Shown one piece after another: positions 1-64,000 of a stretch of 64,000 nucleotides of DNA; position 1 is the first letter of the stretch; the number at the start of each line of letters is the position of its first letter. The DNA comes from an uncultured Poribacteria bacterium. Its GTDB lineage: Bacteria; Poribacteria; WGA-4E; WGA-3G. Under the pieces are notes generated by a model. It ran no database searches. It saw nothing but the letters and a program-made list of their open reading frames with translations, and was not told where the DNA came from. Made by a program: the position numbers and the translations under genes. The stretch covers positions 3,587,200-3,651,199 of the forward strand of contig OX639973.1 in NCBI GenBank assembly GCA_951828385.1. The letters run 5' to 3'.

Positions 1-1
1 G

Positions 2-889
2 GCATACCAACAGAATGGCGAGAACTTCTTCCTCTGGGCAAGTTTCTTCGATCCGCACCCGAAATATCTTGTGCCAGAACCGTGGGATACGATGTATGAT
101 CCCGCAGAATTGACGGTGCCTTCTGTGACGGAAGGGGAACATGACAACAATCCGCTGCATTTTCAGCTAACGCAACAGCAAAAGCCCGATTTCTCTGCTT
201 GGCGTGAAAGTGGAAAGGGGGTCCATGGATTCAGATCGCACTTACGAGATAGAGACGAACTCGCCAAAGATATTGCCGTCTATTACGGGATGGTGAGTCT
301 GATGGACAAGTATATTGGGAAAATCATGGCGAAGCTGGATGAACTCGGACTTGCAGATAACACGTTGGTTGTGTTTACTTCCGATCACGGACATTTTTAC
401 GGACAACACGGCTTGATCGCAAAAGGCGCGTTCCATTACGAAGATGTTATCCGAGTGCCTTTCATCGTGAGGTATCCCGGTGTTGTACCTGCGGGGCAGC
501 AGTCGGAGGCGTTGCAGACGTTGGTAGATTTAGCACCCTCGTTCCTCAGTGCCACCGGTATTGATATTCCGCGTCCGATGACGGGTATAGATCAGATGCC
601 GGTTTGGTCGGGACAAGCAGAACAGGCACGCGATCACATCATCGTCGAAAACCGCCACGAACCGAAAACGGTTCACGTTAAAACCTACGTTGATGATCGT
701 TATAAACTGACCGCCTACTATAACCAAGAGTATGGTGAACTGTTTGATCTGAAAGAAGATCCTGGGGAAGTCAACAACCTGTGGAATTCCGCTGAGCATG
801 CGAAACTGAAAGCAGATTTGGTTATGAAGTTATTATTCGCAGAGATGGGGAAGGAACCGTTGTGGATGCCGCGGACTTCGGGAGCATAA
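2..889 (+). CDS. Sulfatase (arylsulfatase-type), C-terminal part
   Basis: The open frame runs in from the window edge, so the N-terminal half, including the Cys/Ser residue that becomes formylglycine, lies outside. The visible part begins with FFLWASFFDPHPKY, a typical mid-sulfatase stretch. It contains TSDHGHFYGQHGL near residue 125, the metal-binding DHG...HG block of the alkaline-phosphatase-like fold. It ends with the usual small C-terminal subdomain (YNQEYGELFDLKEDPGE). Such enzymes hydrolyse sulfate esters, often on polysaccharides; the substrate cannot be told here. A GTG at 71 is only an internal codon, because the frame is open upstream. The gene converges on a PhyH gene 8 bases away with no clear terminator between them. 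Confidence 0.93.
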   Translation, partial: AYQQNGENFFLWASFFDPHPKYLVPEPWDTMYDPAELTVPSVTEGEHDNNPLHFQLTQQQKPDFSAWRESGKGVHGFRSHLRDRDELAKDIAVYYGMVSLMDKYIGKIMAKLDELGLADNTLVVFTSDHGHFYGQHGLIAKGAFHYEDVIRVPFIVRYPGVVPAGQQSEALQTLVDLAPSFLSATGIDIPRPMTGIDQMPVWSGQAEQARDHIIVENRHEPKTVHVKTYVDDRYKLTAYYNQEYGELFDLKEDPGEVNNLWNSAEHAKLKADLVMKLLFAEMGKEPLWMPRTSGA

Positions 890-897
890 AAGGCAAA

Positions 898-1716
898 TCA
901 ATACCGCCGTTTCCAGTGCCAACTGTCGCTCCCGGAAATAAGAGGGCGGATGTCTTCTGGTAGTGTTTCAATGAACTCGGGACTGACTTCGTTGCCGGGC
1001 CATTCCCGCACCATTGGGGGTGTATAACCGGAGATAAGGATCACACGCTCTTTGTCGCTGCGGATGGCAGTCGTGCTGTGAATCAACGCTTCGGCAAAAA
1101 GCAGCACGGAACCGGCGGACGCTTCGACTTGGTAGATGAGTTTGTCATCAGAAAGCGCAGCTTCAATCATTTCACTATGATTCCACGTTAAACGATGGCT
1201 TCCGGGTATAACGCATGTCCCGCCATCGTCGGGACCGACATCCGTGAGGTAAGCAAGCGTCTTTACAAAGATGCAGTGGAACTTGTTCTGTTCTATATAG
1301 GTGCCCCATCCGTGTTGGGTTCCGCGGTGAAACCCCGTTGGATTATAGCGGCGTTTGTGGAGTTCGTCCAATTCTGTCTCTGGGTTACGCCTATTGATGA
1401 TCGCTTCGGTCTCCTCAAGACGCACTGAACCACCGACGACTTCCTCAACAAGCGGCACGAGTTTTGGATGCGCTGCATATTCCAATAATGCTGGATCATA
1501 TTCAACAAGGTTACCGAAAAGCACATGGTGTTCTCCGCCCGGACGTGCATAGACACGCTTAGCATCTCGATCTTCGTCGGCTTTTATTCTGTAGAGTGCA
1601 TCTTTCATACGTTGAATTTCATCGCCGTTTAGGACGTTCTCTAATAACACATAACCGTAGATGTCGAAGTGTAACCGTTGTGCTGGCGTTAGGCAAACCT
1701 TTTCACCGTTTTTCAT
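898..1716 (-). CDS. PhyH-like Fe(II)/2-oxoglutarate dioxygenase (possible HxG variant)
   Basis: Phytanoyl-CoA dioxygenase (PhyH) superfamily protein of 272 residues, probably a non-haem iron, 2-oxoglutarate-dependent oxygenase of unknown substrate. Family marks are the core strand AYLTDVGPDDGGTCVIPGSH and a distal HSTTAIRSDKERV segment (His about 213, Arg about 224) that would supply the second iron ligand His and the 2-oxoglutarate-binding Arg. At the place of the usual HxD iron motif I read F-H-R-G (His about 130), so the carboxylate ligand appears to be Gly; see findings. I chose the ATG at 1716 because GGAGGAG lies just upstream. An upstream in-frame ATG at 1731 would put that ribosome site inside the gene. 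Confidence 0.88.
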   Translation of the reverse strand: MKNGEKVCLTPAQRLHFDIYGYVLLENVLNGDEIQRMKDALYRIKADEDRDAKRVYARPGGEHHVLFGNLVEYDPALLEYAAHPKLVPLVEEVVGGSVRLEETEAIINRRNPETELDELHKRRYNPTGFHRGTQHGWGTYIEQNKFHCIFVKTLAYLTDVGPDDGGTCVIPGSHRLTWNHSEMIEAALSDDKLIYQVEASAGSVLLFAEALIHSTTAIRSDKERVILISGYTPPMVREWPGNEVSPEFIETLPEDIRPLISGSDSWHWKRRY

Positions 1717-1744
1717 TTCTCTCCTCCACATTTATAAGATCGCT

Positions 1745-2494
1745 CTACAACCCACGCTTAACTTGTCCCCAGAAGGTGGTGAGTTTTTCGCCTGGGTCAA
1801 CGGCAAGGTCGAGTGCATCTGATCCTTCATAGACCAGCAAATCATCAACGTAACCCGGGACAATTATCCCCCACGTATAGAAAGCGACCCACTTGGCAAC
1901 GGGACCGAGGGCAGCGTTCCGAAAGGCGAGACCTTTCTCAGGCTTGGCACCCAACGCATCGTCCCTGTCATCGCCTACGGAAAAATCAAATTCGCTTTTG
2001 CCAACATCGGCAACAATATAGACGTATTTCCACGTATCGGTTTCAAAATCGCCAATAAGTTGCCACGCCGCGCCATCGTAAAGCCGGACAACACCGGCAT
2101 CCCAATTGATGTAGGTGCAACCATTATTTTCGCCAAAACCATCAGCGGTGGCGACTTTGAGATTGAAAGACCTACCGCCGCCTTCAATATACACCCAGAA
2201 TTCGACCGAAATAATAGGATTTTCGGTTTCTATGGGGACACCGAGTCCGTCTCCGTCTCCACCGCCCAAGATAGCAAGTGCTTTTTTATCGGTTTTGACG
2301 GTGTCGCCAGAAACTTCAAAGTCACCGCCAATTACCTCCCAATCTTTGGGTGGATTACCGGTGGGAAACTCCTCAAACCCTGTTTGTACGAACACTTTTT
2401 GTGCATCTGTACTTCCCACTAAAACAAAGGTTAAAGCAACAGCAAGCGTTAAGAGAACATATTGGCAAAAAGTCATCTGTATATTTTCCGTCAT
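1745..2494 (-). CDS. Secreted LamG/concanavalin-like protein with C-terminal LTTxWG tag
   Basis: A 249-residue exported protein of unknown function. The N-terminus is a signal peptide (hydrophobic stretch about residues 9-27, cleavage near STDA-Q). The body (TGFEEFPTGNPPKDWEV..., VEFWVYIEGGG...) reads as an all-beta jelly-roll of the LamG/concanavalin type, with the final strand GYVDDLLVYEGS. The last 20 or so residues, LAVDPGEKLTTFWGQVK, match the ends of two other secreted proteins in this window (13224 and 57605). Start 2494 follows GGAGAAATAGAG; the longer frame to 2617 would overlap the upstream PhyH gene. It sits in a minus-strand run with PhyH genes on both sides, which suggests one transcript. 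Confidence 0.8.
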   Translation of the reverse strand: MTENIQMTFCQYVLLTLAVALTFVLVGSTDAQKVFVQTGFEEFPTGNPPKDWEVIGGDFEVSGDTVKTDKKALAILGGGDGDGLGVPIETENPIISVEFWVYIEGGGRSFNLKVATADGFGENNGCTYINWDAGVVRLYDGAAWQLIGDFETDTWKYVYIVADVGKSEFDFSVGDDRDDALGAKPEKGLAFRNAALGPVAKWVAFYTWGIIVPGYVDDLLVYEGSDALDLAVDPGEKLTTFWGQVKRGL

Positions 2495-2516
2495 CTCTAT
2501 TTCTCCATTTAGATTT

Positions 2517-3296
2517 TCAAGGCATCCAGATATTCCACTCGCCTTTTTTCTCCCATTTGCGACATGCGACGCACAAACACAGGTATCTAATTGCGAAACG
2601 CGGCGCAGTCCCGACATTCATTGTCCCAGAATGCGGTAAAAGGTGATGAAAAAATAGTACATCCCCCTGTTTAGCGACGACTTCCATGGGTTCGCCTAAA
2701 TCCATTTCAGGAAAGAGTGCCCGTACATCGCGGACATGATTGGAGAATTCTGGATTTTTCTTACGGAATTTACGAATGCGCTGCGGTCCTTCGGGCCATA
2801 TCACAGTCGTTCCGCCGTGTGAATTTGCATCGGTGAGATAGGTTAAACTGGTCGCTCGAAAAGTCCCGGGGTCCAACCGAAAATCTCGGAAATCGCCATC
2901 TAAGTGCGGCGACGGGGTTTTCCACTTGCCTGAAGTGGGGAATTGGTTGAGCGCCCAGATACCATCAGGACGTTGATCTTCACAATGTGGAATTTCCGGG
3001 TATCGGGATGCAAGTTGTTTGAGGGCAGCGCGGTAATCAGGGGTGCAACATGCCAATACGTCCGGATGGGTAACGCCGAAAAGTTCTATGCGATTCCCGT
3101 TAGCCATCTGCTCCATATAAAATCCAGCAAGCCCTGGACGCTTGAAATGTCCCCATGAATCTGGATTATCTGACACCATCCCCATCATATTCCACATCGC
3201 TGCCTCTGCTTTTGTGACAGTCTCTTGTGGAATCAAATCGGAAAGGAGTAGATAGCCCTCTTCCTCAAATTGGGTTAATTGTTGCTTTGAGAGCAT
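2517..3296 (-). CDS. PhyH-family Fe(II)/2-oxoglutarate dioxygenase
   Basis: 259-residue PhyH superfamily protein. It has the complete facial triad: HLD at residues 131-133, a distal His at about 222 in PHSGT, and Arg at 233-237 (APRFAIR) for 2-oxoglutarate. It thus differs from the neighbour at 898, where the Asp position looks like Gly. Substrate unknown. An AAGGA-type site precedes the ATG at 3296. The end of the frame overlaps the non-coding leader of the following gene, leaving 22 bases to its chosen start. The C-terminus carries several Cys residues and a basic/aromatic tail that is not a usual family feature. Confidence 0.9.
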   Translation of the reverse strand: MLSKQQLTQFEEEGYLLLSDLIPQETVTKAEAAMWNMMGMVSDNPDSWGHFKRPGLAGFYMEQMANGNRIELFGVTHPDVLACCTPDYRAALKQLASRYPEIPHCEDQRPDGIWALNQFPTSGKWKTPSPHLDGDFRDFRLDPGTFRATSLTYLTDANSHGGTTVIWPEGPQRIRKFRKKNPEFSNHVRDVRALFPEMDLGEPMEVVAKQGDVLFFHHLLPHSGTMNVGTAPRFAIRYLCLCVACRKWEKKGEWNIWMP

Positions 3297-3314
3297 TGCA
3301 TATTCCTTACTGTA

Positions 3315-4145
3315 TCAATCCCCAATCGTGAGTTGGCTAACATCAATAGACGGTTCAGGATACTTCATGTCGAGTTTTTTGAGCGTCTCCACGATACATT
3401 CTGTGATAACAAGGTTCCGATACCACTTCTTATTTGCGGGGATTATATACCAAGGTGCCCAATCGGTACTACATTTTTGGAGCATCACTTCGTATGCCTG
3501 CATATAATGCTCCCAATAACCGCGTTCCCGAATATCGGATGCCTCGACTTTCCAATGCTTCGTCGGATCATTAATCCGAGATTCAAGACGCTCTTTCTGT
3601 TCATCCTTCGAGATGTGAAGGTAAAACTTTAGGACAACCGTTCCATTTTCAACGAGCATCTTTTCAAAATCGTTGATCTGCTGATACCGTTGCGACCAGA
3701 CCTGTCCCGGCACCAGATTATGCACCCGCACAACGAGGACATCTTCGTAATGCGAACGGTTAAAGATACCGATTTTTCCTTTTGATGGAACGGCTTTGTG
3801 TGCGCGCCATAAGAAATCACGAGAGAGTTCATCCGCGGTCGGGACTTTGAAATTGAAAACATCGCAGCCTTGGACGTTGATACCCGCCATGACCTTCCGG
3901 ATCGTCCCATCTTTGCCACATGTATCCATGCCTTGCAGAATGATAAGAAGTGCGTGTTGGCTTTCCGCGTAAAGCAGCCCCTGAAGTTCCAGTAGCTCCT
4001 TATGTAACTTTTTCAGTCTGCGCTTCGTCTGACCTTTTTTTTCGTAAGTCCCGGTATACTCGGGTGCGTAATCGTCTAAGTTGATAAGCTCACCCGGCGT
4101 GACAATATTTTTACTCTTAAACTCCATAGTAGGTTTTCCAATCAT
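3315..4145 (-). CDS. ppk2: Polyphosphate kinase 2 family (PPK2) nucleotide phosphotransferase
   Basis: About 276 residues, the normal size for a single-domain PPK2. These enzymes transfer phosphate between polyphosphate and nucleotides. Diagnostic motifs are the P-loop GMDTCGKDGTI, the following MAGINVQGCDVFNFKVPT, and the Walker-B/lid region FNRSHYEDVLVVRVH. YWEHYMQAYE and WYIIPANKKWYRN are also typical of the family. The start is uncertain: ATG at 4145, ATG at 4127 and TTG at 4169 are in frame and none has a strong ribosome site. The gene lies 18 bases upstream of the PhyH gene at 3296 on the same strand. Donor and acceptor specificity (ADP versus AMP) cannot be decided by eye. Confidence 0.93.
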   Translation of the reverse strand: MIGKPTMEFKSKNIVTPGELINLDDYAPEYTGTYEKKGQTKRRLKKLHKELLELQGLLYAESQHALLIILQGMDTCGKDGTIRKVMAGINVQGCDVFNFKVPTADELSRDFLWRAHKAVPSKGKIGIFNRSHYEDVLVVRVHNLVPGQVWSQRYQQINDFEKMLVENGTVVLKFYLHISKDEQKERLESRINDPTKHWKVEASDIRERGYWEHYMQAYEVMLQKCSTDWAPWYIIPANKKWYRNLVITECIVETLKKLDMKYPEPSIDVSQLTIGD

Positions 4146-4195
4146 TTTTAGATTAACAATAATACCCAATCCAATGCTGGCTCTGAAGTCATGCG

Positions 4196-4212
4196 ATCAC
4201 GATCATCGTGAT
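4196..4212. terminator. Perfect 7-bp inverted repeat after the DUF4175 gene
   Basis: ATCACGA-TCA-TCGTGAT forms a clean hairpin in the 119-base gap between the DUF4175 stop and PPK2. A second dyad, GAGGTTT-G-AAACCTC, lies about 20 bases further on, next to the DUF4175 stop codon. Neither has a long U tract, so termination is only a possibility. The GAGGTTT dyad is flanked by a GCCAGC sequence and resembles short palindromes elsewhere in the window (around 46856). Confidence 0.4.
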
Positions 4213-4264
4213 GGCGTGCTTCAGCAGAGGTTTGAAACCTCGCCAGCAAAAGTGTATCCTCGAA

Positions 4265-7200
4265 CTACTGTGACAAAGACTCGTAGTAGTCATCAACGAG
4301 CCGTCGGTACTCAGGCGGGACCTCCTCTTTCGCGACTTGGAAGAGTCGTTTCTTCTCCTGAAGGGTGTTGAGTCGATCTTCAAGTGCGGCTTCCAATTTC
4401 GTCAAGTCCCGAATAACGAATTCATAGTTAGGGAACGGATTTGAGCGATTCCCAGGGCGATAGTCCATAGTATTAAGCAGATCGAGCCAGAGTTCGTCAA
4501 TTTCACGCCCGGATTCGCGACCACCGGCGCGTGCCTCTTGGTTCTCACCCTCACCTTCAGCCTGTCCCGGCTGCTGCCCTTCCTGTCCGGGTTGTTGTCC
4601 GGGCTGTTGACCGGGTTGTTGGCCTTCCTGCCCATCTTGCATGGCTTGTTGCGCCTGTTGCATCCGCTCCTGAATCTGTTGCTGTTGTTCAGCGAGTTGT
4701 TGCTGACGGCGTTGTTGTTCCTCTGTCTGCTCTTGCCCCTCCATAGCTTGAAGTTCGCGTTGGATGTCGTCCATCTGTTCTCGCGATTGTTGAAGCTGCT
4801 GAAGTGCAGCTTCGAGCTGCTCTTCTTCGGTGTTTGCCATGTTGGCTTGCGCCTGTTGCAGATCCCCCTGTACCTGCCTGAGGGTCTCCACGACTTCTTG
4901 TTGGTTCAGTTCAGCGGCGCGGAAACTACGCCATTGCAGGGCGCGTTGTGCGGTTGACATATCCCCGGCAGTCTGCTCTTCAGTGAGCCGTCTGGTAGCG
5001 TCAGTTACATTTCGGGCTGCCTCTGGATTCTCCTCACGGAGCTGCTCAGGCAAATTCTCCAATGTACTCTCAAGTGCTTTGAGGTCCTGTTGAAGTTCTC
5101 GCTGTTCGTTAGCAAGTTCAGATGCCTTTCGGAAATCTTCGGGGCGCATCTCTGACTGCTGAGAGCGGCTCCTGAGTTCTTGTGTCTCCTGTTGGACACC
5201 CGATTGTTCATCTATCAACTGCTGGACCTGTTCTGCAGCATTGGCGAGCGCAGCATCGGTGAACTCCGATGCGACTTTTTCCAACTGTTCAATGGCTTCC
5301 TCAAGCCTTTCCTCTGCTTTTTGGCCTTTGGCGGCACTGAGTTGCGGTTCTTGTTGTTCCATGCCTTGTGAAGCTTGATCCATCTGTTCGCCAGCCTGTT
5401 GCATCGCTTGACCGGCTTGATCCAAGCGTTGGCCTTGGGAGCCTTGAGCATTCTGCTGCATGGTACTGAGCTGCTGTGCCATCTGCTGTGCCTGCTGTGA
5501 CAGCTGCTCCTGTTGCTGACTGTTCTGTTGCATTTCGCTCGGAGATGGTTGGTTTTCACGCCCTAACTGCTGGCTCTGTTGACTGAGCTGCTGTTGCTCT
5601 GCCAACATTTGACGTGCCTGATCTAACATCTCCTGCGTCTCCTCCTGCATCTCCATATCAAGCTCGTTCTGCTGTTCCTCAAGTTCACTTTGCAGCTCCT
5701 CCATTTCGAGTTCAAGATTCTCAGCAAGTTGGGGGTTACTGTTCCGCATCTGCATCAGTATGGTCGGAAGTTCAAGACTCACTTTTATCAAGAGTTCAAG
5801 TGCCTCTTGTTCCGCGGGTATCGCTGCAACAGGTTGGATAGCGTTCAGGCTATCGGTCGCTTCACGCATTTTTTGTATTGCATCCTCCAAGTTCATCAGA
5901 ATCTCGGGTGTGATTGGCGATTCGCCTTGCATTGCCATGCTAAACTCATCTGCAAGCTGCTGTGTCTTATCCTTCAATTTATCTTGCTTGTCCCCCGTTT
6001 TCTTAACAGCACTCCGATATTCCTCCGTAACTGATGACGGTTTAGCACTAATGTGTTTCGCTGTCTCCCGAATAATCTGCTTCTGGGAGGCGAGTATCTC
6101 TAAAAGCGGATTCGGCATCGGTTGCGATTGTTCTGCCTCCGCCTCGTGGAAATCTTCATTAAACGGGCGAATTTCAAGAAAATAAATATCGCTACTCGCT
6201 TCGCCGGGACCAGTGAGCGTGTTATTATCAACAGCGTGTGCGTAGTAGGAAATAATATCCCCCGGTTCAACATCAAATTCCTCAAGGTAGAATGTATAAC
6301 TACCCTCTGCCACGCGGCGTTGAACCGTATCAACAGCATCAGGCGTGGCGGTTTCCAAGGTTAACTCCTGCAGTTCGTCAGACCCGATGCGATACATAAG
6401 TTTTAGTGCTGCGATGCCATAATCGTCTGTGGCTTCAGCAATGATTTCCACCTCACCCAACTTCGTCGTTTTGATATCGCGTCCAGGTTCCTTTATCACA
6501 ACCTCCGGTACAGCGTCTGGAATGGCTTTTATAGTGTATTCGATGGGTATCTCGTTATTGAAACCATCAATGCCCAGAAGCTCAACGGTATACGTCCCGT
6601 CCGCAATAACATCTACAGTTGTTGTAAGGATGTTCCCATCGGAGATAACCATCTGGGTTGAAGCAGACTCCTGAGTTTCGTCCTTTTCAGGCTTAACATT
6701 CATCTTCAGAGAAAATGTTGCAGTTTGAATGGCTTTATTGGTCGTGAGTTTTATTTCCGCCTGTGTGCCAACGACCGCTTGAATGTCGCCTGTCCCAGTT
6801 TGCACGACAGGTTTAAGACCTGTGTAGTCTGGATAAGTGTAAGCCACGGAAATTTCCGTCACCTTCGGCATCTCAAAGACTTCAACAGTATAGCGTTCCG
6901 AAGTCGTCTCGTTCGCTACGACGTAGTATTCGATATCCGCGTCAATGTTAAAAATTTCATAAGCAAACCCACGTTTATCGTCTGGGTTTTGTAACATATT
7001 AATCTGTTGCTGGGTTGTTTCCGTTTCGGAGGGGGTGGCTTCTCGGTTCTCTACATTCTCATAAGTCAAAACAACCTTCTCAGCAGATTTTCCGGTGACA
7101 GTGACGTGAATAGGTAGACTCTTGCCACGAAGGATACGTACATTTCCCGGTTCGACAGTTAGCTTCGTTGTCAAAACCGGTTCAGTCTTCTCCCAAGGGA

Positions 7201-7753
7201 TCAACACACGGAAAAGACTGGTTTGGAGTTCTGTTGGAAATAGGAGTGCAAGTACACAGCAGCCCACAACAACCAAAGCCGCGATGCCGACATGCTTACG
7301 GGTACGACTGTGATCGACCGTTGCTTTAAAATCAATACTTTTCACCCGCTGCGTCGTATCTTCAATCAGGCGTTGGAGCATGTGCGCTTCAATGGGATCT
7401 GTTGCCTCGCGATTGCCGAATTCAATAGCACTCACCAATCTATCTTCAAGGTCAGGGTGGTTTTGCTCAACGTTGAGTGCGATATCCCGGAGCGTGAGTG
7501 CTGCTCGGAGGGGTTGAACGAGATACTTATAAAGCAGGTAACCCGTCACACCGACACCGCCTGTTAACAAAGCAATTCGCACAAAACTTGGCAGGGGCAT
7601 TAACCAATCAATGATAGCCTCACCGACAAAGACAGCAATTATGCCCGTCAGGACGATAGCGAATCCTGCCCAAAAAATACTACGTTTCCAAACGCGCCTG
7701 GCATCTAAAATTTTTGTTTGTAACTCTGCGTAACCTTCTCTTGTATTCATCAT
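4265..7753 (-). CDS. DUF4175-type giant membrane protein with Gln/Glu-rich coiled coil
   Basis: 1162 residues. The N-terminus has two closely spaced membrane helices (about 24-46 and 57-80) and a third at about 153-172. These are followed by beta-rich periplasmic regions with Ig-like strands (for example ISVAYTYPDYTGLKP, GTYTVELLGIDGFNNE). From about residue 560 to 1080 it is a very long coiled coil rich in Gln, Glu and Met. A conserved-looking tail (MDYRPGNRSNPFPNYEFVIRDLTKLEAAL..., EEVPPEYRRLVDDYYESL) closes it. This layout matches DUF4175 proteins, often encoded near MoxR/BatA-type VWA genes; here a BatA-like gene lies 8 kb away rather than adjacent. GGAGG precedes the double ATG. The function is unknown, presumably in the envelope. 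Confidence 0.85.
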   Translation of the reverse strand: MMNTREGYAELQTKILDARRVWKRSIFWAGFAIVLTGIIAVFVGEAIIDWLMPLPSFVRIALLTGGVGVTGYLLYKYLVQPLRAALTLRDIALNVEQNHPDLEDRLVSAIEFGNREATDPIEAHMLQRLIEDTTQRVKSIDFKATVDHSRTRKHVGIAALVVVGCCVLALLFPTELQTSLFRVLIPWEKTEPVLTTKLTVEPGNVRILRGKSLPIHVTVTGKSAEKVVLTYENVENREATPSETETTQQQINMLQNPDDKRGFAYEIFNIDADIEYYVVANETTSERYTVEVFEMPKVTEISVAYTYPDYTGLKPVVQTGTGDIQAVVGTQAEIKLTTNKAIQTATFSLKMNVKPEKDETQESASTQMVISDGNILTTTVDVIADGTYTVELLGIDGFNNEIPIEYTIKAIPDAVPEVVIKEPGRDIKTTKLGEVEIIAEATDDYGIAALKLMYRIGSDELQELTLETATPDAVDTVQRRVAEGSYTFYLEEFDVEPGDIISYYAHAVDNNTLTGPGEASSDIYFLEIRPFNEDFHEAEAEQSQPMPNPLLEILASQKQIIRETAKHISAKPSSVTEEYRSAVKKTGDKQDKLKDKTQQLADEFSMAMQGESPITPEILMNLEDAIQKMREATDSLNAIQPVAAIPAEQEALELLIKVSLELPTILMQMRNSNPQLAENLELEMEELQSELEEQQNELDMEMQEETQEMLDQARQMLAEQQQLSQQSQQLGRENQPSPSEMQQNSQQQEQLSQQAQQMAQQLSTMQQNAQGSQGQRLDQAGQAMQQAGEQMDQASQGMEQQEPQLSAAKGQKAEERLEEAIEQLEKVASEFTDAALANAAEQVQQLIDEQSGVQQETQELRSRSQQSEMRPEDFRKASELANEQRELQQDLKALESTLENLPEQLREENPEAARNVTDATRRLTEEQTAGDMSTAQRALQWRSFRAAELNQQEVVETLRQVQGDLQQAQANMANTEEEQLEAALQQLQQSREQMDDIQRELQAMEGQEQTEEQQRRQQQLAEQQQQIQERMQQAQQAMQDGQEGQQPGQQPGQQPGQEGQQPGQAEGEGENQEARAGGRESGREIDELWLDLLNTMDYRPGNRSNPFPNYEFVIRDLTKLEAALEDRLNTLQEKKRLFQVAKEEVPPEYRRLVDDYYESLSQ

Positions 7754-7831
7754 TTTCCTCCACCTACATTACCCATGATTCATAAGATTTTATTAACCCT
7801 CTTCACCTACGTGTGCCTAAGAAGCAGATGC

Positions 7832-8506
7832 TCAGGTGGCAAATACGACCTCAAGCAGAATACTGAGTGCCCATAGAATCACTGCCGCGACACGGGCTTT
7901 GTTTTTTTCTATATCGGCAAGCATTGTGATCGCTATTGCCATCACCGCGATTAACCACACACTGAGTGGATTGATGTGACTGAGAAACACCAGCAGATTA
8001 ACGTTTGTTCCCGAATCAAATAACATGTGCAGCCCCGGAATCATTTTGAAATCCGCAGTACCTTTGACATCCGCTACGTCTGTAAAAATAAGCAAGAGCG
8101 CGGTGTTGACGAGTTGTATGAGGCAACTGATCAGCGAGATGTGGATAACAGCAGCGTAGATATGGCGAAATCTTAACGTCTCATTTTTCAAAAGAAACCG
8201 CGCCCCTAATTTGAGAAGGGCACTACTAACGATGAACCCCAGAATCGCAAAAACTGGTCCAAGAAAGATGGTAAGTGCTCCCATAACCTGAGCCATGGTC
8301 TGAATTTGCTCGGAAGGTGCGTCACTTTGTTCCATTTGTCCGGACATCAATTGTTGCGTGTAGGGTGCTACAGCCCATAACAGTAGAACGGAAAACAGAT
8401 AAAAGATAATAAACGCTATTCCTGACCTCGGCTGCGATTTGAGCCGTGAAAATGCGGCACTCGGTTCAGCGATGAGGTCTGCGATGTTTTGTAAACTTTC
8501 TTTCAT
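7832..8506 (-). CDS. YIP1-family integral membrane protein
   Basis: 224 residues with an amphipathic N-terminus (SLQNIADLIAEPSAAFSRLK), the usual opening of bacterial YIP1-domain proteins. About five membrane helices follow: near 30-50, 75-100, 118-145, 163-185 and 195-220. The biochemical role of bacterial YIP1 proteins is not established. GGAGAAAACAG precedes the ATG. It lies upstream of the DUF4175 gene on the same strand with a 78-base gap, so the two may be co-transcribed. Confidence 0.78.
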   Translation of the reverse strand: MKESLQNIADLIAEPSAAFSRLKSQPRSGIAFIIFYLFSVLLLWAVAPYTQQLMSGQMEQSDAPSEQIQTMAQVMGALTIFLGPVFAILGFIVSSALLKLGARFLLKNETLRFRHIYAAVIHISLISCLIQLVNTALLLIFTDVADVKGTADFKMIPGLHMLFDSGTNVNLLVFLSHINPLSVWLIAVMAIAITMLADIEKNKARVAAVILWALSILLEVVFAT

Positions 8507-8619
8507 CTGTTTTCTCCTAAAAGATTAGACAAAATAGAGATGAAACTGTTCTTAAAGATTTATCAGGTTGAGGTAAACACTGCACGTTAATCATAGGACT
8601 CAGCCATGTTTTTCTGCGC

Positions 8620-9750
8620 TTACGGTCCACTTTTCTCAGCCTCAAGTTGTGTCTTCTGCCAACCGTAATCGACAGATCCGTCATAGAATTTGTCCGGATG
8701 CTCAACTGCCCAAATTTGCTTATGGATAATCCAGTTTTTCGGATCTAATGCCAACGCCTTCCGCCATTCCGCCATCGCTTCCTTCTTTTTACCGCCTTCC
8801 AATAAAACGAGCCCGAGTTGAAAACGCGCAGCTGCTTCAGCATTCGTCTTTGCAGGTGGCTTGTTTGATGGTTTCATATTGTGAAGCAGCTCCGTATTGT
8901 AGTCGGGATCCGACAACCATTTTTCGAGCATTGCGAGGTGCTTTTGATTTTTGACATTAACGTTGAAAGGTGCTTTCACCAGTCGTCCAGCCTCGTCAAT
9001 CATGACACCGTAAGGAATCGCTTTGAGGTTATAACGGGTGCCAAAACTATTCTGTGAATCAACAAGTGTGACAAAATCGGCATTCGCAGCATCATGCCAA
9101 GGACGTACGACGGATGCGCCTTGGGCATCAAGGGCGATTGAGATAAAGTTTAACGCTTCGTTATGTTTGGCGTAAAATTCCTGCCAACCTGGCAGCTGTC
9201 CACGACACCCTCACCACGAACCCCAAACATAGAGAAACGTCTTCTTCCCACGAAACTCTTTTAAATGTCTTGGGTTACCCTCTAAATCAGGGAGTGTGAA
9301 TTCTGGAGCGAGATATGCCGGTTGGATAATCTCCAGCATGTTCGTCGATGCTTCGTAAATTTCAAAGCCGAAGGTTTTCGCGAGGGGTGCCGGTTGCACA
9401 TAAGTTACACCATCAATGTCCACAGCATCGTCCTTGCCATCTTGGAATTGGAGTGGTACACAGAGTTCTGATGCCACACCGCCGCAAAGTACCACCATCC
9501 CGGCACCTTCCGGGTATTCTACCTTCAATTCGAGTTGTTTGGCGAACGGCTCCAAAGGCACCCACCATGCCCCGTCTTTGAAAATAGCGGGCTTGGTAAA
9601 TTCAATACGCTGTGCGTCTACTGAAACCTGAAAATCCCTTTTTTTCATATTATCCTCTTCAGTAAATCCGATTTGCATGCCTATTACAGAAAATAATATC
9701 GCCAACATCAAGCATCTTACGGTAGAGTGAAGTTTACGCGTAACAATCAT
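8620..9750 (-). CDS. Probable selenoprotein: exported thioredoxin-like protein with in-frame TGA at the redox site
   Basis: Read through one in-frame TGA (9211-9213), this frame encodes 376 residues. It has a signal peptide (about 1-30) and a copper-amine-oxidase-N-like region (about 38-140). A TlpA/redoxin domain starts at APEFTLPDLEGNPRHLKEF and continues TFLYVWGSW-[TGA]-GCRGQLPGWQ. Downstream in the same frame come the thioredoxin strand FISIALDAQG and the cis-proline loop KAIPYGVMIDEAGRL, then a TPR-like tail. The TGA falls where TlpA proteins have the first redox Cys, so the active site would be U-G-C. A hairpin with a GGU loop follows (9181-9195). The start ATG overlaps the cytochrome stop. 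The alternative is a pseudogene split by a nonsense mutation, but the protein remains conserved-looking after the TGA. A gene caller would report two fragments, 9211-9750 and 8620-9003. Confidence 0.82.
9181..9195 (-). promoter_or_regulatory. SECIS-like hairpin downstream of the in-frame TGA
   Basis: On the coding (minus) strand CTGCCA-GGT-TGGCAG forms a 6-bp stem with a 3-base GGU loop. The loop begins 22 bases after the TGA. Bacterial SECIS elements are short hairpins directly 3' of the UGA, with a G and U in the apical loop at about this distance; in E. coli fdhF the GGU lies about 19-21 bases after UGA. The lower stem is not obvious by eye. Confidence 0.65.
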
Positions 9751-10121
9751 TTTGTTTTTCGCTCCCTATGCTGTGCATCGTAAATTAGGAATCTAATTAT
9801 TTCTTCAGCGGTTTTCGGCGTAAGTCCTGAACCCGGCTTCCGCATCATTTTATAGACATACTTTCGCCACTCTTCCGGCATGAAGGTAGAGTTAATGGGA
9901 CGCGCAACAGTGTGGCATCGACTACACTTATTGGTAAAGAGTTCGTAAGCTTCCTGCATCTTCGCAGGGTAGGCAGTAACATCAATAAAGTTAGGTCCCT
10001 TATCCGCTGGATAGGTTTTTGGGACTGCGCGCGGGGCGCGCAAGGCATAGATCATTCCAATGCCTACAAGGATGATCACACCTAAGACAGTCCCCCAGAC
10101 AATTATCCTTTGCATATTCAC
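9747..10121 (-). CDS. Membrane-anchored monohaem cytochrome c-like protein
   Basis: 124 residues with an N-terminal membrane helix (about 6-27, IIVWGTVLGVIILVGIGMIYAL) and one haem c attachment motif, CSRCH, at about residue 66. The axial Met is probably one of those in FMPEEW or KMMRKPGSGLT. The C-terminal helix EEIIRFLIYDAQHR fits small c-type cytochromes that sense or carry electrons. The TGA stop overlaps the ATG of the putative selenoprotein by four bases (ATGA), implying translational coupling and a shared redox role outside the cytoplasmic membrane. The redox partner is unknown. Confidence 0.85.
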   Translation of the reverse strand: MNMQRIIVWGTVLGVIILVGIGMIYALRAPRAVPKTYPADKGPNFIDVTAYPAKMQEAYELFTNKCSRCHTVARPINSTFMPEEWRKYVYKMMRKPGSGLTPKTAEEIIRFLIYDAQHRERKTK

Positions 10122-10160
10122 ATGAAATTTACGCGATCGATTCCCTTTTAGTGATTGTCG

Positions 10161-12011
10161 CTATTGCGCGATAATGTCCTTCACCTTCTGTACAATAGCA
10201 TTCGCACTAATGCCGTGATGTTCTAAGAGTTCTTCCGGTTTTCCAGAACGTGGCATCCCTGTGACGGCGAGTTTGTGGACGTAAACATCTGCTGTTGCGA
10301 CAGCATCCAACACAGCATCCCCTAAACCGCCTTCGGGGTAATGGTCTTCAACGGTAATTAAAGTGTTGTTTGTCTCGGCGGCTGCCGCTTTTAGTCCCGC
10401 TGCATCAATCGGTTTGATGGAATATAGGTCAATGACACGAATAGCAATACCTTCTGCTTGAAGTGTTTCGTATGCCTTCAACGCCTCATGAACGGTAACA
10501 CCTGCGGCAACAACAGTTACCCTATCTTCATTGCTGTGTTGAACAACCTTAGACCCACCGATAGGGAAACTTTCACCGGCATCATAGAGAATAGGCGTTT
10601 TGGGGCGCGAGGTTCGGAGGTAAACAATACCTTCATGTGCGGCAGCCTCAGCGACAAGCCGTTCAGCACTGGCGGCATCGCTTGGATAGAGCACGACCGC
10701 CTCTGGAATTGCCCGGAACATCGCTATATCCTCTAAACCCATCTGTGAGGGCCCGTCTTCTCCGATTGAAACACCGCAGTGTGAACCGGCATATTTAATA
10801 TTCGCTTGTGAAATCGCAGACATCCGAATCTGATCGTAGGCACGCGATAAAAACGCAGCAAAGGTGGAGACAAACGGAATTTTCCCTCGCTTCGCCAGCC
10901 CTATGCCTGCGCCTACTAAATTCTGTTCTGCGATAAACATCTCAAAATAGCGGTTCGGATAGCGTTCCATAAACTGTTCGGCGTATGTCGAGTTTTTAGT
11001 ATCTCCATCTAAAGCGACAACATCGGGGTTCACACCTCCGAGTTTTGCGAGCCCTATACCGTATCCGCCGCGCGTCGCGACATCTTCGCCGGAAGGATAG
11101 TCGGGCGGTTCACACTCAGTTGCGACAGCACGATCAGCACGCTCACCGACAGACTGAGGTGCCTCAATTTGAACAGGGGCATCCAAATTTAGTGGACCGA
11201 GTTCGGCTAATGCTTTGTCAAGTTCCTCACCTTTGGCAACAGCCTTCCCGTGCCAGTTGTCTGCGTTTTCAAGGAATGAAACGCCTTTCCCTTTAAACGT
11301 CTTGGCGACTATCATCGTCGGTTTATCGGTCGAAGCTTTGGCTCGTGCGAGCGCTGGCAAGATTTCATCAAAATTATGGCCATCAATCCCGATAGTTTGC
11401 CATCCAAACGCCTCAAAACGCTTACAATAGGTATCAACATCAAAAGCGTACATAGTACGCTGACTCTGTCCAAGTGCGTTGACATCCACAATTCCGATGA
11501 GATTATTAAGTTGGTAGTGGGATGCCAAAGCGGCGGCTTCCCAGACCCCACCTTCAGCAGTTTCGCCATCGCCGAGAAGAACGTAGACACGGTAATCGGA
11601 TTTGTCTAAGTATTTGCCGTTGAGTGCCATACCGAGTCCGAGCGATAAACCTTGTCCAAGTGATCCAGTTGCGACCTCTGTCCATTCAAACCGAGGTGTC
11701 GGATGCCCTTCCAAGATGCTGTCGATTTGTCGGAGTGTCCGGAGTTTCTCGGTCGGGATGATCCCCGCTTCGGCATACGCAGCGTAGAGTAGTGGTGCGG
11801 CATGTCCCTTGGATAAGATGAACCTATCGTTGTTAGGGTTTTGGGCATCGCTACAGTCATAGCGCATCGCGTGAAAAAAGAGAGCGGAGACAATATCCGC
11901 GGCCGAAAGACATGTAGTTGGATGTCCAGACCCCGCCTCCGAAGTGGAGATTATGGAATGAATACGTAAGTTCGTTGCCTTTTGTTTTAGCAAGTTTTTT
12001 AAGGTTTCCAC
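10161..12011 (-). CDS. tkt: Transketolase
   Basis: 616 residues, carrying both thiamine-diphosphate domains and the C-terminal domain in one chain; the length is like the shorter animal-type transketolases (about 620). The enzyme moves two-carbon units in the pentose phosphate pathway. Seen are HAAPLLYAAYAEAG, the thiamine-diphosphate motif GDGETAEGGVWEAA...IVDVN, the pyrimidine-domain segment FIAEQNLVGAGIGLA, and EDGPSQMGLEDIAMFRAIP. The start is a GTG with AAGGA about 12 bases upstream. The gene stands alone, with a repeat-rich 248-base gap upstream. Confidence 0.96.
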   Translation of the reverse strand: METLKNLLKQKATNLRIHSIISTSEAGSGHPTTCLSAADIVSALFFHAMRYDCSDAQNPNNDRFILSKGHAAPLLYAAYAEAGIIPTEKLRTLRQIDSILEGHPTPRFEWTEVATGSLGQGLSLGLGMALNGKYLDKSDYRVYVLLGDGETAEGGVWEAAALASHYQLNNLIGIVDVNALGQSQRTMYAFDVDTYCKRFEAFGWQTIGIDGHNFDEILPALARAKASTDKPTMIVAKTFKGKGVSFLENADNWHGKAVAKGEELDKALAELGPLNLDAPVQIEAPQSVGERADRAVATECEPPDYPSGEDVATRGGYGIGLAKLGGVNPDVVALDGDTKNSTYAEQFMERYPNRYFEMFIAEQNLVGAGIGLAKRGKIPFVSTFAAFLSRAYDQIRMSAISQANIKYAGSHCGVSIGEDGPSQMGLEDIAMFRAIPEAVVLYPSDAASAERLVAEAAAHEGIVYLRTSRPKTPILYDAGESFPIGGSKVVQHSNEDRVTVVAAGVTVHEALKAYETLQAEGIAIRVIDLYSIKPIDAAGLKAAAAETNNTLITVEDHYPEGGLGDAVLDAVATADVYVHKLAVTGMPRSGKPEELLEHHGISANAIVQKVKDIIAQ

Positions 12012-12035
12012 AAATTCGCCAATCCTTTTCTAAAT

Positions 12036-12202
12036 AGTTGTTAGTTGTTGGTTGTTGGAGGAATGGTTGTTGGTGATTAGTTGTTGGAAAGAGGGTTCTG
12101 ATGCATCTAAAACCTCTTTACCAACCCCTATAAACCATTAACTATTAACTAAAAACCGCTTCATCCAAAACCTCTTTACCAACCACTATTAACTGTTAAC
12201 TA
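12036..12202. repeat. GTTGTTGG / CCAACCAC-type interspersed repeat with hairpin
   Basis: Left part: degenerate GTTGTTGG units around AGTTGTTGG-AGGAATGGTTGTTGG. Right part: units of ACCAACCACTATTAACTGTTAAC. The middle (12087-12118) folds as AAAGAGGGTT...AAAACCTCTTT. The same left and right modules recur at 57515-57606, and the AAACCTCTTTAC core recurs inverted near 49085-49105. A related GAGGT...CTGATGCA hairpin is at 60776. No coding potential was seen. Confidence 0.75.
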
Positions 12203-12259
12203 TAATAGGTTTGTGCTAAGCAATAGAGAATTGCATCGGTACGTCAAAACGTCCGACGT

Positions 12260-13003
12260 TTAAGAGTTTTTCGTGTTCAATTGATCCGCTCTGCGCTGTG
12301 CGGCTAATGAGAGATAATGTCCTTGGCAAGTTTTGACCAGATCTTCAAAAGTCCCAATAGCTTGGGAAAGGTCTTGTAACTTGACGTACGCTTCCGCTTG
12401 CCAGTACTTCGATTTTGCAACAATTTCGTTGGCATCGGTGAGACCGTCCTCGGTGCTTTGAACTTCGTATTCAATAGCCTCGTTAAATTTTTCGATTGCC
12501 CGTTGATAATCATTTTCTTCATAGTAGGCTGTCCTCGCGTCCCTATAGGCAGCGTTACTCTGTTCCTTGGGGCGAAAAAGCTCAACTTCCGGTGCCGTCG
12601 GAGCCAGTTCAAGTGGAGGCAGTTCTACTTCTAAATCATCTTCGTTTTCATCAGGCAGTGCTTCTACCGGCTCTATAAGTTGTTGTTCGTAAGTATTAGC
12701 ATCAGCGTCATTATCTTCCTCAGTATCATCATCTGCTTCGGTATCGACCTCTTCTGCTTCGGTACCGTCATCATCTACTTCCGTACCATCATCTGCTTCG
12801 GTATCGACCTCGTCTTCTTCATCTATCTCATCCTCATCGATTGTCCCCGCTGCTTGACGAAAAGCCTGAGAGAGTGCTGTATCAGGACCGTCGTCATCAT
12901 CTTCCTCCAAGAATGGATCCTGGGGTTCCTCCTCAAGATCATCCGTTTCGTCAAGATCATCCGTTTCGTCAAAGTCATCTACTTCGTCATAACTAAACGT
13001 CAT
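12260..13003 (-). CDS. Acidic protein with C-terminal TPR-like helices
   Basis: 247 residues. The first 130 or so are an extreme Asp/Glu tract with degenerate repeats (FDETDDLDETDDLEE, EVDTEADDGTEVDDDG). The C-terminal 100 contain helix pairs resembling TPRs (AYRDARTAYYEENDYQRAIEKFNEAI; SKYWQAEAYVKLQDLSQAIGTFEDLV). There is no signal peptide. This could be a protein-interaction scaffold; the function is not recognised. Start 13003 is preceded by GGAGG-CACAA; the upstream ATG at 13036 would place this site inside the gene. The acidic tract length probably varies between strains because the DNA is repetitive (GTATCGACCTC and CATCTGCTTC units). Confidence 0.75.
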   Translation of the reverse strand: MTFSYDEVDDFDETDDLDETDDLEEEPQDPFLEEDDDDGPDTALSQAFRQAAGTIDEDEIDEEDEVDTEADDGTEVDDDGTEAEEVDTEADDDTEEDNDADANTYEQQLIEPVEALPDENEDDLEVELPPLELAPTAPEVELFRPKEQSNAAYRDARTAYYEENDYQRAIEKFNEAIEYEVQSTEDGLTDANEIVAKSKYWQAEAYVKLQDLSQAIGTFEDLVKTCQGHYLSLAAQRRADQLNTKNS

Positions 13004-13124
13004 TTGTGCCTCCGTTTCTGTTTTTTTGTATCGCAATGCGCTTGAGAGTTCGCCTATCCATTCGCTTTCACTATCCGATATGTGCTGTAGAACGAAGGTT
13101 TCGCTTGCACTTCACCCTGCGTGT

Positions 13125-13145
13125 GGGCGGGTATAGGTCCCGCCC
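13125..13145. terminator. GC-rich hairpin, likely terminator
   Basis: GGGCGGG-TATAGGT-CCCGCCC gives a 7-bp GC stem in the gap between the LamG gene (13224) and the acidic TPR gene (13003), both on the minus strand. There is no clear U tract on either side. Termination of the LamG transcript is the simplest reading. Confidence 0.45.
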
Positions 13146-13223
13146 TTTACGCTAATTTTGAAGGTCAGTAACAGCACTATTTGCGAATAGGTTTACAAAC
13201 GCCGCGTGAATATTTAAAGATTC

Positions 13224-14051
13224 CTAATACTTGACTTTCACATTTGCCCAAGTGGTGGTCATTTTGTCAGCTGGATCAACCGCCAAGACTGCAAATTCGA
13301 GACCATCCTTATATATTTTCTGAATGTCGGCTTCTTCCAAAGCGACACTGAAAATAGCGACCTCATCAACGGTAGCATCGGCGAAGCGTCCGGCACAACA
13401 GGTGTCATTGCCGATATAGACTGGACCGTTATCGGGATCAAGCTGATTCTTAGTCAGCTTCATATCACTTTCCACCTCACCATCAATATAGATGTACCAC
13501 TCACCGGTATCGCTATCATAAGTGGTTGTGTACATGTGCCATTCGGTAATATCATTAGGACCGATTTCACCGTCGCGCCAACCACCGGGGTTATTCCAAC
13601 ACCCACCGTTACAAACGGGCCAGGAAACGTTCTTCGTTCCTTGATTGGGATGGATAATATAGGCGTTGCGTTTTTCAACCATCCACCCGTGCTGGTTCCA
13701 AGTATCGGTATGGCTTTTCACCCAGATTGAGACAGTTATAGCGTCTCTTGGGTTCTCATGATCTGGAATGACAACATGCGCGCCAGAACCATCCAATTCA
13801 AGTGCCTTTCCAAACTTACCATTAACCCATTTTGGACCGTCCACCAATTCACCCTCTAAGCCATTTTCGGAGGCATCGGTTGCAACTTTTCCGTTGCCTT
13901 CATCAAAGAGCCACATTCCGACAAGGGTATCCGGATCAATTTCGGCTGTGGCGGTAGGGGTAAACAGAACGCTTAGAGAAAAAAGACTGAAACATATAAG
14001 AGTTATACTCGAAATCCAGAACTTTCGAGAAAAAAGAGATCTGAAATTCAT
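13224..14051 (-). CDS. Secreted LamG-domain protein with C-terminal LTTTW tag
   Basis: 275 residues. Signal peptide about 1-36 (WISSITLICFSLFSLSVLF...TATA-E). The LamG jelly-roll opens with LVGMWLFDEGNGKVATDASENG and continues KFGKALELDGSGAHVVIPDH, AITVSIWVKSH, WYIYIDGEVE and ATVDEVAIFSVALEEADIQKIY, the order expected for LamG/concanavalin-like lectin folds that bind glycans. A Cys-rich loop (VCNGGCWNNPGG and CC at about 225) is probably disulphide-bonded. The tail LAVDPADKMTTTWANVK matches those of the secreted proteins ending at 1745 and 57605. The ATG at 14051 follows AGGAGGTAAAA. No partner gene is evident; it is divergent from the bactofilin-like gene. Confidence 0.9.
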   Translation of the reverse strand: MNFRSLFSRKFWISSITLICFSLFSLSVLFTPTATAEIDPDTLVGMWLFDEGNGKVATDASENGLEGELVDGPKWVNGKFGKALELDGSGAHVVIPDHENPRDAITVSIWVKSHTDTWNQHGWMVEKRNAYIIHPNQGTKNVSWPVCNGGCWNNPGGWRDGEIGPNDITEWHMYTTTYDSDTGEWYIYIDGEVESDMKLTKNQLDPDNGPVYIGNDTCCAGRFADATVDEVAIFSVALEEADIQKIYKDGLEFAVLAVDPADKMTTTWANVKVKY

Positions 14052-14322
14052 TTTTACCTCCTGTTGGGTATTACAATCCAAGCACTTTACCTACATATCT
14101 AAGCGATTCACCCAAGTACAGCGACCACATAAAGGCATAAAACGCTTAAAATACCAATATATCTATCCTATCAGATTCAATGGTACATGTCAAGTGAAAA
14201 ATGAAATTTTTAGGTGTCAGTAATCAGCAGTCAGTACAAGTTGCTCCTACAAGAAAGCGCTCGTGAGTGAAAGATCGAAATTACAGAAGACCTGTATGAC
14301 GCTGCTATCTTCTAAAAAAGCG

Positions 14323-14351
14323 TTGACATCATAGGAAATTTCGTCTACAAT
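14323..14351 (+). promoter_or_regulatory. Sigma-70-type promoter for the 14385 operon
   Basis: TTGACA, 17-base spacer, TACAAT, 34 bases before the ATG at 14385. The rest of the 333-base divergent gap (14052-14384) holds a short CAGTCAG-type repeat (14216-14238) and nothing else recognised. Confidence 0.75.
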
Positions 14352-14384
14352 ATTTTCATACATTTCAACATAAAGTGGGAAAAT

Positions 14385-15542
14385 ATGAAGGAAATAGCAT
14401 TTATATTTTTATTTTTCAGTCTTGGCGTGCTGTCCTTGTTTGGACAGTCTGTAGCGTCGGGAAATCAACAGAGTGATGACCAGCATGCACAATCCAACTT
14501 CAGACACGAAAAATTCGCAAACGGTACTCTTCTTGCGCAGGGCTTAACAGCGCAAGAAGCAGATCCGCAGACGAGAACCGAATCGAGGCATCCAACGCAA
14601 GAAGATAGCACCGAACACACAGGCGCAGAACCGACTTCAGAAGAGGCTCCTAACACGCCAAGTCAGCAAACTGAAGTTCGCAGTGAAACCGCTGCAGAGA
14701 GAGGGGGCCAGTGGAAAAAAACGCGGCGGATATTCAAAGTTATCAACGACTATAAATTAGCAGCGGATGAGGTATTAACAAGCCTCGTTATGATTGCCGG
14801 CAACGCGAGGTTAGAAGGGCGCGTCACCGGAAATGTGTTGGTACTCGGTGGAAACGTTGAACTCGCACCGAGCGCACAAGTGAACGGAACACTTCATCTC
14901 ATCGGCGGAGCGGTTACCGGAAACATAGAGAAAGTAGAGAACCTTCAGGTAAGCAATCACTGGCAGATGATCCCCGCGGCTGTGGAACTCGTGATGCATC
15001 CGCGGACCCTCTGGGAAATCCGCAAAGAGATGGACCTCCGATTGATGCTCGTTAAGTTCGTCCTTTTTCTCCTTATGTATCTGTTGGTGGTGACAATATT
15101 TCCAAGACCGATCAATGCAGTTAGTGAAATGTTAACATATCGACCGGTCCAGAGTATACTATTTAGTGCTGTGATGTTAGCTGTAATACCGCTGATTTTT
15201 GTGCTGCTGACGCTGTCAATTATTGGTGTTCCGTTCATGTTGTTGGGGTTATCCGTGTTACTGCCGTTAGCAATCTGTGGTAAAGCAGCGATTTTCCTTA
15301 CACTCGGCGGCACGCTCTTTTCAGGTCGATTGAAACCGCTTGCAGTAATTTTCGGTTATATCCTCTACTTTATGGCGACAGCACTCCCCTATATTGATTG
15401 GGTGACGTTTCTCGTTGTCAACACCATTGGTATTGGGATCTGCTTACTGAGCGGCATCAGCATGATGAGACCACAAGACCGGCGGAGAAATACATCCGTG
15501 CTCCCCGGTAATGAGTGGAGTCCGCGGTCAGAAAGGATGTAA
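14385..15542 (+). CDS. Membrane protein with bactofilin-like beta-helix segment
   Basis: 385 residues. A signal peptide (1-25) is followed by a Gln/Glu/Thr-rich linker to about 105. The segment KLAADEVLTSLVMIAGNARLEGRVTGNVLVLGGNVELAPSAQVNGTLHLIGGAVTG reads like the polymer-forming beta-helix repeats of bactofilins (each turn xxVxGxVxV). About four membrane helices follow (roughly 218-238, 258-282, 283-312, 325-365). Similar proteins that pair a bactofilin-like repeat with a membrane domain occur in many bacteria, without an assigned role. Five bases separate its stop from the next start, so it is co-transcribed with the BatA-like gene. Envelope or cytoskeletal function is an inference. Confidence 0.75.
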   Translation: MKEIAFIFLFFSLGVLSLFGQSVASGNQQSDDQHAQSNFRHEKFANGTLLAQGLTAQEADPQTRTESRHPTQEDSTEHTGAEPTSEEAPNTPSQQTEVRSETAAERGGQWKKTRRIFKVINDYKLAADEVLTSLVMIAGNARLEGRVTGNVLVLGGNVELAPSAQVNGTLHLIGGAVTGNIEKVENLQVSNHWQMIPAAVELVMHPRTLWEIRKEMDLRLMLVKFVLFLLMYLLVVTIFPRPINAVSEMLTYRPVQSILFSAVMLAVIPLIFVLLTLSIIGVPFMLLGLSVLLPLAICGKAAIFLTLGGTLFSGRLKPLAVIFGYILYFMATALPYIDWVTFLVVNTIGIGICLLSGISMMRPQDRRRNTSVLPGNEWSPRSERM

Positions 15543-15547
15543 TTCGC

Positions 15548-16555
15548 ATGCAATTAGCATCCCCCTTTTTTCTAATTTTGCTTATCATAGTCCCGCTGTT
15601 GTTTATTGCTTCCCGATGGCTGCACAAACGGACACTCATCCCGGTCATGCGTTTTTCTGACTTCAACCACGGCTTTGCCACCAGCGTTCAGAAGATGAGA
15701 CAGACTTTCTCAGTTAAAGCACTGCCGATGTTGAAGGTTTTGAGATTCATTGTCCTCGCGCTTCTCATCGTTACCCTTGCTCGACCACAACTCTCTCAAA
15801 GCCGTGAGCATAAATTAGCGAAGGGAATTGATATCCTCTTAGTACTCGATATTTCGGAGAGCATGCGGGCTGAGGATTTTGAGGGCGCAAATCGCATCCA
15901 AACCGCCAAATTGGTTATCAACGATTTTTTGGCACATCGCGAAAACGATCGTATCGGTTTAGTTGTTTTTGCTGGCGAAAGTTTCACGCTCTGTCCCCTC
16001 ACATTAGATTACCCCGTACTGGTAGAACTGCTCAGCGATGTAAAACTTGGACAACTGGAGGACGGCACTGCCATCGGTGATGCACTTGCGACTGCCACAC
16101 ATCGGTTACGCGTCTCACAATCGAAAGCGAAGATCGTTATCCTCCTGACTGATGGTGAAAACAACGCCGGAAGCATTACGCCTGAAACAGCAGCATCCCT
16201 TGCAAAGTCCTTCGGTATTAAGGTTTACACCATCGGTATGGGAAAAGAAGGAGGTGCGCGTATCCCGTATGCAGATACGACATTCGGTAAGCGGTACCGA
16301 GAGGTTTTAACCTATCTCGACGAGAATACCCTAAAACTGATTGCCCGTACAACAGGTGGAAGTTATTTCCGTGCGACAGACGGGCAATCGCTGAAACGGA
16401 TCTATACAGAAATCGACAGGTTTGAAAAGACGAAATTTGAGGTAGCCAACGCTATCGTTCGCAAAGAATTAGTAGGATATTTCTTGATACCCACAATGTT
16501 ACTGTTGGGGATTGAAATTCTATTGAGCAATACAGTCCTACGGAAAATCCCGTAA
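15548..16555 (+). CDS. BatA-like von Willebrand factor A membrane protein
   Basis: 335 residues. Membrane helices lie near 6-24, 58-76 and 310-330, the BatA arrangement. Between them is a VWA domain with an intact MIDAS: DISES (Asp-x-Ser-x-Ser) at about 98, Thr in EDGTAIGDAL and Asp in LLTDGEN. BatA proteins belong to the aerotolerance/MoxR-associated set and bind partner proteins through a metal ion. The start at 15548 follows GAAAGGATG and lies 5 bases after the previous stop; the longer frame from 15515 overlaps that gene. No MoxR ATPase or BatB was found in the window. Confidence 0.88.
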   Translation: MQLASPFFLILLIIVPLLFIASRWLHKRTLIPVMRFSDFNHGFATSVQKMRQTFSVKALPMLKVLRFIVLALLIVTLARPQLSQSREHKLAKGIDILLVLDISESMRAEDFEGANRIQTAKLVINDFLAHRENDRIGLVVFAGESFTLCPLTLDYPVLVELLSDVKLGQLEDGTAIGDALATATHRLRVSQSKAKIVILLTDGENNAGSITPETAASLAKSFGIKVYTIGMGKEGGARIPYADTTFGKRYREVLTYLDENTLKLIARTTGGSYFRATDGQSLKRIYTEIDRFEKTKFEVANAIVRKELVGYFLIPTMLLLGIEILLSNTVLRKIP

Positions 16556-16569
16556 CGGATAGGAGAAAA

Positions 16570-17331
16570 ATGGAAAATATTATTGCATGTAACTTAGGAA
16601 GTTATCGACAGTTTGGTGCCGATGCATATACGCACTTGGCAGAAATCGGTTTGATAAACGTGGAAATCGGTGTACCTTCAACTGAATCTGTTAATGAAGT
16701 CCAATCCAAATTGAAAGCACATGGACTTACTGCTACAAGCCTTTTAGGGCGTTGTGATGTTCAGTCTGAAACGGTTGTCTCAGACTTCCAACAAACATTG
16801 GAGATTGCCGATAAGATGAGTGTGAAGGTCATCTTTGTCAGCGTCCATGCTGGTGATACGGACAGGAACGCTGTATACGACCGGCTCCGTACTATTGGCG
16901 AGAATGCCGCACCCGCGGGGATTAAGGTGTGTCTGGAAACACATCCGGATTTGATACACAACGGCGACATCGCACTTGAGACGATGAAAGCCGTGAACCA
17001 TCCGAATATCTGTGTCAATTTCGACACAGGTAACGTCTACTATTATAACCACAATGTGACCGCCGTTTCGGAAGTCCAGAAGGTTGTCCCACACGTCGGC
17101 GCGGTTCATCTTAAGGATACAAACGGCGGCTATCGGATGTGGCATTTCCCGGCACTCGGTGAAGGCGTGGTTGATTTCAAAGCGGTCTTCCAGACGCTGA
17201 ACGATGCTGGCTTCTACGGTCCGTTCACCATGGAATTAGAGGGTATCGAAGGCGAAGACCTTGATGAAGCAGGTGTCCAAGCACGCGTGGCAGATTCACT
17301 ACAGCACCTGAAAAACATTGGAGTGATCTAA
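16570..17331 (+). CDS. Sugar phosphate isomerase/epimerase (xylose isomerase-like TIM barrel)
   Basis: 253 residues, AP endonuclease family 2 / xylose isomerase-like fold. Metal-ligand candidates occur in the usual order: Glu in ICLETHPD-type strand VCLETHPDLI (about 119), Asp/Asn in VNFDTGNVYYY (about 152), His-Lys-Asp in VHLKDTNGG (about 180) and Glu in FTMELEG (about 224). It probably isomerises or epimerises a sugar or inositol derivative. AGGAG lies upstream of the ATG. Its stop overlaps the cupin start by one base (TAATG), so the two are translationally coupled. Confidence 0.88.
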   Translation: MENIIACNLGSYRQFGADAYTHLAEIGLINVEIGVPSTESVNEVQSKLKAHGLTATSLLGRCDVQSETVVSDFQQTLEIADKMSVKVIFVSVHAGDTDRNAVYDRLRTIGENAAPAGIKVCLETHPDLIHNGDIALETMKAVNHPNICVNFDTGNVYYYNHNVTAVSEVQKVVPHVGAVHLKDTNGGYRMWHFPALGEGVVDFKAVFQTLNDAGFYGPFTMELEGIEGEDLDEAGVQARVADSLQHLKNIGVI

Positions 17332-17723
17332 TGGATACGAATCTTTGTGTCATCCGACTGAATGAAGGGGAACGCATCGGCGAAGTGCTTGGAGAAGTCC
17401 TGGATACGCCAGATATGACGACGATTGGTGCCTTCGCCGTTTCCAAAGAAAACCCGACTGAGCTTCACTATCACGATTTCGATGAGTATTGGTATTTTAC
17501 CGAAGGCACGACAACCGTGACATTGCGCACGGCGGACGGACAGTCTGAATCCTATCGTATCGGTCCCGGAGATTTGGTCGTCACACCGAAAGGTGTTGAG
17601 CATGGACATATCCCCGACGATGTTGTTAAAGGGGTGCAATGGGTGAGCGTGATACCCTCTGATGCCCGCCGTGGGCATTTGCACCGAGAATTCGCAGCAG
17701 ATCCTAAGGAGAAAAGCGAGTAA
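17331..17723 (+). CDS. Cupin-domain protein
   Basis: 130 residues, a single small beta-barrel cupin. Motif 1 is ELHYHDFDEYWYFTEGTTTV (metal His pair and Glu) and motif 2 is PGDLVVTPKGVEHGHI (last His). It begins within the stop codon of the isomerase gene and is followed 32 bases later by an aldo/keto reductase. A shared catabolic role for a sugar or sugar acid is therefore likely. It may be a dioxygenase, isomerase or sensor; the sequence alone does not tell. Confidence 0.85.
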   Translation: MDTNLCVIRLNEGERIGEVLGEVLDTPDMTTIGAFAVSKENPTELHYHDFDEYWYFTEGTTTVTLRTADGQSESYRIGPGDLVVTPKGVEHGHIPDDVVKGVQWVSVIPSDARRGHLHREFAADPKEKSE

Positions 17724-17755
17724 TTCTATAGCACACGCTTAAGGAAGGCAAGATT

Positions 17756-18661
17756 ATGTCAACACAAGCAAATCCGCTGCCTCGGCGGCGATTGGGACGC
17801 ACAGAATTAGAAGTTACATGCCTCGGCATGGGCGGTGCGGGTCTTGGCAGAGGCGATGTTACCGATGATGAAGCCATCGAGGCGGTACACCGATCCATTG
17901 ATTTGGGAATCAATTATCTGGACACTGCACCCCTCTACGGTGAGAGCGAAAGACGCGTAGGACTTGCACTCTCTGATGGAAATTGGCGGGAGAAGATTTA
18001 TCTCGCCACGAAAACAGGCACACACCCTGAATGGCGCGGTGATTTTAGTGCCGCAGGCACGCGCCGCAGCGTCGAAAATAGTCTGCGATTGTTGGGTACG
18101 GACTATCTCGATGTCTGCTTAGTGCATGATCCAGAGAGTATGGATCCTGTTGTGGCGAAAGATGGTGCGTTGGATGAACTGCAACGGATGCGAGAGGAAG
18201 GACTGATTAAGTTTATCGGGCTCGGGGTCCGACAGCACGAATTCCATAAAATCGCCATAGAAACCGGTGTCGTTGATGTGATTCTAACGTACTTGGATTA
18301 TACGCTCCTGAGTCAAACTGCAAACGAATGGTTGTTACCCCTTGCTGTTGAAAATGACATCGGCATTATTAATGGGAGCCCCATTGCGATGGGCCTGCTC
18401 TCTGGTGTTGAGCCGGATGTATCAGCCAAAAGTGATCATATAAGCAATTCTGAAGGCGAAAAGGCGTATCAACTCTGGCAGTGGACAAACGATAATAATT
18501 TGAATTTACTGAATCTTGCGATTCAATTCTGTTTCCGTCAACCTCGGATTGCGATGAGCCTGACGGGTTCTAAGAATGCAGAAGAAGTAGAGCAGAACTT
18601 CGCTGCCGCGACGACACCTGTACCTGATGATGTGTGGGAGCAATTACAAGAATCCTTGTAA
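17756..18661 (+). CDS. Aldo/keto reductase
   Basis: 301 residues. The catalytic tetrad is visible: Asp and Tyr in LDTAPLYGESERRVG (about 60-66), Lys in YLATKTG (about 84) and His in VCLVHDPES (about 121). The NAD(P)-binding end is reduced to MSLTGSKNAEEVEQNF. It resembles the L-galactose dehydrogenase-like branch. AAGGAAGG precedes the ATG. It closes a three-gene cluster with the isomerase and cupin. Confidence 0.92.
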   Translation: MSTQANPLPRRRLGRTELEVTCLGMGGAGLGRGDVTDDEAIEAVHRSIDLGINYLDTAPLYGESERRVGLALSDGNWREKIYLATKTGTHPEWRGDFSAAGTRRSVENSLRLLGTDYLDVCLVHDPESMDPVVAKDGALDELQRMREEGLIKFIGLGVRQHEFHKIAIETGVVDVILTYLDYTLLSQTANEWLLPLAVENDIGIINGSPIAMGLLSGVEPDVSAKSDHISNSEGEKAYQLWQWTNDNNLNLLNLAIQFCFRQPRIAMSLTGSKNAEEVEQNFAAATTPVPDDVWEQLQESL

Positions 18662-18823
18662 GCAAATTTATTAAATTTTTTAAGTTTAAAACCATAAGGT
18701 TTGGACAGGGCCCCGTACCTATTCAAACCTGAATGTACGCAGGGCACGGGAACCGTACAAAACGGAGGGCAAACAAACGCAAATTGCGTAGATCCTGTAA
18801 AATGATTTATGAACCGCTCTCAG

Positions 18824-18880
18824 CTAACGATATCTATGGGAGATTAAGTAGTCAAATCCAGCCGCGTTGAATCTTAGCAT
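18824..18880 (-). pseudogene. 18-codon remnant of the coiled-coil/Cys-rich gene start
   Basis: After the stop of the gene at 18893 lies GGAGGCAGAT-ATG followed by CTAAGATTCAA. This matches the ribosome site and first codons (MLRF) of the intact gene starting at 21106. The remnant reads MLRFNAAGFDYLISHRYR and stops. The duplication therefore carried the junction of the two genes, and the second gene was then lost. The rest of the gap 18662-18823 holds nothing I recognise. Confidence 0.6.
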
Positions 18881-18892
18881 ATCTGCCTCCTT

Positions 18893-19143
18893 TTACTCCC
18901 CTTGGAGCCGCTTAATATTCGCTTTTATCGATGCCAGTTCTTGACCTGCACTATCAAGAAAAGTGAGACTCTCGTCCGCTGTGATACGTCTCGCCCGCAA
19001 GGCAGCATTGTTTTCTTCTAAACGGCGATTGAGATCGTCAAGTTTAGACTGGTACCGCTTCAATTCGGCATGTACCCGCTGATGTTCCTCTGGGCTGAGA
19101 TCATCGTGCGGATGGTAAGGAACTTGTTTTGTTGGCACTTCGG
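18893..19143. repeat. 251-bp direct repeat, copy 1
   Basis: Matches 21118-21368 with a single difference noticed (G at 18948 versus A at 21173). Similarity continues imperfectly into 18869-18892. The near identity points to a recent duplication or gene conversion. Confidence 0.92.
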
Positions 19144-19357
19144 AGTGTCCACCCTGCAAGGTATCCCTAACAGACACTTTCGCCGTCGGTTTCGCGTTCG
19201 GTTTCTCGGTCAAGACTTTGACGCGTTTCTGCATCTCCGCAAACTCATGCGCCGACTGCCGTTCAATGTGCTGCAGGTAAAGTATGCCACAAACAACAAT
19301 CAGCACACAAATCACTAACGTGCCTATAAAAAGGCGGTTGCTGAAAAGGACTTTCAA
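18893..19357 (-). CDS. Small membrane-anchored coiled-coil protein, truncated paralogue of 21118 gene
   Basis: 154 residues. It begins with the family signature LFSNRLFIGTLVICVLIVVC (one N-terminal membrane helix, residues about 8-30). A short linker with DTLQGGH follows, then a C-terminal helical domain (PHDDLSPEEHQRVHAELKR onward), identical except for one residue to the protein at 21118. The DNA of that domain is duplicated (18893-19143 versus 21118-21368). Compared with the paralogue, about 45 linker residues, including the His-rich HADGTFHAEPHE stretch, are missing. It has its own promoter (19448-19476). Function unknown. Confidence 0.75.
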   Translation of the reverse strand: MKVLFSNRLFIGTLVICVLIVVCGILYLQHIERQSAHEFAEMQKRVKVLTEKPNAKPTAKVSVRDTLQGGHSEVPTKQVPYHPHDDLSPEEHQRVHAELKRYQSKLDDLNRRLEENNAALRARRITADESLTFLDSAGQELASIKANIKRLQGE

Positions 19358-19447
19358 CTTATGCTTTCTCCTTTCGGTTCTGACATCCCTATTGATAAGA
19401 ACAAAGGGAAATCTCAGTTTGATATGACATGTTTACTCACTAAACAC

Positions 19448-19476
19448 ATTATAGCAAAAAACACAAATTTTGTAAA
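19448..19476 (-). promoter_or_regulatory. Sigma-70-type promoter for the 18893 gene
   Basis: On the minus strand TTTACA, 17 bases, TATAAT. It lies about 90 bases before the start codon at 19357. The remaining gap to 19721 (363 bases in all) is AT-rich and shows nothing else I can name. Confidence 0.7.
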
Positions 19477-19720
19477 GCAAAAAAAGAGGATTTTCGGTTA
19501 TGTGATGATATGGTAGCATCCTTATGATGAAAATTGAGGGCACCAGCGATTTGTGGTTTAAAAATTTGGCGAAAACATTATTAAATCGAAATCTCTCACA
19601 GATCCTTGGACAAAGGTAACAACTTGGGTTATAGAGTAACACATACGCTCCCGCTGTCAATGCGAAATGGCAGCCGTGACAAGGGTGACTTTCATAAACG
19701 ATAGAAAGTGGTGGCGAGTT

Positions 19721-20188
19721 TCAGAACAATGGTTTGAGGGTGAGGGTTCTTTGCTGCCCTTTTGTTGAAAGCGTTACCTGCTTGGCCTTTATCTCTATCA
19801 CGGTCGTCTCCGCGTCTATTTTCTCACCGGTGGTCACGATATAGGTTCTCTGTCCTGCGGTCGTTTGGAGAATGGCTTTCGGCGGCGTGTTGGCATCTCT
19901 GGATAGAAGTGTCCCCAATAAGCGATAGGGTTCTTTTGGGCGGGGTGGTGTCCACTCCAACGGATGGAATAGGTTATTGTCTATGATAATGCGGTAGTAG
20001 GATTGCGAATCAAAAACCACAGGCGGGAGGGCTACAACACGCACGGACGAATACGGAACAACCTTGAGGGACACAATCTCATCTGATGGTTTCGGTGTTC
20101 GGATTGCCAAGACAATCACCAGTAAGACGAACACGCCTGCAATCAAAAGACCACAGGCGCGTCGGTTGAAAGAGATAAGCGTTTTCAT
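19721..20188 (-). CDS. GspC/PilP-like periplasmic protein
   Basis: 155 residues with one N-terminal membrane helix (about 10-30). A segment YYRIIIDNNLFHPL-EW...PYRLLGTLLSRDANTPPKAILQT follows, then a beta-rich end (TYIVTTGEKIDAETTVIEIKAKQVTLST). This matches the HR-type domain of type II secretion protein GspC and pilus lipoprotein PilP (xxxRNLFxP ... LxGxxxxxxxxxAIL ... xxxGxxI ... V.xI....V.L). No other secretion genes adjoin it; it follows the Cys/His-rich gene by 75 bases. The match is by motif reading only. Confidence 0.6.
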   Translation of the reverse strand: MKTLISFNRRACGLLIAGVFVLLVIVLAIRTPKPSDEIVSLKVVPYSSVRVVALPPVVFDSQSYYRIIIDNNLFHPLEWTPPRPKEPYRLLGTLLSRDANTPPKAILQTTAGQRTYIVTTGEKIDAETTVIEIKAKQVTLSTKGQQRTLTLKPLF

Positions 20189-20263
20189 CTGTGTGCAAAA
20201 CTATCGGAGTTGTCTCATGACGCTGTCGGCGATGTCAGGACTCCAGGATGTTTAGAATATACG

Positions 20264-21106
20264 TTATTCTCTATGATAGTGATTGTCTGCACAGACACCT
20301 CTCGGATTATCGCACCAGCGGAAGGAAATACCGCAAGTCGCAAATGACTGGGAAGAAGTCAAGGGAATTCGGTTGCAGTATCGTACGCGGTGATCGATTT
20401 CAGCTGAGGAAAGTGGATCGTATGGCACTTGACACCCTGAACACACAATTGTGTGAGTGTGGCTACTCGCTTGACACTTCAGAAGTGTATCGCTGCACAT
20501 TCCAGCAGGACACGTCGTGGTAGTGGTATGCTGCCGCTTTACGGCTGAAGAGTCGCACTCATAGTATGTGTGGTTGGCGGAGCAAAGCAGAGGACCGTGC
20601 CCCGGTGGACTTTCGGTGTCAAAGTAAGTACTGCATCCCTGACAACGGTGTTGATTGGATCGTAATGCTGCGCGTTTCTCGTCAAGAATAACCTTCTTGG
20701 CATCACGATTGCTCTTTAGCTGGGGAATTCCTATCTCAATATTGTCTATCTCTGTTTGTATATCACTCAGTGCCTCGGACAGAGTGATGCTATCATAGAG
20801 ATCCTTGACCGTCTTCCCCGATGAGTTAACCCAGTCAGAGGGGTTTATGCTGAGTGCATCCTGTGCGTTCTCGCCCAAATCTTCGAGATTGGAATTCCAT
20901 TCGGATGAGAGAACATCTTTTTTGTTCTTTAAATCGCCGACTTGCCGCTCCGCGGTTTCCCAGTAACCGTAGGCTTGGGTATATTCTCCGAGTGCTATAG
21001 AGTAGGCGGTTTTCGCATTCTCAAGGTCTGTGTGGGCTTCAACGATATGAATCGTCCCAACGCAAAGAGTCATGAGTAGTACAAAAAACGTGCTGAATCT
21101 TAACAT
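20264..21106 (-). CDS. Exported coiled-coil protein with Cys/His-rich C-terminus
   Basis: 280 residues. Signal peptide about 1-25 (FSTFFVLLMTLCVGTIHIVEA). Residues about 27-145 are helical/coiled coil, with a DUF-like pattern of long amphipathic helices. The last 130 residues contain repeated CxxC and His clusters (CQGCSTYFDTE, LCSANHTYYECD, CPAGMCSDTLLKCQ, SSHTHTIVCSGCQ, RYCN, CADNHYHRE) that look like three or so zinc-ribbon or disulphide knots. Start 21106 follows GGAGGTAAAT and lies 11 bases after the stop of the upstream anchor protein, so they share a transcript. Function unrecognised. Confidence 0.75.
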   Translation of the reverse strand: MLRFSTFFVLLMTLCVGTIHIVEAHTDLENAKTAYSIALGEYTQAYGYWETAERQVGDLKNKKDVLSSEWNSNLEDLGENAQDALSINPSDWVNSSGKTVKDLYDSITLSEALSDIQTEIDNIEIGIPQLKSNRDAKKVILDEKRAALRSNQHRCQGCSTYFDTESPPGHGPLLCSANHTYYECDSSAVKRQHTTTTTCPAGMCSDTLLKCQASSHTHTIVCSGCQVPYDPLSSAEIDHRVRYCNRIPLTSSQSFATCGISFRWCDNPRGVCADNHYHRE

Positions 21107-21117
21107 ATTTACCTCCA

Positions 21118-21368
21118 TTACTCCCCTTGGAGCCGCTTAATATTCGCTTTTATCGATGCCAGTTCTTGACCTACACTATCAAGAAAAGTGAGACTCTCGT
21201 CCGCTGTGATACGTCTCGCCCGCAAGGCAGCATTGTTTTCTTCTAAACGGCGATTGAGATCGTCAAGTTTAGACTGGTACCGCTTCAATTCGGCATGTAC
21301 CCGCTGATGTTCCTCTGGGCTGAGATCATCGTGCGGATGGTAAGGAACTTGTTTTGTTGGCACTTCGG
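21118..21368. repeat. 251-bp direct repeat, copy 2
   Basis: Partner of 18893-19143. It covers the 3' end of the anchor-protein gene, and the similarity extends over the ribosome site and start of the downstream gene (21100-21117). Confidence 0.92.
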
Positions 21369-21723
21369 CAGGCTTTGCTTCCCATACCGCTGCCTCTGTA
21401 GCCACCGGGGGTATGAGTTCCGATTCGCTTTCGGTTGGGAGAATCTCAGGCATTTCTATCTCATGCGGTTCAGCATGGAATGTGCCGTCAGCGTGGAAGT
21501 GTCCACCCTGCAAGGTATCCGTAACAGGCGGTGTTTCCGCTGTCGATTGTGCTTCTCGTCTCTCGTTCCATTGCTTGAGGCGTTCCTGCGTCTTCGCAAA
21601 TTCACGCGCACTCTGCTGCTTGACGTGCTGCAGGTAAAGCAGGTTCCCACCAACGCACAACACAAAGAACGCCAATGCGCTTATAAATAAGCGGTTGCTG
21701 AAAAGACCCTTCAACATGTTCAA
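21118..21723 (-). CDS. Small membrane-anchored coiled-coil protein with His-rich linker
   Basis: 201 residues. It opens with MLKGLFSNRLFISALAFFVL (start codons at 21723 or 21717) and has one membrane helix at about 11-30. The linker contains GGHFHADGTFHAEPHE, then an acidic/Pro region, then a helical domain (DLSPEEHQRVHAELKRYQSKLDDLNRRLEENN) ending KANIKRLQGE. A related N-terminus (MFRGLLSSRL...) begins the protein at 62420. I recall such anchor proteins from poribacterial genomes, without known function. It lies between the small secreted protein (21755) and the Cys-rich protein (21106) in what looks like one ECF-linked operon. Confidence 0.78.
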   Translation of the reverse strand: MNMLKGLFSNRLFISALAFFVLCVGGNLLYLQHVKQQSAREFAKTQERLKQWNERREAQSTAETPPVTDTLQGGHFHADGTFHAEPHEIEMPEILPTESESELIPPVATEAAVWEAKPAEVPTKQVPYHPHDDLSPEEHQRVHAELKRYQSKLDDLNRRLEENNAALRARRITADESLTFLDSVGQELASIKANIKRLQGE

Positions 21724-21754
21724 AATCTCCTTTCTTATTGTGAGCCGCGCGCGT

Positions 21755-21937
21755 CTATCTCGTGTCTGGACAGATTATCGGTTGACACGGCGGGGGTTGT
21801 GTATCGGGTTGACAGATTCCGAGGGTTCGGCGACAGGGTGTCCGTACAGCCGCTTTGATGTGCTGCGTCACGGCAAGTGTCGCCACAAGTAGAAAGAGAG
21901 CCATAGGCATCCATCGTTGGAAGTGATCTTGCATCAT
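21755..21937 (-). CDS. Small Cys/Pro-rich exported protein (60 aa)
   Basis: Starts at a double ATG (21937/21934) behind AAAGGAGTGCCGA, a good ribosome site. A hydrophobic export segment (WMPMALFLLVATLAVT) is followed by a short Cys/Pro-rich tail (TPCRRTLGICQPDTQPPPCQPIIC). The longer frame to 22030 would overlap the ECF sigma gene and lacks a site. Position directly after the sigma factor suggests co-transcription; it could be a peptide ligand or an anti-sigma-like regulator, but nothing shows this. Confidence 0.5.
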   Translation of the reverse strand: MMQDHFQRWMPMALFLLVATLAVTQHIKAAVRTPCRRTLGICQPDTQPPPCQPIICPDTR

Positions 21938-21990
21938 TCGGCACTCCTTTCGTATCATATAAACACCAATAAACAGATTGAATTGCGGGT

Positions 21991-22581
21991 TCACTTCCGC
22001 TTTTTGGGCGTAAGCGACACACCGAGACACTCGCGGATGTCCTTTCGTATCTTGTTCCGGCGAGACTTTACGGTGTTTGGCGGGATCTTTAGCACAGATG
22101 CTGACTCAGCCTCTGTCAATCCCCGCGCCCACAATTCAAATACCTTTACGTAAATGGAACCCATCTCCTCAACAATCTCTCGGATTTCATGGATGCGTTC
22201 CTGCACGTGATACTGTTTGAAACGTTGCTGCCCTTCCTGGTCAGCGGTAGCAGCATAGTGCGTTTCAGCCGATTCCTTGATAAGGCTCTGTTTTTTTACA
22301 TTCACAAGGAACGCTTTGCACTTGCTACGCGCGACCTGCTTCAGCCACTGTTCTGCGGAGTCTATGTCACCTGCTTGCCGACGGACGCGCCGTACAATCG
22401 CGAGGACAGTTTCTTGATAGATATCCGCTTCTTCCTCAGCATTGCCGATTTCATAATGGATGATGGTTTTTAGCAGTCGCTCATATTTCTCTATGAGGGC
22501 AACAAGTGCGTCATTATCTCCATTCTGAATACGTGCCAGTAATATTTTATCTGAGAGATCTGTGGAGTACTCTGTTTCCAT
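21991..22581 (-). CDS. ECF-type RNA polymerase sigma factor
   Basis: 196 residues. Region 2 reads SDKILLARIQNGDNDALVALIEKYERLLKTIIHYEIGNAEEEADIYQETVLAIVRR (the DxxQxxx core). Region 4 reads EMGSIYVKVFELWARGLTEAESASVLKIPPNTVKSRRNKIRKDIRE, a helix-turn-helix for -35 binding. The linker is divergent, so this is an atypical ECF group. No classic anti-sigma factor follows; the next genes are small exported or anchored proteins. The promoter region upstream (22582-22905) contains three dyads. Confidence 0.85.
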   Translation of the reverse strand: METEYSTDLSDKILLARIQNGDNDALVALIEKYERLLKTIIHYEIGNAEEEADIYQETVLAIVRRVRRQAGDIDSAEQWLKQVARSKCKAFLVNVKKQSLIKESAETHYAATADQEGQQRFKQYHVQERIHEIREIVEEMGSIYVKVFELWARGLTEAESASVLKIPPNTVKSRRNKIRKDIRECLGVSLTPKKRK

Positions 22582-22625
22582 TCATAACAACAAGACCTTG
22601 AAAAACACAAAAAAGGTCACGGTGA

Positions 22626-22718
22626 TGCAAAAAACACCCCTTTTTTGCAAAAATTGTGCGATTTTTTATCCTGCTGCATGAAAAATTCACATGCACTCGG
22701 CGTTAGGAATTTTTCCTA
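22626..22718. promoter_or_regulatory. Dyad-rich region upstream of the ECF sigma gene
   Basis: The 324-base gap 22582-22905 contains TGCAAAAA-ACACCCCT-TTTTTGCA (22626-22649) and TAGGAATTTTTCCTA (22704-22718). Just beyond is a looser dyad ACAAGT-N10-ACTTGT (22717-22738). They are plausible operator sites for the sigma gene, but no protein can be assigned. No clear -35/-10 was recognised. Confidence 0.4.
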
Positions 22719-22905
22719 CAAGTGTTGGAGTGAACTTGTATGGGTAGATCTGGCCTTATAGGAAAAGATATGTATCAATAGGACTCAATGTAAATTCAAT
22801 CGGACAGAAATTTAAAACTATCACTAACTGCTCTTTAAAGACCTAATTTTTGAGGCGAAATCGTGCAAAAAAAGAAAAAACGGGAACTAAAGGACAGGCT
22901 GAGAT

Positions 22906-24250
22906 CAGGGTCATTCAATTGTACGATTCCTCATTTTATGAGGTTAACTGCGAGTTTAGGTTCTGAAGCCAAAAGTTGGAGTGCGTCGGTGATTTTTGTA
23001 TGTCCTGTGAATCGTAAAACAGAGAGTGCTGTGTTTCGCATGGCTGCCATGACTTGCGGGATAACGCCGGTTCGGACGCATGATGCATCTTCTTGAAAGA
23101 CGGTATCTCGGATCCAGTGAAGTTTATTCTCAATCGTCCAATGCTCTCGTCGGAGTTTCAGCAAGTCTGCTGCCGAGGCACGTTCGGGTGTCAGACTTGT
23201 GATACCATACTGCACGTGGCATTTGACGCGCCCGGTTCTTTTACACTTTTGTTGTGTGGTATATTGATAAACTTGCTGGAGCCCTGGCCAGTGGGTGTGT
23301 TCGGTCAAGAGAGTGCTTGCGGTGAGGGTGCGTGTGGTCATCCTACCTTTTGCGTCTTCTGTGTCTGTATACGTTTGAAGATGTGCGTCGTTTTCTGCGT
23401 GAAGGTTTTCAAAGCGGCGTTGATTGACTTCAGGGGTGTCTGTTTCATCAAGGGGTTCAAAGAGAGTTTGAATATCTTCAAACAACTGCTTCTGATTCGC
23501 TTTGACGGGGAGGCAGTAATCTGCTTGACGGTCAAGGATTTCTTGACAGAACTTGCGTTGGGTCAAAAGTGCGTCCGTAGTGATGACGAGACTTGCGACA
23601 TCAAACGCCTTCAGGAGTTCGATGGAAACAGGGATTTCATTGGTCTTTTCACCGACCGCACATGCTGCGATAGGGATGCCTAACTCATGAAGAACGGCTG
23701 TGAGGAGATGTGTCCTACGGGCATCTTCGGTATGGCTGTTGCCTAAGGTCTTGCCATCTATCGCAAGTCCCTTCAAGTCATCCGTGGAAATGTCTAAACG
23801 TGCTAAAGTCTGTGTTGTCCACTTGGTGAGGACTTTCTCTACCGCGGTGATGTCAAGTCGCCGAAAGAGATAATGAAAAGTTGATGCTGCGGGGGTTTGC
23901 TTCGCCGTGAATCCCAAGGTTTCCTGTCGCAGGTTTCGGTGGAGGCGGGCCCATTTGGCAATCGCTGTATAGCTGCGTTGTCCACACAGGAGTCCGACGA
24001 CGGTGAGTGCGAGCATTGCGGCTAAGGGATGGCGTTGTCCTTTTTTATTGCGCGGATCTGACACTTCTGCTAACATAGTAAGTAAGTGGCAAGAGTGATT
24101 TCTTGTCATGATTCACCTCAAAAAATATGGTCATTTTTTACGGTGAAGTATAGCAGAAGTCGCGTGAGAAGTCACGCGACTTCTGCTTTTGCGAAAATAT
24201 TAACACCTGTGAAAAATATGAAACTAAAAACCTACAATTGAATGACCCTG
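22906..24250. mobile_element. Intact ISAs1-type insertion sequence
   Basis: 1345 bp bounded by perfect 18-bp inverted repeats (CAGGGTCATTCAATTGTA at 22906-22923 and its complement at 24233-24250). It is flanked by a 10-bp target duplication AGGCTGAGAT (22896-22905 and 24251-24260). This agrees with the 8-10 bp duplications and CAGGG ends of the ISAs1 family. The single transposase gene is complete. It landed in the gap upstream of the ECF sigma gene and the SDR gene. Confidence 0.95.
22931..24109 (-). CDS. ISAs1-family DDE transposase
   Basis: 392 residues, full length for the family. N-terminal helical region SDPRNKKGQRHPLAAMLALTVVGLLCG is the typical opening. DDE signatures: first Asp in LAIDGKTLGNS (about 145), second Asp in LVITTDALLTQ (about 201), and the Glu in REHWTIENKLHWIRDTVFQEDAS (about 317). 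The middle motif YCLPVKANQKQL is also family-typical. The ATG at 24109 lies about 140 bases inside the right inverted repeat. No frameshift or stop interrupts it, so it is probably active or recently active. Confidence 0.95.
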   Translation of the reverse strand: MTRNHSCHLLTMLAEVSDPRNKKGQRHPLAAMLALTVVGLLCGQRSYTAIAKWARLHRNLRQETLGFTAKQTPAASTFHYLFRRLDITAVEKVLTKWTTQTLARLDISTDDLKGLAIDGKTLGNSHTEDARRTHLLTAVLHELGIPIAACAVGEKTNEIPVSIELLKAFDVASLVITTDALLTQRKFCQEILDRQADYCLPVKANQKQLFEDIQTLFEPLDETDTPEVNQRRFENLHAENDAHLQTYTDTEDAKGRMTTRTLTASTLLTEHTHWPGLQQVYQYTTQQKCKRTGRVKCHVQYGITSLTPERASAADLLKLRREHWTIENKLHWIRDTVFQEDASCVRTGVIPQVMAAMRNTALSVLRFTGHTKITDALQLLASEPKLAVNLIK

Positions 24251-24323
24251 AGGCTGAGATACTACAATGTTGACGTTGCCGATGTTTTGTGTTATATTTG
24301 TTAGCAAAAGGAAAGAATAAAAA

Positions 24324-24354
24324 AGGGTTCGATCTCTGTTCAGATCAAAACCCT
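24324..24354 (+). promoter_or_regulatory. Hairpin in the leader of the SDR gene
   Basis: AGGGTT and GATCT pair with AGATC and AACCCT around a CTGTTC loop, with small internal bulges. It ends 25 bases before the ATG at 24380. It could be an attenuator or a terminator of upstream transcription. It is not a recognised riboswitch. Confidence 0.35.
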
Positions 24355-24379
24355 ATAGTGCGGAGGTTAGCTAACTTTA

Positions 24380-25129
24380 ATGAAATTCAAGGGTAAGTTT
24401 GCATTGGTAACCGGTGGTAGCCGTGGCATTGGAAAGGCGACTGCGCTCAAACTCGCAAGTGAAGGAGCGACTGTTGCCGTTCATTATTCACGCGCAATTG
24501 ATAAAGCGGCAGCGGTCTGTGAACAAATTCGCAGCTTGGGACAGGAAGCGGTACCTGTGCAAGCCGATATCGCCGACAGAGATGCCGTGAATAGAATGGT
24601 CGCAACGGTAACAGAAGAACTCGGCACAATCGAGCTGCTGGTGAATAATGCTGGGGATGTCGGAGACATGACGTTTGAAGAACTGACACCCGAACACTGG
24701 GATCGGATCGTCGCGGTTAACCTGACGGGTCCCTTCAACGTGTTATGGGCAGTCAAACAGGGAATGATTGCGCAGCAGTTTGGACGTATTGTCAATGTAT
24801 CGTCAATCGCTGCATTGGCAGTCCGACCGAATCAGCTGCCTTATGCGGCGGCGAAAGCTGGGGTGATCTCGCTGACGAAATCGTGTTGTGGACCGCTTGC
24901 GGCACACAACATCCGCATCAATTCGGTTGCGCCGGGTGCAATCGCGACGGACATGCTCGGTGAAGTCTCAACAGAAATGGTTGAGCAGCTGCGCTCAACG
25001 ACACCGCTCGGTAGGCTCGGTGAACCGGAAGAGATGGCAGATGTGATCGCGTTCCTCTTGAGCGAGGCATCGAGTTATATGACGGGGTCGACCGTTATTG
25101 CGAGTGGCGGACGTATCCTCATACCATAG
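24380..25129 (+). CDS. SDR-family oxidoreductase (FabG-like)
   Basis: 249 residues, classical short-chain dehydrogenase. Cofactor motif TGGSRGIGKA at 11-20, NNAG at about 89, and the catalytic Ser-Tyr-Lys as S in VNVSSIAA (about 140), YAAAK (about 153-157). PGAIATDM and the C-terminal TGSTVIASGGRI are typical of 3-oxoacyl-ACP reductase-like enzymes. The Arg-type GSRGIG and HYSR suggest NADP. The substrate is not determined; many paralogues act on sugars or alcohols rather than acyl-ACP. No other fatty-acid genes adjoin. Confidence 0.93.
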   Translation: MKFKGKFALVTGGSRGIGKATALKLASEGATVAVHYSRAIDKAAAVCEQIRSLGQEAVPVQADIADRDAVNRMVATVTEELGTIELLVNNAGDVGDMTFEELTPEHWDRIVAVNLTGPFNVLWAVKQGMIAQQFGRIVNVSSIAALAVRPNQLPYAAAKAGVISLTKSCCGPLAAHNIRINSVAPGAIATDMLGEVSTEMVEQLRSTTPLGRLGEPEEMADVIAFLLSEASSYMTGSTVIASGGRILIP

Positions 25130-25210
25130 ACGCGTAAAGTGCGGAAGAAGAGGTGGAAAATACGGAAGGCTGGAAGGGTGGAAGACCTACAGTCATCCTT
25201 TCGACCTTAT

Positions 25211-26491
25211 TTATCTAACCAATTCAAGAAATGTGTCCCCTATTTCTAAATCAAACGCAATGAAAGTCTGTTTACCTTCACAGAGAAATGTATTGCTCTG
25301 AAAATCGCGTCGGGAACGCACTTCGCGGAGGTCCCACCCGTTGACCTGAACATGGCGTATCGGTACGTCAATAACGAGCGTAAAATTTGCTGTTGGAAAC
25401 TGAGTGGAAAGATTAATCTGTTGTTGTTCTTCCATCACTGTAATGTCAGTGAGTTCACGTGCCATCCAATAGTGACCGATTTCTGAGGTTTTCATCCAAA
25501 TCGTTTTCGTGCCATCCGGATCATAATTGTCGAGTCTCGCCTTAACCGTCTTCAATATGTCAAACCCACACTTTTCACCGTTGAAATAGAACCCGGGCCA
25601 ATGTCCGACAAGGACACACGGAAGTTCTTTTTCGAGAATAGGTGGTAAGCGACCGCCTTGTAAATCCTGCGTGATAAAGCGGTCAGCATCGCCCAAGTCG
25701 TAGCCTGTCCATCCACCGAACCAGTCGCCAGCACATGCGACAATACTGGCAATTGCGATTCCGTTCTCCTTTTCAGCATACCAGATAGGTACATCAGGCA
25801 GTTCATCGTGTTTGAGCCAGAGGAAATAGAAGGGACGCGGGTTGTTATTGACCTCTTGAGAGGCAGTTAGCACGGCTTTCGCATACGCCGCTTCTTGCCG
25901 TTTGCCGAAGGCACCCGGACTGGTCACACCTTCACACGGAATACCGACGTTATCGAGCATTTCCATCGCTGTGATGATATAGTCTGTGAGCCTATCATCA
26001 ACAGGCGGATTCACCCACTCTACCTGTTCCCACGCTTCAGTGAGCGTGAATGTGTTCAGATCAACGACAGCAGTGTGGGTGAGCATCTCCGGTGTCAAAT
26101 CGAAACTGGGCCAAATAAGTTCTCGGTAAACTCGCAACCATGCCTGATATTCCAGGGTCGAACTTTTCTCTACAACTTGGGTAGGAAACCCTTCATCGAC
26201 GCGTCCGATTCCAGCGGGGAAGGGAATAAGGCTGAATTTACCTTTCACGCCGTTTTCCCAACACCATTCTGCCCACTCCGCTGCGAAATCTGCGGGGATT
26301 GTTGGGGGTATTTTTTTCAGTTGCGCGGCGTTACCTTCCCAGCGATCAGGCGGAACACCCGGCTGGTGGCGTGCTTTCCATGCGTGTCGTTGCTGTATCC
26401 AATAGTAAGTGAGGTTGATGACTGGACAAGAATCATCAACGATCAGGGAGAGCGGAGTTCTTAACAACGGATTGCAAACAGTGATGTTCAT
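25211..26491 (-). CDS. Polysaccharide-deacetylase-like protein of unknown function
   Basis: 426 residues with no signal peptide. Near the N-terminus PLSLIVDDSCPVINLTYYW carries the DD pair typical of NodB/carbohydrate-esterase 4 barrels. VVDLNTFTL, GIPCEGVTSPGAFGKR and FYFLWLKHDELPD read like later strands of such a barrel. The C-terminal 70 residues look like a beta-sandwich (HVQVNGWDLREVRSRRDFQSNTFLCEG). I do not recognise a specific family or substrate. It is followed by GDPD on the same strand, 50 bases upstream of the ATG. Confidence 0.6.
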   Translation of the reverse strand: MNITVCNPLLRTPLSLIVDDSCPVINLTYYWIQQRHAWKARHQPGVPPDRWEGNAAQLKKIPPTIPADFAAEWAEWCWENGVKGKFSLIPFPAGIGRVDEGFPTQVVEKSSTLEYQAWLRVYRELIWPSFDLTPEMLTHTAVVDLNTFTLTEAWEQVEWVNPPVDDRLTDYIITAMEMLDNVGIPCEGVTSPGAFGKRQEAAYAKAVLTASQEVNNNPRPFYFLWLKHDELPDVPIWYAEKENGIAIASIVACAGDWFGGWTGYDLGDADRFITQDLQGGRLPPILEKELPCVLVGHWPGFYFNGEKCGFDILKTVKARLDNYDPDGTKTIWMKTSEIGHYWMARELTDITVMEEQQQINLSTQFPTANFTLVIDVPIRHVQVNGWDLREVRSRRDFQSNTFLCEGKQTFIAFDLEIGDTFLELVR

Positions 26492-26541
26492 AGTGATATG
26501 TCCCTATAAGGATGGCATGATAGGATCTTTAAAAGCACCTG

Positions 26542-27309
26542 CTAAAGCTCTTGAAGACAACTTCTGATGTAAGGCACATCATCCACCCACAAACTATCAA
26601 CGCCACCAGATTTCTGCGGCGAGACCGCCCAAGCGACATCCTTTGCTGTCTGAATAAACCCAGCTTCTACAACAATTCCGTTTGTCCGAAGTTGCTCGAC
26701 CTGTCGCGTAACAGCGCGCGTGAAAGTGTTATAGAGTTGAAAGTGGTTAATCCCGCTCCACCCTAAGATGATACGATTTACATCAATCGCTGTGGCAGCC
26801 TTAAGGAAATTCGCCATCGGGTTGATGAGAATCGCGCTCGTCTGTAATCGGGGTTCTAAACGTTTGGCATCAACAAGGAGCTGCTTCCGAAGGTAAAAAG
26901 TGAGAATACTGGTGAGGTGGACGACTTCAAAGCGGCGTACCCGCTCTACGATGATAGGGAGTACTTCCGGTACATCTGTTTTCGGCTCAATAAAGCACGG
27001 CATCTGATGCTCCCGTGTAAATCGGAGGGCATCATCAAGGTGTGCAACCCGTTCATCAGAGGCTTCCACCGTAAGTTGTTGGACTTCCTGCCAGGTGAGT
27101 TCACTGAGCGGTATTGTACACCCAGTGGCTTTCCGAATATTGTCCCGGTTGAAATCGACGTGGATCAACACAGGTTGCTTGTCTTGGGTAAGACAGACAT
27201 CAAACTCATATCCATCGGCACCGTCTGCCAATGCCTGCTTAAAGGAAGCAAGCGTATTTTCCGGGGCGCGCCCCATACCGCCACGATGTGCTAAGAGTTG
27301 AATCTGCAT
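26542..27309 (-). CDS. Glycerophosphodiester phosphodiesterase family protein
   Basis: 255 residues, TIM barrel. Catalytic and metal residues are in order: HRG at 8-10, ENT (18-20), E and D in YEFDVCLTQDKQPVLIHVDFNRD (about 34-55) and a late Glu in CFIEPKTD (about 112). The first catalytic His (AHRGG) and second His (LIHVDF) are both present. It hydrolyses glycerophosphodiesters to glycerol 3-phosphate plus an alcohol. There is no signal peptide, so probably cytoplasmic. Confidence 0.93.
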   Translation of the reverse strand: MQIQLLAHRGGMGRAPENTLASFKQALADGADGYEFDVCLTQDKQPVLIHVDFNRDNIRKATGCTIPLSELTWQEVQQLTVEASDERVAHLDDALRFTREHQMPCFIEPKTDVPEVLPIIVERVRRFEVVHLTSILTFYLRKQLLVDAKRLEPRLQTSAILINPMANFLKAATAIDVNRIILGWSGINHFQLYNTFTRAVTRQVEQLRTNGIVVEAGFIQTAKDVAWAVSPQKSGGVDSLWVDDVPYIRSCLQEL

Positions 27310-27318
27310 AGTTATTAC

Positions 27319-27750
27319 TCAACCATTTTCTACCGGATGTTCTCCGAAGCTTAGCAACGCTCTGCGCAGGTTTATACGCTGAGGAAGATTCATATTCAAA
27401 GCTTCAATTGTTGCTCTACCTATTTGTGTGCGTCCAATAATAGATAGAAGGTCATCGCTCCACCGAAAATGGCGATGCCATTGCTTGAGGCGAGGGTTGA
27501 ACAGTGAGACTCTGCGTCCTGTTTGCGGATCGTGTGCATGCGTTTTCGCGTGTTTATGATTGTTGCACCGCGGGCAGGCCCACGCCAAATTATCCAGCAT
27601 ACTTTCGCCCCCAGTACTTTGAGGGATGATATGATCACAGTGAAAGGAAGAGGTGGCGAAACTATCAGGGGCTCGGCAATATTCGCAAAATCCGTTGGCA
27701 CGCTCTTGAACACGGCGACGTAAGGCTGGAGAAATACGTTCAGAAGGCAC
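27319..27750 (-). CDS. HNH endonuclease
   Basis: 143 residues. The HNH fold is complete: CEYCRAPDS (first zinc pair), FHCDHIIPQSTGGESMLDNLAWACPRCNNHK (catalytic His-His, Asn and second zinc pair). The C-terminal part is basic. The start is a GTG at 27750 with a distant GAGGAG. It is preceded, 36 bases away, by a small helical protein gene on the same strand, a recurring pairing for solitary HNH genes. No restriction, phage or CRISPR genes are near, so the target is unknown. Confidence 0.9.
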   Translation of the reverse strand: MPSERISPALRRRVQERANGFCEYCRAPDSFATSSFHCDHIIPQSTGGESMLDNLAWACPRCNNHKHAKTHAHDPQTGRRVSLFNPRLKQWHRHFRWSDDLLSIIGRTQIGRATIEALNMNLPQRINLRRALLSFGEHPVENG

Positions 27751-27786
27751 TGTTTTCTACTTTTCTCCTCATTGTGGTCTCTCAGA

Positions 27787-28248
27787 TCACCCTTTTTGCA
27801 CAGATTCGTCAGAGAATTCCGGTTCATCAAAATGAGATACGAATAGTCCCAATTCTCCCATAATTTCTTTTACAGGTTTCCCCCAACGTTGCACTAAGAT
27901 CGCTAAGGCTTCAAGACGTTTGACATTCATAATTTCTGATTTCTTGATCAGTTCTTCATACGCCTGCTGCTCATCATCGCTTAAAGTTTCATCTTCACGC
28001 TTGCGCCGTAACTGCCAATAACGCCGATATGCTTTTTCAGGCAATTGCGAATTTTTCCTTATAAACGCTACCACTTCTGCATCTGTGGCATCGGGATCGA
28101 CAGCTTCGCCTATCGCTGCTTCCCGCTGTTGCTGCCATTCCGTTAACTGTCGCGTAAACTCATCCAACTCGACAGGTGATAACTGCTTCACACGCTGTAG
28201 CAAATGTTCAATCTTTAGCTGTGTTGGAGTTTCAATGCTTGCCATCAT
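27787..28248 (-). CDS. Small helical protein paired with HNH nuclease
   Basis: 153 residues, soluble, mainly alpha-helical. It opens ASIETPTQLKIEHLLQRVKQLSPVELDEFTRQL, followed by a charged helical body (YRRYWQLRRKREDETLSDDEQQAYEEL) and an acidic end. Antitoxin-like proteins often open this way (ease of LxxVxxLSxxEL). The start at the double ATG (28248/28245) follows GGAGG. Its partner is probably the HNH gene 36 bases downstream. An antitoxin-type role is inference only. Confidence 0.6.
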   Translation of the reverse strand: MMASIETPTQLKIEHLLQRVKQLSPVELDEFTRQLTEWQQQREAAIGEAVDPDATDAEVVAFIRKNSQLPEKAYRRYWQLRRKREDETLSDDEQQAYEELIKKSEIMNVKRLEALAILVQRWGKPVKEIMGELGLFVSHFDEPEFSDESVQKG

Positions 28249-28293
28249 TACACCTCCTATAAGTACTATACGTGGCATAGATGCCGCTGCAAT

Positions 28294-29019
28294 TCAATTC
28301 TTTTTATGCCACATCTGCTCAAAGTTATCCTGCGGGGCAAAACCTAAGATACGTTTTGTTTTGACATTTGAGAACTGCTGATGCGGTAGATCTGCGAAGA
28401 TGTTAAAAATCTCACAGCGGGAGGGGAGTTCTGCCAGATCAATCTCCAAACCGAGTCGGAATGCTTCACCCGCGTCCCGCCAACTGACAGAAAACGGATT
28501 GAGATCACTACCTTCTGCAATGTCCTCGTGTTCCCGGAAACTCAGGAACAGATAGCAAAGCACATAGATGTCGTAATGCTCGGTGAAGACCTTACAGATT
28601 TCCTGTCCTAACCCTTTCGTCAACGGATAGAGTCCGGTGCTTGTGTGCGGTGGAACATCCGGGTTAATCTCGTAGTCGTAGGTCGTATAGTCATCACCTT
28701 GAATGGTGAAATGCGGTCCGGTGTTGATGACACGGCGGATTCCGTGTTCGACAGCGGCGCGCATTGTGTTATAACACCCACGTGTACTAACATCAAAAGC
28801 CAACTGTCTGTCGTGCCGGAGCACAGAGCAGTTGAGAATCGCGTCCATTCCTTCAGCGGCACGCATCACCTGATCCAACGCACCGACATCAATATGCATC
28901 GATTCATGCTTCGTTTCAATATCGTTGATGTCTGTGACGCGCAAAGTATAGTAAGGTTCCAACGCCTTGACGACATGCGGTCCAAGATAACCGTTACCGC
29001 CCAAAATGAGCACTTTCAT
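28294..29019 (-). CDS. NAD(P)-dependent epimerase/dehydratase family protein
   Basis: 241 residues, extended SDR fold. Glycine motif GGNGYLGPHV at 7-16. The catalytic positions are seen as T in VINTGPHF-type strand and YPLTK (Tyr-x-x-x-Lys, about 131-135). The protein is shorter than typical sugar-nucleotide epimerases (about 310). It ends two bases before the stop region of another family member (29022), so the two form an operon. Substrate unknown. Confidence 0.85.
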   Translation of the reverse strand: MKVLILGGNGYLGPHVVKALEPYYTLRVTDINDIETKHESMHIDVGALDQVMRAAEGMDAILNCSVLRHDRQLAFDVSTRGCYNTMRAAVEHGIRRVINTGPHFTIQGDDYTTYDYEINPDVPPHTSTGLYPLTKGLGQEICKVFTEHYDIYVLCYLFLSFREHEDIAEGSDLNPFSVSWRDAGEAFRLGLEIDLAELPSRCEIFNIFADLPHQQFSNVKTKRILGFAPQDNFEQMWHKKN

Positions 29020-29021
29020 GG

Positions 29022-29741
29022 TTATGCCTCCTTTACCTGTGACGGCACGAATTGTGGTTCAAACTTCAGATGCCCTTTGGCTTTTCCGATCAAAAAGCGG
29101 GAACCGGGAAACTCCGACTGGACATGAAAGATTCGCCACGGCGATGAAGACTCAAGCGCGCCTTGGAAAGCAGCAACTGCATCGTTCATCTCAAGCCACA
29201 TTGAATCATACTCGGCGGTTGCCGCGGCATCAGCAGTGATGAGATTACCGAGACGAAGACATGTCACGTTGATCTTACCTTCGCGACCGAATTCTCTACA
29301 AGTGAACTCACCGAGATGCTTTGAAAGCACAAAACTATCGACTGAGGGTCGCGGTCGCCAACTCTCTGTGACTGTCCAATCTTCACCGTGTTGCTCGAAG
29401 AGACGAAGTGTGCTTGCATAAATGGCATGCTTCACGCCTTCCGCCGCCGCTGCCATCAGCAGGTTATAAGTGCAGCGCGTCTGGTAGTCGATGGCGTAAT
29501 TGTCAGGTTGATCGGCTTCAGCGAGGCGGTCGGGCGGAACTTCGGCAATGTGAATAATAGCATCCATGCCGCGAACGAGCTCGTTGGTTGACTCATCGTG
29601 CCCAAGTTCGCTTTGCACGAAAGTTCCCTCAACATCCTCAACGGGATATAACTCTGTTAAGCGGAGCGTATGTTCTTCCGCTAATGCGCCTGCTACATTA
29701 CGCGCCAGTTCGGAACCAGCAGAGGTAATCAAGATATTCAT
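29022..29741 (-). CDS. NAD(P)-dependent epimerase/dehydratase family protein (paralogue)
   Basis: 239 residues, same short extended-SDR type as the gene downstream. N-terminal nucleotide motif TSAGSELARNVAGAL lacks one glycine of the classic GxxGxxG (reads SAGSELA), so NAD(P) binding may be altered. The Tyr-x-x-x-Lys site is replaced by DSFVLSKHLGE (Phe-x-x-x-Lys), so catalysis is doubtful. It precedes the paralogue by two bases. A redox role is less certain than for its neighbour. Confidence 0.8.
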   Translation of the reverse strand: MNILITSAGSELARNVAGALAEEHTLRLTELYPVEDVEGTFVQSELGHDESTNELVRGMDAIIHIAEVPPDRLAEADQPDNYAIDYQTRCTYNLLMAAAAEGVKHAIYASTLRLFEQHGEDWTVTESWRPRPSVDSFVLSKHLGEFTCREFGREGKINVTCLRLGNLITADAAATAEYDSMWLEMNDAVAAFQGALESSSPWRIFHVQSEFPGSRFLIGKAKGHLKFEPQFVPSQVKEA

Positions 29742-29935
29742 ATTTTTATTTTTTTAATTATTAAGTTTCTGCTCCGATTTTTCCGATTTGACAATCAACT
29801 CGTGCTTTTTTATTCGCCTTCGGAGTCGAGTTGATCATCAAAAAATCGGGCTTCCGACAAGAGTAAACAATATCGGAGGAATTAAAGGTTTAAGGACCTA
29901 TGGGGGCAGAACAAAAAACGATCTATGAACTGCTG

Positions 29936-30343
29936 CTACAAAGCATCCTGAATCTTTGCCGCAATATTGCCGATTTCTTCCATATCCCCTTCACTCGGTC
30001 GCCACGGTAATCGAAGTGGATCGCCTTCCCATCGCGGGATGAGGTGGAGATGGAAATGAAAAACGGTCTGAAATCCTGCGGCTTCATTCGACTGAAAGAG
30101 GTTAAGCCCATCAGGGTTTAATGCTGCCCGAATCGCGTTTGCGAGCGGAATCGCGGCTTGCATAATTTTGCTGCCGATCTCCGTGGGCATATCAAAGATA
30201 TTTCTATAGTGTTGCTTCGGTATAACGAGGGTATGCCCTGGGTTTGCCGGCGCAATATCCATAAACGCAAAGACATGTTCATCTTCATATACTTTGGCTG
30301 CCGGAATCTCACCAGCAATAATCTTACAAAAGATACAATCCAT
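29936..30343 (-). CDS. HIT-family nucleotide hydrolase/transferase
   Basis: 135 residues. CIFCKIIAGEIPAAKVYEDEHVFAFMDIAPANPGHTLVIPKQH is the characteristic HIT N-terminus, with a CxxC zinc site. The catalytic histidine triad is HFHLHLIPR (about 97-104). Such proteins hydrolyse AMP-lysine, ApnA or similar phosphoramidates. It is a monocistronic gene; the 194-base gap to 29741 is AT-rich with an imperfect dyad around TTTTCCGATTTGACAA...TCGGG. Confidence 0.95.
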   Translation of the reverse strand: MDCIFCKIIAGEIPAAKVYEDEHVFAFMDIAPANPGHTLVIPKQHYRNIFDMPTEIGSKIMQAAIPLANAIRAALNPDGLNLFQSNEAAGFQTVFHFHLHLIPRWEGDPLRLPWRPSEGDMEEIGNIAAKIQDAL

Positions 30344-30440
30344 TACGTTGTTTCCTTACACTAAATCTTGGTAGCTATTTTAGCAAATTTGGCACAGAAA
30401 ATCAACTGGAAACTTACGGTGAAAAAAAACAGAAATGTGG

Positions 30441-30446
30441 TATACT
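30441..30446 (+). promoter_or_regulatory. Extended -10 promoter for the 30506 lipoprotein
   Basis: TGTGG-TATACT is an extended -10 (TGnTATACT) 60 bases before the GTG start. No good -35 is seen at 17 bases. Confidence 0.45.
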
Positions 30447-30505
30447 AATTTATGCCAAGACCACTTCATTAAAAAACGTCGAAAACAAAAGCAAGGAGCA
30501 TTAAA

Positions 30506-31150
30506 GTGAGATGTACTTTTATTCCTTTACACATAGTACTGATCGGTATTCTTGTTGGTTCCTTTTTCTTTTCAGGCTGCGCTAGCAAAAATACCAAAAC
30601 TGTGGAATCCGAAACGCGTTCAGTAGATGGACAAACTGTCCAATTGTCTAAAATGTCTAAAGATCAAAACGCGAAGGCAAAGAAACCGAAAGAAGATTTC
30701 ATCATCGGGTTCAATCCGTTCAAGGACGACCCAGATAATCCCAGTCCACACAACCCACTTGTGAAAAAGTTTGGGGACATTCCGCAAGTTCGGACCTATA
30801 TACGGCTACAGCGGAAGTATTTAAGTGGGAAACCGCTCACAATTGATGAAGCGATTGACCTCCATACTGCAGAACTACACCTGTATCAATGGCAAAAGAC
30901 GAAAGCGTGGCTAAAATATCTAAAAGAACGTAGAAAGGTGTTAGAAACAAGTGGAAGGTTAGATGAATTTAAATGGAAGTATACCGGGTCAACAACCACC
31001 GATTATACCCGGAAGGGCTACACGCTCAAAACACATACCCATCCGGATGGCAGCAAAACCATACACGATTCCCGTGTGGAAGGCGTGATAGAGGTCCCAC
31101 CACAAGCAAAATCGCCGTATACAGATGATAAGAGTAATGAAAAACCCTGA
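30506..31150 (+). CDS. Lipoprotein of unknown function
   Basis: 214 residues. A GTG start at 30506 behind AAGGAG gives a hydrophobic signal sequence ending FFSGC-AS, a lipobox with Cys at about 25. The mature part contains KFGDIPQVRTYIRLQRKYLSGKPLTIDEAIDLHTAELHLYQWQKTKAWLKYLKERRK, a helical region, then a Tyr/Thr-rich strand region with HTHPDGSKTIHDSRVEG. No family recognised. It is not linked to a neighbour on its strand. Confidence 0.75.
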   Translation: MRCTFIPLHIVLIGILVGSFFFSGCASKNTKTVESETRSVDGQTVQLSKMSKDQNAKAKKPKEDFIIGFNPFKDDPDNPSPHNPLVKKFGDIPQVRTYIRLQRKYLSGKPLTIDEAIDLHTAELHLYQWQKTKAWLKYLKERRKVLETSGRLDEFKWKYTGSTTTDYTRKGYTLKTHTHPDGSKTIHDSRVEGVIEVPPQAKSPYTDDKSNEKP

Positions 31151-31212
31151 TGGATTTTAAAATTTGGGAGTGCAGTGGGTACGCGCGAACGGACAGAGAT
31201 TTTTGGGGATTT

Positions 31213-31238
31213 ACGGGGTTTGCCGAAGCATTCCCCGT
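31213..31238 (+). terminator. Hairpin after the 30506 lipoprotein
   Basis: ACGGGG-N14-CCCCGT followed by a T-rich run (TTGTTCAGATTTTTCTGTT) 60 bases after the stop codon. A probable terminator. The rest of the gap 31151-31668 holds only the possible small gene at 31256. Confidence 0.5.
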
Positions 31239-31255
31239 TTGTTCAGATTTTTCTG

Positions 31256-31441
31256 TTATTTCCGTTTCGGGAGGGCATTGATAGCATACCATAGCAGCAT
31301 TGCAAGGGTGCGGTGTTCATGATTTCTCGACCGCGAGCGTCTATAGTGATTACTACCGTGCCGACATCCCATGGTATTATAGAGTGTGGTTTTTTTGACA
31401 CTTACCAACTTTAAGGCTTTCAAAGCCGCTAATTTTGGCAT
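31256..31441 (-). CDS. Possible small basic protein (61 aa)
   Basis: The frame MPKLAALKALKLVSVKKTTL... has GGAGG eight bases before its ATG. The composition is Lys/Arg/His-rich, with RHGSNHYRRSRSRNHEHR. I recognise no family. It may be a genuine small gene or chance; the N-terminal phase (KLVSVKKTTLYNTMGC) looks protein-like. It lies inside a 519-base gap between convergent genes. Confidence 0.35.
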   Translation of the reverse strand: MPKLAALKALKLVSVKKTTLYNTMGCRHGSNHYRRSRSRNHEHRTLAMLLWYAINALPKRK

Positions 31442-31668
31442 TTCTCAATCCTCCAAATGTTCCAATTTGCACAATTAACGTAAAAAGATACACATCGGGT
31501 ACAAAAATAGGAGTGGGAAAATCTCACTTGTCCACCCATCGCTATAAAACTACGAACAACCTCTAAATATTGAGTTCAGACGCATAACAGCGGAAAAGGT
31601 TTAGACAATATCACACCATTATAGATTTTACCAGAGTCCCTTCGCCTAACGATACGCCTTAAAATTTT

Positions 31669-32634
31669 CTAATACCACGCCGCCTTATTGACGACGTTTC
31701 GCAACGGCTCACCCTCAACGAACCGACGCGCGTTTTCCAAGAAAAGTTCAAATCGCCGTGCTTCGATATTCTCCGCATCTTTGACAGCGATGTGTGGTGT
31801 TATTAATACATTCGGCAACTGCCACAACAGGCTTTCGGCAGGCAACGGTTCAACTTCAAACACGTCCAAGCCACACCCTGCAATAATACCCTGTTCAAGT
31901 GCTGAAACGAGGTCAGCAAGTTTTGTCGTCTTGCCGCGTCCGATATTGATGAAGTAAGCGGTGTTTTTCATCACGGAAAATCGCTCTTTGTGCCACATTC
32001 CTTCGGTTTCCGGTGTGTGTGGTGTCGTGGTTATGACAAAGTCGGCAAGTGGAAGGAGTGTGTCCAGTTCTGCAGGCGCGTGCCTCTCCACAAAAGGCAC
32101 CTCATACTCCCAGCGCGCGTCAACACCGATTACTTTCATCCCGAATTCGTTACAGAGGCGTGCAGTCTCATGCCCGATCCCGCCAACACCGACAATCAGT
32201 GCTGTCGCTTGTGCGAGGTCAACGTATCCACTTTTGCGGGCATCTTTACCCCAGACTCCTTCACGTTGTGCGCCCATATAATAGGGCAACCCACGCGCAA
32301 GTGCAAGCACGAACATCATGATATGCTGTGCGATATGGTCGTTGTAGATACCACGTGGGTTACAGACGACAACCGGATGTTCAATCAGTGCGGGATAATA
32401 ATAGCCGGGGAAGGGACCCGCAGCAGGGTTCTGCAGCCATCGGAGGTTTTTCGCCAACGGCAGTTGTTCAGGTGACACCCAACCATAAACAGCATCTGTA
32501 TCCGGAAGGTGTTCCGCGACTGCTTCATCTATCTCTGGCAAGACAACGGTATATGCGGGTAATTCGTTGTGAAGACGTTCAGCCCATTCGTGTGATTCCG
32601 CGTTCTGCGGCGGCATGATTATAAGTTTTGGCAC
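31669..32634 (-). CDS. D-2-hydroxyacid dehydrogenase
   Basis: 321 residues. NAD motif VGVGGIGHETARL (about 149-161) followed by acidic VIGVDAR, and the family signature ITTTPHTPETEGMWHKERFSVMK. Catalytic Arg in NIGRGKTT (about 230), Glu in VFEVEPLP (about 259) and His in ITPHIA (about 278) are all present. It reduces 2-oxoacids to D-2-hydroxyacids or the reverse. Monocistronic as far as seen; divergent from the XPB gene. Confidence 0.94.
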   Translation of the reverse strand: MPKLIIMPPQNAESHEWAERLHNELPAYTVVLPEIDEAVAEHLPDTDAVYGWVSPEQLPLAKNLRWLQNPAAGPFPGYYYPALIEHPVVVCNPRGIYNDHIAQHIMMFVLALARGLPYYMGAQREGVWGKDARKSGYVDLAQATALIVGVGGIGHETARLCNEFGMKVIGVDARWEYEVPFVERHAPAELDTLLPLADFVITTTPHTPETEGMWHKERFSVMKNTAYFINIGRGKTTKLADLVSALEQGIIAGCGLDVFEVEPLPAESLLWQLPNVLITPHIAVKDAENIEARRFELFLENARRFVEGEPLRNVVNKAAWY

Positions 32635-32715
32635 GGGTAGTCTGTTCCTCTCTGTAGTTTTAATATGCTTATTTTAGCACAAGGCTGTCAGAAAATCAAG
32701 ATTTGCATAAAAAAC

Positions 32716-32743
32716 TTGATTTCCTGCTGGGTTTCAGTATAAT
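32716..32743 (+). promoter_or_regulatory. Sigma-70-type promoter for the XPB/Bax1 genes
   Basis: TTGATT, 16 bases, TATAAT, about 50 bases before the start of the helicase gene. Confidence 0.7.
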
Positions 32744-32782
32744 AGAAGCATTAACAATCAATCAAAACTCTAATTTGACGCT

Positions 32783-34186
32783 TTGAGAAGCATTATGTCC
32801 TTGCCTCTTAAAATCAACTTTGACAAAGGCACCCTCATCCTACAGAACGTCCCAGAGGTACTCGAATCACAGTTGCCAGACCTCCGTTGGGATGAGCGCA
32901 CCCTCACCTTCCGTGCTCCCGCCTACCGCTATCGACACATCGTCTCGCAGCTGCGCGCACACAATGTCTCTTATCAGGATACAGCACGACAATTCACAAT
33001 AGAATCCTTTACACACCAAAAAGTGATTTCGCCCTATCCGTATCAGACCGAGGCGATTGATGCATGGCACGCCAACGGTAAACGCGGGGTTGTAAGCCTC
33101 CCTACGGGTGCCGGTAAAACCTTCATCGCAATCTTACTCATTGCCGAAACGCAACGCCCCACACTCGTACACGTGCCGACAATCGATCTTATGCACCAGT
33201 GGCACACGGTGTTGACGGAACACTTCAAACAAGAGATCGGACTTTATGGTGGCGGTCAGCACGAATTGCGAGATATTACGGTGACGACCTATCAATCCGC
33301 TGTCATGCACGCGCCGCATTACGGAAACCGATTCGGCTTCGTCATCTTTGACGAGTGCCACCATCTGCCGGGGGAACAGTATCAATATGCTGCGATCAGT
33401 AGCATCGCCCCTTTTCGGTTGGGGTTGACAGCCACACCTGAACGCGTTGATGGGAAAGAGAGCCGACTCTATGCGCTTGTCGGCGAGTGCTGTTATGAGG
33501 CGAAGGTACAGGAACTCTCTGGGAAAACACTCTCCGAGTATCGCGTTGTGACCATCGCGGTTGAGATGGAAGATACAGAACGGATCCGCTACGAGGAAGC
33601 GCGCAGCACTTACTTAAATTTCCTCAAACAAGCAAGAATCAATATGGGTACCCCGCGCGGATGGCATACATTCCTCTGGAAAGCCTCACAAACGGAGGAA
33701 GGCCGTGCTGCCTTCAAAGCATATCTCACCCAAAAACAGATCAGTTTTGCCTCCACTACAAAACAGGAATGGGTGTGGAAATTGCTACAGAGACACCGCG
33801 GCGATCGGATTCTCATCTTTACACAAGATAACGATACAGCGTATCAAATTGGCACGCGCTTCTTCCTCCCTGTGCTAACACATCAGACGAAACTCAAGGA
33901 GCGACACGCGTTTTTGAATGGGTTTCGCGACGGCACGTATTCTATCCTCGTCACCTCAAAAGTACTCAATGAAGGGGTAGATGTGCCGGAGGCGAATGTC
34001 GCTATCATCGTCTCAGGAAGCGGGAGCGTCCGGGAACATGTGCAACGGCTCGGACGCATCCTCCGCAAACGCGAAGGTAAACAAGCAGTACTTTACGAAC
34101 TCATCTCTAAGCAAACGGGTGAACATTTCGTCAACAAGCGACGGAGACAACATCACGCCTACCAGACACCTCAAAAATTCGTATAG
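32783..34186 (+). CDS. XPB/Rad25-like superfamily 2 DNA helicase
   Basis: 467 residues. N-terminal damage-recognition-like domain about 1-85 (PDLRWDERTLTFRAPAYRYRHIVSQL). Helicase motifs: Q-type YPYQTEAIDAW, Walker A LPTGAGKTF (about 111), DECH in IFDECHHLPG (about 192), LTATPERVDG (III) and VLNEGVDVPEANVAI / VQRLGRILRK (V-VI). Length and order match archaeal-type XPB, an ATPase that opens damaged DNA. The start may be ATG at 32795 (MSLPLKIN). The next gene (34437) encodes DUF790/Bax1, the known nuclease partner of XPB. An NER-like repair module is implied. Confidence 0.92.
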   Translation: MRSIMSLPLKINFDKGTLILQNVPEVLESQLPDLRWDERTLTFRAPAYRYRHIVSQLRAHNVSYQDTARQFTIESFTHQKVISPYPYQTEAIDAWHANGKRGVVSLPTGAGKTFIAILLIAETQRPTLVHVPTIDLMHQWHTVLTEHFKQEIGLYGGGQHELRDITVTTYQSAVMHAPHYGNRFGFVIFDECHHLPGEQYQYAAISSIAPFRLGLTATPERVDGKESRLYALVGECCYEAKVQELSGKTLSEYRVVTIAVEMEDTERIRYEEARSTYLNFLKQARINMGTPRGWHTFLWKASQTEEGRAAFKAYLTQKQISFASTTKQEWVWKLLQRHRGDRILIFTQDNDTAYQIGTRFFLPVLTHQTKLKERHAFLNGFRDGTYSILVTSKVLNEGVDVPEANVAIIVSGSGSVREHVQRLGRILRKREGKQAVLYELISKQTGEHFVNKRRRQHHAYQTPQKFV

Positions 34187-34225
34187 TCTAAAATCGCGTA
34201 ACTCGTGATGAAGCAGATCGCTTAT

Positions 34226-34353
34226 GGGGTTTTTGCTGGGGGTGTTTTTGCTGGGGTATTTCTGCGTATTGATAGGGTATTTCTGCGGATTTCTGCGTAT
34301 TGCTTGGGGTTTTTGATAGGGTGTTTCTGCGTATTTCTGCGGATTTCTTCGCG
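34226..34353. repeat. TTTCTGCG-type tandem degenerate repeat, copy 1
   Basis: The gap between xpb and bax1 holds tandem degenerate units such as GGGTATTTCTGCGTATTGCTTGGGGTTTTTG. Related copies are at 41771-41818 and, inverted, at 47507-47535. No coding on the plus strand; a long antisense frame here is a shadow of the repeat. Confidence 0.75.
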
Positions 34354-34436
34354 TACGCCGCAAAATGGAGAACGGATTCGAGAAAACAATGCTAAAGTCC
34401 AAAGCTACGTCATTTAACCGCAAGGTATAATTAAAA

Positions 34437-35660
34437 ATGCTCACCAAAGACTTACTCCAGTACAAAATCCAGAACGGGCAAATCCACCCACAGTTTGTAA
34501 ATCCGACCAATAACCAATTGTTGGCAATTGCTGAGCAATTGATCGCTATTTTTGAGGCATCCCTAAATGAGTCGCGCGCAACGCTTTTGGAGTCAAGTAA
34601 GCACATCATTGACAGCACACCGGGTCCACCGATAGTCAAACGTGGACTCGAAAAACTCCTGTTAGACAGGACCGAGTTTGATACCGCGCCTAACGAAGAA
34701 TTGATTGCGTTCCGGCACAACCTCTTTACAGAGACGAGCCATCTGCTTTCACAGGAACAATTTGCGGATTACGCAGACTATCAGCATAAGGTATTACAGA
34801 TAACAGCAGATAAATCTCCTATGGAACAGACGGAATTGAGTGCCAAACTCTACGCGGATTTACCAAGCAGTCAACCGGTCTTGACCTTCAATACGCTTTC
34901 CGCCGAACGCCTACTTCACCGCTACAATGCCGCGCAAGTACAAGGGTTACTTCTACATTGCAACACGCTGACACTAAAACTCGCCGATTCCATGACAGCC
35001 GAACTGCGTCAATTGTTCAAATACCTCAGATTCAACCAACTCCTCTCCACAATTCGGAAAGAAGGCGAACTCTATGAGATTACGGTCGACGGACCGCTCA
35101 ACCTCTTTTACAAAACGAAGCGATACGGCATGAATTTGGCGAACTTTTTTGTCGCTGTGTTGCATCAACCGAAATGGGAACTCGCAGCGGAGATTCAGTT
35201 TCGGAACAAGCGGAGCTCTCGGTTATCGCTTGATGAATCGTGCGGTATCAAACCGATTTCACAACAGTTCCTCGCCTATATCCCTGAAGACATCCAACTT
35301 TTTCAGAAAATGCTTGAGAATAAAACCGACGATTGGCAGATCCGTCCGGGCAGCCAATTTCTCCCTCTATCAGGCGACTTCTATTGCTTCCCAGACTATC
35401 AACTCGTCCACAAAAGCGGTGTGGAGACCGCCATTGAGTTGTTCCATCCGTGGCATCAAGGACACCTCATTGCGAGACTCAACACCCTCGTCGAACAGAA
35501 AGATGTGTCCCTTATTCTTGGTGTCTCAAAGGAGTTAGAAAAGAATTCGCTGATTGCGGAGGCACTTGAGACATCCGAATATTTCTCACAGTTCGGTTTC
35601 ACATTTCGAGATGTTCCGACGATGCGCACCTTGCTCCCAATTTTGAACTCGCTCGTGTAG
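34437..35660 (+). CDS. DUF790 family nuclease (Bax1, XPB partner)
   Basis: 407 residues matching the DUF790 family. The N-terminal MLTKDLLQYKIQNGQIHPQFV and the motif AERLLHRYNAAQVQGLLLHC are typical. The C-terminal restriction-endonuclease-like core includes FYCFPDYQLVHKSGVETAIELFHPWH, where the Asp and Glu would bind metal. In archaea Bax1 is a structure-specific nuclease that binds XPB directly, and the two genes are adjacent as here. The gap of 250 bases holds a repeat, so they are probably still co-expressed from the 32716 promoter. Confidence 0.9.
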   Translation: MLTKDLLQYKIQNGQIHPQFVNPTNNQLLAIAEQLIAIFEASLNESRATLLESSKHIIDSTPGPPIVKRGLEKLLLDRTEFDTAPNEELIAFRHNLFTETSHLLSQEQFADYADYQHKVLQITADKSPMEQTELSAKLYADLPSSQPVLTFNTLSAERLLHRYNAAQVQGLLLHCNTLTLKLADSMTAELRQLFKYLRFNQLLSTIRKEGELYEITVDGPLNLFYKTKRYGMNLANFFVAVLHQPKWELAAEIQFRNKRSSRLSLDESCGIKPISQQFLAYIPEDIQLFQKMLENKTDDWQIRPGSQFLPLSGDFYCFPDYQLVHKSGVETAIELFHPWHQGHLIARLNTLVEQKDVSLILGVSKELEKNSLIAEALETSEYFSQFGFTFRDVPTMRTLLPILNSLV

Positions 35661-35778
35661 TGCAAGGCAAAAATGTGAAATTCTATAATTTCTTGTGGTA
35701 TTCTTAACGCTCCCCCGTCAAATCCCCATGCTTTAGCTTGCGGGATGTAGACGGCGAAGACCCTGATAGAAAATATAG

Positions 35779-35807
35779 TTGACAATCTAATCATAATGTG
35801 GTATAAT
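35779..35807 (+). promoter_or_regulatory. Strong consensus promoter of IS copy 1
   Basis: TTGACA, 17 bases, TATAAT, a full consensus. It is 54 bases before tnpA and would transcribe through the tnpB-WD40 fusion and possibly the WD40 gene behind it. Confidence 0.85.
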
Positions 35808-35840
35808 ATACTATACACTCTAATAGAAAGGTAAGATATT

Positions 35841-36260
35841 ATGCCTCTCAAAATCGCTAATAAGAAACGTAATTACAAAACAAGCAACAAAACAATCTAT
35901 AGTTGTCAATATCACGTGATTTGGTGTACCAAGTATCGTCGTAAGGTTTTAGACACACAGATACAAGGGCGTCTAAAACAACTCATACGAGAAAAACAAA
36001 ACGAATATGACTATCAAATCAGAGAAGTTGAAACTCAACCTGAACATGTCCATTTACTGATAGAAATACCGCCGACACATTCTGTTGATAAAATCGTTGG
36101 CAAAATCAAAGCCTATACCGCTAAAGTTTTGCGAGAAGAATACCCGTCCCTGAAAAGTCGTTTGCCGTCTTTGTGGACACGTTCAAAATTTGTAAGCTCC
36201 TGTGGTGGCGTAACTCTTGAAATCATAAAAGATTATATTGAAGGTCAAAGCGGACAATGA
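35841..36260 (+). CDS. tnpA: TnpA, IS200/IS605-family Y1 transposase (copy 1)
   Basis: 139 residues, the usual size. HUH motif in PEHVHLLIEIPPTHS (about 68-74) and the catalytic Tyr in IKDYIEGQ (about 133). It nicks and joins single-stranded DNA at the ends of the element. It overlaps tnpB by four bases (ATGA). It differs from copy 2 at its two ends but is nearly identical in the middle (see findings). Confidence 0.95.
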   Translation: MPLKIANKKRNYKTSNKTIYSCQYHVIWCTKYRRKVLDTQIQGRLKQLIREKQNEYDYQIREVETQPEHVHLLIEIPPTHSVDKIVGKIKAYTAKVLREEYPSLKSRLPSLWTRSKFVSSCGGVTLEIIKDYIEGQSGQ

Positions 36261-37492
36261 GAAAAGCACAGAAGTTCAAACTTCAGAATCAATCTAACAT
36301 CATCAAGATTGGCAATATGCTTGACGATATGTGGCAGATACACCTGCATATCATGCTTTTACAGCGTAGGTATTATCGCATGTTCGGTAAAAACCTGTCC
36401 GCATCTCGGATCAACACACATATTGCGAAACTCAAGAAGCGCACAAAACCACATTGGGCAGACTTGCCGAGTCAAGTTGTGCAAGACGTTGTTCTGCGAT
36501 ATGGCAAATCACAAGACGCATTTTTCCAAAACATAGAAGACCGCAAAGCAGGTTTGACGACCCGTAAAGTGGGTAGACCGAAAATCAAACCGCGTCACAA
36601 ATACACCTCTATGACGTTCACACAAGCGGGCTACACACTTGAAAACAATCGTATCAAAATCAACTGTATAGATACATGGTTCTCCTTCCACAAACACCGT
36701 GAAATCAACGGGACAATCAAGACGATCACACTCAAACGGGACAGGTGCGGTGATTATTGGCTATGCTTTTCGTGCGAGAATGTTGACGATTCCGAACCGA
36801 AACCCAAGACGGGTAAGAGCGCAGGGTTTGATTACGGAAACAAAACATTCGCTGTCCTGAGCGTCGCCTTTAGCCCAGATGGAAAGGCACTCGCGAGCGG
36901 CGGTGGTTGGGAGGACTGTACCCTCGTTCTGTGGGATGTGGATACTGGACGCTTGAAAAAAGCATTCTCAGAGAATGTCCGTCAAGTTTATAGCGTATGC
37001 TTCAGCCCAGATGGAAAAACAGTCACAAGTGGTAAAGGTTATGGGCACGGTCTGCTCTATCTGTGGAACACAGACACAGGAGAAAATAAAAAGATCGTTA
37101 CTGGACATGAAAATTCTATCCGGAGCGTCGCTTTCAGCCCAGATGGACAAACACTCGCAAGTGGAACAGGGAACGCAGACGGCACAATCCATCTGTGGGA
37201 TACAAGCACTGGAAAACTGACACAAACAATGAAATCGCATCCAGATAATGTCAGTATCCTATGCTTTAGTCCTGATGGACAAATACTTGCAAGTGGGAGT
37301 AGCGATCACACGATTCGGCTATGGAATATAACCACAAGCGGGGAGAAAAAGACGTTTACAGGGCATACGTCCTCTATTAGGAGCGTCCATTTCAGTCCTG
37401 ATGGACAAACGCTCGCCAGCGGAAGTTGGGACGGTACAGTGCTATTGTGGGACCTCACTACAATCAAAGTAGAAAGGAGCGCGACACAATGA
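36257..37492 (+). CDS. TnpB-WD40 in-frame fusion
   Basis: 411 residues. Residues 1-198 are TnpB, nearly identical to copy 2 up to GFDYGNKTF, which contains the first RuvC Asp. After the junction (36850/36851) the chain continues AVLSVAFSPDGKALASGG and contains about five WD40 repeats (signature SVAFSPDGxxLASGSxDGTIxLWD). The later RuvC Glu and Asp and the zinc finger are absent, so guide-directed cleavage is not expected. The WD40 part is the C-terminal end of a gene whose start was lost. Its stop overlaps the next ATG (ATGA). It could still be translated as a chimera. Confidence 0.85.
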   Translation: MRKAQKFKLQNQSNIIKIGNMLDDMWQIHLHIMLLQRRYYRMFGKNLSASRINTHIAKLKKRTKPHWADLPSQVVQDVVLRYGKSQDAFFQNIEDRKAGLTTRKVGRPKIKPRHKYTSMTFTQAGYTLENNRIKINCIDTWFSFHKHREINGTIKTITLKRDRCGDYWLCFSCENVDDSEPKPKTGKSAGFDYGNKTFAVLSVAFSPDGKALASGGGWEDCTLVLWDVDTGRLKKAFSENVRQVYSVCFSPDGKTVTSGKGYGHGLLYLWNTDTGENKKIVTGHENSIRSVAFSPDGQTLASGTGNADGTIHLWDTSTGKLTQTMKSHPDNVSILCFSPDGQILASGSSDHTIRLWNITTSGEKKTFTGHTSSIRSVHFSPDGQTLASGSWDGTVLLWDLTTIKVERSATQ

Positions 37493-39732
37493 AGACCAGA
37501 CGCTTTTCCATTCTTCTGACCTTATTTCTTCTTTCAATGCTATTCCTAACAAACACCTTCGCAGAAGACTATACTCAACGCAATCTACCCGAAGGAGCGA
37601 AGGCACGCCTCGGCAAAGGTGTGATAACTGATGTGCAGCTGTCTACCGATGGTACGCTCTTGGCTGTTGCGAGTTCTATTGGTGTCTGGCTTTATGATGT
37701 TCGCATGGGATCCGAAACTGCTCTGATTACAGGACACACAGAGTCCGCGATGCATGTCGCATTTTCACCAGATGGCAAAATCCTTGCAAGTAGTGGCAGC
37801 GACAAAATTATTCGCCTCTGGCGTACAGAGACCGGTGAATCTCTGTTGCCGCTCAATTCACCGACCAATTCAATTCATCTAAAATTCTTAGCCGACACGA
37901 AAATACTCATAGGGAAAGACAGGAAAGGGACGGTTAGATTTTGGGACATTACCACTGGAAAACAGTTAAAGATTTTCAGTCCGAGACTACCCAAAATCAG
38001 ACTCGGAAAAGATAGGATTTGGTCGTTTGCAACGGATGCGTTTATTGACCACACCGGTAGCGTTATTTTTGCAGTTGGCAACAAGGATGGCACAATTAGT
38101 ATACAAGATGGACGCACCGGTCACGAGATACGGAAACTTACAGCACAAACAGATCACGAATCGTTCTTTCCAATTCAATCTGAGCGAACATATTCTTACA
38201 AAGACGAAATTCCAGTTGGACGTATGAGGTGGGTAAACAGTTTATATTTCTCACCAGATGGTAAAACCCTCGTGAGCGGCATAGATTACCGAATCGCTCG
38301 CTGGAATGGATGGAGCGGTCGTGGCGGTCCGATTGAACTCTGGGATATTGACACAGGCGAACAATTGGCAGTATTTCCGTACGGTATAGGTCCCACGTTT
38401 TCAGGTGACGGTAAAACCGTTGCTATAAAGGTTATAGGCGGAAAAAGTGATTGCGCGATATGGGACATCGCCACACGCCGTAAAATCGCTGAGTTTCCAC
38501 TGACGCTAAACATTCGGTTTTCTGGTGATGGTAAAACCCTCGCTATTATAGAGAATGACGGCTATAAGACATGGGATATCACCACGCGTAGTGAGATCGA
38601 CTCACACAATCCAGTTGTGGAATGGTTTGAAGTTTCTCCAGAACGCTTTATGTTATCTCAGGACGGTACGCTCCTTGTTACCGCAGACGAATACGGAACC
38701 GTTGCTGTGAGAGAAACGAAAAACGCCAAGCAGCTGCGCCTCGTCACGACAGGTTACACGAAACCTTTCACAGCGTTAGCGTTCTCACACGACGGAAAAA
38801 CGATCGCAAGCGGCGATAATACCAGCACCATCAACCTCTGGGATACACACACTGGGACCAAACAGAACACAATGAAAGCGGGTTCTTGGAGGATTGAGGG
38901 ATTAGCCTTTGCCACAGATAACGTAACCTTAACTGCTGTTAACAACCAAGAAAACATCGGACAGTGGAACATCACTACAAGCAAACAAGTCGCTGCTCAC
39001 ACCCTCCCGAATACAGATATCTCCGTGAGCTCAGCATCGTTCGGCGATGGCACAGGTTTTCACTCAAAGGGACTCGTATTTACACCGAATAGCGAGAAGT
39101 TGGCTGTTAAAAATACGGAAAAGAGTCAGATTAATACATTTGATACAACTATTGATATCTGGGATATAACTACTGACAGATCGCCGCGCCACCTTACAGA
39201 GGTAGTAGTTCATTGGGGACCTATAGCACTTACGGCTGATGGTAGTATATTGGCAAGCGGCAGTGATGCCCCGGATGCTACTGATCTCTGGAATATACAC
39301 ACCGGCAAACGGGTTGCCACGCTTAAAACTCCCGGAAATTGGATAAATGGCTTGTTAGTCCGTCTTCGGCTTCGTCATAGCAATATTTATGCCTTGGCAT
39401 TCACACACGATGGAAAAACCTTGGCAGTTGGAACCCGAGACAAGCACATCCAATTGTGGAATGTGCCCACCCGTCAGCATATCGGAAGTCTTGAAGGGCA
39501 CAAACATGTCGTCTGTGAGTTGACATTTTCGCCTGATGGGAAAACACTCGCAAGTGGAGATACAGGCGGTAAAATTCACTTATGGGAACTCCCGACACGC
39601 CGACATCTTACGACCTTCGATGGTCATAAAGGTTACGTTCGCACACTGGCATTCGCACCTGATGTAAAAACCCTATCAAGCATAGGCGGTGAAGAAGGAA
39701 CCATTCTCCTTTGGAACGTGCCAATCAAATAA
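37489..39732 (+). CDS. Exported WD40-repeat protein
   Basis: 747 residues. Signal peptide about 1-26 (RRFSILLTLFLLSMLFLTNTFA). The rest consists of about 12-14 WD40-like units, many with FSPDGKTLASG and LWDxxTG, giving two beta-propellers or so. The start at 37489 follows AAAGGAG and overlaps the stop of the TnpB-WD40 fusion by four bases; the longer frame from 37426 is ruled out by this. Such proteins are scaffolds, frequent in this kind of genome; no enzymatic domain. The WD40 units and the neighbouring fused WD40 gene are paralogous. Confidence 0.88.
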   Translation: MKTRRFSILLTLFLLSMLFLTNTFAEDYTQRNLPEGAKARLGKGVITDVQLSTDGTLLAVASSIGVWLYDVRMGSETALITGHTESAMHVAFSPDGKILASSGSDKIIRLWRTETGESLLPLNSPTNSIHLKFLADTKILIGKDRKGTVRFWDITTGKQLKIFSPRLPKIRLGKDRIWSFATDAFIDHTGSVIFAVGNKDGTISIQDGRTGHEIRKLTAQTDHESFFPIQSERTYSYKDEIPVGRMRWVNSLYFSPDGKTLVSGIDYRIARWNGWSGRGGPIELWDIDTGEQLAVFPYGIGPTFSGDGKTVAIKVIGGKSDCAIWDIATRRKIAEFPLTLNIRFSGDGKTLAIIENDGYKTWDITTRSEIDSHNPVVEWFEVSPERFMLSQDGTLLVTADEYGTVAVRETKNAKQLRLVTTGYTKPFTALAFSHDGKTIASGDNTSTINLWDTHTGTKQNTMKAGSWRIEGLAFATDNVTLTAVNNQENIGQWNITTSKQVAAHTLPNTDISVSSASFGDGTGFHSKGLVFTPNSEKLAVKNTEKSQINTFDTTIDIWDITTDRSPRHLTEVVVHWGPIALTADGSILASGSDAPDATDLWNIHTGKRVATLKTPGNWINGLLVRLRLRHSNIYALAFTHDGKTLAVGTRDKHIQLWNVPTRQHIGSLEGHKHVVCELTFSPDGKTLASGDTGGKIHLWELPTRRHLTTFDGHKGYVRTLAFAPDVKTLSSIGGEEGTILLWNVPIK

Positions 39733-39814
39733 CAAATGTAATACCAAATCTGAAAAATAAATGCACATTTCAAGATTTTGAGACTCATGGAAGGTTTGCA
39801 CATGTAAGAGCGCA

Positions 39815-40162
39815 ATGAATTGCGCGACTACGAACCAGTTTTTCGTTAATGAGAATCGGTTATTCAGAAATGGTATAATCACCTTAACAGGGAAAATTGT
39901 GAAAGTACAACAGATGGACCATCTCAACGATGGAATTTCCAAAATCAGCGCGGCACCCCACGCGGTAGGACTTTCGGCGGATCGGCTTGCACGCATCTCT
40001 GCTACCACGCAGGCGTTTATTGATGACGGACAACTCGCTGGCGCGGTGACGGTTGTGGCAAAAGGAAAAGAAACGATCCGCATTCGGCTTAATTACACCG
40101 GGATTCGCCCAGAAGATCCGAAAGTGTACGCCATTTATGTCGAAAAAGCACAGACCTCTTGA
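39815..40162 (+). pseudogene. Serine beta-lactamase-like N-terminal remnant with foreign tail
   Basis: The plausible protein part begins at about 39914 (or GTG 39899). GLSADRLARISATTQAFIDDGQLAGAVTVVAKGKE is the usual first 40 residues of class C beta-lactamase/serine hydrolase domains. It stops there: no SxxK or YxN follows. The rest (RIRLNYTGIRPEDPKVYAIYVEKA) is unrelated and resembles the end of another protein. The frame is open, so it may be expressed, but it cannot be an active hydrolase. Read as a deletion scar joining two genes. Confidence 0.6.
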
Positions 40163-40213
40163 TTTCAAACCTATCTTCTGCTAAAATGTAACGGAACGAT
40201 GGAGGAGAAAATT

Positions 40214-40723
40214 ATGACAACTTTATATAAATGGAATGCCCTACTGTTAATCATAGGGTTAATGCTCTATCTCACCGGGTGTGCGCCGAAAGTGATACCA
40301 TATTCCCAAAGCACGGAAGCACCTGAACCCAACGAAGTCGCTATCGCGCACTACAATTGGGGTATGGCATCTGCTAAGAACGGCAATTTCGACCAAGCGA
40401 TCATGGAACTCCACTTAGCTATCCAGAACGAACCGGGGTGGGTAATGCCGCTTTTTACATTAGGTGTTGTCTATGGCAATCAGGGTGAACTCGACAAAGC
40501 CATCCAAGTGTGGGAGCGCGCCACGCAGTTAGATGCCGATTTCGCGAAGGCACATTATAACCTCGCCGTTGCCTATCTACACAAGGAAGAAAAAACACGA
40601 TCCATTACATCCCTGCGGAAAGCAATTCAGATAGACAAAGAGGCCATTTCCTCTGCGAAAGCGGACCCCGCATTTGATAGCATCCGTAATACCTCAGAAT
40701 TCCAAAATATTTTAACGAATTAG
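40214..40723 (+). CDS. TPR-repeat lipoprotein
   Basis: 169 residues. The signal peptide ends LMLYLTGC, a lipobox (Cys about 23). Three TPR units follow (AIAHYNWGMASAKNGNFDQAIMELHLAIQNEP; MPLFTLGVVYGNQGELDKAIQVWERATQLD; AKAHYNLAVAYLHKEEKTRSITSLRKAIQID). The start at 40214 follows GGAGGAGAAAATT. It probably serves as an outer-membrane-anchored scaffold. No operon partner on either side. Confidence 0.88.
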   Translation: MTTLYKWNALLLIIGLMLYLTGCAPKVIPYSQSTEAPEPNEVAIAHYNWGMASAKNGNFDQAIMELHLAIQNEPGWVMPLFTLGVVYGNQGELDKAIQVWERATQLDADFAKAHYNLAVAYLHKEEKTRSITSLRKAIQIDKEAISSAKADPAFDSIRNTSEFQNILTN

Positions 40724-40783
40724 GTTTGCACCGCTTTTTTCTGACGAAGTTACGCGTTTCTTCGGTTAATCACGAAAATCAAA

Positions 40784-41704
40784 ATGGCACGCTACACGAC
40801 CCTTTCATCAATAGAACTCGCGCGCATTGTCGCGCAATACCCCATCGGCACATCACTAAAACTTGAGGAGATCTCCGGTGGATTTGGGAACAGTAACTTT
40901 AAACTGACAACTACAAAGGGTGAGTTTCTGCTGAAAATTTGTGACGAGAAAGACTCAGCAGAACTCAACACGCAAATCTCGCTTTTGGAGCATCTCCATC
41001 AGCACGCATACCCGACAGTATACCCGGTTCTAACGAAGGAGGCGCAGCCTCTGATTCATGAAACGTTTGGCAGCGTGATGCTCTATCCCTTTCTACAGGG
41101 CACACAACCGCAACCGTCACCGAATATACTGGCACAACTCGGTGAGGCGTTGGCAAAACTGCACCGCATTCCACCAATTACGGGTCTCCCTCGTTTTGCG
41201 ATGGGAATATCACAAATGCGTCCTTTTTTTCAAGAGGTGCAAGACACACAATTTGCGACACACCCGTTCATTGCATTCCTAAAGTCGGAATTGGAATCAC
41301 TGGAACCGCACATCAATGCCCCACTCCCAATCGGACTCCTTCACGGAGACCTTTTTTTAGATAATACGCTCTTCAAGGGTGAAGAAATGGTGGCAATTCT
41401 CGATTTTGAGGAAGGCTGTTATGATACACTTCTCATTGATGTCGGCATGACAATCATCGGGTGTTGTTATACATCAGCGCACCAACTGAATTTAAAAGCG
41501 GCGAGGCGATTTCTGGATGCCTATAATATAGTGCGTCCGCTGACAGAAAGCGAGTGGAAACATTTGGATCGCTTTGTTCACTACGCCGCAATCTCAATCG
41601 CGTTTTGGCGATTTAGACAATTTAACATTCGCCGTCCAGACGCACACCGGGCAAACACTTATCAGGAAATGATTACCCGTAGTGTTCAATTTAAGATAGC
41701 CTAA
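40784..41704 (+). CDS. Phosphotransferase (homoserine kinase type II/APH family)
   Basis: 306 residues, aminoglycoside-phosphotransferase-like kinase fold. Gly-rich loop EISGGFGNSNFKL (about 28-40), catalytic loop LLHGDLFLDNTLF (Asp about 189) and metal loop ILDFEEGCYD (about 206). It is most like ThrB2-type homoserine kinases, which phosphorylate homoserine in threonine synthesis, but choline or other small-molecule kinases are alternatives. No threonine genes adjoin. Confidence 0.82.
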   Translation: MARYTTLSSIELARIVAQYPIGTSLKLEEISGGFGNSNFKLTTTKGEFLLKICDEKDSAELNTQISLLEHLHQHAYPTVYPVLTKEAQPLIHETFGSVMLYPFLQGTQPQPSPNILAQLGEALAKLHRIPPITGLPRFAMGISQMRPFFQEVQDTQFATHPFIAFLKSELESLEPHINAPLPIGLLHGDLFLDNTLFKGEEMVAILDFEEGCYDTLLIDVGMTIIGCCYTSAHQLNLKAARRFLDAYNIVRPLTESEWKHLDRFVHYAAISIAFWRFRQFNIRRPDAHRANTYQEMITRSVQFKIA

Positions 41705-41770
41705 AAACGTGTAGCCCGTAATGAAATTATGCCTTAAATGGCATAATTTGTCTTTGCTTTACATTTGGAG

Positions 41771-41818
41771 GGGTGTTTTTGCTTGGGTATTTCTGCGTAT
41801 TGCTTGGGTGTTTCTTCA
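41771..41818. repeat. TTTCTGCG-type repeat, copy 2
   Basis: GGGTGTTTTTGCTTGGGTATTTCTGCG-type units in the 177-base gap before the ABC-F gene, related to 34226-34353 and, inverted, to 47507-47535. Confidence 0.7.
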
Positions 41819-41881
41819 GGTATAAGGAACACACGTCAAAGTCTAAACGTCTGAAGTGCCTCCGCAAGGTAAAATAAAAAA

Positions 41882-43615
41882 ATGTCTTTAATACGATTAG
41901 AAAACGTTACTAAACTCTACGATCCAGACCTGATTTTGGACGATATTTCGGTCTCAATTGCGCACGGGGACAGAATTGGGTTAATTGGCCGTAACGGAAC
42001 AGGAAAAACAACGTTAATTAAAATTATTAACGGTATGCTTGCCAATTTTAAAGGCAAAGTCGTGTCGGCGAAGGGGCTGCGTATTGGGTATCTTAGCCAA
42101 GAACCGGACCTCGCGCGCGACTGTACGTTAAGACAGGAAATGCTCAAGGTTTTTGAAAAAAGACGTACGCTTGAAGACAAGATGCTCCTTTTAGCGGAGG
42201 AGATGGAGACACAGGATGCACCACATCTCTTAGAAGCGTATGCCCGGATTCAGGAACAGCATGAACGGCTCGGCGGTTACGACTATGAACATCAGGTTAA
42301 CCGAATCCTCGGTGGCTTAGGTTTCCCTGAACAGGACTTCAATCTCCCGATTCGCGTGCTGAGCGGCGGTCAGAAGAGCCGAGCAACACTCGCAAAATTA
42401 CTCCTCGAAGCACCGGACCTGCTGCTTTTTGACGAACCGACGAACCACCTTGATATTAAAGGGATTGAGTGGCTCGAAAATTACCTTAATATCGAATACA
42501 ACGGCGCAGTCCTTGTCGTCTCCCACGACCGTTATTTTTTAGACAAGGTTGTTCGCAAAGTATGGGAACTCGAAGCACATAAGATAACAATTTATCGCGG
42601 GAACTACACCAAGTACGTCGAAACCAAAAACGTTGAGAAGTTAGTTGGCGAACGCGCATTCAAGAAACAGCAGGCGTTTATTGAACATGAAGAGGAATTT
42701 ATTCGCCTCAATATAGCAGGACAGCGGACACGAGAAGCACAAGGTAGACGGAAAAAATTAGCGAGATTGGAAAGAGTCGAAAAACCTAAGCCCGATGCGC
42801 GAACCCTTAAGCTCAACTTTACACCTGAAACCCGCGGTGGAAACGACATCCTGCGATGCAAAAATGTCGGCAAAGCTTTCGGTGAAAAGGCAATCTTCAA
42901 GGCTCTGAATTTTGAGGTGTACCGTCGTGATGTTGTCGGAATCATCGGGGCAAATGGTACGGGAAAAACGACATTTCTCCGTATGATTTTGGGGGAAGAA
43001 TCCGCTACAGAAGGCGAGATGTGGATAGGGCCTACACTGAAGTTTGGATACTATACACAAGAACTGGAGGGACTCAACCCCGATAATGAGATCATCGACG
43101 AAATCTGGGAACTGCGTCCACAACAGACACAAGGCGAAATACGGAGTTTTTTAGGTAAGTTTCTATTCTCCGGTGATGACGTTTTCAAACGGATCGGGAA
43201 CCTGAGTGGCGGTGAGCAGAGCCGTGTACTTCTCGCTAAGTTGCTATTAGCGAACGCAAACGTGCTGTTACTTGATGAACCGACGAACCATCTTGACATA
43301 CCGGCGCGTGAGGCATTAGAAGCAGCACTGGCGGAATATCCGGCAACGTTATTTATTATTTCTCACGATCGGTACCTCTTGAACAACCTTGCGACAAAAT
43401 TACTAATTTTTGATGGGACCCCTGGCGGGACCGCAACCCTTTTTGAAGGCAACTATGCCGAGTACATAGCACAGCAACAAGAACATCAAGAAAATCAGCA
43501 ACCGAACGAAAACATTCAAGAACCACAATCTCCACAAACGTCTCCGCGGAAAAGCAAGTCAAAGTCGAAGCGAAAGCGGAAGATAAAAGCCCAACGCCTC
43601 GTCGGCAGCAATTAA
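41882..43615 (+). CDS. ABC-F family ATPase
   Basis: 577 residues with two ATP-binding cassettes and no membrane domain. Walker A GLIGRNGTGKTTL (about 35) and GIIGANGTGKTTF (about 352). Signatures LSGGQKSRATLAKLLLEAP and LSGGEQSRVLLAKLLLANA, Walker B LLLFDEPTNHLD and LLLDEPTNHLD. The inter-domain linker (GNYTKYVETKNVEKLVGERAFKKQQAFIEHEEEF) and the basic tail (KSKSKRKRKIKAQR) fit Uup/EttA-like factors that act on the ribosome. The gene is monocistronic. Confidence 0.95.
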   Translation: MSLIRLENVTKLYDPDLILDDISVSIAHGDRIGLIGRNGTGKTTLIKIINGMLANFKGKVVSAKGLRIGYLSQEPDLARDCTLRQEMLKVFEKRRTLEDKMLLLAEEMETQDAPHLLEAYARIQEQHERLGGYDYEHQVNRILGGLGFPEQDFNLPIRVLSGGQKSRATLAKLLLEAPDLLLFDEPTNHLDIKGIEWLENYLNIEYNGAVLVVSHDRYFLDKVVRKVWELEAHKITIYRGNYTKYVETKNVEKLVGERAFKKQQAFIEHEEEFIRLNIAGQRTREAQGRRKKLARLERVEKPKPDARTLKLNFTPETRGGNDILRCKNVGKAFGEKAIFKALNFEVYRRDVVGIIGANGTGKTTFLRMILGEESATEGEMWIGPTLKFGYYTQELEGLNPDNEIIDEIWELRPQQTQGEIRSFLGKFLFSGDDVFKRIGNLSGGEQSRVLLAKLLLANANVLLLDEPTNHLDIPAREALEAALAEYPATLFIISHDRYLLNNLATKLLIFDGTPGGTATLFEGNYAEYIAQQQEHQENQQPNENIQEPQSPQTSPRKSKSKSKRKRKIKAQRLVGSN

Positions 43616-43715
43616 TAAAAAACCGCCAATTTTGTGAAAAATGTGCATAATTTTACCGAAATACACAGTTTTGGCTAAAAAATCCGCCAAGATTGAATAT
43701 TTTTCGCATTTTAAT

Positions 43716-43744
43716 TTGACATTCGGACAAAATAGGCGTATAAT
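43716..43744 (+). promoter_or_regulatory. Consensus sigma-70-type promoter for the MarR fusion gene
   Basis: TTGACA, 17 bases, TATAAT. It is about 150 bases before the start at 43893, leaving a long leader with no recognised element. An AT-rich stretch with TATATCTGATATAGGATATA (43769-43788), a dyad, lies just downstream and could be the MarR operator. Confidence 0.75.
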
Positions 43745-43892
43745 TATTATATCGTATGCGACATAAAATATATCTGATATAGGATATATTATTTTTATCG
43801 TTAGTCTTTTTTGACTTGCCCGTTTCAATATAGGCTTAATAGTTAGCACTCATATCTACTATTAATCTACAACTTTACAATCAATACCCAAA

Positions 43893-44771
43893 ATGTCTAA
43901 AGATCCGGAATTCCATAATGAGATTGATGTCGTAATGCGTGTGATGCGTCATGCGCAAGCGGCTGTCAGATCCAGGTTTGTTCAAGAAGTCGTCCCGAAT
44001 CGCCTGACGATTGTCCAGTTTAACGCCCTACAACACCTTCATTGGTATGGTCGTGATACGGGTATGTCGGTGAGTGAACTCGGTGAGCACTTGGGTCTCG
44101 CCCATAACACAACATCTGGCTTAGTGAGTCGTCTGGAACGACATGGTTGGGTAGTCCGTCGTAAATGTGATAAAGACCGGAGACGCGCTCGGATTCAACT
44201 GACACCGCAGTCTGAAAAACTTTTCCGCAAGGGTGTAGAACACGCGGCAGATTTTTGGCACAGCACTTTTGGGCAGCTATCCACACAAGAACGTGAAAGC
44301 CTGATTGAAAGCCTGAAACGGTTGAAACAGGTGATGGCGAAGCCGGTGTGGCCAAGTTATGCACAGTTACACCCCCGCGATGCGGATCATCTCCAAAAGC
44401 GGTTTGAAACCGACTTGGACGAACTCGCACAGGCAAAACTGAAACTTGTCGGGATGCGTTTGATTCTCGCACAAATCGCAGAAAAGCAGAATGAACATGA
44501 ACTCGCAGCGTACTTGAACCAAGCCGCCTCTGAGGAAATCCGTCATACGAACCAACTGTTGAGTCTACTCGGCCGTGGTGAAAATATGGAGGTGCTGCTC
44601 TCAGCACTCGCCCATGAAGACAATGTAGTCTACGAAGAACTGGTTGCCTTGCTTGAGACCGCGCCACATGCTGAAGAAGACGAAGAATCAACACTTTTAC
44701 AACAGATGGTTCAAGATAGTCAAAGATATAAACGTTGGTTTTGTAGTGTTTATAAACAAACGAATCCCTGA
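43893..44771 (+). CDS. MarR-family regulator fused to ferritin-like domain
   Basis: 292 residues. Residues about 10-150 are a MarR winged helix: LTIVQFNALQHLHW, SVSELGEHLGLAHNTTSGLVSRLERHGWVVRRKCDKDRRRARIQLT. The remainder (about 165-285) is a helical domain with ASEEIRHTNQLL, like the ExxH of rubrerythrin/ferritin-like helices. The first-helix Glu expected in diiron proteins is not evident (LAQAKLKLVGMR), so metal binding is doubtful. A redox- or metal-sensing regulator is inferred. It is followed by a strong hairpin and then an ECF sigma gene. Confidence 0.8.
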   Translation: MSKDPEFHNEIDVVMRVMRHAQAAVRSRFVQEVVPNRLTIVQFNALQHLHWYGRDTGMSVSELGEHLGLAHNTTSGLVSRLERHGWVVRRKCDKDRRRARIQLTPQSEKLFRKGVEHAADFWHSTFGQLSTQERESLIESLKRLKQVMAKPVWPSYAQLHPRDADHLQKRFETDLDELAQAKLKLVGMRLILAQIAEKQNEHELAAYLNQAASEEIRHTNQLLSLLGRGENMEVLLSALAHEDNVVYEELVALLETAPHAEEDEESTLLQQMVQDSQRYKRWFCSVYKQTNP

Positions 44772-44797
44772 CTACTATTTTGTCAATGGCCACCAGA

Positions 44798-44832
44798 GTT
44801 TCTGGTTTTTGGTCTCCAAAAGAGCCAGAAAC
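44798..44832 (+). terminator. Long hairpin after the MarR gene
   Basis: GTTTCTGG-TTTTTGG-TCT-CCAAAA-GAG-CCAGAAAC: two stacked stems of 8 and 6 bp, 26 bases after the MarR stop. Probably a terminator separating it from the ECF sigma gene. Confidence 0.6.
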
Positions 44833-44866
44833 CGATTTTCCGGCTGATGACGCTTAAGAGGAGAAC

Positions 44867-45481
44867 ATGCAGTCTCAAAGCCCCGAAAGCCTTCCTCCAG
44901 AGTGTTATAATGATACTGAACTAATTGAGCGATTTCAACAAGGCGATACCGCCGCGTTTGATACGCTCTTTACCCGCTACCAGAAACGCACCTACCGCTT
45001 GGTGCAACGCTTTATTTCAAACCGAGAAGATGCCTTGGACCTCACGCAAGACGCATTCATACGCGCCTACCAAGGCTTAGGTGATTTTAAGAGCCAGTGC
45101 CAGTTTTACAGCTGGCTTTATCGAATCACAGTCAATCTCTGTATTGATTTCTTAAGGAAAAAAGCGAGATCAGAAGTGCTGCTGTATGATTCCGATGAAT
45201 CGGGAGAATTGCCGATGGCAAACATCCCCGATCCGCGTTCAGAGTCGCCAGCAAAAGCGGTTGAGAATAAAGAGTTGAGAACCTACATTCGGAAAGCAGT
45301 CCGCCGACTCCCACCAAAGCAACGGCAAATCTTCATTTTGCGACACTGGGATGGACTCTCGCTTAAAGATATTGCGGCGACCGTGGGTAGATCCGATGGC
45401 ACAGTCAAGGCACACCTGCTTCACGCGCATCGTAACCTCCGCAAACATCTACGTCCGTACCTACAAGAAGAAGATTCCTAA
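44867..45481 (+). CDS. RpoE-like ECF sigma factor
   Basis: 204 residues. Region 2: DTELIERFQQGDTAAFDTLFTRYQKRTYRLVQRFISNREDALDLTQDAFIRAYQGL. Region 4: AVRRLPPKQRQIFILRHWDGLSLKDIAATVGRSDGTVKAHLLHAHRNLRKHL. These are standard ECF features. No anti-sigma factor gene follows; the next gene is ftsY on the other strand, separated by a bidirectional terminator. GAGGAG precedes the ATG. It is unlike the ECF at 21991, which has a divergent linker. Confidence 0.95.
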   Translation: MQSQSPESLPPECYNDTELIERFQQGDTAAFDTLFTRYQKRTYRLVQRFISNREDALDLTQDAFIRAYQGLGDFKSQCQFYSWLYRITVNLCIDFLRKKARSEVLLYDSDESGELPMANIPDPRSESPAKAVENKELRTYIRKAVRRLPPKQRQIFILRHWDGLSLKDIAATVGRSDGTVKAHLLHAHRNLRKHLRPYLQEEDS

Positions 45482-45489
45482 AAGTTTCT

Positions 45490-45516
45490 GTATGCGCGCT
45501 GGATAAGCGCGCATAC
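45490..45516. terminator. Bidirectional terminator hairpin
   Basis: GTATGCGCGCT-GGATA-AGCGCGCATAC, an 11-bp perfect stem between the convergent ECF sigma and ftsY genes. Confidence 0.8.
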
Positions 45517-45575
45517 TCCCGCCGTGTAGGTAGGCATGAAAATCCCGCGCCCAGATAAAAGAACAAGGCTGTGGA

Positions 45576-46571
45576 CTATGCGTCCGTGGTTTCCTCTGCG
45601 GCAAAGAGCGCTTCAACGAAATCCGTGCCTGCGAAATCCCTTAAATCGTCAAGTTTCTCACCGATCCCAATGAGTTTGACGGGCGCGCCAATCTCCGCAT
45701 TCACGGCAATCACGATCCCGCCTTTTGCTGTCCCGTCGAGTTTCGTAACAGCGACACCGGTAATCGGCACAGCGTCGTTGAAAATCTTCGCCTGCATCAA
45801 ACCGTTCTGACCCACTGTCCCATCCACGACAAGTAGCACCTCATGCGGCGCGCCGTCATGTGCCCGTCCCATCACACGTCCAATCTTCGCAAGCTCATCC
45901 ATTAGCGGTTTTTTGGTATGCAGCCGCCCGGCGGTATCCACAATTAGCACATCTGCCTCGCGATGCTTCGCTGCGTGAATTGCATCAAAAACGACAGCGG
46001 CAGGTTCAGCATTCTCGCCACCCCGAATGAGTTCAGCACCTGCACGCTCACACCAGATCGCGAGTTGATCTTCTGCCGCTGCGCGAAACGTATCGCCTGC
46101 AGCGACAAGCACGCGTTGCCCGTCCGTGATAAAACGACTCGCAAGTTTACCAATAGTCGTCGTTTTTCCCGCGCCATTTACACCAAGCACTAAAATAGTA
46201 TACGGTTTTTCATCTTTAACATGCAGCGGCATATCCTCGCCAAGCAGCTTCAGAACTTCCGATTTTATAACCGATTCCAACTCCGAAGAATCGCTCAATC
46301 CTTCCGCCTTTACCCTCTCTCTCACGTTATCCATTAATGTTAATGTCGTATCAACACCTACATCTGCTTGGATCAAAATTTCTTCAATTTCCTCCATCAG
46401 ATCCTCGTCAATCCTTCTCCCCATCCGCAGGAGTCCTGATAATTGCGACATCAGCTGGGTGCGCGTTTTCGCCAAACCGGACTTGAGTCGATTAAACCAG
46501 TTCTCCTGCTTACCTCCAGCATCGGATTCTTCGCGGCTTTTATCACTACCTTTAAATAAATTTCTGAGCAT
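45576..46571 (-). CDS. ftsY: FtsY, signal recognition particle receptor
   Basis: 331 residues. The N-domain has LMSQLSGLLRMGRRIDEDLMEEIEEILIQADVG. The G-domain has GVNGAGKTTTIGKLA (about 129), DTAGRLHTKKPLMDEL (about 211) and TKLDGTAKGG (about 279). It docks the signal recognition particle and ribosome at the membrane. The start at 46571 follows AAAGGGGAG; the frame to 46619 lacks a site. The acidic A-domain is very short (ESDAGGKQEN). Confidence 0.97.
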   Translation of the reverse strand: MLRNLFKGSDKSREESDAGGKQENWFNRLKSGLAKTRTQLMSQLSGLLRMGRRIDEDLMEEIEEILIQADVGVDTTLTLMDNVRERVKAEGLSDSSELESVIKSEVLKLLGEDMPLHVKDEKPYTILVLGVNGAGKTTTIGKLASRFITDGQRVLVAAGDTFRAAAEDQLAIWCERAGAELIRGGENAEPAAVVFDAIHAAKHREADVLIVDTAGRLHTKKPLMDELAKIGRVMGRAHDGAPHEVLLVVDGTVGQNGLMQAKIFNDAVPITGVAVTKLDGTAKGGIVIAVNAEIGAPVKLIGIGEKLDDLRDFAGTDFVEALFAAEETTDA

Positions 46572-46754
46572 TATCTCCCCTTTTTTGTATTGAGTTGTAT
46601 TAGTGGTCTTCAGTAGCAACAGCGTCTGAATTTTCTACACCCATATAATACTGTAACAGCAGGCAGAAAGGCAAACGAAAATTAGTTGTCAGTAAACCCA
46701 AATTCCCATCAGGTTGTTTTTTGATGTAAAAGAATAGAAATCGTAAAAATTACC

Positions 46755-46783
46755 TTGATATGTTCGCTATTTTGCCTTATACT
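46755..46783 (+). promoter_or_regulatory. Sigma-70-type promoter for the P460-type haem lipoprotein
   Basis: TTGATA, 17 bases, TATACT, about 125 bases before the ATG at 46907. The rest of the 335-base divergent gap has a TGGC...GCCA imperfect dyad (46855-46874) and nothing else I recognise. Confidence 0.65.
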
Positions 46784-46906
46784 AAATTGCGGTAAAGAAC
46801 GATTTGTTCTTGTATTACATTCGGATTACTAAAAATATATCCTTGTAGAAATTGGCTTGGCAAACCTCGCCAAAGAAATCACCTACTAAAAATTGAGGGA
46901 TTCATA

Positions 46907-47482
46907 ATGAAAATGCAAACACGAAATCTGCTATCCAGCCTAACATTTATACTGATAGCCAGTTTAATTTTCACCGCCTGTGCCGAAAAACAGTTGGAAG
47001 AACTCATTGAGCAGCAGGACGAAGAAAAAACTGAGACTGCCGAAGAACCTATCCAACCTGAAGAACCGGTAGCAGCCCTTCCCGGTTTACCTGACGATGT
47101 AGCCGGCTATACACAGTGGCTCAAATTAAACGCTGACCCCATACCACCCGCCCCTGGGGGCGATCCACACAACGGCACAAAAAACGTTTATGTTAACAAA
47201 ACACGGGAAGACATCGCCCCAAATGGCGAACAGCAGTTCCCATACCCAGATGGCAGTATCGTTGTAAAGGAAGCAAACCGTCCCGGTAAGGATTATGTCG
47301 GACTTATCGCGATTATGCGTAAGAAAGCAGGCGTAGACCCTGATCACAACGATTGGGAATTTATCGAGTACGTCCGAAACGCGGCAGATGCTGAGTTCCG
47401 TGTCATCGCCAAAGACGGTACGTGTTGGGGATGCCACGCCCGAGTTGAAGACATCGATTATGTTTTTACAGAACTTGATTAG
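46907..47482 (+). CDS. Cytochrome P460-like haem lipoprotein
   Basis: 191 residues. The signal peptide ends LIFTAC, a lipobox (Cys about 25), followed by an acidic Glu-rich linker. The domain YTQWLKLNADPIPP...HNGTKNVYVNKT...FPYPDGSIVVKEANRPGKDYVGLIAIMRKKAGVDPDHNDWEFIEY ends with TCWGCHARVEDIDYVFTEL. It carries a single CxxCH haem site and matches the cytochrome P460 pattern. It may oxidise small molecules or carry electrons. The gene downstream encodes a protein with two more CxxCH motifs and a barrel. Confidence 0.85.
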   Translation: MKMQTRNLLSSLTFILIASLIFTACAEKQLEELIEQQDEEKTETAEEPIQPEEPVAALPGLPDDVAGYTQWLKLNADPIPPAPGGDPHNGTKNVYVNKTREDIAPNGEQQFPYPDGSIVVKEANRPGKDYVGLIAIMRKKAGVDPDHNDWEFIEYVRNAADAEFRVIAKDGTCWGCHARVEDIDYVFTELD

Positions 47483-47506
47483 TACGCATGCTGGCGGGGT
47501 TCTTAG

Positions 47507-47535
47507 GGGAAACACCCAAGCAAAAACACCTCGCC
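47507..47535. repeat. TTTCTGCG-type repeat, inverted copy 3
   Basis: The reverse complement of the GGTGTTTTTGCTTGGGTGTTTC unit, lying between the P460-type haem gene and the haem-barrel gene. Confidence 0.6.
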
Positions 47536-47576
47536 AGCAGCATCTCCGGTTATACGACAAAAACAAGGAGAATCCT

Positions 47577-48812
47577 TTGAACACACATTATAATAACTGT
47601 GTGCGGTGCTTTAGCCACACCCCGTCACGATTAAAACACTTGGATAGGTCCGGTGTTGCGCTATCGTTCCTACGGTTCGCATTCATAGCGTGTATCGCGC
47701 TCAGTCTTTTTTTGCCCACTGATACAGAGGCGCGGCCTGAGTTCGCAACCGAACTTGAAAAAGAGTGTAGTTTTTGCCATCTCGATCCAGCAGGCGGTGG
47801 TCCCCGAAATCGCATCGGTGAAATTTTTGAAGAGAACTATTTTGAATTTCCCGAAGATTTCGACATGGAAGCCGTGACGGAAGAAGCGAAGGAGGTAGTC
47901 AAACAACTCACAACATCGCTTGACTTCCAGACTGCATTCATCAAAACAACACATGTTGACGAAGAGCAAAATGCTATAGCCAGCTGTAATTCATGCCACT
48001 CCTCAATTGACAGATTTCTGCTGATGCAAGCAGAAGTAACATTCAATGCGCAAGCCTCAGAACACATCAGACTTACGCTTTCTAATAATGCAGGCACAAC
48101 GATGAATGCGTTCGCAACGGTAGATGCTATCCCAAAACACCTCTATGTCAAAGTTGGGCAATTCCGTCTCCCGTTCGCTATCAAACAGAAAGATCACAAC
48201 ATACTTGTCCGGGAAGGTTACGGCCTCGGTTCTAACAAACGGGATGTCGGGGTTGAACTTGGTGGCAGTACGGGTAAAGTTTTTTACACTGCGGCCTTTT
48301 TTAACGCCAATAACGCTGCAGCAAAAGGCGGTCTCGGCACAGTTGGTGCGCAACTCGGACCGGTTCGAGCCGGTATTTCTGGTATACTCGAAAACCCCGG
48401 CGAAGACTGGGAACGCCTTATCGGTGCCTTTCTCACTGCATCCTACGCCGGTCTGAGTGTAGAAGGAGAATTCAATTTTGGAAACAGTGGAGAAGTCGCC
48501 TCTTTCGCATCGGATGACATCAACTCAAAGGGATACTATGTCGGTGCAAAATATCGCGTCCTGCCCCAGCTCACTGTTGCAGGCAAATACGGATTGTTCG
48601 ATCCAGATAGAACAGTTAAGGGGGACGCAAGCCAGCGGGTGACACTCAGTGCCCAATACAATTTCATGGAAAACGGGGCAATCTCGCTGTTTTACTGGGC
48701 AAACCTCCCTAATGCTGACCGCGGCAAAGATGATACCATCCAAGACAAAGGCACATTACGTCAACTCCAAGGCACAGACCAAATTATTTTGATGTCACGG
48801 TTCTGGTTCTGA
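47577..48812 (+). CDS. Outer-membrane beta-barrel protein with two N-terminal haem c motifs
   Basis: 411 residues. The TTG start at 47577 follows AAGGAG; the longer frame overlaps the previous gene and lacks a site. Signal peptide ends TEA-RP (about 52). Two haem c motifs follow: CSFCH (about 64) and CNSCH (about 141). From about 165 the chain is made of alternating beta-strands with GVELGGSTGKVFYTAAFF, VGAQLGPVRAGISGI, GYYVGAKYRVLPQLTVAGKYG and GAISLFYWANL. It ends in MSRFWF, with the C-terminal Phe typical of outer-membrane barrels. A porin-like transport of electrons through the outer membrane is inferred. Confidence 0.82.
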   Translation: MNTHYNNCVRCFSHTPSRLKHLDRSGVALSFLRFAFIACIALSLFLPTDTEARPEFATELEKECSFCHLDPAGGGPRNRIGEIFEENYFEFPEDFDMEAVTEEAKEVVKQLTTSLDFQTAFIKTTHVDEEQNAIASCNSCHSSIDRFLLMQAEVTFNAQASEHIRLTLSNNAGTTMNAFATVDAIPKHLYVKVGQFRLPFAIKQKDHNILVREGYGLGSNKRDVGVELGGSTGKVFYTAAFFNANNAAAKGGLGTVGAQLGPVRAGISGILENPGEDWERLIGAFLTASYAGLSVEGEFNFGNSGEVASFASDDINSKGYYVGAKYRVLPQLTVAGKYGLFDPDRTVKGDASQRVTLSAQYNFMENGAISLFYWANLPNADRGKDDTIQDKGTLRQLQGTDQIILMSRFWF

Positions 48813-48869
48813 AGATTGTTCACTATAGAACACAATTTGATTTGCGACTGCATCAAAATACTTACCTTT

Positions 48870-48895
48870 AGGGACGGATACAGATATCCGTCCCT
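48870..48895. terminator. Perfect 11-bp hairpin
   Basis: AGGGACGGATA-CAGA-TATCCGTCCCT, 57 bases after the haem-barrel stop. Likely terminator. It is the first of several elements in the 344-base gap before the alpha-2-macroglobulin gene. Confidence 0.75.
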
Positions 48896-48916
48896 ATGTG
48901 TTTATATTTACACATA
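48895..48916 (+). promoter_or_regulatory. Putative activator-binding dyad upstream of the -24/-12 promoter
   Basis: TATGTGT-N8-ACACATA, a 7-bp dyad 103 bases before the promoter at 49019. The distance is typical for an upstream activating sequence of a sigma-54 activator. It does not share the sequence of the three sites at 62203-62261. Confidence 0.4.
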
Positions 48917-49018
48917 ACGCCACCTAAAGACACTTTTCTAATCTTTTTCTAACAAGTTTGAACCCCGCCTAAACCTGACTATCCTTTCTTAAACGCTTCG
49001 TACAAAGCTCCCAAAACT

Positions 49019-49035
49019 TTGGCATGAAAATTGCT
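49019..49035 (+). promoter_or_regulatory. Sigma-54 (-24/-12) promoter for the alpha-2-macroglobulin/PBP1C operon
   Basis: TTGGCATGAAAATTGCT matches the consensus TTGGCAYG-N4-TTGCW, with GG and GC exactly 10 bases apart. The start of transcription would lie about 110 bases before the ATG at 49157. A leader hairpin (GTTATAAGT at 49085-49093 pairing with ACTTATAAC at 49117-49125) follows. Confidence 0.75.
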
Positions 49036-49156
49036 TAAGCTATCCAGTATCTTTTTGCTACTATATTCGTTAAAAAGGTTCTAAGTTATAAGTAAAGAGG
49101 TTTCATTTCACTCTTAACTTATAACCAACACCTCTAAAATAAAGGAGGCACTTCTC

Positions 49157-52100
49157 ATGGTGTTTTCCAAACTTTCCAAAAATCTTTCGGTGGAACCTGA
49201 GAACCGAAATTTGTTATTAAAAAGCTTAATCGGGGTCATAGGATTGATGACGCTACTCCTCGGTGCCTGCCTTTTCTATATTGTGCGGGGAAATGTGGGT
49301 GCCAAGACGCGGTACAGTGTTAACACCTTCGCCCCCCAAGGAGAAGTCCCGCAGTGGACTGATTTTTCGATTACTTTTTCGGAGGGAATCGTTGATAAAT
49401 CGCGCGTCGGGACAGAAGTCCCCGTGGAAGCCCTTCGGTTCACACCCGCCGTTCAAGGCACTGCGCGCTGGGTAGCACCCGATAGAATAGGTTTCTTTTT
49501 AGACGCACCTTTAGCACCCGCCGCACAATACACTGTCAAACTCACATCCGAAATCAATCCATCTGAAGTATTCCAACTTACCGGGCAAAAAGAGTTTGAA
49601 TTCGCCACAGAACCCTTCGCAGTCCAGCAGACACGCATGGAATTTAACACTGACGAGTCACGTGAACACGCAATAGGTGTCGGCACAATCACATTTAATT
49701 ATCCAGTAACGACCGCCGATTTAAAGGCGCATCTCTCTATTGAATTAGATGATGGCACAGAAATTCCGTATCAGATTCAAACCAACACCGTGACAGCGCG
49801 GACAATAACATTCGAGACGAAACGGATAAAACGCAGCGACGTAAACCAAGAAATAAAAGTCAAAATTGAAAAGGGATTTAAATGTACAGGAGGGGAAATC
49901 GGTCTGGAAAAAGCAAATGTTACACCGGTAATACTGCGCGGTAGAGGCACCCTCGGTGTAACATATTCAGACGTTCGGGAAAGTGACGGGACCCCTTATA
50001 TTTCAGTCAGTTTTAACGCGCCAATACTCAGCGATACGGTTGAACCTTATCTTGAAGTTACACCCGCAGTCGACTATCAAGTGACATCCAATTATCGGAA
50101 CATTAGAATCCACGGTAATTTTAAGCGGCGTACCACTTACACACTGAAGATTCGGCGCGGTTTGACAGCACGAGACGATGCGGTTTTAAAAGGGGACTAT
50201 CTGACGCGGTTCAAAATTCCAGACATTCGACCGCAGCTGCGGTTCCTTGGCGACGGCTTCTTTCTCGCGAGAAAAGGACACCTAAACCTTGGACTCACAA
50301 CGATTAACGTTAAACGTGTAAAACTCAATATTGAGAAAGTTTTTGCGAACAATCTCATCTATGTATCAAGATTAGACAGATGGAGCCGATGGAGTCGGAA
50401 TTTAGGCAAACCTGTTCATTCGGAAGTGCTTGATATACCACCTCAATTGAACGAAGAGGTAACGACACCCATCTCCTTAGAGGACTATCTCGCGGATGAA
50501 CATGTCGGTATCTTCAAGGTTGTGGCGCAAAACGCTGATAAGCAGTGGGACAGCGCGCATCAATGGGTGCTCATCACAGATTTGGGGATCAGTGCGAAAC
50601 GCGCCGGAGATAATTTATACGTTTGGGTGAAATCCATTGCTACTGGCGCACCGGTGCCAGCAGCGCGGGTCCAACTCATCAGTAACAACAACCAGACGCT
50701 GCTCAACGGTACAACGAACTGGGCAGGATTTGTGGAGTTCACCGAGGTCGCAGAGAAGACAGAAGACTTCATACCGTTTATGATTACCGTTGCGAAACGT
50801 GACGATCTCGCCTTTATTCAATTAGACAGGCATGAAATTGCAACAGCAGACTTTGACATCGCAGGCCCTGCCTATTTGCAAAAAGGCTATGAAGCATTTC
50901 TTTATACAAGCAGGGGCGTTTATCGCCCCGGTGAAACTGTTCAACTCGCTGGCGTTGTCCGAGGACCGAAGCAAGCGACACCTGAACCGCTCCCCACCCG
51001 CATCAAAATCCTCTCACCGGATGGCAGAATCATGCGAGAATTAAGGCAGCAGACTAACAAAAGTGGCGCCTATGAGGTGAAAATTCCGATTCCTGACTAC
51101 GCGCTAACAGGCAACTATATCGCTAAGATGCAAATCGCTGATCGAGTCGTTGGCAGCACGCAATTTCAGGTCGAGGAATTCATGCCAGACCGGATGAAAG
51201 TTGCCATAACCGTTGATAAATCCTCTTATAAACTCGGAGACGAACTCAGCATTGAAGTCAACGCTATGAATCTGTTCGGACCCCCAGCCGTCGGACGGAA
51301 AACTCAGGCTTCATGCCAACTGCAAGCAGTTCCGTTTGTCGTTTCTGATGACGCTTTACCCCCAGGGACAGATGTCGAAAAGTGGCGTTCCTTCGTTTTC
51401 GGAAACACCAGACAATTTGAAAGTCAACGGATTGAATTAGGAGAAGCCAAAACCGATGCAGACGGTAAAGCACGTTACCAATTCACTGTTCCCGCAACAT
51501 TGAAAGCCCCCTCTTTACTCAACGGTATTCTAACAGCAACTGTCAGTGAGGTCGGCGGCAGAGCTGTCACTGCTTCACACCGAGTTGTTATCCATCCGTA
51601 CTCGCACTACGTCGGGGTTCGGCGGGCAACTACTGGAGAGGTCAAAATCAACCAACCGCTTCGCTTCGATTACGTAGCTGTTGACGATACAATGGCAGTT
51701 ACACCCGGTAGAGCCTTAAAACTAAGCCTCCACAAAGTCCATTGGAACACGATCCTTCGGCAAAACGCGGCAGGACGTTACGCGTACGTTTCTGAACCGC
51801 AGATGACAGAGGTGAAAACATACACACTCACTTCGGCGGAAACAGCACAAACAGCGACATTCACCCCTACAAGCCATGGTGAATACCGTGTTCGCCTCGA
51901 GGACATCGAATCAACGGCAACAGCGGAAATAGGATTCTACGCGAGTGGTTGGAGAAACACCCCGGTCTCTATGGAACATCCCACCCGATTGGATTTGGTG
52001 CTTGACAAGCCTGCCTATCGTCCGGGACAGACAGCAAAACTGAATATCAAGGCACCCTTCCCGGGTACACTCCTGCTCACGGTCGAACGAGAACGGGTAC

Positions 52101-54841
52101 TCAGTCACCGAACGATAATAATGAAAGAAAATACAGCAACCGTGTCAATTCCGGTACGGTACGGTTATAAACCGAACGTGTACCTCTCAGCAACACTGAC
52201 GCGAACTATCCCGATGGATACGGTATCACAACCAGACAACAAGTCGCTTCTCCCCGCACGCGCGTTTGGTGTGATTCCCTTGAAAATAGATGCAACGCGG
52301 AGACGACTCTCAATTGAAATGTCGCTCAAGCCTGATGGCGATCAGCAAGAACGAATACCGCTTACCGATAACCGCGGGAAACCGATAACCGATGGTTTTC
52401 AATCTGAGGCAGTTGTGCGTCCAAACAGCGAGATAAACATCGCGTTCGAGGTCCATGGCAGACGCTCCTGGCAGAAATATGATGTTTGTATCGCAGCTGT
52501 TGACGAGGGGATCCTCGCGTTAACCGACTTCCAAACACCCAACCCCCACGACTTTTTCTATCAACAACGCGGGTTAAAGACACGCGCTTTTGATCTGTAT
52601 AGCGGGATTCTACCGGAAATCGCGGATGTCACCGACAACTCAAGCACAGGTGGTGATGGGGCAGCTGCACGTGGATTAGGAAGAAAGCGGTTGAATACGA
52701 GCAGTATCAGGCGTGTAAAACCGGTTTCACTTTGGTCAGGATTCGTGCAAACCGATGGAAATGGGCGCGGTACAGTCCAATTCAAGATTCCACAGTTCAA
52801 TGGGGAATTAAGATTGATGGCAGTCGCTTTCGCCGGAGCAGATTACGGTGCCACGGAAGCGTACTTGACCGTCCGAGAACCTATTGTCTTAACACCGACT
52901 TTCCCCCGATTCCTTGCAGGCGGCGATAAGATCCGAGTGCCAGTTACCCTTTTCAACGGCACAGGTGAGCCTGGCGAATTCACCGTCAAATTGCGAGGAT
53001 CGGGAGACGTGCAACTATTGTCAGCGAGCACCCGTAATACCTCTGAAAAGATGCCTGAGAATACACCGGAAAAACCAGCGCAATCACCAACAATGGAGCC
53101 TCCGCTACACGAACTCAGTGTGGAGACAACAGTTGAAGCCGGTACAGAAGCACAAGTCTTTTTCGATATTCGTGCTCAGGATGCGCTCGGAGAAGTCAAT
53201 TTTAATCTATCTGCAGAAGGTAATACTGAGATGACGCAAATGGATGTGAAGCTGCCGCTGCGTTCTGTCGCGCCACCCGTCACAAAAACAGGACATGGGG
53301 TGGTACGCGCGGGCGAACCGGTCGATTTTATTCTCCCCGCGAACTTAATAGCAGATTCATCCGAGTTTAGTTTGACATTATCACCGTTTCCCAATATTGC
53401 GTTTTCGGATAGCCTCCGTTATCTTGTCCGCTATCCACACGGATGTCTGGAACAGACAACAAGTAAAGTTTTCCCGCTGCTCTATTTCAGTGATCTGGCG
53501 CGAAGCGTCGAACCGATGCTCGCAGCAGAAGACTCGGTGGATTATTATATTACGTCCGGTATCACAAAACTTGAAAGTATGCTGATGTCGAACAATCAGT
53601 TTTCGTACTGGCCCGGTGGCACTTATGTGAATCCGTGGGGCAGTATCTACGCGTCTCACTTTCTCGTTGAAGCTCGAAAAGCCGGCTATGAGGTAGCAGA
53701 CCGTGTTTACGACGCGATGCTCGAAGGTTTAAAAACACAGGCAAAATTTTCACCTGACACGGAAGACAAAAATGACGCTAAAAAAGTAAGGACAAACATC
53801 GCACTCGCAACCTATGCGTCTTATGTCTTGGCTGCTGCTGGACAACCCGATCGTGGCACGATGCACTATCTGAAAAACAGGGGGGCGAGTGGTCTCAGTG
53901 ATTACAGTCACTTCCAACTTGCCGGGGCATTTGCCCTCAGCGGCGAACTGGAAACTGCCCTTTCAATGCTACCGGTATCAGTCTCGCTGAGTTTTAATGG
54001 TAAAGGCAATCCTGGGTGGGAAACAGGTGGCACATTTAATTCGCCGATCCGAGCGCAAGCGATTATGTTGGATGTGCTTACAGAAGTTAACGAAAACCAT
54101 CCATCCATTCCGATGCTCGTTAAGAATTTGAGTGAGGCAGCCGCCGATGGAAACCGATGGCGGACAACACAAGATAATGCCTTCGCATTCCTCGCACTTG
54201 GTAAGATTATGAAGAAACAAGCAGATAGGAATTACAACGGCACTCTCAAACTCAATGGTGAACACTTCGCTGATTTTGATGCGACTGAGACGCGCTACAC
54301 CGATGCCGCATGGGATGGGGCGCGCATACAACTCAACATCAAAGGCGAAGGGAGTTGCTACTATTACTGGAGTGCGTTCGGCATCCAACGCGATTCGTTT
54401 ATCGAAGAATATGAACGTGAATTACAGGTCCGCCGTCGGTATTTTAACAAAGATGGTGAGGAGCTCACCGGCACGTTTGTACACGGCGACTTAATCGTCT
54501 CAGAGATAACAGTCAAAGCACTAACAGCCAACCTGGAAAATGTCGTCGTCGTCGATATGTTACCAACAGGTTTTGAGATTGAGAACCCACGTTTGGAATC
54601 CCGAGCAGGCATTCCATGGCTGAAAGCACAAGGTTTCAAACCTGACTATATCGACATTCGCGACGATCGACTCATCTTCTTCGGCACGTTCCCGCGCCAA
54701 CGTGAACGTAAATTCTATTACGCGCTAAGGGCGGTGACACAAGGTGAATTTACTTTACCACCTATCGCTGCGGAAGCGATGTACGATCCAACAAAATCTG
54801 CTGTAACGGGTAGTATGAATATCAAAGTGGTTCCAGAGTGA
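49157..54841 (+). CDS. Alpha-2-macroglobulin family protein with thioester
   Basis: 1894 residues. N-terminal hydrophobic anchor about 25-46 (LIGVIGLMTLLLGACLFYIV); LLGAC could be a lipobox, as in E. coli YfhM. Repeated Ig-like MG domains follow, including YEAFLYTSRGVYRPGETVQLAGVVRGP. A bait-like linker and the conserved thioester motif HGCLEQTTSK (about 1428) are present, followed by the alpha-helical ring (TSGITKLESMLMSNNQFSYWPGG...). Bacterial A2Ms trap proteases in the periplasm. The AAAGGAGG ribosome site precedes the ATG. The next gene, pbpC, overlaps its stop, the classic YfhM/PbpC pair. Confidence 0.95.
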   Translation: MVFSKLSKNLSVEPENRNLLLKSLIGVIGLMTLLLGACLFYIVRGNVGAKTRYSVNTFAPQGEVPQWTDFSITFSEGIVDKSRVGTEVPVEALRFTPAVQGTARWVAPDRIGFFLDAPLAPAAQYTVKLTSEINPSEVFQLTGQKEFEFATEPFAVQQTRMEFNTDESREHAIGVGTITFNYPVTTADLKAHLSIELDDGTEIPYQIQTNTVTARTITFETKRIKRSDVNQEIKVKIEKGFKCTGGEIGLEKANVTPVILRGRGTLGVTYSDVRESDGTPYISVSFNAPILSDTVEPYLEVTPAVDYQVTSNYRNIRIHGNFKRRTTYTLKIRRGLTARDDAVLKGDYLTRFKIPDIRPQLRFLGDGFFLARKGHLNLGLTTINVKRVKLNIEKVFANNLIYVSRLDRWSRWSRNLGKPVHSEVLDIPPQLNEEVTTPISLEDYLADEHVGIFKVVAQNADKQWDSAHQWVLITDLGISAKRAGDNLYVWVKSIATGAPVPAARVQLISNNNQTLLNGTTNWAGFVEFTEVAEKTEDFIPFMITVAKRDDLAFIQLDRHEIATADFDIAGPAYLQKGYEAFLYTSRGVYRPGETVQLAGVVRGPKQATPEPLPTRIKILSPDGRIMRELRQQTNKSGAYEVKIPIPDYALTGNYIAKMQIADRVVGSTQFQVEEFMPDRMKVAITVDKSSYKLGDELSIEVNAMNLFGPPAVGRKTQASCQLQAVPFVVSDDALPPGTDVEKWRSFVFGNTRQFESQRIELGEAKTDADGKARYQFTVPATLKAPSLLNGILTATVSEVGGRAVTASHRVVIHPYSHYVGVRRATTGEVKINQPLRFDYVAVDDTMAVTPGRALKLSLHKVHWNTILRQNAAGRYAYVSEPQMTEVKTYTLTSAETAQTATFTPTSHGEYRVRLEDIESTATAEIGFYASGWRNTPVSMEHPTRLDLVLDKPAYRPGQTAKLNIKAPFPGTLLLTVERERVLSHRTIIMKENTATVSIPVRYGYKPNVYLSATLTRTIPMDTVSQPDNKSLLPARAFGVIPLKIDATRRRLSIEMSLKPDGDQQERIPLTDNRGKPITDGFQSEAVVRPNSEINIAFEVHGRRSWQKYDVCIAAVDEGILALTDFQTPNPHDFFYQQRGLKTRAFDLYSGILPEIADVTDNSSTGGDGAAARGLGRKRLNTSSIRRVKPVSLWSGFVQTDGNGRGTVQFKIPQFNGELRLMAVAFAGADYGATEAYLTVREPIVLTPTFPRFLAGGDKIRVPVTLFNGTGEPGEFTVKLRGSGDVQLLSASTRNTSEKMPENTPEKPAQSPTMEPPLHELSVETTVEAGTEAQVFFDIRAQDALGEVNFNLSAEGNTEMTQMDVKLPLRSVAPPVTKTGHGVVRAGEPVDFILPANLIADSSEFSLTLSPFPNIAFSDSLRYLVRYPHGCLEQTTSKVFPLLYFSDLARSVEPMLAAEDSVDYYITSGITKLESMLMSNNQFSYWPGGTYVNPWGSIYASHFLVEARKAGYEVADRVYDAMLEGLKTQAKFSPDTEDKNDAKKVRTNIALATYASYVLAAAGQPDRGTMHYLKNRGASGLSDYSHFQLAGAFALSGELETALSMLPVSVSLSFNGKGNPGWETGGTFNSPIRAQAIMLDVLTEVNENHPSIPMLVKNLSEAAADGNRWRTTQDNAFAFLALGKIMKKQADRNYNGTLKLNGEHFADFDATETRYTDAAWDGARIQLNIKGEGSCYYYWSAFGIQRDSFIEEYERELQVRRRYFNKDGEELTGTFVHGDLIVSEITVKALTANLENVVVVDMLPTGFEIENPRLESRAGIPWLKAQGFKPDYIDIRDDRLIFFGTFPRQRERKFYYALRAVTQGEFTLPPIAAEAMYDPTKSAVTGSMNIKVVPE

Positions 54842-57504
54842 TGAAAAAAATCAGAATGGAAAATTCTTCGACTTGGAGATTGGAAGATTGGAAGATTGGA
54901 AGATTATGGGACAATCCATCCTTCCCTCTTTCCAACCTTCCATTCAAAAAACTATTTTGGCTGCTATCCCCACTCTTTGTTATTCTTATTTTTATGATAG
55001 CGAGCTGGTGTTTCCCGCTGCCCAAAACACGCCTCCATCCGCCACCCTCTCGGATTGTGTTAGATCGAAACGGGGAATGGCTTCGCGCGTTCTTAGCTGA
55101 GGATGGTATGTGGCGATTTAGCCATCAGCAGTCAGCCGTCAGCAGAGAGAATGGAAGGCTGGAAGAAAAGATGAATGGTGAGGTTCCAATCTTCCAATCT
55201 TCCAATCTTCCAACCAAACGCCGAAAACCGAAAGCCGATGGCTATTTTGGTGTCTCCCCACTATTACACGAAGCAATGCTAACAACAGAGGACAGATGGT
55301 TTTACTACCACTGCGGGATCAATCCGGTGTCTATGGTAACTGCCCTCTACGATAATGTGAAAGCCGGAGAAGTCGTGCGCGGTGGTTCAACCATCACTAT
55401 GCAGCTTGCGCGACTCATGGAACCGAAGGCACGAAATGTTCCAAATAAACTGATTGAAATGTTTCGAGCCATCCAACTTGAACTGGCATATTCTAAATCT
55501 GAGATCCTAAACCTCTACTTTAATATGCTTCCCTACGGCGGGAATATCGTTGGAACAAGCGCAGCATCCCGGTTTTATTTCAACAAACCGCAGTACGCAA
55601 TAAGTCTTAGTGAGGCGGCGCTCCTTGCTGCTATTCCGAACGCACCCGAACGTTTGCGTCCAGACAGATTTCCAGAAAATGCTCGGCAGGCGCGAGCAAA
55701 AGTACTGAACCGCCTCCACGCACGCGGACATATTTCCGAACAGCAGTGGCAAGAAGCATTGCGAGAACCCATACCGACAAAACGTCACCCACTCCCATTC
55801 AAAGCACCACATCTCTCACGTATGTTGGCTAACGGAAACCGATGGAACACAGAAACCACAGCAGATAGCAGGATATACACGACAATAGACGCGAAGGTCC
55901 AAGAAACAGCCGTGCGCATCCTTCGCGAATATCTGAATGCGTCCGCTGTTAGCATTGCGGATTCCCGCCGCTTGCAATCCCATACTGCAAGCACAGGGGC
56001 CATTGTGGTTATGGACACGCAAAGTCGCCACGTCTTGGCAATGGTAGGTTCCCACGATTTTTTCGATCAAAGGGCATTGGGGCAAATAAACGGCACACTC
56101 GCATCGCGTTCCCCAGGTTCCACACTTAAACCTTTCGTCTACGCCCTTGGCATCGAACAAGGCTTGATTACGCCAGAAACATTGCTCTTTGATGTCCCTG
56201 TTACATACAGTGGATATGAACCGGTGAATTATGATGGCACGTATAACGGCTATATTACCGCTCGTCAGGCACTTGCTCGCTCCCTCAATGTCCCTGCCGT
56301 GAACCTCCATGCGCGTCTGAAAAACAAGTCACTGCACGCTTTTCTTAAACAAGCAGGTATCTCCACACTCGCACCTGCCAAAAAGTACGGACTCTCTATG
56401 GTCCTCGGTGGCTGCGAAGTCAATCTGCTTGAGTTGACAACACTTTACGCAGGGCTGGCAAATATGGGAGAATTCGCGCCTTACCAAATCGTCATCAGTG
56501 GTCAGCAGCAGTCAGAAAACCTTCTTGCTGACAGTCGAGGGAAACTGAGGGAAACTGAAGGCTATTCACAACGTCTATTCCGAAAAGAGACGAGTTTCAT
56601 TATAACAGAGATGCTAACAACCTCACAATTGCCGGTCAACACTGTCAAAAACCCAGAAGCCTTTGAGGTGACCATGAATCTACCGAAAATTGCTTGGAAA
56701 ACCGGCACTTCTTATGGACATCGGGATGCGTGGTGTATCGGGTATTCACCGCAATTAACAATCGGTGTGTGGCTCGGCAATTTTGATGGAAAAGGTGCGC
56801 CGATGCTAAGCGGGACAGACGCAGCAACTCCTGTTCTATTCGCACTCTTCAATGCCCTCACACGACAAGACACGCATCGTTGGTTTACGGGACCTGAACA
56901 ACTGAAGATGCGAGAAGTTTGTGCGCTCACAGGTGCTCCCCCGTCCCTACACTGTCCTACGCGTAAAAACGATGTATATATCCCCGGCATCTCGCCTGTT
57001 AAAGCCTGTGCGATTCACAAACGCATCTATATTGATGAAATCACCGGTTACAGTCTCTGCTCTCACTGTCGGAATCTTCCGAGGACAGAAAAAAATTATG
57101 CTCAGCATGACACAAACGTACAGACGAAAATATTTGAAGAGTGGCCCGCCGAGGCGGCGACATGGTTGGCAAAAAATGGGTTCGCTGTGCCAGTGCTTCC
57201 GAAGCACAACCCATTGTGTACAGGCACAATTGCCGGGACTGCCCCGGTCATCCTATCTCCCACAGAAGACACCGTGTACTACATACGCGATGGGGTCCCA
57301 TTAGAACAGCAAAAGATACAATTGTCAGCCTCGACTTCCAACCGGACACAGCAGTTATTTTGGTTTTTGGATGGTGAACTGATTTTCAAAGGAAACGCGG
57401 GGCAGCCGCATTGGCTCACCCCTGTAAAAGGGGAACACGTACTCACCTGTGTAGATGCGGAGGGGCGTTCAGCAAGCCGCCCACTCCACATTTCAATTTT
57501 TTAA
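54841..57504 (+). CDS. pbpC: Penicillin-binding protein 1C (PbpC), with repeat-derived insertions
   Basis: About 887 residues. The start is the ATG overlapping the A2M stop (TGATG). One membrane helix about 37-56. Transglycosylase: TTEDRWFYYHCGINP (catalytic Glu) and RGGSTITMQLARLM. Transpeptidase: SPGSTLKPF (Ser-x-x-Lys, about 421), SLNVPAV (SxN) and KTGTSYG. The C-terminal domain with CPTRKND and CAIHKRIYIDE is the BiPBP_C type. It polymerises and cross-links peptidoglycan and repairs A2M-linked damage. Three inserts (about 11-37, 93-128, 551-575) are encoded by short repeats (TTCCAATC and CAGTCAG units) without a frame break. Confidence 0.95.
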   Translation: MKKIRMENSSTWRLEDWKIGRLWDNPSFPLSNLPFKKLFWLLSPLFVILIFMIASWCFPLPKTRLHPPPSRIVLDRNGEWLRAFLAEDGMWRFSHQQSAVSRENGRLEEKMNGEVPIFQSSNLPTKRRKPKADGYFGVSPLLHEAMLTTEDRWFYYHCGINPVSMVTALYDNVKAGEVVRGGSTITMQLARLMEPKARNVPNKLIEMFRAIQLELAYSKSEILNLYFNMLPYGGNIVGTSAASRFYFNKPQYAISLSEAALLAAIPNAPERLRPDRFPENARQARAKVLNRLHARGHISEQQWQEALREPIPTKRHPLPFKAPHLSRMLANGNRWNTETTADSRIYTTIDAKVQETAVRILREYLNASAVSIADSRRLQSHTASTGAIVVMDTQSRHVLAMVGSHDFFDQRALGQINGTLASRSPGSTLKPFVYALGIEQGLITPETLLFDVPVTYSGYEPVNYDGTYNGYITARQALARSLNVPAVNLHARLKNKSLHAFLKQAGISTLAPAKKYGLSMVLGGCEVNLLELTTLYAGLANMGEFAPYQIVISGQQQSENLLADSRGKLRETEGYSQRLFRKETSFIITEMLTTSQLPVNTVKNPEAFEVTMNLPKIAWKTGTSYGHRDAWCIGYSPQLTIGVWLGNFDGKGAPMLSGTDAATPVLFALFNALTRQDTHRWFTGPEQLKMREVCALTGAPPSLHCPTRKNDVYIPGISPVKACAIHKRIYIDEITGYSLCSHCRNLPRTEKNYAQHDTNVQTKIFEEWPAEAATWLAKNGFAVPVLPKHNPLCTGTIAGTAPVILSPTEDTVYYIRDGVPLEQQKIQLSASTSNRTQQLFWFLDGELIFKGNAGQPHWLTPVKGEHVLTCVDAEGRSASRPLHISIF
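54871..54950. repeat. TTGGAAGA/TTCCAATC octamer repeat inside pbpC
   Basis: GATTGGAA repeated about three times, then a CTTTCCAACCTTCC arm, encoding residues 11-37 of PbpC. It is one of three repeat patches in this gene; the others are near 55119-55225 and 56492-56565. Confidence 0.75.
55119..55225. repeat. CAGTCAG plus TTCCAATC repeat inside pbpC
   Basis: CAGCAGTCAGCCGTCAGCAG, then GGAAGGCTGGAAG, then TTCCAATC three times. It codes for residues about 93-128. Matches of the CAGTCAG module also lie outside genes at 14216 and 60744. Confidence 0.75.
56492..56565. repeat. CAGTCAG repeat inside pbpC transpeptidase
   Basis: ATCAGTGGTCAGCAGCAGTCAG and a doubled GGGAAACTGA. It codes for residues about 551-575, between conserved parts of the transpeptidase domain. 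Confidence 0.65.
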
Positions 57505-57514
57505 TGGCTGCCGG

Positions 57515-57606
57515 TTTTTGGTTATAAGTTGTTGGAGGAATGGTTGTTGGTTGTTGAAAAGAAAAATCTTAACCAACCACCAATCACTATTAACCATTAA
57601 CCACCT
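57515..57606. repeat. GTTGTTGG/CCAACCAC repeat, second locus
   Basis: AGTTGTTGG-AGGAATGGTTGTTGG followed by ACCAACCACC and ATTAACCATTAAC, as at 12036-12202. It lies between convergent pbpC and LamG genes. Confidence 0.7.
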
Positions 57607-58366
57607 ATAACCTACCACCTGACTTGAGTTTGCCCCAAGTCGTCGTCAACTTTCCATCTGCCTCCACTGCAAGGGCTCTGTCCATACTGGCTTTGACTTC
57701 CTCCGCAGTGAATGCAACGCTCCAAATCTTAAATTCATCAATAGCACCTTTGAAGAAATTGCTGTTGCCCTGACTCGCTGCGATACACATACCTTGGGTT
57801 CCGAAATCCATGCGGGCATCGCCACCGGACTGAGCTTCATCATCAAGCTCGCCGTTAAGATACAGCCAAGCAGTTTTTTTGTTCTGCGTTCCAACGAAAT
57901 AGTACCATTCCGGCTCAAAACCGATATACTTGCTGCGTACCTCCAACTCCGCGCCTTGCGTTGCGAAGTAATATCCAAACAAAACACCACCACGGTTGAA
58001 CGTAATATGGGGCCGCCCACCACCGGTGAGTCGATATAGCAGATCAATGCGGGCGCCGCCCTCAATTTTCTCTGCTGGTTTGAACCAAAACTCAATCGTC
58101 ATCTCTTCCGGTTGATCAATGTCGAGCGGATCAAAAGATACAAACCCATTGTCAAACTCAAGTGCCTGACCGACGACCCCTTCAACCCATTTCCCGTTTT
58201 TGATGTCGCCTGTGAAACCGTTCGGAGATGTATCACCAGCCTTGTCGCCTTTCCCTTCATCAAACGGCAAGTACATCAGTAAATCTTTCTCTGGATCCGC
58301 TGCATGCCCAAGCATACAACTCATCAAGAACACTGCAGCTGCAAAAAAATAAACGAATTGTTTCAT
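57605..58366 (-). CDS. Secreted LamG-domain protein with C-terminal LTTTWG tag
   Basis: 253 residues. Signal peptide about 1-22 (KQFVYFFAAAVFLMSCMLGHA-A). LamG fold: LLMYLPFDEGKGDKAGDTSPNGFTG, QALEFDNGFVSF, MTIEFWFKPAEK, AWLYLNGELDDE and GAIDEFKIWSVAFTAEEV. The tail LAVEADGKLTTTWGKLK matches the other two secreted proteins in this window. The ATG at 58366 has only a weak ribosome site (ATAGAA). A Cys in the mature part, apart from the signal, is scarce. Glycan binding is likely; the partner is unknown. Confidence 0.88.
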   Translation of the reverse strand: MKQFVYFFAAAVFLMSCMLGHAADPEKDLLMYLPFDEGKGDKAGDTSPNGFTGDIKNGKWVEGVVGQALEFDNGFVSFDPLDIDQPEEMTIEFWFKPAEKIEGGARIDLLYRLTGGGRPHITFNRGGVLFGYYFATQGAELEVRSKYIGFEPEWYYFVGTQNKKTAWLYLNGELDDEAQSGGDARMDFGTQGMCIAASQGNSNFFKGAIDEFKIWSVAFTAEEVKASMDRALAVEADGKLTTTWGKLKSGGRL

Positions 58367-58593
58367 TTCTATTATACGTGGGAGAACCACCCGAAACATA
58401 CGCCTATGTATGTTGTCAGGTGTGCCACCCACTTTTCCTCCAATTTTGCGATGATAGGAAACCCAATCTAACAGTAGATTGCAATTCCCCTTAACTTTAT
58501 GTGCGAGGACGTTCTGTTTTGGTCAGAACCTACAAACTGTACCAAAAGTACCATTATTTTACACAAAAATGTGTCATCTGTCAAACCTTCTTC

Positions 58594-58965
58594 TTATCCT
58601 CCGCGGATAGCCGCGATGGTCAAACACCCCCAACCGACAATAAACGCCAAGCCACCGATCGGCGTAATCGCACCGAGCCATCGAATGCCTGTAAGACTCA
58701 GCACGTAAAGGCTCCCCGAAAAGATTAAGATGCCAGCGAAAAAACACCATCCAGACGCAGCCGTGAGTTGGTCTTGCCATTGTGAGACTGCCCACGCCGC
58801 AGCAATCAATCCGAGACTGTGATACATCTGATACCGCACTGCTACTTCAAACGTCTCAAGCATCTCAGGTGAGAGTTTTGACTTCAGGGCATGTGCCCCA
58901 AACGCTCCAAAAGCAACCCCAAGCAGGCTCAAACCCGATCCGAGCGCAAAGAAAAGATTTTGCAT
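58594..58965 (-). CDS. DUF423 family membrane protein
   Basis: 123 residues with about four membrane helices. The opening LFFALGSGLSLLGVAFGAFGAHALKSKLS is diagnostic of DUF423 (YgdD-type). The GLIAAAWAVSQW, GWCFFAGILIFSGSLYVLSLTG and IGGLAFIVGWGCLTIAAIRGG helices follow. Function not known. AAGGAGG precedes the ATG, but an IS200/IS605 element begins 18 bases upstream, so its original promoter is displaced. Confidence 0.92.
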   Translation of the reverse strand: MQNLFFALGSGLSLLGVAFGAFGAHALKSKLSPEMLETFEVAVRYQMYHSLGLIAAAWAVSQWQDQLTAASGWCFFAGILIFSGSLYVLSLTGIRWLGAITPIGGLAFIVGWGCLTIAAIRGG

Positions 58966-59053
58966 GGATTCCTCCTTTTTAACACTCCCCCGTCAAATCC
59001 CCATGCTTTAGCTTGCGGGATGTAGACGGCGAAGACCCTGATAGAAAATATAG

Positions 59054-59082
59054 TTGACAATCTAATCATAATGTGGTATAAT
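59054..59082 (+). promoter_or_regulatory. Consensus promoter of IS copy 2
   Basis: TTGACA, 17 bases, TATAAT, identical to that of copy 1. Transcribes tnpA-tnpB. Confidence 0.85.
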
Positions 59083-59115
59083 ATACTATACACTATAATA
59101 GAAAGGTAAGATATT

Positions 59116-59535
59116 ATGCCACTCAAAATCGCTAACAAAAAGCGTGATTACCGAACAACGCAGAAAACAATCTATAGTTGTCAATATCACGTGATTTGGT
59201 GTACCAAGTATCGTCGTAAGGTTTTAGACACACAGATACAAGGGCGTCTAAAACAACTCATACGAGAAAAACAAAACGAATATGACTATCAAATCAGAGA
59301 AGTTGAAACTCAACCTGAACATGTCCATTTACTGATAGAAATACCGCCCACACATTCTGTTGATAAAATCGTTGGCAAAATCAAAGCCTATACCGCTAAA
59401 GTTTTGCGAGAAGAATACCCGTCCCTGAAAAGTCGTTTACCCTCTCTGTGGACACGTTCAAAATTTGTAAGTTCTTGTGGCGGTGTAACGCTCCAAGTCA
59501 TGAAGGACTATATTGAAGGTCAAAGCGGACAATGA
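59116..59535 (+). CDS. tnpA: TnpA, IS200/IS605-family Y1 transposase (copy 2)
   Basis: 139 residues. HUH in EHVHLLIEIPP and catalytic Tyr in MKDYIEGQ. It overlaps tnpB by four bases (ATGA). Amino-acid differences from copy 1 occur only near the two ends (NKKRDYRTTQK versus NKKRNYKTSNK; TLQVMKDY versus TLEIIKDY). Confidence 0.95.
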   Translation: MPLKIANKKRDYRTTQKTIYSCQYHVIWCTKYRRKVLDTQIQGRLKQLIREKQNEYDYQIREVETQPEHVHLLIEIPPTHSVDKIVGKIKAYTAKVLREEYPSLKSRLPSLWTRSKFVSSCGGVTLQVMKDYIEGQSGQ

Positions 59536-60644
59536 GAAAAGCCTACAAGTTCAAACTTCAGAACCAGTCTAACATAGTGAAGATTGGTAATATGATTGAC
59601 GATATGTGGCAGATACACCTCCATATTATGCTGCTTGACCGTAGATATTACCGTATATTTGGTAAGAACCTATCAATATCTTGCCTAAATGCACACGTTG
59701 CTAAACTCAAGAAGACGACAAAACCGCATTGGAAAGATTTGCCGAGTCAAGTTGTGCAAGACGTTGTTCTGCGATATGGCAAATCGCAAGACGCATTTTT
59801 TCAGAACATAGAAGACCGCAAAGCAGGTTTGACGACCCGTAAAGTGGGTAGACCGAAAATCAAACCGCGTCACAAATACACCTCTATGACGTTCACACAA
59901 GCGGGCTACACACTTGAAAAAAATCGTATCAAAATCAACTGTATAGATACGTGGTTCTCCTTCCACAAACACCGTGAAATCAACGGGACAATCAAGACGA
60001 TCACACTCAAACGTGACAGGTGCGGTGACTATTGGATATGCTTTTCGTGCGAGAATGTTGATGATTCGGAACCGAAACCCAAGACGGGTAAGAGCGCAGG
60101 GTTTGATTACGGAAACAAAACATTCCTCACAAGCGACGCAGGCAACAAGATAGAATCTCCGCAGTTTTTCAAACAATCCCTGAAAACGTTGCGATCCCTG
60201 AGCAAAGCGCTGAGTCGTAAAGTCAAAGGTTCTAATAATTGGTGGCGTTGTGTTCGTGCTTTGGCAAGGCACCACAGAAAAGTCGCCCGCCAAAGAGAAG
60301 ATTGGCAGTGGAAACTTGCTGACGAACTTTGCACGGAGTTTGATACGCTCTGTTTTGAAACCCTGAACCTTGACGGTATGAAACGGCTTTGGGGACGCAA
60401 AGTCTCTGACCACGCCTTCTATCAGTTCATACAGATATTGGAACAGAAGTGTGCAAAGCACGGTAAAAAACTGAAAAAAATCAGTCAATGGACAGCAACG
60501 ACAAAGCCTTGCAGTGATTGTGGATACCCTAATCAAGACCTCTCTCTTTCAGATAGACAGTGGACATGTCCCGAATGTGGTTCACACCACGACAGAGACA
60601 TCAACGCTGCTATCAATATCAAACGGGCGGGCTTGGCCGCCTAA
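59532..60644 (+). CDS. tnpB: TnpB, RNA-guided RuvC nuclease (complete)
   Basis: 370 residues, standard TnpB length. RuvC Asp in GFDYGNKTF (about 191), Glu in LCFETLNLDGM (about 276) and the final Asp in HHDRDINAA (about 355). Zinc finger CSDCG and CPECG (about 328-352). TnpB proteins use a right-end-derived RNA (omega RNA) to cut DNA next to a transposon-adjacent motif. All catalytic residues are present, so it may be active. It is the reference for the truncated fusion at 36257. Confidence 0.95.
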   Translation: MRKAYKFKLQNQSNIVKIGNMIDDMWQIHLHIMLLDRRYYRIFGKNLSISCLNAHVAKLKKTTKPHWKDLPSQVVQDVVLRYGKSQDAFFQNIEDRKAGLTTRKVGRPKIKPRHKYTSMTFTQAGYTLEKNRIKINCIDTWFSFHKHREINGTIKTITLKRDRCGDYWICFSCENVDDSEPKPKTGKSAGFDYGNKTFLTSDAGNKIESPQFFKQSLKTLRSLSKALSRKVKGSNNWWRCVRALARHHRKVARQREDWQWKLADELCTEFDTLCFETLNLDGMKRLWGRKVSDHAFYQFIQILEQKCAKHGKKLKKISQWTATTKPCSDCGYPNQDLSLSDRQWTCPECGSHHDRDINAAINIKRAGLAA

Positions 60645-60740
60645 AGTGGAGCGATAATAAGACGGGTTTTCTCTAAGAGAAAAGCGCAGTCGCGAGGAAG
60701 CACAGGTTTCCCCTACCTTCAGGTAGTGGGTACCTATGAC
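60600..60740 (+). ncRNA. Putative omega (re)RNA region of the IS element
   Basis: Overlaps the end of tnpB and the right end. Hairpins are TTTTCTCT-A-AGAGAAAA (60667-60683) and CTACC-TTCA-GGTAG (60713-60726). Family knowledge places the TnpB guide RNA here, with the guide beginning just past the right end (about 60731). Boundaries are not resolved. Confidence 0.5.
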
Positions 60741-60775
60741 TTAGCAGTCAGCCATCGGTGATCAGTAGTCAGGAA

Positions 60776-60799
60776 GAGGTATCTGATGCAGATAACCTC
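60776..60799. repeat. GAGGT-type hairpin repeat
   Basis: GAGGTATCT-GATGC-AGATAACCTC, related to the hairpin at 12087-12118 (both contain CTGATGCA within). It is preceded by CAGTCAG-type units (60744-60772). The 389-base gap 60645-61033 also holds the IS right end and the 60951 promoter. Confidence 0.55.
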
Positions 60800-60950
60800 C
60801 AAAACCAATACACTGATAGCCTATATGCTGCGCGCTTACAGTTCTAACTCCGGTTTAAAACCACCCTCATTATAACTTAAATCAAACATCTCATGTCAGA
60901 TGTTTTTGCAGAAGGAATAGTATTTAGGCAATAGAGTCATTAGTTTTCTC

Positions 60951-60978
60951 TTGACCTATTTTAAAAACGTGGTATACT
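60951..60978 (+). promoter_or_regulatory. Sigma-70-type promoter for the sigma-54 activator gene
   Basis: TTGACC, 16 bases, TATACT, about 55 bases before the ATG at 61034. Confidence 0.7.
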
Positions 60979-61033
60979 CCCCAATCGTAGCGAACGCGAC
61001 GGAACCCCTCCATTCAATGTCCCCAAAAGGAAA

Positions 61034-62104
61034 ATGATGCAGAACCAAAAGACAGGAAAAAATACCTACGGAGATCTGGTCTCCCCAGAAACGTCGTTAT
61101 CAAGAGAGAAGTTGCATGGAAACTACAAGAGCATTCTCGGCGAGAGTGCGGGGCATCTTGAAGTGCTACAACAGGTTGATATGTTTGCTAAATCTTCTCA
61201 AACAGTGCTCATTTCCGGCGAGACGGGGACAGGCAAAGAGCTGATCGCTGCTGCCTTGCATGCAGAGAGCCTCCGGGGCGGGCACACCATGGTCGTCGTC
61301 AGCTGTGCGGAGATTGCGGAGAACCTGACAGAAAGTGAACTCTTTGGACACGAGAGGGGCGCGTTTACCGGTGCCGATCAGCAACATATTGGGCTATTTG
61401 AAACCGCATCGAGGAGCACCCTGTTCCTTGACGAAATCGGGGAACTTCCGATGCGCCTACAACCGAAGTTGTTGCGGGTACTTCAGGAAAACAAGATTCG
61501 CCGTATGGGCGGGACAGCACAGATTCCAGTGTCAGTCCGCGTGCTGGCAGCTACGAATATCGACCTTAAAGAAGCAGTTGCAGCAGGCAAGTTTCGCCGA
61601 GATCTCTATGAGCGATTAAAATCCCTTCATATCCAGCTGCCGGCACTACGGGAGCGGCGGGAAGATATTCCAGCGTTGGCAAAACACTTTTTGATAAAGG
61701 AAAACAACTCTTCAAGTCGAAAAGTAGCGGACATAAATTCGGAAGTCCTCTTGTTATTTGATGCCTATAGCTGGCCTGGGAATATTCGAGAGTTGGAAGG
61801 CATCATCGGTCGTGCCGTACTCCTAGCGGAAGGGAGTGAAATCCTACCGCCCTACTTACCGTCAGATGTGCGGACACCTCAAGCCCACGCATTACCGTCG
61901 GCCGATGCAACAGCCGCAGCAAATCCTAACGCCGCAGAATATTTCGTGCTGCCCTTCCCGATAGGGACAACTTTGAAAGAGATAGAGAAGTCAGCCATCT
62001 TGGCAACTTTGGCGCGAGAGAATGGGAATCAATCAAAAACGGCGAAGTCTCTGGGGATAGATCGGCGTACCTTGCACAACAAACTACGCGACTACAACAT
62101 GTAA
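61034..62104 (+). CDS. Sigma-54-dependent transcriptional activator (AAA+), no receiver domain
   Basis: 356 residues. AAA+ core: Walker A GETGTGKELIA (about 66), ESELFGHERGAFTGADQQ with the GAFTGA loop that contacts sigma-54, LFLDEIGELP (Walker B), and PALRERREDIPALAKHFL. A Fis-type helix-turn-helix at the end: KTAKSLGIDRRTLHNKLRD. No response-regulator or GAF domain precedes it; the first 35 residues are a short linker. Activity may therefore be controlled by level or by a separate partner. The target is likely the operon at 62420, which has a -24/-12 promoter and three upstream dyads. Confidence 0.93.
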   Translation: MMQNQKTGKNTYGDLVSPETSLSREKLHGNYKSILGESAGHLEVLQQVDMFAKSSQTVLISGETGTGKELIAAALHAESLRGGHTMVVVSCAEIAENLTESELFGHERGAFTGADQQHIGLFETASRSTLFLDEIGELPMRLQPKLLRVLQENKIRRMGGTAQIPVSVRVLAATNIDLKEAVAAGKFRRDLYERLKSLHIQLPALRERREDIPALAKHFLIKENNSSSRKVADINSEVLLLFDAYSWPGNIRELEGIIGRAVLLAEGSEILPPYLPSDVRTPQAHALPSADATAAANPNAAEYFVLPFPIGTTLKEIEKSAILATLARENGNQSKTAKSLGIDRRTLHNKLRDYNM

Positions 62105-62202
62105 GAAACTTGGTATTGCACGACACTGCCGACGCGGGGTTGTAATAGACTTGAGATCCGCACTCGGCAGCGCGGATAGCAGTGTTCTTCTTGGCATGCC
62201 AT

Positions 62203-62261
62203 TGGGTATATTTTACCCAGTTCTGTGGAAAAATGTTCCCACCTGTGAAAAATATTCCCAG
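62203..62261 (+). promoter_or_regulatory. Three tandem activator-binding sites (UAS)
   Basis: Three related dyads at about 20-base intervals. Copies on one strand or the other read TGGGTATATTTTACCCA (62203-62219), TGGGAACATTTTTCCACA (complement, 62225-62242) and TGGGAATATTTTTCACA (complement, 62244-62260). Consensus TGGGWAYATTTTWCMCA. They end about 40 bases before the -24 element, the usual region for sigma-54 activator sites. Confidence 0.7.
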
Positions 62262-62302
62262 TTGAAAAACGGCGAGATCTTGTCACAGTGTGGTTTCTCA
62301 CA

Positions 62303-62319
62303 TTGGCATGATACTTGCT
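62303..62319 (+). promoter_or_regulatory. Sigma-54 (-24/-12) promoter for 62420 operon
   Basis: TTGGCATGATACTTGCT matches TTGGCAYG-N4-TTGCW with the GG-GC distance of 10 bases. About 100 bases before the ATG at 62420. Confidence 0.85.
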
Positions 62320-62419
62320 ACTATGTTAGGTGAGTGCCTTACAGAGATAGATGGTTTTCAGGTGTTGTCTGAAAGGTATCCATCAATCCCTGTAATGAAT
62401 ACTCACAAGGAGGTTTTGT

Positions 62420-63190
62420 ATGTTCCGTGGCTTACTGTCAAGCAGATTGATCCAAGTTGGACTCGTTTTCTTTGTTGTGGTTGTCAGTGGGAGCCTGCTG
62501 TATAGTTGGCAAACCCGCCGCGCCACTATTGCTGAGTTCACACGGGCAGATGTAGTTCCGCACGAGACGCGTTCCGAACAAGACACCGTTGATACAAGCA
62601 CGGTGAACTTTGAGCAAACGGGAACACCACTTGAAACGGATGACTCACAGATGGCTGACGACACGGATGTGTCACCGATAGATGAGACTTCCGAAATGCT
62701 CGATATGGCGGATGCTTTTTTACCTGATGATTTCGTATCAGAGGAAGCCCCCGCCGAAGATGCGCCTGTTTCGCCTTATGGATTCGGACCGTATCCTGAA
62801 GTGCCTGCGGATTTCTTCGGCATCCCTATTTGGCAAAAAGGGCTTTCGGACATTCCCGTTGACGTTGGTAAAAATGTAGAACTCACTGATAGAGTTCTCA
62901 TTAAATTATGGCAACAAGGGGATAAGAACATCATTGGCGGCTTTCTTCAGAATGGAAAAGTTTACCCGAATTATCCAGAGACTGTCTATGTTAGAGAACG
63001 CATAGAAGAATCTGATGATGGATTGGTAACAACAAACCTTAGCCACATTACAGGTCCGCCCGGTACCAATATTTATCATGAAGACATCTGGCGAGGTAAC
63101 ACACCACCGCATGTCACTGTCATCCCGATGGATGACAGTCAGGGGTTCTACCCCTATTCATTTCTTAATTTAGGAGAATTTTCACAATGA
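62420..63190 (+). CDS. Membrane-anchored protein of the MxxGLxSxRL family
   Basis: 256 residues. Start behind AAGGAGG. The N-terminus MFRGLLSSRLIQVGLVFFVV is a membrane anchor (about 12-30) like those at 18893 and 21118. An acidic, Thr/Asp/Pro-rich linker to about 130 follows. The C-terminal part, VPADFFGIPIWQKGLSDIPVD...ELTDRVLIKLWQQGDKNIIGGFLQNGKVYPNYPETVYVRE, looks like a conserved module that I associate with poribacterial proteins. Function not known. It overlaps the next gene by four bases and lies behind a sigma-54 promoter. Confidence 0.78.
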   Translation: MFRGLLSSRLIQVGLVFFVVVVSGSLLYSWQTRRATIAEFTRADVVPHETRSEQDTVDTSTVNFEQTGTPLETDDSQMADDTDVSPIDETSEMLDMADAFLPDDFVSEEAPAEDAPVSPYGFGPYPEVPADFFGIPIWQKGLSDIPVDVGKNVELTDRVLIKLWQQGDKNIIGGFLQNGKVYPNYPETVYVRERIEESDDGLVTTNLSHITGPPGTNIYHEDIWRGNTPPHVTVIPMDDSQGFYPYSFLNLGEFSQ

Positions 63191-63621
63191 AAATGTTTTG
63201 TTTTTTGTCTTTAGTGCTTTTTGCACTTGCTATATCCGTCGTTCCCACCAAATCCTCTGATAGCATGACTGACGTTACCGCTTATGCTTATAGCAGCGAG
63301 TGGACAGAGTATATATTTGATCCGAGGTGGCCAGGTGACTTATGGTACACGATAACATATCAGGAAGCTGTTGGGGGTGTTTATGCATCTCATTTTATAC
63401 ATGGTTCATACTATGCCAACGCAAATGTGTCAGGCACACCGCTTAGTATACCACGCACCTTTTATGGGGCTGGGGTAGATACCGCCGCGAAGGTTAAAGT
63501 CAAGCATCTCTATAAGACAAGTTCCGAATGCGGCGGAACTGGTAGTGCAAAGGCATCTATCACTGGTGCCAGTTCAGGTGGGACAGACAGTGATGATGAT
63601 AGTTGTTTTGATTACTTCTAA
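63187..63621 (+). CDS. Small exported Ser/Tyr-rich protein
   Basis: 144 residues. Signal peptide about 1-23 (FCFLSLVLFALAISVVPTKS-S). The mature part is Tyr/Ser/Gly-rich with a beta pattern (TDVTAYAYSSEWTEYIFDPRW, GVYASHFIHGSYYANANVSG) and a Cys pair (SECGGTG, DSCFDYF) at the end. No family recognised. AGGAG lies 9 bases before the ATG, which overlaps the previous stop (ATGA). The product of a sigma-54-driven operon; possibly a surface or secreted component. Confidence 0.75.
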   Translation: MKMFCFLSLVLFALAISVVPTKSSDSMTDVTAYAYSSEWTEYIFDPRWPGDLWYTITYQEAVGGVYASHFIHGSYYANANVSGTPLSIPRTFYGAGVDTAAKVKVKHLYKTSSECGGTGSAKASITGASSGGTDSDDDSCFDYF

Positions 63622-63648
63622 CACTACGCTCGGTAGAATTTAAGTGAC

Positions 63649-63677
63649 AAAGCGGGTAGTGTGGAACCGCCCGCTTT
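63649..63677 (+). terminator. Terminator after the sigma-54 operon
   Basis: AAAGCGGG-N13-CCCGCTTT, 27 bases after the stop codon at 63621. A clear intrinsic-type hairpin, with A-rich rather than U-rich 3' flank. Confidence 0.65.
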
Positions 63678-63696
63678 AAACAAAAGAAAATGAAAG

Positions 63697-63813
63697 ATGT
63701 CAAAACTCTCCATGACCGAAGTCGTCGCCGTGATATCTGTCTCCGAATCCACGCTCCACCGAGACCTAAAAAGTGGTAAGGTATCATCGCTACACACGCA
63801 ACGCAACTCCTAA
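63697..63813 (+). CDS. Short helix-turn-helix peptide or gene fragment (38 aa)
   Basis: MSKLSMTEVVAVISVSESTLHRDLKSGKVSS... is the start of a MerR/excisionase-like helix-turn-helix (S-V-S-E-S-T-L-x-R-D). It stops after 38 codons. Longer relatives continue with a coiled coil. This may be a truncated gene or a free-standing small DNA-binding peptide. The rest of the window, 63814-64000, has no gene that I can support. Confidence 0.5.
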   Translation: MSKLSMTEVVAVISVSESTLHRDLKSGKVSSLHTQRNS

Positions 63814-64000
63814 CCTTGTGAGTACACGGACAGACTTATGTGGTCGTGTTACGCTCGGCTTGTCGGACCGAAACGCCCCGAAAGTTAACTCTGACAAGGT
63901 TTTGCTTGACTGGCGACTTCAAATCAGTTATCCTTCCGAACGTTTTTCCTTTTATACTGGCACGGGTTTCTCTTGCCTGCGGTATCGGTGCTATATTGCT

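Follow-up and report, generated by a model that had tools for sequence, protein, structure and literature searches.

The minus strand of the window studied here (64,000 nucleotides, the whole stretch of DNA analysed) contains a thioredoxin-like gene with an in-frame TGA, which raises the question of whether this codon ends the protein or is read as selenocysteine (Sec). Read from 9750 to 8620 with TGA translated as Sec, the locus is one frame of 376 residues that contains just one TGA and closes with an ordinary stop. Our analysis, in which the codon, the gene, the Sec machinery, the hairpin constraint, the fold and the gene pairing were all established computationally, indicates that 8620-9750 is almost certainly a selenoprotein gene. 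Its product is very likely a Sec-containing ResA-like protein, and a role as a ResA-like disulfide reductase or isomerase is probable. The features on which the argument draws are the following.

8620..9750, minus strand: predicted selenoprotein gene, 376 amino acids plus stop with TGA = Sec (translation)
9208..9210, minus strand: in-frame TGA, codon 180, read as selenocysteine, in W-Sec-Gly-Cys182-Arg (translation and orthologue conservation)
9178..9192, minus strand: bSECIS hairpin CUGCCA-GGU-UGGCAG, loop 22-24 nt past the TGA
9007..9024, minus strand: cis-Pro loop KAIPYG with Pro246 (thioredoxin fold; P246 invariant)
9460..9486, minus strand: N-terminal Cys pair C89 and C97, invariant (family alignment)
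9747..10121, minus strand: membrane-anchored monohaem c-type cytochrome (CSRCH), directly upstream, its stop overlapping the selenoprotein ATG (ATGA)

The TGA stands at codon 180 in the context VWGSW-U-GCRGQLPGWQ, and when aligned to ResA-type proteins of known structure it falls where WCxxC has its first cysteine, with one linker residue absent. The preliminary description of this DNA had spoken of one frame broken by the TGA alone at the first redox-cysteine position of the TlpA type, of an active site Sec-Gly-Cys rather than CxxC, and of thioredoxin elements past the TGA that include the cis-Pro loop. Our translation agrees on all of these: the site reads W-U-GC with one linker residue, and the cis-Pro loop KAIPYGVMIDEAG was found in the downstream frame. 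Third-position changes dominate both before and after the TGA, indicating that the coding signal goes on, and the post-TGA frame is under purifying selection, with many invariant residues. Table 11 yields two ORFs instead, 9211-9750 and 8620-9003, so that a gene caller would break the gene, as had also been foreseen.

It could be argued that the TGA does end one protein and that a second one starts downstream, where the ORF has an ATG at 9003, or that the TGA stands for some other amino acid owing to a code change or a suppressor. Stop reassignment is indeed known in some bacteria. However, a start at ATG 9003 would lose most of the thioredoxin fold. Recoding, for its part, is at odds with the other genes of the window, which are long ORFs under table 11, and with the presence in the genome of tRNA-Sec and SelA/B/D; moreover, the orthologues almost all carry one TGA and no more, and it falls at the catalytic Cys site every time. 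We consider these explanations, taken together, very unlikely.

A sequencing error, or a decaying pseudogene with a real stop, would be the simplest account of an in-frame stop in one genome alone. However, the TGA was found at the same codon in 44 named loci (one fragment excepted) and in further fetched loci, the named relatives being Candidatus Poribacteria MAGs. In 58 of the 85 genomes of the phylum, coming from many projects, an NCBIfam-model match at E<=1e-20 was obtained and the best match had one TGA. In the named and fetched loci the motif around the codon is always W[GA]SW-U-[GA]-CR, and all orthologues have UGC or UAC at the site. A second phylum was reached via a relative in an Armatimonadia MAG. 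There, members were found in 10 of 291 genomes, all with a single TGA in the context WU-GCR; selB is present in 8 and tRNA-Sec in 9 of these 10. Lesions that would suit error or decay are seen in two relatives, G002 with an additional in-frame TAA and G050 with a frameshift. Because the identical TGA stands in dozens of independent assemblies, assembly error, which the preliminary description had named as a possible objection, is excluded; and because the codon is conserved and the frame behind it is under selection, the error or pseudogene reading is refuted and keeps next to no probability.

The same description had expected cysteine or Sec at the TGA position in homologues, and this was borne out: the orthologues examined all have the TGA, while ordinary paralogues carry the first Cys of CxxC there. 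No Cys form of the UGC branch was seen in 376 genomes of the two phyla. Two candidates for a Cys orthologue were rejected. The only stop-free candidate of the phylum at E<=1e-20 (G077:C181) is an ordinary CGPC paralogue, and G071:C730 is likewise an ordinary paralogue, with WATWCKPC. Separately, we noted two TlpA-like Sec candidates with UxxC. One of them (L131, G072:C19:8200-10300; WASW-U-AGC, not UxC) is the second TlpA-like candidate of a genome that also has the UGC gene, and the other (L133, G115:C245:5600-7000; WATW-U-PSC) lies in a genome of another phylum.

The Sec reading had been made dependent on the presence of selA, selB, selC and selD, and all four were found in the source genome, a Candidatus Poribacteria genome of 6.66 Mb in one contig, above curated cut-offs: selA with 603 bits (cut-off 268), selB with 355 bits (242), selD with 363 bits (125) and the tRNA-Sec gene selC, which adjoins selB, with 76 bits (47). 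Across the phylum, selA was detected in 72 of 85 genomes. Eight MAGs have the UGC gene but yielded no selA: selB and/or tRNA-Sec was found in five, and the remaining three are only 73-83% complete, a pattern that fits assembly gaps. A sponge metagenome paper describes SelA and SelB together in most symbiont bins and their absence from most reference relatives (PMC5649159). Our search of the literature on Poribacteria selenoproteins found no paper describing any.

Two observations on the machinery itself may be added. SelD is also a selenoprotein candidate, with an in-frame TGA (VKCAG-U-ASKL; G000:C1:1330118-1331041, L012/L140) followed by a hairpin GCTCC-GGG-GGAGC, an architecture much like that of the gene at 8620-9750. 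One genome with a UGC member, G217, has two tRNA-Sec-like genes above the family cut-off (C57:10393-10483 and C13:22416-22499).

Downstream of the TGA lies the hairpin CTGCCA-GGT-TGGCAG, with 6 bp and a 3-nt GGU loop; its first stem base is at +16 and its loop occupies +22 to +24, exactly the positions first described. Bacterial SECIS elements are given in a 2026 review as having a loop of 3-9 nt, a stem of 4-16 bp, a G in the first two loop positions, a distance of 16-37 nt from the UGA and a minimum free energy (MFE) <= -7.5 kcal/mol (PMC13188914). The hairpin falls within these published limits with its 3-nt loop, 6 bp and 21 nt from UGA to loop. The MFE comes to -15.6 kcal/mol over 51 nt, to -8.5 when the hairpin is folded with short flanks and to -7.1 for the bare 15-mer. 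Hairpins of a strict kind (6 Watson-Crick pairs, a 3-nt loop starting with GG or GU, spacing of 16-37 nt) occur by chance at ~0.1% of window positions, and those of a loose kind (6 pairs with G-U allowed, G in the first two loop positions) at ~13%. Given these chance rates and a single-sequence folding z-score of just -1.7, the single hairpin by itself is only moderately informative. Rfam at the gathering threshold gave no match in the window, and no family model fits the hairpin, a result that we count neither for nor against the element. Synonymous resampling of the source sequence gave a loose 6-bp hairpin in 25% of resamples; this single-sequence approach is weak, since the LPGW codons, which are conserved, themselves contribute to the hairpin, and a cross-species synonymous test was therefore used instead.

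Among 43 distinct sequences, only two of the 70 codons for conserved residues were without any synonymous variation, those of L186 and Q190, which form the two arms of the stem. L186 is CTG in 43/43, although CTG makes up 15% of the Leu codons there, and Q190 is CAG in 43/43, while the third base of Gly188, in the loop, varies freely. Had these two codons been named beforehand, their ranking first and second of 70 would have p ~1 in 2415 with phylogeny ignored. When 64 distinct sequences from both phyla were considered, the Leu/Gln codon pair was CTG/CAG in 61 and TTG/CAA in 3, and mixed in none. In a 25-sequence alignment the covariation score exceeded that of all 500 shuffles; only the outermost stem pair covaries there, three of the six pairs are invariant, and 12 of the 25 sequences do not pair at the innermost position (columns 24 and 28). 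Judged by the synonymous-site constraint and the compensated pair, the hairpin is under RNA-level selection, and the SECIS element suggested by the preliminary description holds on both this ground and the published limits. Taken with the Sec genes and the TGA conservation, the hairpin constraint supports its proposal of an exported thioredoxin-like selenoprotein.

We modelled the protein from the family alignment (mean pLDDT 79.6). The model has an N-terminal hydrophobic helix (signal or anchor), a beta-rich domain at ~41-142, a thioredoxin domain at ~145-262 and C-terminal helices, of which ~301-350 are TPR-like. The top PDB fold matches are ResA structures, with a target TM-score of up to 0.86, and sequence matches to ResA reach E 6e-14. 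As in ResA/TlpA proteins, a thioredoxin fold with a cis-Pro and a redox pair at the helix start was found; the CxxC spacing was not, the site having one linker residue and the alignments a gap where the other would be. The beta domain gave a weak match to Cu_amine_oxidN1 alone (18.5 bits; cut-off 24.2). Invariant residues include Sec180, Cys182, Pro246, Cys89 and Cys97. The C89/C97 pair is present in all long members examined, with 4-11 residues between the two cysteines (source gene, L110-L114, L151), and absent from the short members of the second phylum, which are without the N-terminal domain. This pair might be an internal redox partner.

Directly upstream lies the gene of the cytochrome, a small protein whose Pfam match is weak. 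Of 43 named Poribacteria loci, 41 have this gene adjacent and with exactly the same 4-base ATGA overlap; the cytochrome and selenoprotein genes likely share a transcription unit. A transketolase gene further upstream is found in nearly as many loci as the cytochrome. Downstream, a Yip1-domain membrane protein and a large protein (4265-7753) are kept in closer relatives and not beyond. Beside the genes of L102, L107 and L105, the most distant members, no homologue of the cytochrome was found; G072 does have a cytochrome with the CSRCH motif, at ~1.5 kb upstream of the TGA. Because the cytochrome is not adjacent in these four, it cannot be the sole client family-wide. Gene order suggests it tentatively as a direct partner of the selenoprotein.

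Elsewhere in the window, two very similar two-gene pairs on the plus strand (35841-37492 and 59116-60644) look IS200/IS605-like, each consisting of a short ORF resembling TnpA and, after it, one resembling TnpB, and a minus-strand ORF at 22931-24109 resembles an ISAs1-type transposase, also by appearance.

From these data we infer the Sec chemistry, the client and the direction of electron flow. SelB and Sec-tRNA would read the UGA of codon 180 as Sec, with the hairpin 16-30 nt downstream as guide. The resulting protein would be an exported, probably membrane-anchored thioredoxin of the ResA/TlpA type in which CxxC has lost one linker residue to become Sec-Gly-Cys. Within the envelope, Sec180 would act as the attacking nucleophile on a disulfide or some other electrophile, and Cys182 would resolve the intermediate via a one-residue-spaced selenenylsulfide, presumably strained because the Sec-Gly-Cys spacing is short. 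The protein would most likely be a thiol/selenol reductase or isomerase of the cell envelope, its likeliest client or electron partner being the c-type cytochrome whose gene lies upstream and overlaps its own. The CSRC disulfide of this cytochrome, for example, could be reduced before haem attachment, as ResA does, and the TPR tail may serve as a docking surface. For a Cys-Gly-Cys peptide the potential is -167 mV (Woycechowsky and Raines 2003, as cited in PMC4316792), close to that of PDI, which makes an isomerase or mild reductase plausible; selenium in place of sulfur would shift this value.

The protein could also be a selenoprotein with another function, such as a Prx/GPx-type peroxidase, a Sco-like metal or disulfide handler, or an isomerase with the N-terminal Cys pair as internal partner, an alternative that contests the functional part alone and not the Sec reading. 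Redoxin and AhpC-TSA are indeed the highest-scoring Pfam families (AhpC-TSA 51 bits; cut-off 26), the PDI-like peptide potential also speaks for another function, as do C89 and C97, which all long members keep and the short ones without the N-terminal domain lack, and the cytochrome is not beside the gene in the most distant members. However, the nearest structures and sequences are ResA/StoA/TlpA reductases and not peroxidases, the resolving Cys is in the TlpA position, and the exact-overlap pairing with the cytochrome held across the surveyed Poribacteria loci. We therefore take another function seriously without favouring it, and return to the ResA-like reductase or isomerase as the preferred reading. 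A bolder form of it, which we regard as speculative and rather unlikely, is a Sec-only branch with an obligate Sec-x-Cys, the dedicated partner of one cytochrome, in which selenium would offset the strained loop and the N-terminal Cys pair, the selenenylsulfide and the haem protein would exchange electrons. If true, selenoprotein and cytochrome would together make up a redox module of a new kind.

The UGC selenoprotein type is not new, since it was predicted in 2008 and an NCBIfam model, NF041054, exists. An ocean survey of that year counted 46 Sec and 855 Cys homologues of "Prx-like (UGC-containing)" selenoproteins (PMC2398784), and reviews of 2022 and 2026 list the family (PMC9312934, PMC13188914), the latter as "UGC-containing TlpA disulfide reductase family protein"; in the parts of both reviews that we drew on, Poribacteria are not named. 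The source protein has the pfam00578/cd02966 fold and the Sec-Gly-Cys with predicted Sec of this type. Unlike the type as surveyed in 2008, the Poribacteria branch came without any Cys form that we found. NF041054 (WAxxUGC_long, "ResA-like WAxxUGC motif-containing protein") is by far the best NCBIfam match (E 7.8e-48, 163.6 bits), but the score is below the curated cut-off of 300, which is reached by none of the 85 genomes of the phylum. The branch has WGSWU[G/A]C (WGSWUGC in the source protein) instead of WAxxUGC, whereas the distant Poribacteria members L110-L114 and L118 carry the exact WASWUGC. Sequence comparison thus gives good support to the source protein as a diverged branch of the predicted UGC type, apparently Sec-only.

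What is new here is the gene context, that is, the cytochrome overlap and the architecture shared by the long members, with its N-terminal Cys pair and C-terminal TPR. In the portions of the literature covered, we did not meet these two features, the phylum-wide conservation or the missing Cys forms. Standard annotation splits or loses the gene in apparently most of a sponge-associated phylum, and the selenium use of the phylum is therefore under-counted. The fixed pairing offers a c-type cytochrome as a concrete candidate partner, and since no Cys counterpart was seen in the 376 genomes, the indispensability of Sec can be tested by a Sec-to-Cys swap.

With ResA, StoA, TlpA and CcmG, the selenoprotein shares the thioredoxin fold, the N-terminal anchor, the redox pair at the start of helix 1 and the cis-Pro loop. 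It differs from them in having Sec-x-Cys with one linker residue instead of CxxC with two, and in its extra N-terminal Cys-pair domain and C-terminal TPR. The one-residue spacing is also that of the CXC (Cys-Gly-Cys) disulfide isomerase mimics. These, however, are synthetic peptides with sulfur only, whereas the protein described here is a natural one with predicted selenium, and would represent nature's selenium counterpart of the CXC redox site with its one-residue spacing.

Follow-up and report, generated by a model that had tools for sequence, protein, structure and literature searches.

Comparative evidence for a sigma-54 promoter ahead of the alpha-2-macroglobulin and pbpC genes in Candidatus Poribacteria

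The bacterial alpha-2-macroglobulin (A2M)–PBP1C module is known from Escherichia coli, where it is represented by YfhM and PbpC. One table in PMC5493296 lists E. coli yfhM/pbpC among sites of minor sigma factors, none of them sigma-54, and a passage of PMC12316311 describes, for Planctomycetota and Bacteroidota, chaperone promoters predicted to depend on sigma-54. The locus considered here lies in a window (the whole stretch of DNA that was analysed) of 64 kb from genome G000 of the sponge-associated Candidatus Poribacteria, which comprises 6.66 Mb in a single contig. It shares with the E. coli module the gene pair and its order, the bait region and the thioester, and with promoters of the sigma-54 (RpoN)/NtrC family a -24/-12 element, a sigma-54 gene, AAA+ activators with a Fis-type HTH and a dyad approximately 100 bp upstream.

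The first gene of the pair (49157..54841, + strand) encodes an A2M of 1894 aa, which is classed as the thioester type by its MG domains, bait region and CxEQ thioester (present as GCLEQ), and which matches the Pfam models MG2, bMG3, bMG5, bMG6, A2M_BRD, A2M and bMG10. It is followed by pbpC (54838..57504, + strand), encoding penicillin-binding protein 1C with Transgly, Transpeptidase and BiPBP_C domains; its product scores 699.6 bits against the equivalog model TIGR02073, for which the cut-off is 494.2. Because the start of pbpC overlaps the stop of A2M, the two genes are predicted to be co-transcribed. Between pbpC and an activator gene further along the window are two ORFs (59116-60644), which by eye resemble genes for an IS200/IS605-type transposase and a TnpB-like protein.

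Upstream of A2M, the sequence TTGGCATGAAAATTGCT (49019-49035, + strand) matches the -24/-12 consensus TGGCAYRNNNNTTGCW with 0 mismatches, its -24 GG and -12 GC doublets being correctly spaced and matching the consensus around them, with 121 bases separating it from the A2M ATG at 49157. A dyad, TATGTGT-TTATATTT-ACACATA, precedes the element by 102 bases, at 48895-48916. The original prediction had given the sequence and coordinates of this element, 121 bases before A2M, and had described a TATGTGT-N8-ACACATA dyad about 100 bases further upstream; both descriptions prove to be exact. Only one other exact match to the consensus occurs in the window, at about 62303-62319, and matches with no more than two mismatches are at chance level (31 observed vs 32.7 expected), so that the window alone is insufficient as proof of a promoter. 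Across the whole of G000 there are 58 exact matches, vs 5 for the reversed pattern, greatly exceeding chance, and as part of the 58 fall inside long ORFs, not all of them are promoters. One such match (L017, 347324-347339) sits by eye between the repeats of a CRISPR-like array, and probably arises by chance. With regard to the necessary machinery, the genome encodes sigma-54 (PF04552 match, E 4.8e-58) along with 13 NtrC-type AAA+ activator domains at E < 1e-40.

Including G000 itself, 57 of 60 relatives contain an A2M match, and 36 genomes belong to the same genus, in 32 of which the sequence ahead of the A2M match start extends for 1000 bp or more. The other four were excluded from the genus count, namely G014 (L051, 0 bp upstream), G003 (L058, 224 bp), G007 (L071, 239 bp) and G034 (no 5′ end); similarly, the upstream region of L088 (146 bp) is too short for the element test. 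Within 600 bp of A2M, the element is present with 0 mismatches in 29 of the 32 genomes and with no more than one in 31. At this latter threshold, the reversed consensus upstream of A2M and a 600 bp segment from within A2M itself each yield 0/32, whilst an element match is reached by none of 1500 random windows (mostly coding) and by 2 of 1230 mononucleotide-shuffled upstream regions. All 31 same-genus upstream regions that harbour the element also possess the dyad, with 0–3 mismatches of 25. The sequence flanking the element and its distance from the gene vary among same-genus genomes, with the element lying 69 to 513 bp from the A2M match start across relatives. When 28 of the 31 upstream regions are aligned (L052, L069 and L076 were omitted for their long dyad–promoter spacing), the element and the dyad show mean column identities of 0.97 and 0.99, respectively, vs 0.63 for the 85 bases leading up to the element. 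A comparison of relatives had been set as the check on the original prediction, and with the element retained in 31 of 32 genomes it did not refute it; the proposal of a sigma-54 promoter gains support from this conservation, which carries the decisive weight, and from the presence of the sigma-54 and activator genes. By comparative evidence, the predicted sigma-54 promoter ahead of A2M–pbpC is real.

The best explanation, to which we assign a probability of roughly 0.87, is that the A2M–pbpC operon would be read by sigma-54 polymerase from 49019-49035, with an NtrC-type activator at the dyad opening the complex on signal. Specifically, sigma-54 RNA polymerase would wait at the element as a closed complex, the activator bound at 48895-48916 would contact it by DNA looping, and the complex would be opened with ATP when the signal arrives. 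Looping, induction, a signal of envelope damage and co-transcription of A2M with pbpC are what we infer for this system, and the defence pair is probably signal-induced rather than constitutive. Since sigma-54 promoters are near-silent without an activator, on–off control of a complement-like protease trap would be implied in an uncultured animal symbiont. The proposed system is a compact one, comprising one dyad, one promoter and six candidate activators.

These six (L005, L006, L007, L009, L011 and L013) are the core of the G000 activators, which are AAA+ proteins with a Fis-type HTH. They are defined as reciprocal best hits among G000, G009, G021 and G060, with identities of 62–91 % in the latter three; G060 is the genome of L151, which has the element without the dyad. 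Five of the core activators contain a receiver domain and L005 does not. One of these six probably controls A2M. The activator encoded in the window itself (61034-62104) was not supported as the A2M regulator, as its best matches are 47–49 % identical in G009 and G021, and 40 % identical and non-reciprocal in G060, placing it outside the core. As for autoregulation, none of the 13 activator loci contains the A2M dyad. Nor does an altered recognition helix in the dyad-less G060 point to the activator, as the helices of the core six are similar in all four genomes and single out no candidate, in a comparison made without the four weakest activator matches (one in G021 and three in G009). As a separate observation, the window activator is without a receiver domain and is followed by the second exact element (62303-62319) and then by a gene whose product is membrane-anchored or secreted. 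Comparable pairs of activator and element are found elsewhere in G000 (L012/L035, L008/L044 and L004/L117), and these pairs look lineage-specific.

In G000, groEL, dnaK and an hsp20 gene likewise lie behind exact elements, as judged from translations of the genes (L103 at 4668186, L122 at 6289409 and L023 at 1371534-1371635, respectively), with hsp20 having three elements in tandem. Among same-genus loci whose upstream sequence spans 300 bp or more, the element is found at 0 mismatches in 27/27 for groEL and in 23/24 for dnaK, the single miss being L189 with only 365 bp upstream; one groEL and three dnaK loci stand outside this count. A dyad, TGCCAAWWTGGCR, which differs from that of A2M, occurs no more than 200 bp upstream in 27 groEL and 23 dnaK loci (1 mismatch allowed), and exact copies exist at 4 places in G000, three of which are the groEL, dnaK and hsp20 promoters. 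A third recurrent motif, approximating to GCCCCATTTYGTGCA, is seen by eye upstream of sigma-54 elements at L115, L022, L113, L033, L111 and L089, and is perhaps the site of another activator. The chaperone elements suggest that stress signals feed sigma-54 in the Poribacteria host and, taken together with the A2M site, point to this factor as a stress controller in the lineage; the chaperone set may hold greater interest than the promoter of A2M. A broader scheme, offered tentatively and at somewhat less than even odds, is that sigma-54 would be the main stress sigma factor of Poribacteria. Here, one activator would run groEL, dnaK and hsp20 via TGCCAAWWTGGCR and a second, dedicated activator would run A2M–pbpC via TATGTGT-N8-ACACATA, and the symbiont would arm its protease trap only when signalled to do so, for instance by proteases of the host or of competitors.

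The same survey bears on the nature of the signal, which could be metabolic (nitrogen or carbon) rather than envelope damage in an operon that is nonetheless sigma-54-dependent. Such an arrangement would be in keeping with a glnA-like gene of G000 (judged from translation) that also has an exact element, and with the receiver-domain core activators, which score best against the NtrC or AtoC models of NCBIfam, with all scores below cut-off. We consider it rather unlikely, however, as the A2M dyad is single in G000 within 3 mismatches, and thus not visibly common to glnA, and the chaperone targets argue for stress signals reaching sigma-54.

The dyad is likely an enhancer for the sigma-54 activator, according to its pattern of conservation. 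Its spacer is conserved as well as its stem arms, and the 17 bases that follow (48917..48933) form a conserved extension, with a mean column identity of 0.89 vs 0.63 over the next 85 bases. The distance from the centre of the dyad to the -24 GG is 94–126 bp in 28 genomes and 214, 217 and 249 bp in three, and this freely varying spacing fits what an enhancer would tolerate. Helical phasing of this distance was uninformative, as the Rayleigh R at 10.5 bp is 0.39, vs 0.31–0.45 across all periods from 9 to 12. The dyad adjoins a terminator-like hairpin of the upstream gene (48869..48896, + strand; 12 pairs by terminator scan), which many relatives share but some lack. Hairpin and dyad fold jointly at z -6.8, with the dyad forming a second stem in RNA, and one may therefore suppose that the promoter is real, but that the dyad belongs to a double terminator, with the activator binding elsewhere. 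The uniqueness of the dyad, meaning that no second target backs a binding-site role, favours this, as does the occurrence of the element without the dyad in distant relatives. For example, of five loci taken as outside the 36 same-genus genomes, L151 and L153 (A2M 54–55 % identical) have a perfect element and no dyad, L131 and L150 have both, and L146 (A2M 68 % identical) has A2M with neither. Against it, the spacer and extension lie outside the stem and are conserved regardless, L064 retains the dyad despite lacking the hairpin, the right arm and extension remain intact in L077 and L076 where the left arm is weakened, and in L146 dyad and element are lost jointly. A terminator role is consequently judged improbable, and an activator site is preferred.

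Counter-evidence to the sigma-54 reading as a whole comes from G016 (L070) and L146, which have A2M without the element, and from four of eight other order or class members, in which there is none. Amongst these eight, G036, G039 and G048, which are of other families and without the dyad, retain the element with one mismatch and G049 with two, whilst G038, G040, G042 and G051 display none with up to two mismatches within 620 bp of A2M; G040 has two 2-mismatch sites, each more than 800 bp away. In G016, neither the element (at no more than one mismatch) nor the dyad was found within 1500 bp upstream of A2M, nor was the end of the gene that normally lies upstream. By eye, the 700 bp upstream of A2M in this genome are rearranged, contain a tRNA-like sequence as well as a TTGACA-N18-TATCTT resembling a sigma-70 site, and represent a possible natural promoter swap. 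An operon that is constitutive or mainly of sigma-70 type, with an incidental or minor -24/-12 match, is nevertheless very improbable, for although G016 indicates that a different promoter can precede A2M, a simple consensus scan of 48700-49300 found no scoring sigma-70-like site and the element is conserved beyond chance in 31 of 32 genomes. Beyond the principal A2M loci, G027 carries a second A2M-like gene (L089), preceded at 78 bp by a perfect element, and all 30 named loci encoding A2M relatives are from Poribacteria.

With regard to published systems, the original prediction took sigma-54 control of A2M/PBP1C to be apparently undescribed, and in agreement with this no link between macroglobulin and sigma-54 was found in the literature searched, which leaves most subscription papers outside; the novelty of the link is limited to that literature. 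In PMC8855297, both macroglobulin and sigma54 occur, the former in the reference list. The predicted sigma-54 regulons of other phyla, as presented in parts of PMC12316311 and PMC3162934, are alike in having envelope genes, groEL, dnaK and small heat-shock genes as targets. They are unlike the present case in that macroglobulin, COG2373 and Poribacteria are absent from the main text of PMC12316311, as is macroglobulin from that of PMC3162934, so far as the accessible text of each extends. The locus differs from the E. coli YfhM/PbpC module in its apparent sigma-54 control, and from other sigma-54/NtrC-family promoters in having A2M–pbpC as the target and a dyad sequence particular to this operon. 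A2M–pbpC, in this respect, adds a target to a promoter class already known and does not amount to a new kind of system.
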